From: Nitrosovibrio sp. Nv4
Lineage (GTDB): Bacteria; Pseudomonadota; Alphaproteobacteria; Acetobacterales; Acetobacteraceae
Direction: 5' to 3'
NCBI GenBank assembly: GCA_943330455.2
Contig: CALQHT020000025.1
Span: forward strand, 1 to 36,611
DNA length: 36,611 bases
Part shown: piece after piece, positions 1 through 36,611 of the stretch
How the letters are laid out: each line of letters opens with the position of its first letter
Position numbering within the stretch: position 1 is the first letter of the stretch
The notes under the pieces: model-generated
Database searches by the model: none
What the model was told of the DNA's origin: nothing
The model's input: the letters and a program-made list of their open reading frames with translations, nothing else
Made by a program: the position numbers and the translations under genes

Positions 1-52
1 GGCGGGGGGAGGGGGTTCGCGCAACATCCGTGCGGATTTACCCCTCCCCCCG

Positions 53-75
53 CCCCCTCCCGCAAGGGGAGGGGG
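53..75. repeat. GC-rich inverted repeat past the solute-binding protein gene
   Basis: Nine-base perfect arms (53-61 CCCCCTCCC and 67-75 GGGAGGGGG) flank a five-base loop. The element lies about 60 bases past the stop of the minus-strand solute-binding protein gene, inside a longer C-run/G-run tract at positions 1-90. No T-run follows on either strand, so it is not a classical intrinsic terminator. It looks like a GC-rich intergenic repeat that could slow polymerase or protect the 3' end of a transcript. Confidence 0.5.
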
Positions 76-134
76 AGAATTTTCTCCCGCGGCCACGATG
101 TCCGAATACCCCGGTGAGCGGACCGTCGCGCCCA

Positions 135-2000
135 TCAACGCCGCTTCGCCGCGTCGGTGGCAGCGGCCTTCGCCTGGTCCACCCACCAGATATCGAAGTT
201 GAAGCCGCCCCGGATCGGCTTGTCGGGGGCGCCGAACCGGTCCCAGTAGGCGATGTTGAACTGCCGGCTGCCCCAGTTGGGCACGGCGTCGAACTGCCAC
301 AGCAGCACCCGGTCCAAGGCCCGCGCGGCGATGGTCATGCTCTCCCGGTCCGGCGCGTTCACCACCTTGTCGATCAGCGCATCCACGACCGGGGAGCAGA
401 TGCCCGAGACATTGGAACTCCCCTCCGCCTTGGCCGCGGCGCAGGACCAGTAGTCGCGCAACTCGTTTCCGGGGATGTCGCCCTGGGGGTAGACCATCAT
501 CGTCATGTCCAGGTCGAACTGGTCGGTCAGCCGCTGGTATTGCGCCGGGTCCACCGTCCGCACCCGCGCGTCGATGCCCAGCTTCTTGAGGGATTCCGTG
601 TAAGGCAAGGTCGGCCGTTCCAGCGACGGATCGCTGAGCAGGATGGAAAAGCTCATCTGCTGCCCATTCGCATCCACCAGTTTGCGGTCCTTCACCTGCC
701 ACCCAGCCTGCCGGAGCAGCTCAATCGCGCGCCGCAACTGGTCGCGATTGTTCCCCGAACCGTCCGTCACCGGCAGTGTATAAGCCTGGGTAAACAACGA
801 AGCCGGCAGTTGCGCCCGCCACGGTTCCAGCAACGCCAGCTCCGCGCCCTCCGGGATGCCAGAGGACGCCAGGTCGCTGTTGCTGAAATAGCTGTTGAGC
901 CGGGTATAGGCGCCGTAGAACAGATTCTTGTTGGTCCACTCGAAATCGAACATCTCGGTCATGGCCTGGCGCACCAGCGGATCGGCGAACACCGGGCGAC
1001 GGGTGTTCATCGCATAGCCCTGGAACCCGTTCGGCAGTTTGTGCGGATAGACCCGCTTGATCACCAGCCCGTTCTTCACCGCCGGGAAATCATACGCCGT
1101 CGCCCAGTTCTTGGAGACGTTCTCGCTGCGCAGGTCGATCGAGCCCGCCTTGAACGCCTCCATGGCCACGGCCGAGTCGCGGTAATATTCCGAACGGACC
1201 CGATCGAAATTATTGGTCCCCTTGCCGGTCGGACGGTCCCGCGCCCACCAGTCCGGATTGCGCTCGTAGGTCACGCTCCTACCCAATTCGAAGCCGGTGA
1301 TCCGATAGGGACCGGAACCGACCGGCGCATCCGTCAGTGGGCGCGCAAAATCCCGGCCCTCGAAGAAATGCCGAGGCAGGACCGGCAAGGCGCCGACCAG
1401 CAGCGGCAATTCCCGGTTTTCGTTGGACTTAAAGCGGTAGACGACGCGCCTGGGTCCCTCCACCACCACCTCGGCCACGTCGGCGACCTGGATCTTGAAG
1501 CTGGGGCGGCCTTTTTCCAGCAGGGTCCGGAATGTCCAGGCCACATCCTCCGCGGTCACGGGCTGGCCGTCCGAGAAACGCGCTTCCGGCCGGATATCGA
1601 ACGCAACCCACATCCGATCCGCCGGCAACTCGACGGCTTCGGCCAGATGGCAATAGGCGGTGGCGACCTCATCGGCCGACGCGGTCAGCAGACTTTCCCA
1701 TACATGCCCGACCGATGCACCGGACCCGGACCCGCCCGGCAGAGTGACCCAGGGCGCGGTCGAGTATCCCTCCGGCGTGCCGCGCAGGATGAACGGGTTG
1801 AAGCTGTCATAGGTGCCGACGCGGCCGAGCGTGACCTGGCCGCCTTTCGGAGCATCCGGGTTGACGTAGGGAAAATGAGGGAAATCCGCCGGCAACGCCG
1901 GTTTGCCGAGGATCGTCAGGCCGTGGGATCGGGTAACCTCGGCGGCCTGCACCGGCGCGGCAAGAGTGGCAAGCAGCAGGAAACTGGCTATGGCGCGCAC
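135..2000 (-). CDS. ABC transporter substrate-binding protein, family 5 (YejA-like)
   Basis: A 621-residue periplasmic binding protein of the peptide/nickel type (SBP_bac_5). The N-terminus is a Sec signal peptide (MRAIASFLLLATLAAPVQA, cleavage near residue 20). The mature part has the family pattern of FSDGQPVTAEDVAWTFRTLL near residues 140-160 and a GSGPYRI turn near residue 230. At about 620 residues it matches the long YejA subgroup that captures oligopeptides or microcin-like peptides. The start is GTG, preceded by GAGGG seven bases upstream. It follows hisN on the same strand after 45 bases, so it may be the last gene of a cycM-hisN-SBP transcript. Partner permease and ATPase genes are not visible and could lie beyond the left edge. 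The family call is firm; the ligand is unknown. Confidence 0.9.
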   Translation of the reverse strand: MRAIASFLLLATLAAPVQAAEVTRSHGLTILGKPALPADFPHFPYVNPDAPKGGQVTLGRVGTYDSFNPFILRGTPEGYSTAPWVTLPGGSGSGASVGHVWESLLTASADEVATAYCHLAEAVELPADRMWVAFDIRPEARFSDGQPVTAEDVAWTFRTLLEKGRPSFKIQVADVAEVVVEGPRRVVYRFKSNENRELPLLVGALPVLPRHFFEGRDFARPLTDAPVGSGPYRITGFELGRSVTYERNPDWWARDRPTGKGTNNFDRVRSEYYRDSAVAMEAFKAGSIDLRSENVSKNWATAYDFPAVKNGLVIKRVYPHKLPNGFQGYAMNTRRPVFADPLVRQAMTEMFDFEWTNKNLFYGAYTRLNSYFSNSDLASSGIPEGAELALLEPWRAQLPASLFTQAYTLPVTDGSGNNRDQLRRAIELLRQAGWQVKDRKLVDANGQQMSFSILLSDPSLERPTLPYTESLKKLGIDARVRTVDPAQYQRLTDQFDLDMTMMVYPQGDIPGNELRDYWSCAAAKAEGSSNVSGICSPVVDALIDKVVNAPDRESMTIAARALDRVLLWQFDAVPNWGSRQFNIAYWDRFGAPDKPIRGGFNFDIWWVDQAKAAATDAAKRR

Positions 2001-2045
2001 GGATCAACCCTCGGGGCGATAATCGGCGGCAAGGTGGGCTTCCGC

Positions 2046-2834
2046 TTAAGCAGTGGCAACTGACACTTCGTTAAGGAGCGCGACTGCTTCCGCCAAGAGG
2101 GCAGGATTGCCGACGGCCAGGACCGAGCCGTCACTGTCCGGTGTCAGCCGATTCCCGGCCCAGTCGGTCACGCGCCCGCCCGCGCCTTCGACCACCGGCA
2201 CCAGGGGCGCCCAGTCCCACACATGCATGCTGCATTCGGCGACGATGTCGATCTGCCCCAACGCCAGCAGCCCATAGGCGTAGCAGTCCCCGCCCCAGTA
2301 ATTGCGCCGGACGGCGCTGGCGAGTCGACGCCACCGCGGCTCCTGCTCCTCCAGCATTTCGGGGCTAGTGCAGGACAACTCGGCGTCACCGATCGACGGG
2401 CAGGGCCGGCAACCGGCAACGCCGCCGAAAGGTCCGCGAAATGTGGTGGCACGACCGGTCGCGCCGATCCAGCGCTCCCCTGTCACGGGTTGGTCGATGA
2501 TCCCAACGATCGGAACGTCGCCGTCCAGCAGCGCGATCAGAGTTCCGAAGGTCGGGCGTCCGGTGATGAAGGCACGCGTGCCGTCGATCGGGTCCAGCAC
2601 CCAACGCAGGCGCGCTTCGGGGCGATCGAGGCCGAATTCTTCGCCCAGAATGCCGTGGTCGGGAAACCGCTCCGACAGCACCGCCCGCATGGCCTGTTCG
2701 GCGGTGCGGTCGGCAATCGTGACGGGCGAGCGATCCGCCTTGATGTCAGTGCCGATCCCGGCCCGGAAGAACGGTCGCACGACGGCGCCGGCGACATCCG
2801 CCGCCGCCACCGCCGCCGCGATAAAGCGGTCCAT
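2046..2834 (-). CDS. hisN: Histidinol-phosphatase, inositol-monophosphatase family
   Basis: A 262-residue Mg-dependent phosphatase of the inositol monophosphatase fold. The metal-binding motifs are GILGEEFG (residues 61-68) and LDPIDGTRAFITGRPTFG (from residue 80), with a later WDWAP motif that supplies the third metal aspartate. The GTRAFITGRPTFGTLIALL form is typical of HisN, which removes phosphate from histidinol phosphate in histidine synthesis, rather than SuhB. I chose the ATG giving MDRFIAAAV because the family begins there. The frame stays open upstream, but that stretch overlaps the cytochrome gene. The cytochrome stop is only 11 bases upstream, so the two genes are probably co-transcribed. 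SuhB- or CysQ-like activity is the main alternative. Confidence 0.85.
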   Translation of the reverse strand: MDRFIAAAVAAADVAGAVVRPFFRAGIGTDIKADRSPVTIADRTAEQAMRAVLSERFPDHGILGEEFGLDRPEARLRWVLDPIDGTRAFITGRPTFGTLIALLDGDVPIVGIIDQPVTGERWIGATGRATTFRGPFGGVAGCRPCPSIGDAELSCTSPEMLEEQEPRWRRLASAVRRNYWGGDCYAYGLLALGQIDIVAECSMHVWDWAPLVPVVEGAGGRVTDWAGNRLTPDSDGSVLAVGNPALLAEAVALLNEVSVATA

Positions 2835-2845
2835 GTTGGGCGGGA

Positions 2846-3391
2846 TCAAGGCGCCGGTAGCGGCACCGGGTTCTTCGACAGACTCCGCAAATACGCGATG
2901 ATATTCGCTCGGCTTTGGTCGTCCTTGACTCCGGCGAACGCCATCCTGGTCCCAGTCACATAGGCATTCGGCTTGAACAGCCACGTGTTCAGCTCTTCAT
3001 AGGTCCAAGGTCCTTCCTTGGCCTTCAGGCCGGCCGTGTAGTTGAAGCCCGGGACATGCCCGTGCGGCTGCCCGACCGATTCATACAGGTTCGGGCCGAC
3101 GCCGTTCTTCCCACCTTCGATGAAGGTGTGGCACTGGCTGCACAGCTTCTTGGCGGTGCTTTCCCCAACCGCCACATCGGCCTTCGCCAGCAGCGGAGCA
3201 ACCGGCGGCAGGGCGACGGGCTTGGCGGCTTCCTTGCCGGTGTCGCCGTGTTCCTGGACCGCGATCGCCAGGACCGGTTTGTCCAACGGCTTGGTGTGGA
3301 CGAGGATCGTTCCAATCGTGCCGGTGATGAAAAAGGCGATGCCAGCGATCAGGATCGCGGCGATGCCTTTGTTGACCTCCATACTGTCCAT
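2846..3391 (-). CDS. Membrane-anchored class I cytochrome c (CycM-like)
   Basis: A 181-residue c-type cytochrome. Residues 8-31 form one hydrophobic helix that acts as an uncleaved anchor. An Ala/Pro-rich linker follows, and then the haem domain with the attachment site CSQCH (C84, C87, H88). The sixth ligand is probably M150 in GTRMAFAG. The arrangement matches membrane cytochrome c552/CycM of Alphaproteobacteria, which passes electrons from the bc1 complex to the terminal oxidase on the periplasmic side. The start giving MDSMEVNKG was taken because the anchor follows directly; the open frame upstream lacks family character. It is transcribed divergently from kdsB across 159 bases and leads into hisN. 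Confidence 0.88.
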   Translation of the reverse strand: MDSMEVNKGIAAILIAGIAFFITGTIGTILVHTKPLDKPVLAIAVQEHGDTGKEAAKPVALPPVAPLLAKADVAVGESTAKKLCSQCHTFIEGGKNGVGPNLYESVGQPHGHVPGFNYTAGLKAKEGPWTYEELNTWLFKPNAYVTGTRMAFAGVKDDQSRANIIAYLRSLSKNPVPLPAP

Positions 3392-3550
3392 GCGGCGTAG
3401 CTTCCTCGTCGAGTGCGGTCGTGGTTCGCAGGCAAAGATCTGGGCCCGCCGTTGCACGGGACCGTGAGCGTCCATAAGCTAGGGCACCATAGGGAAACGA
3501 ACCGGCCCCTTCAACCCATCGTCCGTCATTTCAAGGAACAGTGTGTCGTC

Positions 3551-4288
3551 GTGAACCCGATCGTTGTCATACCAGCCCGCATGGCATCCACGCGGCTGCC
3601 GGGTAAACCTCTGGCCGACATTCATGGCAAGCCGATGATCGTGCATGTGCTCGACCGGGCGCGGGAAGCCGATATCGGCCCCGTGGCCGTCGCCTGCGCC
3701 GAGGTCGAGATTGCCGACGCGGTCCGTGCGGCGGGTGGGCGGGCCGTGATGACCGACCCGGCGTTGCCATCCGGCACCGATCGGGTGCGTGCGGCGTTGG
3801 GGGAGCTGGACCCGGATGGCCGCCACGATGTCGTGGTAAATTTGCAGGGCGATGTGCCGACCCTGGACCCGGCGCAATTGCGCCTGGTGGTCCTGCCGTT
3901 GGGCGACCCGGCGATCGATATCGGCACTCTGGTGGTGCCGATCCTGTCGGAGGAGGAGGCGACGACGTCCTCCTTTGTGAAGGCGGTTTGCGCGTTTTCC
4001 GGCGATAATCCGGTGGCGCCGGCGCTCTATTTCTCGCGTTCGCCGATCCCCTGGGGGGAGGGGCCGCGTTGGCACCATATCGGCATCTATGCCTACCGCC
4101 GCGCGGCGCTGGACCGGTTTGTCACCCTGCCGCCGAGCATGCTGGAACAGCGGGAGGCGCTGGAACAATTGCGTGCCCTGGAAGCCGGCATGCGTATCGC
4201 CTGCGCGCGCATGGAGCACGGCCTGTTCGGCGTCGACACGCCGGTCGATCTTGACCGGGCGCGCCAGCTTCTAAATCCGAAAGTCTGA
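3551..4288 (+). CDS. kdsB: 3-deoxy-manno-octulosonate cytidylyltransferase
   Basis: A 245-residue enzyme that activates Kdo with CTP to give CMP-Kdo for lipopolysaccharide inner core synthesis in the cytoplasm. The N-terminus carries the nucleotidyltransferase loop IPARMASTRLPGKPL. VVNLQGDVPTL is the metal-binding region, and HHIGIYAYRR and LEQREALEQLR are typical KdsB segments. The start is GTG, with AAGGA 13 bases upstream, a slightly long spacing. The length matches the family (about 245-250 residues), and an upstream start would add residues with no family match. It is followed six bases later by pheA, so the two form an operon. Confidence 0.95.
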   Translation: MNPIVVIPARMASTRLPGKPLADIHGKPMIVHVLDRAREADIGPVAVACAEVEIADAVRAAGGRAVMTDPALPSGTDRVRAALGELDPDGRHDVVVNLQGDVPTLDPAQLRLVVLPLGDPAIDIGTLVVPILSEEEATTSSFVKAVCAFSGDNPVAPALYFSRSPIPWGEGPRWHHIGIYAYRRAALDRFVTLPPSMLEQREALEQLRALEAGMRIACARMEHGLFGVDTPVDLDRARQLLNPKV

Positions 4289-4294
4289 TCCGAC

Positions 4295-5146
4295 ATGAGT
4301 GACATTATCGCGTTTCAGGGCGTCCTGGGCGCCTATTCCGACCTGGCCTGCCGCAACGCCTATCCGGCGATGACGACCCTGCCTTGCGAGTCGTTCGAAT
4401 CCGCAATGGACGCCGTGCGCGAAGGACGCGCGGATTTGGCGATGCTGCCCTGTGAGAACAGCCTGGCCGGACGCGTGCCAGATATCCACCACCTGCTGCC
4501 CGAGTCGGGCCTTTTCGTCGTGGGGGAACAATTCCAGCGGGTCGAGCATTGCCTGCTGGGCGTGCGTGGCGCCACCATCGCCGACCTGAAGCGGGCGCAC
4601 TCCCACACCGTGGCGCTCGGACAGGTTCGCCGGATTCTCAAAAGCCTCGATCTGACCCCGGTTGTGGAGGCCGATACCGCGGGGGCCGCCGAACTGGTGG
4701 CGCAGTGGAACCGCAAGGAAGAGGCGGCGATCGCGTCGTCCCTGGCGGCTGAGATCTATGGGTTGGACATCCTGCGCTCCAACGTCGAGGACGCCGCGCA
4801 CAACACGACCCGGTTCTACGTGATGGCCAAGCGGCCCACGACGCCCGATCCCGCGACACCGCATCTGATGACCACCTTCGTCTTCCGTGTCCGCAACGTC
4901 CCCGCCGCGCTCTACAAGGCGCTTGGTGGTTTCGCGACCAACGGGGTCAACATGACCAAGCTGGAAAGCTACATGTTGGCGGGTCAATTCTCCGCGACGC
5001 AGTTCCTGTGCGACGTGGACGGCCATCCGGAACAACCGGGGCTGAGGCGCGCCCTGGAGGAGTTGTCGTTCTTCTCCTCCGAAGTGCGGGTTCTGGGCGT
5101 GTATTCGGCGGCGCCATTCCGTCTGGCGCAGGGGAGTGGGGATTGA
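4295..5146 (+). CDS. pheA: Prephenate dehydratase with C-terminal ACT domain
   Basis: A 283-residue monofunctional enzyme that converts prephenate to phenylpyruvate for phenylalanine synthesis. The catalytic domain (residues 1-185) shows FQGVLGAYSDLA, LAMLPCENSLAGRV and the TTRF motif (HNTTRFYVMA). The ACT domain follows (about 195-275) with GGFATNGVNMTKLESYM, the region that binds phenylalanine for feedback inhibition. There is no chorismate mutase domain, as is usual in Alphaproteobacteria. It is encoded six bases after kdsB. Its stop is separated by one base from the stop of the convergent glycosyltransferase gene, so no terminator can lie between them. Confidence 0.95.
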   Translation: MSDIIAFQGVLGAYSDLACRNAYPAMTTLPCESFESAMDAVREGRADLAMLPCENSLAGRVPDIHHLLPESGLFVVGEQFQRVEHCLLGVRGATIADLKRAHSHTVALGQVRRILKSLDLTPVVEADTAGAAELVAQWNRKEEAAIASSLAAEIYGLDILRSNVEDAAHNTTRFYVMAKRPTTPDPATPHLMTTFVFRVRNVPAALYKALGGFATNGVNMTKLESYMLAGQFSATQFLCDVDGHPEQPGLRRALEELSFFSSEVRVLGVYSAAPFRLAQGSGD

Positions 5147-5147
5147 T

Positions 5148-6422
5148 CTAGCGCTTCACCCGCCTCGCCGGCTTCTTCGTCGGTACGGGAGGAGTGAGCG
5201 ACTGCCCGGTGATCCGTTCGATCGTTGCCTCGTAGTTCGCCAGGTAGTCCGTCATTGACAGGTTCTCTTCGGCATAGCGGCGGGCGTTGGTCCGCAGCTT
5301 GCGATCGAGCGTCTTGTTCTCCATCAAATTCAGAACCTTGTCCGCCAGGCCCCGAGGATCGAAAAACGACGCCAGCAGGCCGGTCTGGCCATCCTTGATG
5401 AATTCCCGCACCGGTTCGGTGTCGCTGCCGACGATCGCGCAGCCCATCGCCATGGATTCCCGCAACGACCAGGACGCAACGAACGGGTATGTCAGGTAGA
5501 CATGCGCGTCCGAGCGCTTGAGCAACGACTGATAGACGTCGTAGGCCACCCGTCCTGGGAACGCGACCCGGTTGACGTCGATGCCGCTGCCGACCTCCTT
5601 CATCATCAGTTCGCGCCAGGTGCCTCCGCCTTGCGGCATGATGCCGTAGCTGACGCCGTCGCTGCCGATCATGACCACTTTCAGATTCTTGCGGGCGGCG
5701 TGCAGATGCGGCAGCGCGCGCATCATCAGATGGAAGCCGCGATAGGGCTCCAGGTCCCGGGACACATAAGTCACCAGCTTGTCGTTCGGTTCGATCGTCA
5801 TGTCGCCGATCTTCAGCGGTGCTTTCCGCACCAGCGGATCGGGCTTGCACATGCCCAGATCGACGCCTTCCCAAAGCAGATCGATCCTCGAATGGGCCCA
5901 TTTCGGGTAGGTCGACAACTGCCACTGGGTGGGTGTGTGGCCGTGTTGGTCGAGATTGAGCGCGATGTGGTTGATCGCGTTCTTCGCCCGGATGCGTGGG
6001 AAATCCCGGACATCGGCCGGGAATTCGGGATCGAAGCCGACGTCGGCGCGGTACGGGTCGTAGTAGAATTCGAAGTAGCCCAGCATTGGCACTTTCGGCC
6101 AGATATCGACCAGGTTGAGCATCTCTCCCCAACCGTGGTGGCCGATAATGATGTCGGGCTCAAACCCGAGCCGCTTCAGGTTCGAGGCCGTATGCCACAC
6201 AACCTCCGCTCGTCGGGCACCGGTATCAAGTTCGTGTGCGGTGATATGCACCTCGGGGCCGGATTTGGGCGGCTTCATGTACGGGACCTTGCGGACGCCG
6301 TGAATGACGTTGGCGTTCGGCTCGGTAATGAACACGATTTCATGGCCACCGGCCGCCACCAGATGGCGGACGATGTGCAAGAACTGCCCGGGGAAGTTCT
6401 GGTGGACGAACAGGAATCTCAC
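5148..6422 (-). CDS. Glycosyltransferase, GT4 family
   Basis: A 424-residue cytoplasmic glycosyltransferase of the GT-B fold. The N-terminal domain starts RFLFVHQNFPGQFLHIVRHL, typical of the Glyco_trans_4_3 type. The C-terminal Rossmann domain has the donor-binding stretch YVSRDLEPYRGFHLMMRALP and ends with the E-x7-E-like region SLRESMAMGCAIVGSDTEPVREFI. Transferases of this kind move a sugar from a nucleotide donor to a polysaccharide or protein acceptor; the sugars are unknown here. The start is GTG with no clear Shine-Dalgarno sequence. It lies 211 bases downstream of the ChW-like gene on the same strand and may be the last gene of the type I secretion block. The tail is basic (KKPARRVKR). 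Confidence 0.88.
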   Translation of the reverse strand: MRFLFVHQNFPGQFLHIVRHLVAAGGHEIVFITEPNANVIHGVRKVPYMKPPKSGPEVHITAHELDTGARRAEVVWHTASNLKRLGFEPDIIIGHHGWGEMLNLVDIWPKVPMLGYFEFYYDPYRADVGFDPEFPADVRDFPRIRAKNAINHIALNLDQHGHTPTQWQLSTYPKWAHSRIDLLWEGVDLGMCKPDPLVRKAPLKIGDMTIEPNDKLVTYVSRDLEPYRGFHLMMRALPHLHAARKNLKVVMIGSDGVSYGIMPQGGGTWRELMMKEVGSGIDVNRVAFPGRVAYDVYQSLLKRSDAHVYLTYPFVASWSLRESMAMGCAIVGSDTEPVREFIKDGQTGLLASFFDPRGLADKVLNLMENKTLDRKLRTNARRYAEENLSMTDYLANYEATIERITGQSLTPPVPTKKPARRVKR

Positions 6423-6583
6423 GGCAAGGCGGCCCTATCTGATCGCGACCGGGATCGGAATGTCCCAATGTCGCCCGATCCAATCCATGTTGGTCGCCTC
6501 CATGGCCCGAATCCGTGCAATCCGGACCATTGTGTTGATCCGGGCGTCCGGCGCGGGCCAGGTGGCATTTCGTGATTGTAACG

Positions 6584-6618
6584 GGCGGACATGCCTCGCA
6601 ATGGAGAGCCTGTCCGCC
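6584..6618. repeat. Inverted repeat after the ChW-like gene
   Basis: Perfect eight-base arms GGCGGACA (6584-6591) and TGTCCGCC (6611-6618) are separated by 19 bases. The element sits 16 bases past the stop of the ChW-like gene and upstream of the next glycosyltransferase gene. No long T-run follows, so it is a weak terminator or attenuator candidate that could lower read-through between the two genes. Confidence 0.35.
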
Positions 6619-6633
6619 GGTCGCAACGTGACC

Positions 6634-7629
6634 TCAGCGGCGCGTCGTTCGTGCCGGGGCCTTGGGCTTCGCGGGAGACTTCGGCGCGGCGGTCCGGGTG
6701 GCAGCCTGTTTCCGAGGAGCCGGGGCCTGCGATCCGGCCGCAGCCAGCGGACGAATTTCGACCTGAAAGGCTTCCAGAGCGGCCAGACTCTCGGCCTCAC
6801 ACGCTTGTCCGGCCGGTGTGGGGCCTACCGCGGTGCCGTCGACGAAGGTTGCCGAGTAATGGCACTCATACTCATCCGCGGCGTCGCCCTTCAGGCGGAT
6901 GTTGATGCCGAGCAGGGGGAGGGCCATGCCGCGGCTGCCGCAGAAATTGCCACCGTCGACCCAGGGGGATAGCCAGCCCCGCCCGAGAACGGCCTGATAT
7001 TCGATGTCACTGGGCTTGATCATGTCGGTGGGTTTCAGGCCGAAGCCTTCGATCCACAGCTTGCTGTCGCGCTTTCCCATCCATTCGCCCAGGGTGCCGC
7101 CGACGTCGCCGGTTTGCTGGATATGGGCGATGACCTGCGGGTCCTCCCCTGGCACGATGGGCTGTACGGCAGCCGCTGGGGCTCTTGCCGGTGCCGCTGG
7201 GGCCTCGCCGGGCATCGGCTCGTTGCTCAGGCGCATGATCTGCAGACGAGGAGCCGATTCCGGTCCTTGATGGGAAGATTGGTAGACAGTGACCAGGATC
7301 TGCGCGACCGGGTCATTCACGCGCACCAAGGCGGCCGCGCCATCCAACCAACCGTCGGGACTGAAGGTCGCGATGGATACGGCGGACGCGGCGGAACCCG
7401 GGGACCGGGTGATGCGCACACCGGGCAAGCCGGTCGTCGGGTCGGCCTGGGTGGCGCCTGGTGCCGGGAATACGCAGAAAACCCCCTGCTCCAACGTCAT
7501 CAGATGGCCGGAAACGCGGAGTTCGGAAACGCGGCTGCGGGCGGACTGATCGGCCGCCGGTTCGGCATCGGGTTGGGTGGCGGGATTGGCGGCGGGATTG
7601 CTCAGTACCGCGCTGGCGGCTTCGGACAT
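6634..7629 (-). CDS. Unknown protein with three ChW-like repeats
   Basis: A 331-residue protein I cannot name. There is no signal peptide or membrane helix. Residues 1-40 are Ala/Pro-rich and probably disordered. About 45-135 look like a beta domain. Three units of roughly 40 residues follow at about 166-200, 209-247 and 254-292. The middle one contains GWLSPWVDGG and ends LLGINIRL, close to the pattern of clostridial hydrophobic W (ChW) repeats (W-x-x-W-V-x-G then L-x-x-I-x-I-x-L). The last 30 residues are Lys/Arg/Ala/Pro-rich. The ATG start was preferred. A GTG at 7665 overlapping the previous stop (GTGA) would add 12 residues and is a real alternative. The position in the secretion operon suggests a role in handling or being the exported product. 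Confidence 0.65.
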   Translation of the reverse strand: MSEAASAVLSNPAANPATQPDAEPAADQSARSRVSELRVSGHLMTLEQGVFCVFPAPGATQADPTTGLPGVRITRSPGSAASAVSIATFSPDGWLDGAAALVRVNDPVAQILVTVYQSSHQGPESAPRLQIMRLSNEPMPGEAPAAPARAPAAAVQPIVPGEDPQVIAHIQQTGDVGGTLGEWMGKRDSKLWIEGFGLKPTDMIKPSDIEYQAVLGRGWLSPWVDGGNFCGSRGMALPLLGINIRLKGDAADEYECHYSATFVDGTAVGPTPAGQACEAESLAALEAFQVEIRPLAAAGSQAPAPRKQAATRTAAPKSPAKPKAPARTTRR

Positions 7630-7661
7630 ACTTTGGTCTCGCTCTATTTTGGGGCGTGGCT

Positions 7662-10600
7662 TCACAAGGTTTGTATGGCAACGGGAGATTTATTGGAAGA
7701 CGGAACAGTTCGCGCGTGGGTTGGGATAGCGGGAGCGGTGTATGATGTCGTACTGGCGATTAACACGTCATTAATAGCACCCGCGGATAGGTGCAGCGGA
7801 AGAAGAATCCCACGACCGGTGTTGCGAATCCGCTCCGCTGGTGCGCCGAGATCGAAGGCGGCGACGCGCAAACCGGCGCGCCACAGGTCGGACAGGGTCA
7901 TGCACCAGGTTTCCGGCCAGATGGAGGGCAGGAATCCTAGGCTGGGTTGATGGGCCTCGATCAACCCGACAGCCTCTTGCGGCGCGTAGGTGCCGGTCAC
8001 GAATACGCGGCCGGTTGCGAGCATGCGGGCATCATCGGTGGTGCTGCCGACGACAACGAACTCCAGATCCAGGGCGCGATCCGCGGCGTTGCGGGCGCAG
8101 GCCAGCAGGACGTCGTAGCCTTTGTGCAGCCCGATCCCACCCAGCACGCAGACCCGGTGCCGACCCGCCGGTCGGGATGGCGATTTGGGGCGCCAGATAA
8201 TGGCGTTGTCGTCCTCATGCGGCACGATATCGGGCACGATGCCAGGAAAATGGCGACGGATGCGGTTTGCGGCATCGCGGGACGGGGCGATGACCTGGCG
8301 CGCGGCGTGGAGAAAAGCCGCCGAACGGGTCGTCAGGTCGGCGACGGTGATAGGTTCGGACAGGAACGAGCCATGATCGTCCACGCAGGATTGACAGGTC
8401 GTTCGATCCGGTTCCCCGCAGTAGCGATCTTGCCCGCCGACCAGCGAGATGCGCGGGCAGAACCAGGCGTAGTCGTGCACATGCGCCTCATACGGAACCC
8501 TCAACCGCGCGATCAGATCGTGAATGCCCGGGTGATGGCCGAGAAAGTGATGTGCCTCCACCCGATCCGGCCGTTGCGTGCGCAACCATCGCAGCAGCAG
8601 CGGTAATTCATCGGGCATGCGATAGCGCAGGTTGGGGAACAAGCGGTCGGCCCCCTTGCTGACGACGATCGCCGCGTCTGCGTTGTCCATTTTGGATGGG
8701 CGCAGCACCACCGGCTGTCTCCCAGCCTGGGCATGATCCTCGGCGGCTCGGGCGATGCGGCGTTCGACCCCACCGCCTTCGTCGTGGGTGATCAGAATGG
8801 CCGTCGGTTGCCCGGGCTTGCGGGCGCCGCGCCAGCGTTCCAGATCCAGACGACGGCGCGCATCGGCCAAGGGGTCGGCGGCGATGAAATCCTGGATCAA
8901 CCGGTCGTAGCCGGGGTGCAAGCGGTTCAGGATGTCCTGGTTGCGGCCGCGGAGGTGAATCGCCGCGGTGCCGAACGACTTGCCGCTGGCATGCGCCACG
9001 AAGAGGCCGGGCAGCGCGACATGGCGCCATCCCAGCCGACGGGCCCGCAGGCAGAAATCGTTCTCCTCCCCATATCCTTGCGCGAACACGTCGTCGCGCA
9101 GGCGCCCCGTCGCATCCAGGCAATCTCTCCGAATATACAGGCAAAAGCCGACGCCGACCGGGATATCGATCGTCGCCCCGCGGTTGGCGCGAAACGCTTG
9201 CCGGTCCAGGACGATGGTCTCGGCCAGATCGGGGATGTCGTTGTCCGGACCGGGCCCCGGATAGCTGAGAATGCTCGCGTTGTTGGACAACGGTGTGACG
9301 GTGCCGATATCGTCGGCGGCGTGGGCGGCGTCTCTCAGCCGTTCCAGCCAGCCGGGCGGCACCAGGGTGTCACTGTTCAGCAGCACCACGTCGCGACCGG
9401 ATGCGGCGAGAATGCCGGCATTGGCACTGCCCGGAAAACCCAGGTTGTGAGGGTTGCGGATCAGCCGAATGCGTCTGGAGCGTGCCAGCCGGTCCAATTC
9501 GGCGACCAACGCGGGCTCCGGCGACGCATCGTCGACCACGACAATACGATCGGGGCGAGCGACCGAGGTGAACAACGTCTCCAGACAGGCGAGAACGAGC
9601 GCGGTCTGCCCATGAACGGGCACCACGACGTCGATCGGACGCCGGCGCCGGTGGAGACCGAAGGGGGGGGCCGGTATCGGCAAATTGGCCGGAATAGAAG
9701 GCGGCGGCAGAACATCCGGGAGCGGTTGGACGGACGCGCTGGCGGGATAGAGCCGGGCCAATGTTAGTGCGGCCGCCGTTGCGGCAAGCTCTTCACCGCG
9801 GGGGGCAAGCGGGCTTCCAGGTAGGTCGCGGCCATCGCGGCCCCGCACATGGAGCGCCCCGGTCATGGATCGAAGTGCCTCGGCGGGCACTTCGAACCCC
9901 CGGGGATGAGCCAGTGGTCCGGTATCGAGGACACTGACGTCCGCGTCGGTCGCCGAAATCCGCAATGGCGGTTTACCGCTGTCGTCATCGATGGTCAGCG
10001 CCGGGTCCGTCGTCGGATCTCCGGGATGCCAGGCCCAACCCCGCAATCCGCCCCCGTCCGTCGTGACATATCCGGTCGTGCGTCCGATGGCGCGCAGGTC
10101 GATCGGGCTGCCAAGCAAAGGCCGCTCACCGATCATGACGTCCAGTTGGCTATGCGTGGGCCAGTCCGCCGGCAGCCGCCGCCCATCGAGCCGCCGCCCG
10201 TCCAGGACGAGGATCAACGGCCCGGGGCTGTGCGGATGCGCGACAATGTCGCCAGTCCCGCTCAAGCCGCACCAACCGACGGCCTGGATCGATCGCGCAA
10301 TTGCGGCGGCAATCCCGTTCATATCCGGTTGGTGGATGTGCCGGCTCAGTGCCTTGGCGACGGCGAGGCCGGCAATGCCGGGCTCCCCCAATCGGCTGAG
10401 TGACGCGGCAAGCCCGAGCCATGCCTCCCGCATGTCATGTTCGGCCGTAACAGCCTCAAACAGGGTCCGCGCGCGTTGGTCGTCCCGACCCAGGCAAACT
10501 GTCGCCAAGGCCAGGCGGATGTTGTGATCGCGCGGGACAAGCCGATGAGCGCGGTCCAACCAGCGCATGGCGCCGATCGCATCCCCACGCCCCATATGCT

Positions 10601-10673
10601 CTCGACCCTGGGCGAGCGCCGCACGGGCCAGCGCGCTCTCTTCCGCTTCCGGGTTGGACGGCATGGCCGCCAT
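7662..10673 (-). CDS. Multidomain glycosyltransferase (TPR, GT2 and GT4)
   Basis: A 1003-residue cytoplasmic protein combining several modules. Residues 15-130 are TPR-like helices. Residues 150-290 form an uncharacterised beta-rich segment with GYVTTDGGGLRGWAWHPGDP at 201-220. Residues 345-575 are a GT2 (GT-A fold) transferase: VVVDDASPEP with D381/D382, the metal motif NSD (433-435) and the GYGEENDF base region (533-540). Residues 620-980 resemble a GT4 (GT-B) transferase, with a Cys-rich patch at 739-763, the donor loop GGIGLHKGYDVLL (845-857) and E921 in WPETW. Two transferases in one chain suggest sequential addition of two sugars. The start is ATG six bases after the Sel1 gene stop; a second ATG lies three codons in. 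The acceptor is unknown. Confidence 0.85.
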   Translation of the reverse strand: MAAMPSNPEAEESALARAALAQGREHMGRGDAIGAMRWLDRAHRLVPRDHNIRLALATVCLGRDDQRARTLFEAVTAEHDMREAWLGLAASLSRLGEPGIAGLAVAKALSRHIHQPDMNGIAAAIARSIQAVGWCGLSGTGDIVAHPHSPGPLILVLDGRRLDGRRLPADWPTHSQLDVMIGERPLLGSPIDLRAIGRTTGYVTTDGGGLRGWAWHPGDPTTDPALTIDDDSGKPPLRISATDADVSVLDTGPLAHPRGFEVPAEALRSMTGALHVRGRDGRDLPGSPLAPRGEELAATAAALTLARLYPASASVQPLPDVLPPPSIPANLPIPAPPFGLHRRRRPIDVVVPVHGQTALVLACLETLFTSVARPDRIVVVDDASPEPALVAELDRLARSRRIRLIRNPHNLGFPGSANAGILAASGRDVVLLNSDTLVPPGWLERLRDAAHAADDIGTVTPLSNNASILSYPGPGPDNDIPDLAETIVLDRQAFRANRGATIDIPVGVGFCLYIRRDCLDATGRLRDDVFAQGYGEENDFCLRARRLGWRHVALPGLFVAHASGKSFGTAAIHLRGRNQDILNRLHPGYDRLIQDFIAADPLADARRRLDLERWRGARKPGQPTAILITHDEGGGVERRIARAAEDHAQAGRQPVVLRPSKMDNADAAIVVSKGADRLFPNLRYRMPDELPLLLRWLRTQRPDRVEAHHFLGHHPGIHDLIARLRVPYEAHVHDYAWFCPRISLVGGQDRYCGEPDRTTCQSCVDDHGSFLSEPITVADLTTRSAAFLHAARQVIAPSRDAANRIRRHFPGIVPDIVPHEDDNAIIWRPKSPSRPAGRHRVCVLGGIGLHKGYDVLLACARNAADRALDLEFVVVGSTTDDARMLATGRVFVTGTYAPQEAVGLIEAHQPSLGFLPSIWPETWCMTLSDLWRAGLRVAAFDLGAPAERIRNTGRGILLPLHLSAGAINDVLIASTTSYTAPAIPTHARTVPSSNKSPVAIQTL

Positions 10674-10679
10674 GCTGGG

Positions 10680-12458
10680 TCAGTCGCCGACCGCCTGGGA
10701 GGCCTCGGTATTCTGGGGCGCCGGCAAGGAAGCCAGGTCGGCGCGGGCATCCTGGATACCCTGGGCGATGGCGCGTTCGATCCAGGTCCGAGCTTCGTCG
10801 AAATTCTGTTCCCCGGCGAGGTTGCGGGCCAAATACCGGCCCAGCATCATCTGTGCATAAGGATGCCCTCGCTCCGCAGCGGATCGGAACCAGCGCTGGG
10901 CGACGGTTCTTTGCGTGGGAACTTCGTGACCGCCGCCATGCATGGCACCCACGGCGAACATCGCGCCAACATGCCCGCGTTCGGCGGCTTTTTCGAACAA
11001 CACCAGGGCGTTGGGATGGTCTTTCGGGCCGCCCCGACCGTTCAGCATCATGTCGGCCAGCATTACCTCTGCGTCGATCATGCCGATATCGGCCGCTTTC
11101 TTGATCCAGGCTCGGCCTTCCTCGGGGTTCGCCTCGACGCCGCGGCCTTCGACCAGCATGCGCCCATACCAATACTGCGCGTTCACGACGCCATCGGCCG
11201 CTCGCCGCAGCCATTCGGCGGCACGCCGGTCATCGCGTTCGATCCCGACACCCTCGGCCAGGCAGACGCCAAAATTGAAGGCCGCGATCAGATCGCCCGA
11301 TGCCGCGGCCTGTTCGAACCACTCCCGTGTCCGCACCGAGTCCGATTCGTCTCCATGGCCCCGCAGCAGCAGGTTGCCCAGGTCGGCATGCGCATCCTTG
11401 TCGCCGGACTGGGCAGAGATGCTGAACAGGCGTGCGGCTTCATCCTGATCCCGCGGCACGCCTGCACCCGTCAGGTAGAGCATGCCGAGTGCCCGGGCGG
11501 CGCCGCGATGGTTGTTGGCCGCGACGGCCCGAGCGAACCACATCGCGGCTTCCGCGTAGTTCGGTGGCAGCTTGCCGCCCTTGGCATACAGGTCGCCGAC
11601 CATCGCCGCGGCTTCCGGGTCGCCCGCCAGCGCCGCGCGCCGCAGCCATGACTCGCCCTCCGTCACGTTCGGTTCGACGCCACGCCCTTCCAGGAGGGCA
11701 TATCCCCAGCGGGCCTGGGAAGAGCGATGACCTTTTTCAGCCGCGGCGCGATAGGAGCGGGCGGCGAGGGGCATATCCCGCTCCATCCCCACACCGCGTT
11801 CGGCGATGACGCCATACAGGTGCAACGCCGTGGCAAGGCCTTTGTCCGCGGCCTGCCGCAGGTTTTCGACGATCAGGGCCTGAACCGCCGGGTCCTTCGA
11901 GTCTCGGGCCAGGCACAAGGCATAGCCGAGCTGTCCTTGGGGGCAGCCACCTTCGGCGGAGCGCTGGTACCAGCGATCGGCCTCCGGGATGTTGCGCATG
12001 GTTTCGGGGCCGGAGGTCAGCACATAGGCCAGGACCGCCTGACCATCTGCCGATCCGCCTTCCGCTGCCTTGCGCGCCCAGACCTCCGCCGCGGCGAAGT
12101 CCGGTTCGGCCGTGGTGTTACTGCCAAACAGGCCGGGAGACGCATTTGACGCGGAATCCGCGAATCCCGCCGCCAGACCGTGCAGGCAGAGCGTGGCCAA
12201 CAGGGCCTGTGCCTCCACGTATCCCTGCTTCGCGGCGCGCTCGACCCAGCGGACTCCGTCGCCGCGACTGGGTGGGACGCCGGCCCCCTCCAGATAGCAC
12301 CGTCCGATGCGGTATTCGGCCTCTGCGATCTTCGCTCTCGCCGCGCGGGCGAAAAACGGGAACGCGCCCTTGCGATCACCTTTCTCCGTCAGCCGCAAGG
12401 CATGACGGAGGGCGGATTTTGGGGAGAAGCGGGCGACCAATCGGTCTGCGATGCGCAT
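10680..12458 (-). CDS. Sel1-like repeat protein
   Basis: A 592-residue protein made almost entirely of about 14 Sel1-type helical repeats of 36 residues, recognisable by recurring units such as LGMLYLTGAGVPRDQDEAAR and WLRRAA(D/E)xG. There is no signal peptide or membrane segment, so it is probably cytoplasmic. Unit 2 carries a longer insertion (about residues 98-116). Sel1 proteins act as scaffolds for protein-protein contacts, often in exopolysaccharide or secretion regulation, as with AlgK and ExoR. It lies 37 bases after the HlyD gene and six bases before the multidomain glycosyltransferase, so it is plausibly the adaptor linking exporter and glycosylation. That role is inference. Confidence 0.85.
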   Translation of the reverse strand: MRIADRLVARFSPKSALRHALRLTEKGDRKGAFPFFARAARAKIAEAEYRIGRCYLEGAGVPPSRGDGVRWVERAAKQGYVEAQALLATLCLHGLAAGFADSASNASPGLFGSNTTAEPDFAAAEVWARKAAEGGSADGQAVLAYVLTSGPETMRNIPEADRWYQRSAEGGCPQGQLGYALCLARDSKDPAVQALIVENLRQAADKGLATALHLYGVIAERGVGMERDMPLAARSYRAAAEKGHRSSQARWGYALLEGRGVEPNVTEGESWLRRAALAGDPEAAAMVGDLYAKGGKLPPNYAEAAMWFARAVAANNHRGAARALGMLYLTGAGVPRDQDEAARLFSISAQSGDKDAHADLGNLLLRGHGDESDSVRTREWFEQAAASGDLIAAFNFGVCLAEGVGIERDDRRAAEWLRRAADGVVNAQYWYGRMLVEGRGVEANPEEGRAWIKKAADIGMIDAEVMLADMMLNGRGGPKDHPNALVLFEKAAERGHVGAMFAVGAMHGGGHEVPTQRTVAQRWFRSAAERGHPYAQMMLGRYLARNLAGEQNFDEARTWIERAIAQGIQDARADLASLPAPQNTEASQAVGD

Positions 12459-12495
12459 TGGCGTCAGATCTCACCAGGCTGGGTACGTTGGATGA

Positions 12496-13911
12496 TCACG
12501 GCTCCCGCATGCCTTCGGTTGCCGTGGGGATCAACCGTTCGAAGAAGAAGCCGAGTGCGGTCCGCTCGCCGATCTTGATATCGGCGGTGACTGGCATGCC
12601 GGGCATCAGCTTGAAGTCCTCGGGTAGGTCATGCAGTTCGACACGGTCCAAGGAGATGCGGGACCGAAACCACACCGCGTTGCCAGCCGCGGTGGTCGGC
12701 AATGCGGTGGCGCCGGTCGGGTTGCGTTGCTCATCCGCGCTCGTGAAACTGTCGGCGCTGATAACCCGCACGGTGCCGTAGGCTAGGCCGTAGTGGTTGT
12801 ACGGGAAGGTATCGAACTTGATCGCCACGGTGTTGCCGAGATTGACGTAGCCATCGTCGCTGCCCTGGATGTTCGCTTCCACTTCCAGCGGCGCGTCGGA
12901 CGCGACCAACGTGATGAACTGTTGTCCCGCCGTGATGACGGAACCCACGGAAACCTTCGCGATGGACAGCACGGTCGCGTCTCGGTCGGTGCGCAATTCC
13001 ACCAATTGGTGACGGAGTTTGGCCTTGTTGTAGGATTCCCGGGCGTCCGACAGCTTGCTCACGCTTTCGGCCAGCTTTTCAGACACGTCGGCGCGCCAGT
13101 TTTCCGCGTAGCCATTCCGCTCGGCGATCAGTGCGGCAAGGTCGCGTTGGCCGGAAAGAGCCATCTGTTCGGCCCCGTCCATGTTGCGCTGGACCTCCGT
13201 ACGGGTGTCCATCGCCGCCAAGGTATTGATCTTGCTGCCAACGTTCAGCCGCTCCAATTCCTTGCGCATGCCTTCGAGCGATGTGGCGTAGGCCAGCCGC
13301 TCCCGGTAGCCCAACGCGTCGGATCGGGCGCGCGAAACCGAGGCGGAAAGACTGTTCGCCTTCTGCTGGTAGCTTTCGATCTTGTAGTTGTGCTCGGCAC
13401 GCCGCTGACTGAAGATCGCCGCCTGCAACGCGAGGTTGGGGTCGAGGCCGATATAGGTGAAGGGACGATCCTCCGCCTCCGCCTGCAACCGGCTGACCTG
13501 CGCCTGCAAGGCGGCCACCTGCGCTGCCAACGCACCCAGATCGGCGGCCGCGAAGGTCGGATCCAGGCGAGCCAATACCTGTCCGGCGCGCACCTTGTCG
13601 CCCGCGGAAACGTCGATCGAACGGACGACCCCGGTGTCGAGCGGCTGGACGACGATCATCCCGCCCCTGGCGACAACCTTGCCGGTGGCCGTGACGACCT
13701 TGTCGATCTTGATCAAGGCCAGCGCCAGCCCGAGAGAAACCACCAGCGCGAAGACAGTAAAGGTGATGGCCCGTGCGATGGGGGGGGTCGGAACGTTGAT
13801 GATCGCCGTCGAGGGAGATTGGAACTCAAGAATCGCCGGGAGCGTCGGATCGTCCCGCTCCGCGACGTCGGTCCTAGTCGCCTTGGACGAGGGTTGGAGC
13901 GATAGCTGCAT
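12496..13911 (-). CDS. Type I secretion membrane-fusion protein, HlyD family
   Basis: A 471-residue periplasmic adaptor. A cytoplasmic N-tail of about 45 residues is followed by one membrane helix (about 46-68, ending LALALIKIDK). Next come the first biotinyl-lipoyl half (GKVVARGGMIVVQPLDTGVV), a long coiled coil with Ala/Gln/Leu heptads (about 120-310), the second lipoyl half and a beta-barrel. The C-terminus has the typical LMPGMPVTADIKIGERT. It would connect the ABC exporter to an outer-membrane TolC-like channel. The chosen ATG lies inside the last codons of the ABC gene (38-base overlap); upstream codons of this frame are only the transporter gene read in another frame. Translational coupling to the ABC gene is likely. 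Confidence 0.92.
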   Translation of the reverse strand: MQLSLQPSSKATRTDVAERDDPTLPAILEFQSPSTAIINVPTPPIARAITFTVFALVVSLGLALALIKIDKVVTATGKVVARGGMIVVQPLDTGVVRSIDVSAGDKVRAGQVLARLDPTFAAADLGALAAQVAALQAQVSRLQAEAEDRPFTYIGLDPNLALQAAIFSQRRAEHNYKIESYQQKANSLSASVSRARSDALGYRERLAYATSLEGMRKELERLNVGSKINTLAAMDTRTEVQRNMDGAEQMALSGQRDLAALIAERNGYAENWRADVSEKLAESVSKLSDARESYNKAKLRHQLVELRTDRDATVLSIAKVSVGSVITAGQQFITLVASDAPLEVEANIQGSDDGYVNLGNTVAIKFDTFPYNHYGLAYGTVRVISADSFTSADEQRNPTGATALPTTAAGNAVWFRSRISLDRVELHDLPEDFKLMPGMPVTADIKIGERTALGFFFERLIPTATEGMREP

Positions 13912-16195
13912 GACGGGAACCTTGTGTTTCCAGATGGCGATTCTGCTGCGCCCAAAGCTGACGGTAGACGGTGCAGCGTTCGAGCAGGACGTTGTGCGGC
14001 GCGATATCGACCAGTTCACCACGTTCCAGCACCATGATCTGATCGCAATCGACCAGGGACGACAGGCGGTGGGAGACGATGACCATGGTCCGTCCGCGGG
14101 CAATCCGCAGCAGGTTGGCATTCACCAGGGCCTCGCTTTCCGGATCCAGGGCGCTGGTGGCTTCGTCCAGGATCAGAATGCGGGGATCGGTGATAACGGC
14201 GCGCGCAATCGCCAGGCGCTGACGCTGACCGCCGGAGAGGTTGGGCGAGCCTTCCTCCACATAGGTTTCGTAGCCGTTCGGCATCCGCTCGATGAATTCC
14301 TCGGCGCCGGCCAGGCGTGCGGCGCGAACGGCGTCTTCCAGGGTCAGCCCAGGGCGCCCGGCCAGGATGTTGTCGCGGATCGAGCCGCGGAACAGGAAGT
14401 TTTCCTGCAGGACGACACCGTAGTTCGAGCGCAGGTGGCGGAGATTGATTTCCCGCAGATCGGCGTTGTCGATCTTCAGGAACCCCGAATACTCGCGGTT
14501 GATGCCTTGCAGCAGTCGGGTCAATGTGGATTTACCGGACCCGGAGCGGCCGACGACACCCAGCATGGTGCCCGCCGGGATTGAGAAGCTGACCCGGTCG
14601 AGGGCGGGGAGCTTGGTGCCGGCATAGGTGAACGTGACATCGTCGAAGGTGATCGCACCGGCGAACTTGGGCCGCAGACCGCCGGAAGCCGAATCCCGTT
14701 CGATGGGGCGGTTGAGCACGTCCGCCGCCTGCGCCATGGAGCCGCGGATTTCTTCCCAGTCTTCCATCAATCTGGCCAGCCCAACGAGCGGCTGGGCAAC
14801 GCGCTGCGAGAGCATCATGAACGAGATCAGGCCGCCCAGGCGCATGGAGGCTTCGCCCTCCAAGGTCATATAGGCCCCGATCAGGACGACGCCGACCCAC
14901 ATGAAACGCTCGATCGGGTTGACCAGGGTTTGCGGCCAGTTGGCGATCTTGCCCATGGCGAGGCGCCATTTGCCGGACTCCGCCACCCGTTCGTCCCAGA
15001 GCGCCTTGCGTTGCGGCTCCAGCGCCAGGGATTTGACGGTCTTCATGCCGAAGACGGTTTCACCGAGCGCTGCCTGTTTCGAGGTTTCTGCCTTCAGAAC
15101 CTTGCTGTAGACCGCGCGCATCGGCTTGAGGAAAGCCACGATGATCAAAGCGATCAGCGCCGAACAGACCAGAATCATCCAGGCAAGGGTGGTGTTGATC
15201 CAGAATAGGAACGGCAACAGGATCACCAGGGTGATCAGGTCCAGCACCGTCGCAAGCAGCTTGCCGGTGATGAACTCCCGCACCTTGTGGACCTGGGAGA
15301 CCTTGTACATCGTCTCACCGGCCGGGTGGCGTTCGAAATAGTCGAGCGGCAATCGTACCAGTCTGTTGAAGATGTGCAGGTTCAGCCGCGCGTCGATCCG
15401 CGCGCCGACGACCAGGATGATCAGTCGCCGGCCGAAGCTGAGCAGCGTCTCAAACAGGATCATGATGCCGACCAGGACGGATATCAGGAACAGAGTCGAA
15501 TAACTCTGATGCTGCATCACCTTGTCCATGACCTTCATCACCATCAGTGCCGGCAGAAGGTGCAGCAGGCTGATGGTGAAGGATGCCAGGAACAGATCGC
15601 GCAGAGATTTTTTCTCTTTCGCGACCTGGCCGAACAGATAGCTCATGGTGAACGGCGGATCGGCTTCGGTCTGTTCGCGCAAGGCGCGCATCAGCACGGC
15701 CTCTCCGCTCCAGACCTCGGCCAACCGCATCTCGTCGACCTGGATCGGCGCCTCGGCGTCGGACGAGCGGGGGTCGCGCAGGGCGACCACCTTCGCCTCG
15801 ATGCTGGCCCCGACCAGAAGGGCCGCGGTGCCATCGTCCAACAGCAGGATGACCGGGCTGCCTGTATTCAGCCGCATCAGGTGCCGCCAGCGCAGCCGCA
15901 GCGCCCGCGACCACATGCCGGAGCCTTGCGCCCAGGCCGACAACGCCGCCGCGCTCGGCACCGTTTCATCCGGTCCGGCGCGGAATTCATGGGGATCCAG
16001 CTCCATCCCGTAATAACGGGCTGCGTTCATCATCGCGAGCAGGCGGGGATGGATCGGCGCGTCGCGGCCGCCGCCATCGCCTGTCGACATGCCCGCGCCG
16101 CCGGCTCCACCCGCATTGTCGGCCCGCGCATCCCGTATGGCGGGTTGGCGGCCGAGCCCGGATAGACCAGATGTATGTCCGTCAGAGATATCCAC
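13874..16195 (-). CDS. Type I secretion ABC transporter with C39-like domain
   Basis: A 773-residue exporter half-transporter. Residues 48-175 match a C39 peptidase-like domain but contain no cysteine, so it should bind rather than cleave cargo, as in HlyB. Residues 200-490 hold about six membrane helices, with the EF-hand-proximal loop LPLDYFERHPAGE. The ATPase domain has Walker A GRSGSGKST (549-557), signature LSGGQ (653-657), Walker B ILILDE (673-678) and H709. Family members such as HlyB and RtxB export proteins with uncleaved C-terminal signals in one step across both membranes. The start is GTG, with AAGGGG seven bases upstream; the ATG at 16090 lacks comparable spacing. It heads the operon and overlaps hlyD by 38 bases. 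Confidence 0.92.
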   Translation of the reverse strand: MDISDGHTSGLSGLGRQPAIRDARADNAGGAGGAGMSTGDGGGRDAPIHPRLLAMMNAARYYGMELDPHEFRAGPDETVPSAAALSAWAQGSGMWSRALRLRWRHLMRLNTGSPVILLLDDGTAALLVGASIEAKVVALRDPRSSDAEAPIQVDEMRLAEVWSGEAVLMRALREQTEADPPFTMSYLFGQVAKEKKSLRDLFLASFTISLLHLLPALMVMKVMDKVMQHQSYSTLFLISVLVGIMILFETLLSFGRRLIILVVGARIDARLNLHIFNRLVRLPLDYFERHPAGETMYKVSQVHKVREFITGKLLATVLDLITLVILLPFLFWINTTLAWMILVCSALIALIIVAFLKPMRAVYSKVLKAETSKQAALGETVFGMKTVKSLALEPQRKALWDERVAESGKWRLAMGKIANWPQTLVNPIERFMWVGVVLIGAYMTLEGEASMRLGGLISFMMLSQRVAQPLVGLARLMEDWEEIRGSMAQAADVLNRPIERDSASGGLRPKFAGAITFDDVTFTYAGTKLPALDRVSFSIPAGTMLGVVGRSGSGKSTLTRLLQGINREYSGFLKIDNADLREINLRHLRSNYGVVLQENFLFRGSIRDNILAGRPGLTLEDAVRAARLAGAEEFIERMPNGYETYVEEGSPNLSGGQRQRLAIARAVITDPRILILDEATSALDPESEALVNANLLRIARGRTMVIVSHRLSSLVDCDQIMVLERGELVDIAPHNVLLERCTVYRQLWAQQNRHLETQGSRHAAIAPTLVQGD

Positions 16196-16615
16196 GAGCG
16201 AACCCCTTCAGAGGCGTATCGAAGGCCAACGTCATGCGCTTCAGCACATTACGCGTAACCGGTAAATAACACGTTGCCCGCCATCCTGGGGGATTTTGTC
16301 GCGGCCGAATTGGCGCGCGGGACTCTCTCGGCGGCCAAGCGGCCCGGGCTGGTATATTGAAACGGCGCGGACGGATCACAACCCGACCATGACAAGGGCG
16401 AATGAAAATAGCCTCGTTTCTCGAGTTTCTGGATGAAACCAACATGTCGAACGGGTTGCATATTGATACGAATTATGTCGGAAATGCGGGAAGGTGGCCC
16501 GTTTTGAGCCTGCTGGCGTCCCCCGAGACCGCCCATGGGCTGCACCTTGCGGGCAAACCCTGTTAGCAACCATGCGGCGCCTATGCCATAAAAGCGGGAA
16601 AAGGACAAACGAATC
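16196..16615. promoter_or_regulatory. Divergent promoter region, secretion operon versus amidase
   Basis: A 420-base gene-free stretch between divergent starts. The part at 16380-16500 is clearly richer in A and T than its surroundings. TTACGCGTAA at 16249-16258 is a perfect ten-base palindrome 54-63 bases upstream of the exporter GTG and could be an operator. A minus-strand pair TTGTGA / CAATAT spaced by 16 bases near 16357-16384 is a possible sigma-70 promoter, though weak. On the plus strand AAAAGGA serves as ribosome-binding site for the amidase. Open frames across this stretch have no recognisable product. Confidence 0.45.
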
Positions 16616-17806
16616 GTGACCCTGAACGATACCGTTGGCGCATTCATCCCAGGCGAACGCCATCAGGTGCCCCCGCTGGCCGCGGGCCGGCTGAGCGGTC
16701 TCACCTTCGCCGTCAAGGACCTGTTCGACGTCGCCGGCGCGGTCACGACTTACGGCAATCCTGATTGGGCGGCCTCTCATGGGGTCGCGAGCGTCACCGC
16801 GCCGGTCGTCACGTCCTTGCTGCAGGCCGGCGCCTATCTGGCGGGCAAGACCAAGACTCATGAACTGGCCTACGGGCTGACGGGGGAGAATATCTGGCAC
16901 GGCACACCGATCAATCCGCGGGCGCCCGACCGCTTCCCGGGCGGGTCGAGCTGCGGGTCGGCCGCCGCCGTTGCCGCCAATCTGGTGGATTTCGCGATTG
17001 GGTCCGACACCGGTGGCTCGGTCCGCATCCCAGCGAGCTATTGCGGCCTTTACGGCATCCGGCCGACCTTCGGCGCCATCAGCCTTGCCGGGGTGTGTGC
17101 CTTGGCGCCCAGCCTGGACACGCCCGGCTGGTTTACCCGCACCGCGGCCTTGCTGGTCGAAATCGGCGATGTGCTGTTGCCCGGTGGGCGAACCGGGGCC
17201 AGCGGCCCATTCCTGCGCGTGGAAGAAGCGTGGGTAAACGCCCAGCCGGAGGTTGCAGAGGCGCTGCGCCCGGCTTTGGAGCGGTTGCAGCAACTGCGCG
17301 GACGGCCAATTGGTATCAGCCTGTTGCCAGAAGGTGTGGATAGTCTGTACGACCATTTCCGTACCGTGCAGGCCGAGGAAGTCTGGGCGGCCCACGGGAC
17401 CTGGGTCGAAAAAGTGAAACCCCGCTTCAGCCCATCGGTTCAGGGACGCTTTGCCGCGGCCAAAGCCACCACGCCGGCGATCGCCGCGCCAGGGCGGGCC
17501 TTCCGGCGCCAGTTGCAGGCGCGAGTCCTGCCGTTGCTCGCTGGCGGAGCGGTGATGGTCTACCCGACCAGCCCCTGCGTGGCGCCGCTGCTGACCGCCG
17601 GGCCAGGCGAACAGGACGGGGTCCGCCAGGCGACCATCGGCGTCACCGCCATCGCCGGGTTCTGTGGCCTGCCTGAGGTGAGCTTGCCCGTTGGTTCGGT
17701 CAACGGGCTTCCTGTCGGCTTGTCGCTGGTGGCCGGTCCGGGGCAGGATCGCGCCTTGCTCAGCTTGGCCTGCGACGCCGCATCCCTTCTGGGCCTTCCG
17801 GTCTAA
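16616..17806 (+). CDS. Amidase-signature family hydrolase
   Basis: A 396-residue cytoplasmic amidase. The Ser-cisSer-Lys triad can be read directly: K34 in FAVKDLFD, S111 in FPGGSSCGSAAA and S135 in GSDTGGSVRIPA, with the 24-residue spacing between the two serines that the family shows. The enzyme hydrolyses a carboxamide; the substrate is not predictable. At under 400 residues it is shorter than GatA (about 480), and no gatB or gatC is nearby, so it is not the tRNA amidotransferase. The start is GTG with AAGGA ten bases upstream. It begins a plus-strand operon with an acetyltransferase (27 bases later) and an AmpG-like permease. Confidence 0.9.
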   Translation: MTLNDTVGAFIPGERHQVPPLAAGRLSGLTFAVKDLFDVAGAVTTYGNPDWAASHGVASVTAPVVTSLLQAGAYLAGKTKTHELAYGLTGENIWHGTPINPRAPDRFPGGSSCGSAAAVAANLVDFAIGSDTGGSVRIPASYCGLYGIRPTFGAISLAGVCALAPSLDTPGWFTRTAALLVEIGDVLLPGGRTGASGPFLRVEEAWVNAQPEVAEALRPALERLQQLRGRPIGISLLPEGVDSLYDHFRTVQAEEVWAAHGTWVEKVKPRFSPSVQGRFAAAKATTPAIAAPGRAFRRQLQARVLPLLAGGAVMVYPTSPCVAPLLTAGPGEQDGVRQATIGVTAIAGFCGLPEVSLPVGSVNGLPVGLSLVAGPGQDRALLSLACDAASLLGLPV

Positions 17807-17833
17807 CAGGCCCCCCCTCACAGGAACTTCGGA

Positions 17834-18352
17834 ATGCAGATTCGTGCTGCCACAGAGGCGGATATCCCGGAAATCCAGACGATCTACGCCCACCACGTCC
17901 TGCATGGCACCGGCACGTTCGACGAGGAACCGCCCTCGGTCGAAGACATGCAGCACAAATTTCACAAAGTCACCGGGGAAGGCGGCGCCTGGCTGGTTGC
18001 CTCCGATGCTACCGGCGTCCTCGGTTACGCCTATTACAATCAGTTCCGCGACCGATCCGCCTATCGCTATTGCGTCGAGGACAGCATCTATGTGCGTGAC
18101 GACGTGCGTGGCCAGGGCGTGGGCAAGGCGCTGGTCGGTCAATTGATAGACGACGCCACCGCGCGCGGCATGCGGCAGATGATCGCGGTGATCGGCGATT
18201 CCGAGAATGTCGGGTCGATCGGCGTGCATGCCAGCCTGGGTTTCCACATGGTCGGGACCCTGAAGGCCGTCGGTGTGAAATTCGGCCGTTGGGTGGACGT
18301 GGTGTCGATGCAGCGTCCGCTCGGCCGCGGCGATGCCAATTTGCCCGAGTGA
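17834..18352 (+). CDS. GNAT acetyltransferase, phosphinothricin (PAT) type
   Basis: A 172-residue acetyl-CoA-dependent N-acetyltransferase. The acetyl-CoA loop is RGQGVGKALVGQLID (about residues 95-109). The opening IRAATEADIPEIQTIYAHHV and the segment GTGTFDEEPPS are characteristic of the PAT/MnaT group, whose members acetylate phosphinothricin, methionine sulfoximine or related amino acid analogues. Near the C-terminus LGFHMVGTLKAVGVKFGRW matches the family. AGGA lies close upstream of the ATG. It sits between the amidase and the AmpG-like gene with gaps of 27 and 21 bases. Family assignment is firm; substrate is inference. Confidence 0.9.
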   Translation: MQIRAATEADIPEIQTIYAHHVLHGTGTFDEEPPSVEDMQHKFHKVTGEGGAWLVASDATGVLGYAYYNQFRDRSAYRYCVEDSIYVRDDVRGQGVGKALVGQLIDDATARGMRQMIAVIGDSENVGSIGVHASLGFHMVGTLKAVGVKFGRWVDVVSMQRPLGRGDANLPE

Positions 18353-18373
18353 TCGGAGAAGCGGTCCGCCCCC

Positions 18374-19633
18374 ATGCTGCGTGACAAGCGACTTTGGACC
18401 ATGGCCGCGTTCGGCTTCATGGCGGGCCTGCCGCTGCCGCTGTCCGGCTTTACCTTCCGCCTGTGGCTGTCGGAGGGTGGCGTTTCCCTGGCGATGATCG
18501 GGCTGACGGCCAATATCGGCCTTGCCTATTCGCTGAAATTCCTGTGGGCGCCGGTGCTGGACCAGGCGCGTCCGCCGGGACCGCTGCGTTGGCTGGGGCA
18601 ACGGCGAGGCTGGCTGATGACGATCCAGCCGCTGCTGGCGCTGTCCGCGCTGATGCTGGCGCTGTCAGACCCGGCCGCGGCGCCCGCCGCCGCCATCGCC
18701 GCCGCGGCTCTGGTCGCGTTTCTGTCCGCCAGCCAGGATATCGCGGTCGATGCGTGGCGGATCGAGGTCTTCCCACCCAAGCTCCAGGGCGCGGCCATGG
18801 CCGTTTATGTCTGGGGCTATCGGGCCGCCTTGCTGATCTCGGGCGCGGGCGCGATCAAAGCCGCCGATCTGATCGGGTGGCACACCGCGTTGTTGGGCGT
18901 GGCCCTGCTTTTGGCGCTCAGCCCCCTGGTCACGCTGCTGGCCCGCGAGCCCGATGTGGCACGGGATACGCAGGTCGAAACGCGGCCCGAGCGGTTCATA
19001 CCCCGCATCCGCCACGCCGTGGTCGATCCGCTGCGGGAGTTTCTGACCCGGCCCGGCGCGATCACCATCCTGGCCTTCGTCGCCCTGTTCAAGCTGGATG
19101 AGGCCATGGCCGGCGTCATGACCGCGCCGTTCTATCGGTCTCTGGGCTTCGACAAAAATGCCATCGCGGTGGCGAATTTCTTGCCCTCCTTGGCGGCGGT
19201 GCTGGCCGGGACGGCGATCGGTGGCTGGCTGGTGGCGCGCCTGGGTGTCGGCCGAGCCTTGCTGCTGACCGGCTGTGTGCAGAGCACGGCGGTGTCGATG
19301 TATGTCGTGCTCGCGTTCTCTCACGATCAGGTGCATGTGCTGTATTTCACCGTGTTCCTGGAGGCGTTTGTCGGTGGTCTGGCCGATGCGGCCTTCATCG
19401 CCTACCTGTCCGGGCTGTGCTCGGTGGCGTTCACGGCGACGCAATACGCGCTGCTGTCGTCCGTCGCCGCCATTGCGTTGCGCACCGTGGGCGGCCTGAC
19501 CGGGTTCCTGGCCGAGGCGGTCGGGTGGCCGATGTACTACTCGCTCTGCGTGGTGGCGACGTTGCCGTCGATTTTCCTGATGCTGCGGGTGCTGCGCCGC
19601 TACCCGCCGGTGGAGCGGGTGGCTGAGTCGTAG
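18374..19633 (+). CDS. AmpG-like major facilitator transporter
   Basis: A 419-residue inner-membrane protein with about 12 hydrophobic segments. The N-terminus (GLPLPLSGFTFRLWLSEGGV then GLTANIGLAYSLKFLWAPVLD) and the SQDIAVDAWRIE stretch are the hallmarks of the AmpG/SLC33 branch of the MFS. AmpG imports GlcNAc-anhydroMurNAc muropeptides for cell wall recycling. Whether this copy has that substrate or another acetylated compound cannot be told. It is preceded by GGAGAAG and lies 21 bases after the acetyltransferase stop. No beta-lactamase or ampR gene is adjacent. Confidence 0.85.
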   Translation: MLRDKRLWTMAAFGFMAGLPLPLSGFTFRLWLSEGGVSLAMIGLTANIGLAYSLKFLWAPVLDQARPPGPLRWLGQRRGWLMTIQPLLALSALMLALSDPAAAPAAAIAAAALVAFLSASQDIAVDAWRIEVFPPKLQGAAMAVYVWGYRAALLISGAGAIKAADLIGWHTALLGVALLLALSPLVTLLAREPDVARDTQVETRPERFIPRIRHAVVDPLREFLTRPGAITILAFVALFKLDEAMAGVMTAPFYRSLGFDKNAIAVANFLPSLAAVLAGTAIGGWLVARLGVGRALLLTGCVQSTAVSMYVVLAFSHDQVHVLYFTVFLEAFVGGLADAAFIAYLSGLCSVAFTATQYALLSSVAAIALRTVGGLTGFLAEAVGWPMYYSLCVVATLPSIFLMLRVLRRYPPVERVAES

Positions 19634-19673
19634 GGACAACATAAGCTTGGCAAACCGCCGGCGTGAATGTTAG

Positions 19674-19685
19674 GTTACATGTAAC
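19674..19685. promoter_or_regulatory. Palindrome upstream of mazEF, possible operator
   Basis: GTTACATGTAAC is a perfect 12-base palindrome 144-155 bases upstream of the antitoxin start. It lies in the only gap between the AmpG-like gene and the toxin-antitoxin pair. MazE-type antitoxins repress their own promoters through short palindromes, so this is a reasonable but unproved operator. Confidence 0.4.
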
Positions 19686-19828
19686 TCTAAGCGGGTTTGC
19701 TTTCGACCCATCGCATAACGCCACACGCTGTTGTCATGCTCCGGCTTGCTTCGAGTTTGACAAATGGAGGCGCTCCCCGAACGGTCAGGGTGGATCGCGG
19801 TTGGCGGAACTCGACCGGAAAGTCTGCC

Positions 19829-20083
19829 ATGGCGACCGCAACCATCCCCACGCAATCTCGACAGAAGGTTAGGGAGCACCGTTCGCGTCTGCGCGAGCAA
19901 GGGTTGCGCCCGATCCAGATCTGGGTGCCGGACATGCGCTCGCCAAAGTTCCGCGCCGAAGCACATCGTCAGTCGTTGGCCGTCGCGGGCAGCGCCGGTG
20001 CGCGAGACGATCAAGCCTTCATCGACTCGCTTTCCATCCTCGACGATGCGGATGACGGCTCCAACGATCAACCTCGGGAATGA
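19829..20083 (+). CDS. MazE-type antitoxin (DUF3018 family)
   Basis: An 84-residue antitoxin. The segment SRQKVREHRSRLREQGLRPI followed by QIWVPDMRSPKFRAEAHRQS is the characteristic core of the DUF3018 antitoxin family, which pairs with MazF/PemK toxins. The N-terminal part probably binds DNA, and the acidic C-terminus (DDADDGSND) would wrap the toxin. The ATG giving MATATIPTQSR is preceded by GGAAAG seven bases upstream. Longer upstream starts in the same frame lack family similarity. Its stop overlaps the toxin start as ATGA, which indicates translational coupling. Confidence 0.88.
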   Translation: MATATIPTQSRQKVREHRSRLREQGLRPIQIWVPDMRSPKFRAEAHRQSLAVAGSAGARDDQAFIDSLSILDDADDGSNDQPRE

Positions 20084-20433
20084 GGCGGGGTGACGTCTGG
20101 ACCGTTGCAGGTGGCAAGGATTACGCCGGCAAGCCTCGCCCGGTGATTATCATCCAGGATGATCGGTTCGACGCCACGCATTCCATCGCGATCTGTGCAT
20201 TCACCACGGATGAGACGGATGCCCCATTGTTCCGGCTGCCAGTCGTGCCGAACCAACGGAATGGTCTGCGCATGGGTTGCCGATTGATGGTGGACAAGAT
20301 GACCACTATCCCGAAGTCCAAACTCGGTTCGCGGATTGGCAGGTTGGACGATGCCGATATACTGCGCCTTAATCAGGCCATTCTGGTGTTTCTTGGATTG
20401 GCGGTTTCTCCACGGTCCAGCCGAACGGACTGA
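20080..20433 (+). CDS. MazF/PemK-type endoribonuclease toxin
   Basis: A 117-residue toxin of the PemK/MazF fold. It starts MRRGDVWTVAGGKDYAGKPR, where RGDVW and the KPRPVIIIQDD strand are family hallmarks. The conserved serine/threonine region TTDETDAPLFRLPV and the MVDKMTTIPKSKLG strand are present. MazF enzymes cut single-stranded mRNA at short motifs to stop growth. The start overlaps the antitoxin stop by four bases. Length (usual 105-120) and motifs suggest an intact toxin. Confidence 0.9.
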   Translation: MRRGDVWTVAGGKDYAGKPRPVIIIQDDRFDATHSIAICAFTTDETDAPLFRLPVVPNQRNGLRMGCRLMVDKMTTIPKSKLGSRIGRLDDADILRLNQAILVFLGLAVSPRSSRTD

Positions 20434-20615
20434 CGCCCGAGAGATCGGAGGACCGGGGTGCTGGCTTGTCTCACTGCCCGATCTGATCTTGCATCGTAAC
20501 TGGGACCGCCTGGTGCTCGGCATAATCCGATCAGCGCAGCGATCATGCCATGCGTCGTCGTGGCGAGGACGCGTTCGTGTGCCACGCCCCCGCCCGGGGC
20601 CGGTTACGAGAGCCA

Positions 20616-20640
20616 GCAGGCGCGATCACGTCACGCCTGC
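20616..20640. terminator. Inverted repeat past the SDR gene, weak terminator candidate
   Basis: Seven-base arms GCAGGCG (20616-20622) and CGCCTGC (20634-20640) lie 13 bases past the stop of the minus-strand SDR gene and about 180 bases past the convergent mazF. No T-run follows, so a terminator role is only possible. The rest of 20434-20652 shows nothing recognisable. Confidence 0.3.
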
Positions 20641-20652
20641 CGGCCCGCCGCA

Positions 20653-21489
20653 CTACTTCGGCTCGATCGGCATCCGCGCGATCGACAGCCACGCGACCGG
20701 CGCCCCGGCCTTCTCCGCCGCCTGATCCGCCGGTACCGAACTATCCCAATCCGCTGCGATGAACCGCCGCCCGCTGACCGCATCCGCCGCGTCCGACACC
20801 AGCCAAAGCAGCGGCTTCACCATGATCTCGGGTTGCAGCATCTTCGCGGGATCGCCGGCGTTCTCGCCGACCAGAGGCGTATTGGTCACCCCGCCAGGCA
20901 CCAGCACATTCGCCGTCACCCCGGTGCCTCGCAAATCCGCCGCCAGCACGGCCATCGAGGACTCGGCCGCTGCCTTGCTCGATCCGTAGAGAAGGTAGCC
21001 TTCACGCACCATCGTCCCCAGGCTGGTGGTGACGGTGATGACCCGCCCTTTCCCCGCCTTCAGCATATGCGGCACCACGGCGCGCGCCATCATGATCGGG
21101 GCCGTCGCGTTCACCGCCAGAAAGCGAGCCCACTGCTCGGGCGTGATTTCCCACGCGCGGATCGGGTTCTGCCGCTGGTCCGCCTTTACCGCGGCCTGTC
21201 CCACGCCGGCCACGTTCAGCAGCACATCGATGCGTCCGGTGGGCTTCAACGCCTCGGCCACGATCCGGTCGAACGAGTCCGGCTGCGACAGATCGGCCTC
21301 CATCGTGACGACCGAACCAGACAGGCCCGCCGCCGCGGCTGGCATGGTGGCGAGCGTCGCGGGATTCCGATCCACCACCAGCACCGTGTAGCCGGCCCCG
21401 ACCAGCCCCAACGCCATGGCCTTGCCGATGCCACTGGCGCCACCGGTGACAATCGCGGTTTTTTTGGCCGTCGCACTGCGATCCGACAT
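20653..21489 (-). CDS. Short-chain dehydrogenase/reductase
   Basis: A 278-residue NAD(P)-dependent oxidoreductase of the classical SDR type. The cofactor motif TGGASGIG is at residues 15-22, NVAG at 92-95, and the catalytic residues are S156, Y168 and K172 (YGSSK). PGGVTNTP is the usual loop after the catalytic region. The C-terminal 50 residues include a module ending near RRFIAADWD, typical of SDRs that act on secondary alcohols or 3-oxoacyl substrates. The substrate is not predictable. The ATG has a strong GGAGGAAA site. It is divergent from the upp gene across 121 bases. Confidence 0.9.
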
Positions 21490-21610
21490 GTGTTTCCTCC
21501 GTTGTTTGTCTGTGCGGGGGACTGTTCCAGAAACCGGGCGAGCGCGCCAGTTCTGGCCTTCCAGGTGGGGCTGTGGTTGGTTGATGAAGGTTGCGAGAAA
21601 AGGGGGCGGC

Positions 21611-22252
21611 GTGACGGAAGAATTCCCGACGGTGACGGTCGTCGACCACCCGCTGGTGCGCCACAAGCTGACATTGCTGCGCGACCGTCTCACGTCATCG
21701 CCGCAATTCCGCGCCCTGACCCGGGAACTGAGCATCATCGTCGGCCTGGAGGCCACGCGTGACCTGGCGCTGGAACCCATCTCCATCGAAACGCCCCTGG
21801 AGCCCATGCAAGGTCACCGACTGCTCGGCGGCGGGCCGTGCGTCGTTTCGATCCTGCGGGCGGGGAACGGGATGCTGGACGGGATGCTGCAAATCATGCC
21901 GAGCGCTGGGGCCGGACATATTGGGCTGGCGCGGGATGAGGCGACGTTGCTGCCGGTGGAGTATTATCTGAAATTACCGGCTGATATCGGGGGGCGCGCG
22001 GTGATCGCGGTGGATCCGATGTTGGCCACCGGAGGGTCGGCGGTCGCCGCGATCGATCGGTTGAAGCAAGCCGGTGCCGGCCCGATCAGGTTCGCCTGTC
22101 TGATCGCGGCGCCGGAGGGGTTGCGACGCCTGACCGCGGCTCACCCGGACGTGCCGATCTTCACCGCGGCCATCGACCGGCAACTGGACGAGCGCGGCTA
22201 TATCCGTCCCGGTCTCGGCGATGCGGGGGACCGTCTGCATGGAACGACATAG
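21611..22252 (+). CDS. upp: Uracil phosphoribosyltransferase
   Basis: A 213-residue pyrimidine-salvage enzyme that makes UMP from uracil and PRPP. It contains the family segments [27 protein letters not shown], the PRPP-binding loop [15 protein letters not shown] and the uracil-binding C-terminus [12 protein letters not shown]. The GTG start with AGGGGG just upstream gives the normal family length (208-216). An in-frame ATG at 21584 would give 222 residues. The usual arginine-rich RAG context is retained as LRAGNG. It is divergent from the SDR gene. Confidence 0.93.
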
Positions 22253-22593
22253 GCCGCCCCGAGGGCTGGTTCACAAGAAAGTGAGGGCGCGGGATTTCCG
22301 TGCCAGCGGCCCGCGGTGATCGCCGGCCAATAAGAGGCCGGTACCCCCGGTCAGGCCCTGCCGCCATAGCCTGGCGCATGTTCATCGAGCATTTTCGGCC
22401 CAAACTTGGCATCAGGCCCGTCCACCGAGCCTGGTTGAGGCACGCCATGGCACCCGCGAAAAATTGGCGCGACGGTCTATAAAATAGGTGGTGAACCCGG
22501 CATACTACCAATGGTACGATTTTCTGCAGGGGATGAACCCTACGGGCGAAGCGTTCCTTCACGACGACGGGCGAATTCAGCGGGGGGGGGGAC
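22253..22593. other. Gene-free stretch upstream of the response regulator
   Basis: This 341-base region has no convincing gene. Short minus-strand frames read through it without a recognisable product or codon bias. It holds a short dyad TACCA-A-TGGTA (22506-22516), an AT-rich patch near 22480 (TATAAAATAGG) that could belong to a promoter, and a run of ten G (22582-22591) directly before the response-regulator start. Confidence 0.4.
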
Positions 22594-22971
22594 ATGACAC
22601 CTAAATTGCTGGTCATCGACGATGATCGCAGTACGGCATTGATTGTGGCCCGCATCGCCGAGACCACCGGCTTTTTGGTGAAAACAATCACGAACCCGTT
22701 CGAGGCCTTGGAGGCGTTTCTGGAGTTTGAACCGGATGTCGTGTTCCTGGACATGATCATGCCCGAGAAGGATGGGATCGACGTGCTGCAGGAGATCCTG
22801 CTGGCGGGGGCCCCCGGACGGATCGTTCTATCGTCCGGCTTTGGTCGCGGTTATCTGTCTCAGGCGAAAGAACTGGCGGAATTTTACGACAAAAACAATG
22901 TGGTAGTGCTCGACAAGCCGTTTCGCCGCGAAGACCTCTTGAACGCGCTGCGGGGACCAAACCCTACTTGA
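22594..22971 (+). CDS. Single-domain response regulator (REC)
   Basis: A 125-residue receiver domain with no output domain. Conserved residues are the acidic pair D9/D10/D11, the phosphoacceptor D53 in DVVFLDMIMPEKDG, the switch serine S80 or S81, and K108 in LDKPF. Such proteins pass phosphoryl groups in relays or bind targets as CheY does. The sequence is not clearly CheY; it resembles stand-alone REC proteins seen beside hybrid kinases. No kinase is encoded in the window. The ATG is two bases after a run of ten G that must serve as the ribosome-binding site. A chemoreceptor gene follows after 215 bases, so a link to chemotaxis is possible. Confidence 0.9.
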   Translation: MTPKLLVIDDDRSTALIVARIAETTGFLVKTITNPFEALEAFLEFEPDVVFLDMIMPEKDGIDVLQEILLAGAPGRIVLSSGFGRGYLSQAKELAEFYDKNNVVVLDKPFRREDLLNALRGPNPT

Positions 22972-22981
22972 AGCAGAATAA

Positions 22982-22998
22982 CCGCCCGGGTAGGGCGG
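22982..22998 (+). terminator. Hairpin after the response regulator
   Basis: CCGCCC (22982-22987) and GGGCGG (22993-22998) form a six-base stem with a five-base loop, ten bases past the response-regulator stop. No T-run follows, so termination would be weak. Confidence 0.3.
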
Positions 22999-23145
22999 AA
23001 CGAGGAACCCTGTCGCGCGAAGGGGATGATCACCGCGCGTTCTCGGCATATATTTGCCCGCGCGCCATGCCCGCGGCGAATGTCTCGGCGGTCACAGTGT
23101 CGCCAGTAGTAACGCCTCTTTAATCTCCAGCACCTAGGGTCCCGG

Positions 23146-23169
23146 CATGCATCGGACGAGCGATGCATG
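23146..23169 (+). promoter_or_regulatory. Inverted repeat in the leader of the chemoreceptor gene
   Basis: CATGCATCG (23146-23154) and CGATGCATG (23161-23169) are perfect nine-base arms around a six-base loop. The element ends just before the AAGGG ribosome-binding site (about 23174) and 17 bases before the ATG at 23187. It could be an operator or an RNA hairpin that controls access to the ribosome-binding site. Confidence 0.45.
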
Positions 23170-23186
23170 GACGAAGGGCAGTGCCG

Positions 23187-25184
23187 ATGATCAAGTGGTT
23201 GGGCAACACGAATATCACCACACGATTATTCGGCATCTTGGCGCTGCTCGGCCTTACCGCCTGCATCGCCGGCGGCTCGATCGTCCATGTCCTGCGCGTG
23301 TACAGCGACACCGTCACGGCCATGCAGCGAGCGTCGGACCGGGCGATCATCGCCGAACAGGTCAATGGCCTGATCAACGCGGTCGTGATGGACTCGCGCG
23401 GTGTCTACATGGCCAAGAATGCCGCCGATGTGGAGAAATTCGGCAAGCCACTGCTGAAGAACCTAACGAATATCGAGGATCTGGTGGCGCGCTGGGCCAC
23501 GTTGGTCGGCCAGGAATCACGCGCGGACTTCGACGATTGTGTCCGGCAGGTGCGGGATTTCGTGTCCCTGCGCACCGCGGTGGTCGAGGCCGGGCGGACT
23601 CAAGGCGGTCCGGCCGCCGACAAGATTGGCAACAACGACGCCAATCGATCAAACCGGCAGGCGTTCAACCAGGCGGTCGTGGTGCTGGCGCAGAAAAACG
23701 CCAGGGAAATCAATGCCCTGGGTGATGAACTGGCGCGGTTTCGGGGGGCTGTGTCGACGGCCCTGCCGGTGATCCTGGTCGGCGGAATCCTCTTTGCCGC
23801 CGCGCTATCGGCTTTCCTGGTGGTCGGCGGCATCACGCGCCCCCTTAAACGGATCACAGGGGCGATGCGGCAATTGGCGGCTGGCGATCTGAACGTTCAG
23901 GTGACCGGACAGGATCGGACCCACGAGATCGGCCAGATATCAGCGGCGCTGGAGCATTTCCGTCGCCAAGCCACCGAAAACCGGGCTCTGACCGCGGCGC
24001 GAGAGCAGGAGCGCCGAACCACCGAACAGCAAAAGCGCCTGGCTTTGGTCACCATGGCCGAACGGATCGAGGCGGCGGCGGGCGACGCGTTGGCGCAGAT
24101 TGGCCTGCGGAATACGGAACTGACCCAAATCGCCGACGAAATGCGCGCATTGGCCGAACGGACCGGTGGTTCGGCACATGGTGCCGCGGCGGCGGCCTCC
24201 CAGGCTCTGGCGAACGCCCAAACCGTCGCGAGCGCCACGGAAGAACTCACGATGTCGATCCGCGAGATCAGCGGACAGATGAACCAGTCGGTCGCCATGA
24301 TCCAGGAAGCCGTCACGGCCGGCGGAGACACGCGCACCACGATCGATACCTTGAACGAGCGGGTTGGAAGAATCGGTCTGGTGGCGGATATGATCAACGA
24401 CATTGCCAACAAGACCAATCTTTTGGCGCTGAACGCGACGATCGAGGCGGCAAGGGCGGGGGAGGCCGGCAAGGGCTTTGCCGTCGTGGCCTCGGAGGTT
24501 AAGCAACTGGCCGGGCAGACCGCGCGGTCCACCCAGGATATTGCGCGCCATCTGGCGGAGGTGCGGTCGGCCACCACGGCGGCGGTCGATGCCGTCGGCC
24601 GGATCGAAACCACGATCGGTCGGATCAGCGAAGTCGCGGGATCCGTCGCGGCGGCGGTGGAGGAGCAGGGTCAGGCCACCGCCGAGATCGCCCGCAGCGT
24701 GGCGGAAACCACCCGTGCCGTTCAGGTGATCAGTGCCCGGAATGCCGACGTCTCGGTTGCGGCGGATGAAGGAACCGAACAGGCGGCCCAGATCCTGACC
24801 ATGACGCGGGGGATGGGCGACGCGGTCGCGGATCTGAAAACGACGGTCATCCGTGTCGTCCGTACCTCGACGGAGGAGGTCAATCGCCGCGACTCGATCC
24901 GCATCGCCCTGGATGCACCGTGTCGCATCGATCTCGGCAACCAATCCGATCCGGCGGCGCACCTGTTCGACGTCTCGATGGGAGGTGCCAAGGTCGTCAC
25001 GGAGCTGACGGCGGCGAGCGGGACGCGCGGGGTGTTGTATGTGTCCGGGGTCCCATGCGGGTTGCCGATGGTCGTGCAGGGCCAGGACCGCGGCGCGGTG
25101 CGGGTTGCCTTCGAGCTGGATGCGTCCGCCGCCGGTTCGTTGCAGGCGTTTATGGAGCGGCAGACGCAAGGTCAGGCAGCCTGA
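23187..25184 (+). CDS. Methyl-accepting chemotaxis protein with C-terminal PilZ domain
   Basis: A 665-residue inner-membrane chemoreceptor. Membrane helix 1 spans about residues 12-34, a periplasmic sensor about 35-185 and helix 2 about 190-215. HAMP follows (about 215-270), then the signalling coiled coil (about 290-555). The hairpin tip contains [20 protein letters not shown] and [18 protein letters not shown], which bind CheA and CheW. The C-terminal 100 residues are a PilZ domain with R568-x3-R572 and D595-x-S597-x2-G600, the c-di-GMP-binding motifs. Tlp1 of Azospirillum brasilense has the same arrangement. The ATG giving MIKWLGN has AAGGG nine bases upstream. An ATG 24 bases earlier lies inside the inverted repeat and is less likely. 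Confidence 0.93.
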
Positions 25185-25215
25185 AGTCGCTCGCCCCCCT
25201 GCAAAAGGGGGCGAC
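25185..25215. terminator. Bidirectional terminator between chemoreceptor and pirin genes
   Basis: AGTCGC-tcg-CCCCC (25185-25199) can pair with GGGGGCGACT (25206-25215) around a small A-rich loop, with a three-base bulge. It fills the 36-base gap between the convergent chemoreceptor and pirin genes. The T-run is missing, so it is a GC-type stem. Confidence 0.5.
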
Positions 25216-25220
25216 TGCCG

Positions 25221-25922
25221 TCAGGCCGGAACGTCGACCAGGACCAGTTCGGCGGTTTCCACCGCGGTGATGGCCAGATCCGTCTCGCCGGCGATCGCCA
25301 CCCCGTCGCGGGTCCCGACCACGATCTGGTTCACCGAGACCGACCCTGTCGCCGGCACGAGGTAGAACGCGCGTCCCGGCTGCTGGGTCAGATGGATGGT
25401 CTGACCCGCCGGTAGCACTCCGGCCAGCACGGCGGCGTCGGCATGAAGCGGCAGGGCGCCGGCTTCGGTCTCTCCTGTCCGCCCGCTGGCGACGACCGAA
25501 AGGCGCCCCTCGGTCCGCGGAAAGCGCTCGGTGGCCCAGCCGGGTGCGACGCCGAGCCGGTCGGGCATGATCCAGATCTGGAAGAGCCGGGTGGGGCCGT
25601 CTTCGCGGTTGAGTTCGGCGTGGACGATGCCGGTGCCGGCATGCATGACCTGGATGTCGCCGGCCTCGGTGCGGCCTTCGTTCCCCAGATTGTCGCGGTG
25701 GGTGATGGCGCCCTGGCGGACATAGGTGACGATTTCCATGTCCTTGTGCGGGTGCGGGTCGAACCCGGTTCCCGGCGCGATCTCATCGTCGTTCCACACG
25801 CGCAGCCGCCCGAACCCCATGCGGTCCGCGTCGCGGTAGCCGCCGAAGCTGAAATGGTGGCGGGCGTTGAGCCAGTCATTGCGAAAGCCGCCGAGGCTGT
25901 TGAAGGGTCGCACCTGGATCAT
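25221..25922 (-). CDS. Pirin family protein (YhhW-like)
   Basis: A 233-residue bicupin. The N-terminal cupin shows the pirin metal site: PHPHKDMEIVTYV (two histidines near residues 57 and 59) and HAGTGIVHAE (histidine and glutamate near 101-103). Bacterial pirins such as YhhW have quercetin dioxygenase activity in vitro; the physiological role is often unclear. The ATG has a strong AGGAGGT site. It lies 87 bases after the TTC38-like gene on the same strand and may be co-transcribed with it. Confidence 0.92.
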   Translation of the reverse strand: MIQVRPFNSLGGFRNDWLNARHHFSFGGYRDADRMGFGRLRVWNDDEIAPGTGFDPHPHKDMEIVTYVRQGAITHRDNLGNEGRTEAGDIQVMHAGTGIVHAELNREDGPTRLFQIWIMPDRLGVAPGWATERFPRTEGRLSVVASGRTGETEAGALPLHADAAVLAGVLPAGQTIHLTQQPGRAFYLVPATGSVSVNQIVVGTRDGVAIAGETDLAITAVETAELVLVDVPA

Positions 25923-26009
25923 GGAGACCTCCTGTCGATCGATCGTTCGACCACGAACGATCTGACCGGGCAGGTGGGGGCGGGTGCGCCATCCGGCAAG
26001 AGGATTGCG

Positions 26010-27359
26010 TCAGGCTCCCAGCAGGTCGGCGCCCATTGCATAGCCGCGGCGGCGTTGAGGCGGCACCGGATGGCAGCCAGCCACGCGCTCCATCAGCAAG
26101 CGGGCGTCGTCCTGTAATCCGGCTTTCAGGGCGGAGTCCAGAAAGAGCTGTTCCAGCACGTCTTGCTGGGCGTGGCTGCCGCCCAGACGGTACATTTCGC
26201 CCAGGACCGGGCGCATCAGGGCGACCGCGCGCCCGTGCCGGCCGGTGCCATGGGCAAAGACGGCCTCGGTGACCGGCAGAGCGACGTCGCCGACCAGGTG
26301 GGCGATCAGCCCCGGGCCTTGGGCGAATTCGCGCATCGCCGCCACCATGCGGTGTGCCGCGCCTTCCCGCCCTGTCGCGGCTAGCGCCATCATCCAGTGC
26401 GGCAGGGTGAAAGCGGACAGGCAGTCGCCGATCCGCTCCTCGGCCTTGTCGGCGAGTTCTACCCAGCGGTCGCCGACCGGCACGCCATGGCGAGACAGGC
26501 GGAACAGCATCGAGGCGGCGTTCTGCACGTCGATATACATATCCGGCACGGCGACGGTCAGCGGCGCGGCCAGGTCGCGGAATCTTGTGTCGTACAGATC
26601 CAGCACCCGGTCCATGTCGCCGCGTTCCAGGTGGTACATGGCCAGATGCCACCATAGGTGGTGGCGCAAATTGTTGCCCTGCGCCCAATTGGTTTGCAGG
26701 CCTTCCACCCACGCAATGCCCTCGCTACGTCGGCCGGTCATTTCCAGCGTATGGGCGACGCCATGCGCGGCCCACAGATCGCCCGGATCGCGGCGGATCG
26801 CCTCTCGTCCGGCGTGTTCGGCCTCTGTGTAGTAGCCGTTTTCCTCATGCGCGAAGCAGCGGCAGCCCAGGATGGCATTGTAGCCGGGTTGTGCTTCGCT
26901 CCAGTGTCGTTCGACGGTTATAACCGATGCGAGCATTTCCTCCGGTCTACCCAACCAGAAGTTGACAAAATGTGCGAGCCGAAACGCCAGCAGGTCGTGT
27001 GGATGGTCGTGCAGGATTTGGTTCCAGACCTGCACGGCGCGATCGGGCTCGCCCGCCACCCAGGCGTCCAGCGCCGCCGCATGGGCGTGTTCGCGGGAGG
27101 TGCCGCGGGATACGCACCGCCAGGCGTCCTCCGCGGCCGCTCGGGCACGCGGCAGCATTGCCTGCTTGTAGGACAGCATGGCGAAGTAGCCCTTGAGGCA
27201 ATGGGCCATGCCCAGGTCGGGGTCGGCGGCCAAAGCGGCGGCCAGACGCTGGGGCGTGTCGATGTGATAGGTCAGATAGCCGTCGATCGCGTGATCGAAC
27301 AGCTTCACGGCGTCCGCCGACGCCGCGGTGACGTCCAGGCCGAGCTTGTCCTTGAACAT
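26010..27359 (-). CDS. TTC38-like tetratricopeptide repeat protein
   Basis: A 449-residue helical-repeat protein with no signal peptide. The whole length looks like the bacterial TTC38 (tetratricopeptide repeat protein 38) family. Recurrent features are FDHAIDGYLTYHIDTPQRLA near the start, AWVAGEPDRAVQVWNQIL, the central RRDPGDLWAAHGVAHTLEMT (about 185-205) and HHLWWHLAMYHLERGDMDRV. These proteins are abundant in Proteobacteria, but I know of no established biochemical role. Neighbours are an rlpA-like gene 94 bases upstream and a pirin gene downstream on the same strand. GAGAGGAT precedes the ATG. Confidence 0.75.
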   Translation of the reverse strand: MFKDKLGLDVTAASADAVKLFDHAIDGYLTYHIDTPQRLAAALAADPDLGMAHCLKGYFAMLSYKQAMLPRARAAAEDAWRCVSRGTSREHAHAAALDAWVAGEPDRAVQVWNQILHDHPHDLLAFRLAHFVNFWLGRPEEMLASVITVERHWSEAQPGYNAILGCRCFAHEENGYYTEAEHAGREAIRRDPGDLWAAHGVAHTLEMTGRRSEGIAWVEGLQTNWAQGNNLRHHLWWHLAMYHLERGDMDRVLDLYDTRFRDLAAPLTVAVPDMYIDVQNAASMLFRLSRHGVPVGDRWVELADKAEERIGDCLSAFTLPHWMMALAATGREGAAHRMVAAMREFAQGPGLIAHLVGDVALPVTEAVFAHGTGRHGRAVALMRPVLGEMYRLGGSHAQQDVLEQLFLDSALKAGLQDDARLLMERVAGCHPVPPQRRRGYAMGADLLGA

Positions 27360-27453
27360 TCGGTATCCTCTCGCTGACCGCCTGCCACTGACGGAGTGGC
27401 GCGGGCTCCCCGTGTCAGACCTGGGAGCGCCGCCGGTATTACGCCCCTACCTA

Positions 27454-27858
27454 CTACGCGGGCGTCAGCGAGACGTTGGCAACGCCCTGACGGATGATGC
27501 CCAGGCGTTCGGCGGCGCCGACCGACAGATCGACGACCCGGCGGTTGGAATACAGCCGATCGGTGATCACCACGATCACCGAGCGGCTTGTCCCGGTTAC
27601 GGTCACCCGCACTTTCGTGCCGAATGGCAGCCAGGGATGGGCGGCCGTCAGCGCCTTCTGGTCGAAGCGGGCGCCGCTGGCGGTGCGCTTGCCGTGATGC
27701 GCCCGTCCATAATAGGAAGCATATCCTGTTTCGCCCGACCAGTTGGGCGAATTGCGGGTACTGGGAGGAGCATTGTCCTCCGCATGGGCGCGACCGGGGT
27801 GCAATGCGAGCAGAACGCCCGCCGCTATCCCTGCCATCGCCAAGAACTGTCGGCTCAT
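27454..27858 (-). CDS. RlpA-like double-psi beta-barrel protein
   Basis: A 134-residue exported protein. A Sec signal peptide (cleavage near AHA, residue 26) is followed by an RlpA-type barrel: GYASYYGRAHHGKRTASG, FDQKALTAAHPWLPFGTKVR, VIVVITDR and the VVDLSVGAAERLGI strand. RlpA proteins cut naked glycan strands of peptidoglycan at the septum; the conserved histidine (in AAH) and aspartate (in TDR) of that fold are present. There is no SPOR domain, so targeting to the septum may differ, and there is no lipobox cysteine. The ATG giving MSRQFL was chosen because the signal peptide begins there; upstream codons of this frame lack family character. Confidence 0.88.
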   Translation of the reverse strand: MSRQFLAMAGIAAGVLLALHPGRAHAEDNAPPSTRNSPNWSGETGYASYYGRAHHGKRTASGARFDQKALTAAHPWLPFGTKVRVTVTGTSRSVIVVITDRLYSNRRVVDLSVGAAERLGIIRQGVANVSLTPA

Positions 27859-28148
27859 GATCCGACAGACAATCTGATTTTCACTAATATATCGTGAACC
27901 CCTGTTGGGCCGCAGATTCCGGACGCAATAACGCCCCCACAATGTGGTCGTAATGACCGACATTGTCTTATGGAAATCCACCAAACCGGTGAATTTGCGG
28001 CATTTTATCGTGCCGACGGTGCTATCTTCCCGTCCCATCAGGATTACAATGCTGTCTTTCGACTCGAGTGGCAACCCCGTGGCCACAGGAAATTGCTCAC
28101 AATTTTGAACCGATATAACAACAATCGGCCCAGGATAGCGCTATCACG
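27859..28148. promoter_or_regulatory. AT-richer divergent promoter region, rlpA-like versus TauE
   Basis: A 290-base divergent gap that is visibly richer in A and T than the flanking genes, especially 27860-27895 and 27950-28130. It should carry promoters for both genes, though no clean -35/-10 pair was identified. A plus-strand 60-codon frame (27970-28152) ends with an ATGA overlap on the permease start but lacks the codon bias of neighbouring genes. Confidence 0.4.
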
Positions 28149-28946
28149 ATGATCGCGACCACGATCTCTCAGTTGACGGCGGTGCTGGCATCCGTGATCG
28201 CATCGCCGGTGGCGATCGTGCTGTTCGGCGTGTTCGTGGCCTCCCTGCTGCGAGGCTTTACGGGCTTCGGTTTCGGGTTGGCGGCGGTGCCGCTGCTGAG
28301 CCTGGCGCTGCCCCCGGCGGAGGTGGTGCCCTTCGTCGTGGTGCTTCAGGTGATCGTCGGAGTGGGGGGGCTGCGGGCTGCCTGGCACCATTGCGACTGG
28401 CGATCCGTGGGCGGTCTGGCCCCCGGTTTGGTCATGGGAATCCCGCTCGGTCTGGTGGTGCTGACCCATCTGCCACCCAACCCGGTCCGCCTTGCCATCG
28501 GGCTGATCATCGCCGCCTCGGTCGTCCTTTTGGCCAAGGGCGCCCACTTGCCGCGGCGCCCGTCACGCGGCCTGACGGTCGCCACCGGGCTGCTGTCCGG
28601 CATCATCAGTGGCCTGGCATCGATGGGTGGCCCGCCGATTGTCGTGTACCTGCTGGCACTCGGTCACAACGCGGCCGTCGTGCGAGCCACATCCATCATA
28701 TTTTTCATGCTGTCGGGTATGGTGTCGGTGGTGCCGATGTCTTTCGCCGGCCTGATCGATCATGACGTGCTGGTCTGGGCGGCTTTGTCGGTGCCGGTGC
28801 TGTTTGGAGGCTCCTGGCTGGGCACTTGGGGCTTCCACCGAGCCAAGCCGCATCACCACCGGCTGACGGCCTTGATCGTGCTGTCGGTGCTGGCGGCGGT
28901 GCTGATCGCCCGGTCCCTGATCGCCCAGGTCGCGATCCTGGGCTAG
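28149..28946 (+). CDS. TauE/SafE (TSUP) family permease
   Basis: A 265-residue inner-membrane protein with about eight hydrophobic segments. The first half has the hallmark SLLRGFTGFGFGLAAVPLLS and the second the matching GLLSGIISGLASMGGPPIVVYL, the two-fold repeat of the TSUP family. Members move sulfite, sulfoacetate, thiosulfate or other organosulfur or organic anions. The substrate is unknown here, and no sulfur-metabolism gene is adjacent. AGGA lies about 13 bases upstream of the ATG. It is convergent with the cytochrome c gene. Confidence 0.9.
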   Translation: MIATTISQLTAVLASVIASPVAIVLFGVFVASLLRGFTGFGFGLAAVPLLSLALPPAEVVPFVVVLQVIVGVGGLRAAWHHCDWRSVGGLAPGLVMGIPLGLVVLTHLPPNPVRLAIGLIIAASVVLLAKGAHLPRRPSRGLTVATGLLSGIISGLASMGGPPIVVYLLALGHNAAVVRATSIIFFMLSGMVSVVPMSFAGLIDHDVLVWAALSVPVLFGGSWLGTWGFHRAKPHHHRLTALIVLSVLAAVLIARSLIAQVAILG

Positions 28947-29006
28947 GCAGGGTATTCCGGGGTCGTGTTTTTGGGATGCGCCGAGGGATGGCGACGCTTC
29001 GATCGG

Positions 29007-29375
29007 CTACTTCAGCGTCTCCAGATAGGCGATCAGGTCGGCTCGCTGCTGGGCATCCTTCTGGCCGACATAGGCCATGATCGTGCCGGGGATGACCGCC
29101 TTCGGATTGGTCAGATACGGGTCCAGCTGCGCCGTGTCCCAGGTGATCCCGCTGTCTCGGTTGGCGGCGGAGTAGCGGAAATTCGGCACCGTCCCGGCCT
29201 TGCGTCCGACGATTCCGAACAGGCTGGGGCCGATCATGTTCTTGCCTTGTACCACCGCGTGGCAGATGGCGCATTGGCGTTTGAAGACCGTCTCTCCGGC
29301 GGTGGCATCCTGGGCCTGAGCCGACATTGTGTTGAACGAGGTTATTGCGACGGCTATAATTAGGAAATATTTCAT
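29007..29375 (-). CDS. Soluble class I cytochrome c (c2-like)
   Basis: A 122-residue periplasmic electron carrier. A Sec signal peptide ends near SAQAQ (residues 18-22). The haem site is CAICH (C35, C38, H39), and M100 in PGTIMAYVG is the likely sixth ligand. The overall pattern (GPSLFGIVGRKAG, GITWD, LDPYLTNPKAVIPGT) is that of mitochondrial-type cytochrome c2. It would carry electrons between the bc1 complex and an oxidase or other acceptor. AGGA lies five bases upstream of the ATG. It is a second c-type cytochrome besides the membrane-anchored one at 2.8-3.4 kb. Confidence 0.92.
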   Translation of the reverse strand: MKYFLIIAVAITSFNTMSAQAQDATAGETVFKRQCAICHAVVQGKNMIGPSLFGIVGRKAGTVPNFRYSAANRDSGITWDTAQLDPYLTNPKAVIPGTIMAYVGQKDAQQRADLIAYLETLK

Positions 29376-29411
29376 ATCAATCCTACGACAAGTGGCGGGC
29401 GGTCAAAATCG

Positions 29412-29831
29412 TCAATCGGGGCTTCCAACCCCGCCGCGATGCTGTTTGGTGCGAGCCCGGTGCGCCTTGGCTTCCAGGCGGCGCTGGCGGGATCCCGCGG
29501 TGGGCTTGGTCGCGATGCGCCGGATCGGTGCCACGGCGGCGCGCTGGATGAGTTGTATCAAAGCCTCCATCGCTTCCGTCCGGTTGCGGTCCTGGGTGCG
29601 GTGGCGCTGGGCCGTGATCAGCAGGTCGCCTTCCAGGGTCAGGCGTTTCCCTGCCAGTTTCTCCAGGCGCGCGCGGACCGCGTGCGGGAGGTCGGTGCGG
29701 TTGAGGTCGAGGCGGAGCTGCACCGCGGTCGAGACCTTGTTGACGTTCTGCCCGCCGGGGCCGGAGGCGCGGATGAACGTCTCCTCGATCGCGCGCTCGT
29801 CTAGGGCGATGCTGGGCGTGATGCGGATCAT
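29412..29831 (-). CDS. arfB: Ribosome-rescue peptidyl-tRNA hydrolase ArfB
   Basis: A 139-residue release factor-like protein, the same size as Escherichia coli ArfB (YaeJ, 140). The catalytic GGQ sits in IRASGPGGQNVNKVSTAVQL. The C-terminal tail is long, basic and flexible (about residues 105-139, many Arg/Lys), which in ArfB enters the empty mRNA channel of a stalled ribosome. It releases nascent chains from non-stop ribosomes as a backup to trans-translation. The start matches family N-termini (MIRITPSIALDERAIEETFI). It lies 36 bases upstream of the cytochrome c gene on the same strand. Confidence 0.94.
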   Translation of the reverse strand: MIRITPSIALDERAIEETFIRASGPGGQNVNKVSTAVQLRLDLNRTDLPHAVRARLEKLAGKRLTLEGDLLITAQRHRTQDRNRTEAMEALIQLIQRAAVAPIRRIATKPTAGSRQRRLEAKAHRARTKQHRGGVGSPD

Positions 29832-30321
29832 GGACGGGGCAGGGGCCTTGGCGAGGGGGGGATGGTCGGGAGAGATAGTCTCGGGTGGGGCGGATCACAA
29901 CGGGTGGGTGGGTTCGGGTTGCTGTCTGGGTGTGGGGTTGGCCGGGGTGCCTCAGATCGGGGCGCTGAGCGCGATGGCTGCGTTGGACGGTGTCGTGGCC
30001 CCCATGTGTGGCAGGAGGAACCGCCACACGCGCCAATTCCGCACCGAGCCGCAACCGAGGGGATCTCCTGGCCCCCAACCCGACGACGACGGGTGGCACT
30101 CGGAATCACAAGCGATCAGATTGGCGGACATCGCCGTGTCCGAGATATTTGACCGTAAAATTTGGTTCCCATGAGCGGCGCCGATATTATCGCGCGGGCA
30201 AAGAAGGAGCAGATGCCTGTCGCCACTGGGTAAGCCACAACCCGACGTCTATTCGGGAACGATCGTTCTTCGGAGGGTTCTTGTCGCCGATCGATGCAGA
30301 TATGTATTAGACCAATAGAGG
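29832..30321. other. 490-base stretch without a recognised gene
   Basis: There is no convincing protein or RNA gene here. The left half is G-rich on the plus strand (29860-29960). The right half (30140-30310) is richer in A and T and contains a plus-strand 20-codon frame (30171-30233, MSGADIIARAKKEQMPVATG) without a clear ribosome-binding site. The arfB promoter on the minus strand should lie here. A degraded insertion or an unannotated small RNA cannot be excluded. Confidence 0.3.
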
Positions 30322-30924
30322 TCAACGCCCCAGATCGGTGTCACGGCGCTTCACAAGCCCCTGTATGGCGGCGCGGGTGGCCTCGTCCTGCGCGCTCAAT
30401 TTCGCCACCCGGGAAGGAAACCGTCCGGCCTTCTCGGCGAGTTCGAACACCTGTTCGGCGGACTGGATGCGCTGTTCAGCTTCAAGGATGCGGAGAAAAT
30501 CGAGCGTGCTGAGTTCGACAATGCGTGTGCGGTCGCGCACGACAACTCGCCTGAGAACCGCCGTTTCTTCGCACAGCAACACGCCACGCTCATCGCCTTG
30601 CAGGCGATCCGGCTCCTCGATGACCTCAACGGCGGCTTTCTCGCCCAGGTCAGGTTCGCGGAGATTGGGAATTGTCACGCGCGCCGCGTCAAAAACTTCA
30701 TATGCCTTGGTGGGCGCGATCTCAACGCGGGTGCGATGCGCCTTTACCCAATCGATGATGTCTTGCACCCCCAGGCGCGAGGCATCTCGCGTCGCCTCAT
30801 GCAGCACAGCGTCCGGAATCACAATATCAGCATCGACAAACAGCAGATAATCGAGTGAGTTCGCCACGGCGAGTGTAATCAGAGGCCCTGTGTCGACCAC
30901 GAAGATTTTAAGGCTGTGGGGCAT
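30322..30924 (-). CDS. PIN-domain toxin of a type II pair
   Basis: A 200-residue protein that begins LKIFVVDTGPLITLAVAN, the first strand of a PIN nuclease with D11 as first acidic ligand, followed by VIPDAVLHEATRD with E43. GDERGVLLCEETAVLRRVVV fits the later acidic region of the fold. The last 50 residues are a helical extension. PIN toxins cut RNA with a Mg-dependent acidic site. The ATG giving MPHSLKI lies 17 bases inside the upstream antitoxin gene, the usual overlap for such pairs; earlier in-frame starts would overlap it much more. It is longer than VapC (about 130-140), so it belongs to another PIN branch. Confidence 0.78.
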   Translation of the reverse strand: MPHSLKIFVVDTGPLITLAVANSLDYLLFVDADIVIPDAVLHEATRDASRLGVQDIIDWVKAHRTRVEIAPTKAYEVFDAARVTIPNLREPDLGEKAAVEVIEEPDRLQGDERGVLLCEETAVLRRVVVRDRTRIVELSTLDFLRILEAEQRIQSAEQVFELAEKAGRFPSRVAKLSAQDEATRAAIQGLVKRRDTDLGR

Positions 30925-31120
30925 GTTTCGGAAACATCCAGTCGCGGGCACGGGAAATCTGTTCTTCACGGCCAGTCGTCGGCACGCGCGGAAGGGGCAG
31001 GTGTTCTTTGCTGAGTTGTTGCAGAATTTCGCCGTAGGTCGCGCCACCAAGACGGCGGCGCAAATCAAGCGCGGTCATCTCGCCTCGTGAAAAGGCTTCG
31101 AGTGCCTCTTTCTGGGTCAT
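30908..31120 (-). CDS. Antitoxin partner of the PIN-domain toxin
   Basis: A 70-residue protein (MTQKEALEAFSRGEMTALDL followed by RRRLGGATYGEILQQL) with a helix-turn-helix-like N-terminal half and a C-terminal RARDWMFPK tail. Small proteins of this pattern are found directly upstream of PIN-domain genes in Proteobacteria and act as antitoxins. GAGAGGAG lies nine bases upstream of the ATG. Its end overlaps the toxin start by 17 bases. Antitoxin identity rests on context and size more than on a named domain. Confidence 0.7.
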   Translation of the reverse strand: MTQKEALEAFSRGEMTALDLRRRLGGATYGEILQQLSKEHLPLPRVPTTGREEQISRARDWMFPKHAPQP

Positions 31121-31497
31121 CGTCGGGGCTCCTCTCTAAACCGGCCTGATATCACAGATTTTGAGAAGGGGCGATTGAGCATGAATTTTTTGAGGCATTC
31201 GCGCCCTGTTTTGGCCGTATCGTATGACCAATTTTCCGCCCCTCACATACTCCCCGCCCGCATAACGGTCCGCGCCAGCTTGCCTATGGCCAGGTCAATC
31301 GGGCCGTCGCTACAGGGCCGCATATCCGGTCCGTAGTCCCCGATGGCCCAGCAAATCCGCGGTTCACCCAGCTCAACGCCACCAAAGTCGGGCTCGCCAT
31401 ACGGCGACGCCCAGGATCGATCGAGTTGTCCAAACAGGCAAACAATCAAACATCCAGCTTGGTGGTGCGAAACGGAAGTGATTATTCCCAAGCCCGC
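31121..31497. other. Gap with antitoxin promoter signals and a possible gene remnant
   Basis: Near the antitoxin start lie a perfect TGATATCA (31147-31154) and three TTGAG copies on the plus strand at 31161, 31175 and 31190 (14-15 base period), which look like an autoregulatory site. Further right, a minus-strand frame at 31243-31491 (82 codons, TTG start) encodes protein-like sequence such as FGGVELGEPRICWAIGDYGP. I cannot assign it; it has no good start codon or ribosome-binding site and may be a remnant of a lost gene. Confidence 0.35.
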
Positions 31498-32949
31498 CTA
31501 CACCCGCACCATCCGGTTCCACGCATCCAACGCCGCGATCTTGTAGGCCTCAGCCAGTGTCGGATAGTTAAACGTATTCTCAATGAAATAATCCAACGTG
31601 CCCTTCAGGTTCAGCACCGCCTGGCCGATATGCACCAACTCCGTTGCTCCTTCCCCAACGATGTGCACGCCAAGCAGCCGGCCGGTCTTGATGGAAAAGA
31701 TCATCTTCATCATGCCAGCGCTCAACCCCATGATATGCCCGCGCGACGTCTCCCGGAACCGCGCGATCCCGCATTCGTAAGGAATGCCGCGCCGGCGCAC
31801 CTCCTCCTCGGTCATACCCACCGTGGACATCTCGGGCACCGAGTAGATCCCGTATGGAAAGAATTCTGGCGCCGGCGGCAATGGCATGCCGAAAGCGTGG
31901 CAGGCGGCGATCCGCCCCTGCTCCATCGACGTGGACGCCAGGCTGGGGAACCCAATCGCATCGCCCGCCGAGTAGATATGCGGCACCGAAGTCTGGAACG
32001 TATGCGCATCGACACCGAGCCGCCCCCGGTGATCCGGCGTCAGCCCGCAAGACGCGATGTTGAGCACATCCGTCGCGCCAACCCGCCCGGTCGCATACAA
32101 TAACATGTCGGAGCGGATGCGCCGCCCGCTCTCCAGCACCGTCACCGGCCGGTCATTCTCGAACTCGATGGAAACAACCTTGGAGCCCAGGCGGATGGAC
32201 ATGCCGCGGTCGCGCAACTGGTGGGTGAAGTCCTCGATCAATTCGCGGTCGATGAAGTCGAGGAAGCTCTCGCGCGCATCGACCAAGGTCACGGCCACGT
32301 CCAAGGCACTGAAAATAGTCGCGTATTCTACCCCGATGACGCCGGCGCCAATGACTGTCAGGCTGCGAGGTGGGTGGTCGATTTCCACGATCTCATCGCT
32401 GTCCACGACGGTGCGGCCGTTGAACGGCACGTCGGCCGGCCGATGCGGGCGAGTGCCAACCGCGATCAGGATCTTCTCGCCGCGGAACACGCGCGGGCCT
32501 TCGCCGTCGGTCAGGACTTCGATATGGTGCGGGTCCAGGAAGCGGGCGAAGCCGATCGTGGTCTTCACCGCGTTGCGGGCAAACTGATGCTCCAGCACAT
32601 CGACCTCATGATCGAGCGTCATGTGCAGCCGCATCATTAAGTCCTTCGCATCAATATCCTTCTTCACCCGATACGCTCGGCCGTAAAACCCACGCTCCCG
32701 GTAACCGGTCAGGTTCAGCACGGTCTCGCGCAGGGTTTTGGAGGGGATGGTGCCGGTATGGACGGATACCCCGCCGACCCTGCGGCCTTTCTCGATCACC
32801 AGTACGGATTTGCCGAGCTTGCCGGCCTGGATGGCGGCGCGTCGGCCGGCGGGGCCGGAGCCGATGATGATGATGTCGTAGCAGGCCAGAACCTGATGGT
32901 CGCTGGCGACGAATTCGGGCAGGAGGCGAGGGAGCGGGCCGTCTTGCAT
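31498..32949 (-). CDS. sthA: Soluble pyridine nucleotide transhydrogenase
   Basis: A 483-residue flavoprotein of the disulfide-reductase fold that moves hydride between NADPH and NADH. The FAD motif IIIIGSGPAGRRAA follows a 25-residue N-terminal extension. The NAD(P) motif GAGVIGVEYA is in mid-protein, and the second FAD motif is HIYSAGDAIG. At the place of the redox cysteines it reads GGVSVHTGTIPSKTLRE: both cysteines are absent, which separates it from lipoamide dehydrogenase and mercuric reductase. The dimerisation domain ends with YPTLAEAYKIAALDA. The Si-specific transhydrogenase is normally 460-480 residues. Flanking genes are unrelated accessory genes. Confidence 0.9.
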   Translation of the reverse strand: MQDGPLPRLLPEFVASDHQVLACYDIIIIGSGPAGRRAAIQAGKLGKSVLVIEKGRRVGGVSVHTGTIPSKTLRETVLNLTGYRERGFYGRAYRVKKDIDAKDLMMRLHMTLDHEVDVLEHQFARNAVKTTIGFARFLDPHHIEVLTDGEGPRVFRGEKILIAVGTRPHRPADVPFNGRTVVDSDEIVEIDHPPRSLTVIGAGVIGVEYATIFSALDVAVTLVDARESFLDFIDRELIEDFTHQLRDRGMSIRLGSKVVSIEFENDRPVTVLESGRRIRSDMLLYATGRVGATDVLNIASCGLTPDHRGRLGVDAHTFQTSVPHIYSAGDAIGFPSLASTSMEQGRIAACHAFGMPLPPAPEFFPYGIYSVPEMSTVGMTEEEVRRRGIPYECGIARFRETSRGHIMGLSAGMMKMIFSIKTGRLLGVHIVGEGATELVHIGQAVLNLKGTLDYFIENTFNYPTLAEAYKIAALDAWNRMVRV

Positions 32950-33150
32950 GCGGATTGTGTCCGTTTTGGATGCTGCGCTGCATCATAGCCCGGCGAATGT
33001 TCCCAGGCAGTTAAATGTTGGCGTTGGAGGCGGATTTCTGGCACCCAACCTTGGCTGCCGACACGCAGGCGCAATAGCGCGGTCCGTCCAAGGCGGATAG
33101 CTCAAGTGTGGAACGCTCGTACAGGTGCGCGGTGCGTGAACACGATCACA

Positions 33151-34260
33151 TCACGTTTGGCTCATGTGCAGGCGGTAGCTGCTGTTTTTGCTTCCCCCTT
33201 CATTCCGGACAAGGATTCCGAGGTCGATTAATTCCTTGATATCCCGCTGGGCGGTTGGCTGCGAGCATTGCCCCATGCTAGCCCAACGCCGTGTCGTGAG
33301 GTTGCCATCGAACCCGTCCAGAACTCGGTTCAGCAGTTTCCGCTGGCGTTCGTTGAGCGGCGCATCCGCATGAAGTTGCCAGAACTCCGCTTTGCGCAGC
33401 ACGTCATTGCAGATACGGTCTGCTTCCTTCAGTGCCCGGGAGAAGCAATCGACGAACCATGCCACATAGCTCGTGATGTCTCGTTCACCCTTCTGGGTCT
33501 GCTCCAGGATGTCGTAGTAGTCGGACGTGCGATCCCGCATGATCTGGGCCGAAAGACTGTAGAAGCGCTGCTGATTTTCCTCCGATCGCGCGAGACTCAT
33601 ATCAGCGATCGAGCGGGCAATGCGGCCGTTTCCATCGTCGAATGGATGGATCGTGACGAACCACAGATGCGACAGGGCCGCGTGGATGATTCCATCGAGC
33701 GTCCGCGGTTCGTTGAAAAAGGCCAAAAATACCCGGATCTCGGCTTCCAATCGATCCGCGGGCGGCGCTTGGTAGTGCACCCGTTGACGGCCGACGGCGC
33801 CGGACACGACCTGCATCGGGCCGAGATGATCGTCGCGCCATGCCCCGATCCGGATGGGAAAGAGACCTGACCGGCCGGTCGGGAACAAGGCCGCGTGCCA
33901 TGCGAACAGCCGCTCTTGCGTCAGGGGCTCCGCATGATTGCGGCTCGCGTCGAGTGCTATGGCGGCCATACCTTCGGCCCGCCGATCCTCCGGCCCAAGG
34001 GCAAGGTGAGGTAACCCGAGGCGGCGCGCGAGCGAAGAACGCACGCTGTCGCGATTGAGCGTTTCGCCCTCTATCTCGGCGGTATTCACGGCTTCCTCGG
34101 TCATGGCGAGGAGTTCGGCTTCGAGGCGAAGATGAAAGCCGAGCTGCTCCATCCGGCCTAGGAGGCGGCCTCGCAGCAGGTTGGCGTCGCCCAGAGGACG
34201 GGCGAGGGCGTTCGCATCCCAGCGGAGGTTCGGCCAGGTTGCGTGTTCCCAGATATACAT
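33151..34260 (-). CDS. Fic-domain AMP transferase with C-terminal winged helix
   Basis: A 369-residue protein of the Fic family. The catalytic motif HPFDDGNGRIAR is at about residues 205-216 and is complete. The inhibitory helix motif is present at the N-terminus (TAEIEGE, T60-x3-E64-G65), making it a class II, self-inhibited Fic protein. About residues 300-365 form a winged-helix domain (LTTRRWASMGQCSQPTAQRD then LIDLGILVRNEGG). Such proteins attach AMP to target proteins; here the C-terminus could also bind DNA. ATG 34260 was chosen because GAGG lies five bases upstream; the GTG at 34266 lacks a site. No FicA-type partner is adjacent. Confidence 0.9.
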   Translation of the reverse strand: MYIWEHATWPNLRWDANALARPLGDANLLRGRLLGRMEQLGFHLRLEAELLAMTEEAVNTAEIEGETLNRDSVRSSLARRLGLPHLALGPEDRRAEGMAAIALDASRNHAEPLTQERLFAWHAALFPTGRSGLFPIRIGAWRDDHLGPMQVVSGAVGRQRVHYQAPPADRLEAEIRVFLAFFNEPRTLDGIIHAALSHLWFVTIHPFDDGNGRIARSIADMSLARSEENQQRFYSLSAQIMRDRTSDYYDILEQTQKGERDITSYVAWFVDCFSRALKEADRICNDVLRKAEFWQLHADAPLNERQRKLLNRVLDGFDGNLTTRRWASMGQCSQPTAQRDIKELIDLGILVRNEGGSKNSSYRLHMSQT

Positions 34261-34288
34261 ATTCACCTCATATAATGATGTGAATATG
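34258..34288. promoter_or_regulatory. 31-bp near-palindrome over the fic start, possible operator
   Basis: CATATTCAC (34258-34266) and GTGAATATG (34280-34288) are perfect nine-base arms. The inner bases also pair apart from one mismatch (34267/34279) and the centre. The left arm includes the ATG of the fic gene. On the minus strand TTGCCA (34305-34310) followed 17 bases later by ATATTC would put a -10 element inside the right arm, so a bound protein would block both promoter and ribosome-binding site. Confidence 0.55.
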
Positions 34289-34329
34289 GCCTTATTTGCA
34301 TCATTGGCAAGGCATCGGCGGCCCGACCG

Positions 34330-35637
34330 TCACCCCGCCGGGAACGCCGCCTCCATCGACCGCCGGTAACGGTAGGCCTCGTCTGTCGTATCGATCCGCA
34401 CATCGTCCCAGGTTACCGCCTGGCCGGCTGGTACGTCTCGGATCAAGGGCACGCGGTTGGCTAGGCCGATCGGCAGGCCGCCGATGCGCAGGCTTTCCGC
34501 CGCCGGGGCCAGTTTGCCCCAGACGCAGGCGCCACCCTCGCCGTCCAGGATCTCCCCCGCCCGCAGGTTTCGTTTCGCGGTGGAGACCACGTCGCCGCGG
34601 AACCCGTCGGCAACCCCTGTCGGCTCCCCGCGCAGGGCGGCGGACAGGATGGACACGTTCAGTTCCAGCCCGATTAGGTGGAACGGCCGATACAGCGCGG
34701 AAATCCGGCCGGACGGATCGGTCACCACGCCGTATTCCTGGAAGCAGCGCACGGCATAATCGTTGGGGGCCTCGAACGCGACATACACCCCCCAGCGCAG
34801 ATCGTTGGCCACCTGGCTGCCATCGCGGTGGACGGAGGATATCACCTCCACCTGGCCCGCATGGTGCAGCGCGCCGGCATTGCCCGGGCGCAGGACATCG
34901 GCCAGTTCATGGGTGCCGCAGGGTGGGAAGACCAGCCCGTCTGGCGCCGGAGTCAGACCCGTGGCGTTGGCGACGGCGGCCATCTCGATGCCGGATTTCG
35001 TGCCGTCCAGGAAGGAGTTGAACATCTGCGGGTTCATCCCGCCCAGACGCGCCTGCTCCGGGGTCAGGCCGTAGAATCCCCAGACCGTGTCAGGGGTGGA
35101 GGCGTGGTATTCCGGCATATACTTGGTGCCCTTGCCGGCAGCGATCACGCCGAAGCCGCAGGCGCGGGCCCAGTCGACGAGCTCGCAGATCAGGGCGGGC
35201 TGATCGCCATAGGCCATGGTGTAGACGGTGCCGGCCTGGGCGGCCTCGCGGGCCAGCAGCGGACCTGCGAGGACATCGGCCTCCACGTTGACCATCACGA
35301 TGTGCTTGCCTTCGCGGATCGCGCGTCTTGCGTGGGCGACCCCGGCGGGGGCGTGGCCGGTGGCTTCGACAACGACTTCCACATCGGGGGAGGCCATCAT
35401 GGCCATGGCATCATCGGTGAACCGGGTGGCCGCGATCCGTGCTTCGTCCCAACCGACCCGGCGGCAGGCCTCGCGGGCGCGGTCCGGGGCCAGGTCGGCG
35501 ATGGCGGCGACTTCCAGGCCGGGGGTGGTGGGGACCTGCGACAGGAACATGGAGCCGAATTTGCCGGCGCCGATCAGCCCGACCCGAACGGGCCGGCCGG
35601 AAGCGGCTCGCTTTTGCAGCAATCGGTAGAGGTTCAT
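34330..35637 (-). CDS. SAF-domain NAD(P)-dependent oxidoreductase
   Basis: A 435-residue enzyme with a homoserine dehydrogenase-like N-terminal Rossmann domain: VGLIGAGKFGSMFLSQV (about residues 19-35), then IADLAPDRA and VVVEATGHAPAGVAHARRAI. KGTKYMPEYHASTPD and FLDGTKSGIEMAAVANATGL are the catalytic-domain parts of this family. The C-terminus carries an SAF-like segment (AKRNLRAGEILDGEGG). Relatives are annotated as SAF-domain dehydrogenases of sugar-acid or branched-sugar catabolism; the substrate here is unknown. The ATG giving MNLYRLLQKR was chosen, since the upstream frame overlaps the divergent gene. It starts 70 bases from the divergent creatininase gene, and the pair may form one catabolic unit. 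Confidence 0.82.
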   Translation of the reverse strand: MNLYRLLQKRAASGRPVRVGLIGAGKFGSMFLSQVPTTPGLEVAAIADLAPDRAREACRRVGWDEARIAATRFTDDAMAMMASPDVEVVVEATGHAPAGVAHARRAIREGKHIVMVNVEADVLAGPLLAREAAQAGTVYTMAYGDQPALICELVDWARACGFGVIAAGKGTKYMPEYHASTPDTVWGFYGLTPEQARLGGMNPQMFNSFLDGTKSGIEMAAVANATGLTPAPDGLVFPPCGTHELADVLRPGNAGALHHAGQVEVISSVHRDGSQVANDLRWGVYVAFEAPNDYAVRCFQEYGVVTDPSGRISALYRPFHLIGLELNVSILSAALRGEPTGVADGFRGDVVSTAKRNLRAGEILDGEGGACVWGKLAPAAESLRIGGLPIGLANRVPLIRDVPAGQAVTWDDVRIDTTDEAYRYRRSMEAAFPAG

Positions 35638-35707
35638 GTGCGTGCGCCCTTCCATCGGCCCCGGTTTCGTGGCCCCATCCGCATCCGCGAACAGGGGATA
35701 CAACCGG

Positions 35708-36505
35708 ATGGCCGAGGAATTCGAATGGCGCAAGCTCCGCGCCGACCAGTTGCGTGAAAAGGCCCGCCAGGACGCCATCGTCGTCCTGCCCGTGGCATCG
35801 CTGGAGCAGCACGGCCCGCATTTGCCGGTCGAGGTGGACTCCATGTTGGGAGAGGCGGTTGCCGCCCGTACCGCCGTCAAGGTCCTGGCCATGGGCCAGC
35901 CGATTCTGGTGCTGCCCGTCCTTTGGACCGGTCTGAGCGAGCATCACATGAGCTTCGGCGGCACGATTACCCTGGACAATGCCGGGTTTGCCGCGGTGGT
36001 GGAGGGTGTCGTGCGCTCGGTTCTGCGGCACGGGTTCAAGCGGATCGTGCTGCTGAACGCGCATGGCGGGAATGAGAACGCGTTGCGGACGATAACGGAC
36101 GACCTGACGCCTCGGTATCGGGCGGCGATCGTGCAGTTCACCTATTGGTATGCCGCTGCCGTGCCGATCGCGAAGATCCTGGAGACTCAGGGCGGGCTTT
36201 CCCATGCCTGCGAGGCGGAGACGTCCATGATGATGGCGGTGCGGCCGGAACTGGTGGCGACGGATCGGATCCCTCTGGCCAAGTCCAACACGACGCCGGC
36301 GGTCGACGATCTGGTTGGCGGGGGCGTTTATCGGTGGCGCAGTATTGGCAGCCGGTCGGCATCCGGGGTGATCGGCAATCCGGAGGCGGCCAGCGCGGAG
36401 AAGGGGGAGCGGCTGTTTGACGCGATTTCCTCGGCTTTGGCGACGAAATTGTGCAATCGGGAGATGTGGGATCTGCCTTGGGAGTCGGAGCGGTTGATGG
36501 AGTGA
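35708..36505 (+). CDS. Creatininase family metal-dependent amidohydrolase
   Basis: A 265-residue protein of the creatininase/FAPy-deformylase-like fold. Metal-binding residues are visible in SLEQHGPHLPVEVD (E33, H35, D44), LLNAHGGNENAL (H119) and SHACEAETS (E169). Members hydrolyse cyclic or linear amides such as creatinine, FAPy nucleotides or mycofactocin precursors; the reaction is not predictable here. The ATG giving MAEEFEWRKL fits the family start. It is divergent from the SAF-domain dehydrogenase with 70 bases between, suggesting shared control. A multi-hairpin repeat follows its stop. Confidence 0.88.
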   Translation: MAEEFEWRKLRADQLREKARQDAIVVLPVASLEQHGPHLPVEVDSMLGEAVAARTAVKVLAMGQPILVLPVLWTGLSEHHMSFGGTITLDNAGFAAVVEGVVRSVLRHGFKRIVLLNAHGGNENALRTITDDLTPRYRAAIVQFTYWYAAAVPIAKILETQGGLSHACEAETSMMMAVRPELVATDRIPLAKSNTTPAVDDLVGGGVYRWRSIGSRSASGVIGNPEAASAEKGERLFDAISSALATKLCNREMWDLPWESERLME

Positions 36506-36506
36506 C

Positions 36507-36571
36507 GGGGCTTCCGCCCCGGACCCCGACCAGGGCTTTGCCCTGGACCCACCAAGGGCAACGGCCCTTGG
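36507..36571. repeat. Triple-hairpin GC-rich intergenic repeat
   Basis: Three consecutive hairpins: GGGGCTTCCGCCCC (36507-36520), CAGGGCTTTGCCCTG (36531-36545) and CCAAGGGCAACGGCCCTTGG (36552-36571). The element begins two bases after the creatininase stop and is followed by a T-containing stretch (GATTCTTTT). Multi-hairpin repeats of this type recur between genes in Acetobacteraceae and Methylobacterium-like genomes and may end transcription. The right edge of the window cuts further sequence. Confidence 0.65.
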
Positions 36572-36611
36572 ATTGCGATTCTTTTGGTGCCTTTGGGACA
36601 GGGCCCTACCC

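What the first reader, a model, noticed from the sequence alone, without database searches (positions are those of the whole stretch)
34258..34310. Near-perfect 31-bp palindrome covering the fic start and promoter
Nine-base perfect arms plus further inner pairing cover the ribosome-binding site and ATG of the fic gene. A -10 candidate lies in the right arm with TTGCCA 17 bases upstream. The Fic protein carries a C-terminal winged helix, so it may bind this site and repress itself. A Fic enzyme that is also its own repressor would couple AMPylation state to expression.
Basis: partly seen in the sequence, partly recalled or inferred. Interest (0 to 1): 0.5.

Follow-up and report, generated by a model that had tools for sequence, protein, structure and literature searches.

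The report
Self-repressing Fic enzyme and its operator
The palindrome is part of a set of three docking sites at the front of a gene for an AMP-adding enzyme, and comparison with many relatives indicates that the enzyme itself docks there with its tail domain to turn its own gene down, as one distant relative is already known to do.

Summary
The palindrome is real (34258-34288; 13 of 14 arm pairs, 3-nt centre) and belongs to a larger operator: three half-sites of alternating direction over the promoter region, ribosome site and ATG of fic. Fic is DUF4172 + class II Fic + C-terminal winged helix; nearest solved relative CbFic2 (8CIL). Of 194 non-identical loci (window included) 172 carry paired half-sites before fic; shuffles give about 2. 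No neighbouring ORF family is shared by more than 2 of 79 loci. The half-site changes with the recognition helix: Asp at residue 337 goes with TGC (111 of 111 loci), other residues with TGA (60 of 61); the window has Pro and TGA. Residues 337 and 336 lead 336 protein columns for half-site bases 3, 5 and 6. Only about three tree changes underlie the Asp rule, so this is strong but not independent proof. Best reading: Fic binds here and represses itself. That kind is published once (CccR); the compact alternating operator and its family-wide specificity rule were not found in the held library. Coupling of AMPylation to expression is untested.

The parts
34258..34288 (-). 31-bp near-perfect palindrome (half-sites 2 and 3), covering -10 candidate, ribosome site and ATG
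34261..34270 (-). half-site 3, TGAGGTGAAT, directly before the ATG
   Evidence: largely invariant in 5 aligned loci; gap of 5 to half-site 2 is the commonest -/+ gap
34276..34285 (+). half-site 2, TGATGTGAAT, overlapping the -10 candidate
34294..34303 (-). half-site 1, TGATGCAAAT, weaker, in the -35/-10 spacer; gap of 8 to half-site 2
   Evidence: (I10); not called by the strict form
34305..34310 (-). -35 candidate TTGCCA
   Evidence: consensus match only
34283..34288 (-). -10 candidate CATATT, 16-nt spacer
   Evidence: consensus match only
33151..34260 (-). fic gene from ATG, 369 aa (GTG at 34266 is an alternative start)
34012..34257 (-). DUF4172 domain; contains inhibitory motif TAEIEG
   Evidence: (E 1.5e-30)
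33598..33927 (-). Fic domain with HPFDDGNGRIAR
   Evidence: (E 6e-14)
33169..33351 (-). C-terminal winged helix
   Evidence: model; 8cil Z 43.1 over 356 residues; Pfam HTH_DeoR below its cut-off
33223..33261 (-). recognition helix (P0001 residues 336-348), begins QPTAQRDI

Best explanation
The palindrome is the main part of a three-half-site operator for the Fic protein encoded just after it. The winged-helix tail reads half-sites of the TGAGGTGAAT type. Bound as a dimer or several dimers, Fic covers the -10 and the ribosome site/start and so represses its own transcription. Shown here: the conserved sites and spacing, their near-restriction to fic, and their covariation with the recognition helix. 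Inferred: binding, the direction (repression) and dimer binding. Untested: any link between AMPylation and DNA binding.
For: (1) Paired half-sites before fic in 172 of 194 non-identical loci, window included (139 of form TGNNNNGAWW, 33 of form TGN[GT]NNATAR); means of 20 shuffles 1.75 and 0.2; same-size stretches inside the gene 0 and 1 of 194. (2) Fixed geometry in the representatives: 72 of 90 +/- gaps are 9 bp and 59 of 78 -/+ gaps are 5 bp; the window has 8 and 5. (3) The majority base 3 of the half-sites follows residue 337: Asp-C in 111 of 111 loci, non-Asp-A in 60 of 61; of 95 loci fetched after the rule was noted (fetched), 86 have a called site and 86 of 86 agree. (4) Among 336 protein columns residue 337 ranks first for base 3 and residue 336 first for bases 5 and 6 (90 representatives); they are the first two residues of the recognition helix in the model. 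(5) In 79 loci with flanks no neighbour ORF family (fragments of 90 aa or more) is shared by more than 2. (6) In 40 genomes holding a relative, 56 of 61 places of the TGC-type dyad lie at fic (read); reversed control 0. In the own genome the window's dyad has 1 place. (7) Published precedent CccR (passages).
Against: No binding or expression was measured. The Asp rule rests on about 3 tree changes, 1 forced by starred branches; Lys336 with base 5 C holds in 15 of 16 and goes the same way in 3 of 4 independent pairs, p 0.25. 22 of 194 loci have no called pair; for some, half-sites are visible by eye and the form is too strict. L056 has Ala but 2 of 3 half-sites TGC. Counted by half-site, 5 of 382 in Asp loci and 4 of 199 in non-Asp loci break the rule. 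For bases 4, 9 and 10, which vary little, the leading columns are 326, 233 and 147, not the recognition helix; for bases 3 and 5 some columns outside the wHTH follow closely; in the short-site class (23 representatives) the helix does not lead. A strict -35/-10 form spanning a half-site is found in only 19 of 63 loci. The half-site forms were written after seeing the first loci.
Confidence: 0.87

Rival explanations
1. The palindrome works in the mRNA: a hairpin hides the ribosome site and start codon (translational control).
For: RNA of 34200-34320 folds with the hairpin; the whole stretch has z -2.44, 4 of 200 shuffles as good. The arms cover GAGG and ATG.
Against: If the predicted -10 is right the transcript starts near 34276 (inferred) and lacks the left arm; RNA from there shows no such hairpin. 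Many homologues carry further half-sites and dyads about 50-90 nt upstream of the start, in alternating direction with fixed gaps, and the letters follow the recognition helix.
Confidence: 0.05
2. Another DNA-binding protein of the cell, not Fic, binds the site.
For: Nothing here measures which protein binds.
Against: TGC-type half-sites stand before fic in named Proteobacteria and Bacteroidetes records (for example L010; L014, L022, L023) with hardly any shared neighbour; one place in the own genome; covariation with Fic's own recognition helix.
Confidence: 0.05
3. Fic binds the site but activates, or mainly sits on the DNA with little effect on transcription.
For: In some loci dyad centres lie as far as about 90 nt upstream of the start.
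Against: In the window the sites overlap the -10 candidate, the spacer and the start; CccR, with sites near -35 and -10, represses (passages).
Confidence: 0.08

Closest known systems
CccR of Yersinia pseudotuberculosis (PMC9755527, passages read)
   Same: Fic protein with C-terminal HTH domain that binds inverted repeats in its own promoter and represses itself; related fold (7xux, which I take from recall to be CccR: Z 23.4).
   Different: CccR footprint is AGATAATCAT-N26-ATGATAATCT; here half-sites sit 5 and 8-9 bp apart in an alternating array; 20% identity to 7xux; CccR is a secreted effector, which was not examined here.
CbFic2 of Coxiella burnetii, PDB 8CIL (PMC10628234, abstract and passages read)
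   Same: 42% identity, Z 43.1 over 356 residues; DUF4172 + class II Fic + wHTH.
   Different: Random DNA was used there and a specific site is left open. Its aligned residue at position 337 is not Asp, so the rule here predicts TGA-type half-sites; not looked up (referred).
SoFic / EcSofic (PMC12249575, passages read)
   Same: Class II Fic with a C-terminal domain that is a wHTH in the Shewanella structure; PADLOC SoFic model matches at E 1.3e-40. SoFic-like loci have dyads of their own, TGTATAGAAA type.
   Different: NCBIfam SoFic equivalog scores 42.1 against a cut-off of 550; other recognition helix and half-site.
phd-doc toxin-antitoxin autoregulation
   Same: Fido-fold toxin whose operon is repressed at its own operator; the same paper suggested that HTH fusions may regulate fic (PMC2686095, passages).
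   Different: Here enzyme and supposed repressor are one protein.

Membership tests
class II Fic AMP transferase | HPFxxGN[GK]RxxR motif | tested here: met
   HPFDDGNGRIAR in P0001; 184 of 194 loci
class II Fic AMP transferase | N-terminal inhibitory motif [ST]xxxE[GN] | tested here: met
   TAEIEG; 188 of 194 loci in the stretch searched, the nearest homologue L054 not among them
class II Fic AMP transferase | AMPylation/deAMPylation activity | not testable with these tools
   no assay
DUF4172-Fic-wHTH (CbFic2 type) | DUF4172, Fic and C-terminal wHTH in one chain | tested here: met
autorepressing wHTH Fic (CccR kind) | inverted-repeat site over its own promoter | tested here: met
   the promoter itself is a consensus match only
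autorepressing wHTH Fic (CccR kind) | repeats separated by 26 bp as in CccR | tested here: not met
   gaps 5 and 8 in the window; mostly 5 and 9 in the family
autorepressing wHTH Fic (CccR kind) | measured binding and repression | not testable with these tools
   no experiment
NCBIfam SoFic equivalog (NF046030) | score over the curated cut-off | tested here: not met
   42.1 of 550 bits
SoFic phage-defence system | PADLOC SoFic model; defence against phage; small AS1-like antitoxin gene downstream | tested here: inconclusive
   PADLOC E 1.3e-40; no defence test; short ORFs listed but not compared with AS1

The most novel reading that the evidence does not exclude
The operator is also the enzyme's off-switch. 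Pairing of Fic on adjacent half-sites forces the dimer that is AMPylation-off/deAMPylation-on (as random DNA is reported to do for CbFic2), and autorepression keeps the number of Fic molecules near the number of operator sites. Fic released from the operator, for example when the DNA is copied, displaced or destroyed during phage attack, becomes active: a one-gene toxin whose antitoxin is its own promoter DNA.
Probability: 0.13. Interest if true: 0.85.

Novelty: new variant of a known kind. Interest (0 to 1): 0.56.

Why it matters
It turns a single published case (CccR) into what looks like a family-wide rule: Fic enzymes with a winged-helix tail carry a cognate operator at their own start. 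It gives a readable helix-to-DNA specificity rule and a concrete DNA for proteins of the CbFic2 type, for which random DNA was used. It makes the open question of whether operator DNA controls the AMPylation/deAMPylation switch directly testable with the protein of this window.

Tried and rejected
Tried: the bare palindrome as a statistical oddity; over the whole window it is only moderately rare, so the case rests on conservation. RNA hairpin control: rejected as main reading. A regulon: the own genome has one place; of 61 places in 40 other genomes 5 are away from fic, 4 of these inside ORF fragments of over 200 aa and 1 (L210) in a stretch with only a 123-aa fragment, so they look like chance. 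One of the 56 places at fic (G146, C40) adjoins a broken fic copy. Two of the 40 genomes (G157, G901) have no place at that stringency. Covariation in the short-site class: inconclusive (n 23). Gln336/base-6 link: not significant on the tree. A strict promoter form: weak (19 of 63). My first promoter tally used the wrong gap range (9 loci) and was redone; an inverted-repeat helper was unused. SoFic-like relatives: 14 of 200 genomes matched at E 1e-60, none over the family's cut-off; 3 of the 14 loci were dropped (L219 broken frame, L224 and L225 partial); 6 of the 11 left hold a 9-bp dyad (control mean 0.18, largest 1). Rows dropped before counting: 8 partial homologues and 4 identical ones; 22 loci without called sites left out of base-3 counts. 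The split at L103 was not a fair after-the-fact test, since L103-L110 were already printed; one search is the right split. Papers PMC12894286 (passages) and PMC3482391 (passages) added nothing that I use.

Full report
What is there. The palindrome lies at 34258-34288; on the fic strand it reads CATATTCAC-A-TCAT-TAT-ATGA-G-GTGAATATG and ends with the ATG of fic. Read with its homologues it resolves into half-sites of about ten bases: TGAGGTGAAT (34261-34270, minus), TGATGTGAAT (34276-34285, plus) and a weaker TGATGCAAAT (34294-34303, minus). Gaps are 5 and 8 bp. A -35 candidate TTGCCA (34305-34310) and a -10 candidate CATATT (34283-34288) frame them. Thus half-site 1 lies in the spacer, half-site 2 over the -10, half-site 3 over the ribosome site up to the ATG. 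Residue numbers below are those of P0001, which starts two codons before the ATG.

The protein. P0001 has DUF4172 (E 1.5e-30), Fic (E 6e-14, HPFDDGNGRIAR) and a weak HTH_DeoR match below Pfam's cut-off. The inhibitory motif TAEIEG marks class II. A model from 54 sequences (mean pLDDT 92.2) shows three helices and a wing at the end; the recognition helix is ATG-numbered 334-346, that is P0001 336-348. The best solved match is 8CIL, CbFic2: Z 43.1, 1.7 A over 356 residues, 42% identity.

Is it more than chance? The bare dyad is moderately rare: 28 of 200 Markov windows hold at least one as good; locally 26 of 20,000. The decisive test is conservation. I collected homologues from genome contigs (51 loci) and, at E 1e-30, from the order (53 of 299 genomes matched), genus (10 of 33), class (53 of 385) and phylum (83 of 398), with further stretches; loci were held for only part of these matches. 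Of 206 loci, 198 were full length and 194 non-identical, the window's included. Paired half-sites stand before fic in 172 of 194; 20 shuffles gave 1.75 and 0.2 on average for the two forms, in-gene stretches 0 and 1 of 194. The forms were written after looking at the first loci, so this is not a blind test, but the contrast is large. Gaps are fixed: 72 of 90 +/- pairs have 9 bp and 59 of 78 -/+ pairs 5 bp.

Who reads it? Genes next to fic differ: in 79 loci with flanks no ORF family (fragments of 90 aa or more) is shared by more than two. The half-site letters follow the recognition helix. The rule noted, Asp with C and Ala/Pro with A at half-site base 3, holds for 171 of 172 loci with called sites, including 86 of 86 first fetched afterwards (9 more had no called site). 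The window and L054, L111, L112 have Pro and TGA; L056 has Ala, with two TGC and one TGA half-site, which looks like an intermediate. Across 90 representatives residue 337 is the most informative of 336 columns for base 3, and residue 336 for bases 5 and 6; bases 4, 9 and 10, which vary little, are led by columns outside the recognition helix. The limits are clear: on a tree of residues 4-303 (127 representatives) the Asp label and base 3 change only three times each, one of these forced by starred branches, and Lys336 with base 5 C gives 3 of 4 independent pairs. Covariation therefore agrees with direct reading but is not many independent events. In the short-site class it is inconclusive.

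How local is it? The window's dyad occurs once in the own genome at up to three mismatches. In 40 genomes of relatives the TGC-type dyad (up to 2 mismatches) has 61 places in 38 genomes; 56 lie at fic by my reading of coordinates, 5 elsewhere, 4 of them inside long ORF fragments; the reversed control found none. So it looks like a local operator rather than a regulon.

Mechanism. Fic most likely binds as dimers and blocks polymerase and perhaps ribosomes: autorepression. That step has a published precedent, CccR, with footprint, EMSA and lacZ data (passages of PMC9755527). The 2009 Fido paper had already suggested that HTH fusions may regulate fic (passage of PMC2686095). CbFic2 binds random DNA and is proposed to switch from AMPylation to deAMPylation as a DNA-induced dimer, with a specific site left open (abstract and passages of PMC10628234). 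The family operator found here is the natural candidate for such a site in proteins of this type. Whether operator binding sets the enzyme's state is untested.

Rivals. An mRNA hairpin is possible for read-through RNA but not for RNA starting at the inferred start, and does not explain distant half-sites. An unrelated regulator does not explain sharing across phyla with fic alone.

Extension. SoFic-like Fic genes (14 of 200 genomes, none over the family's cut-off), with another recognition helix, have dyads of their own: 6 of 11 usable stretches hold a 9-bp dyad against 0.18 in controls; the printed dyads contain TGTATA in 5 of the 6, and the sixth (L220) shows such a dyad by eye. Homologues lie on 342 of 72,556 plasmid records at E 1e-40 (their upstream DNA was not examined) and are patchy within the genus (10 of 33). 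I infer that gene and operator move together.

Novelty. Self-repression by a wHTH Fic is known once. I found no paper describing the compact alternating operator, its spread over the DUF4172-Fic family or the helix/half-site rule in searches of the held library, which lacks most subscription journals.

Noticed in passing
L212-L223 (SoFic-like loci): SoFic-like Fic genes have their own upstream dyads, mostly TGTATAGAAA..TTTCTATACA by eye, with helices such as VSRLTATKYL; two loci (L215, L217) show TGTTAAGAAA with VTRQTASRYL or VTRQTAARYL.
   Followed up: partly
L056 upstream of fic: A mixed operator (two TGC, one TGA half-site) with Ala at position 337, like a half-way stage of a specificity change.
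   Followed up: no
L043, L045, L046, L047, L050, L051 (Psychrobacter): Truncated or broken fic copies in one genus; half-sites are visible by eye upstream in 5 of these 6 (not L045).
   Followed up: no
27554-27588: Second dyad with 13 of 14 arm pairs (AGCCGATCGGTGAT / ATCACCGAGCGGCT); lies inside ORFs listed, so likely chance or coding.
   Followed up: partly
34330-35892 and 31498-32949 (both minus): fic sits between an SAF/dehydrogenase-like gene and a pyridine-nucleotide-disulphide oxidoreductase-like gene on the same strand (named by recall from the sequence, no search); such neighbours did not recur in more than 2 of 79 loci.
   Followed up: no
plasmid records: Homologues on 342 plasmid records, 104 of them predicted conjugative; the family looks mobile.
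   Followed up: no
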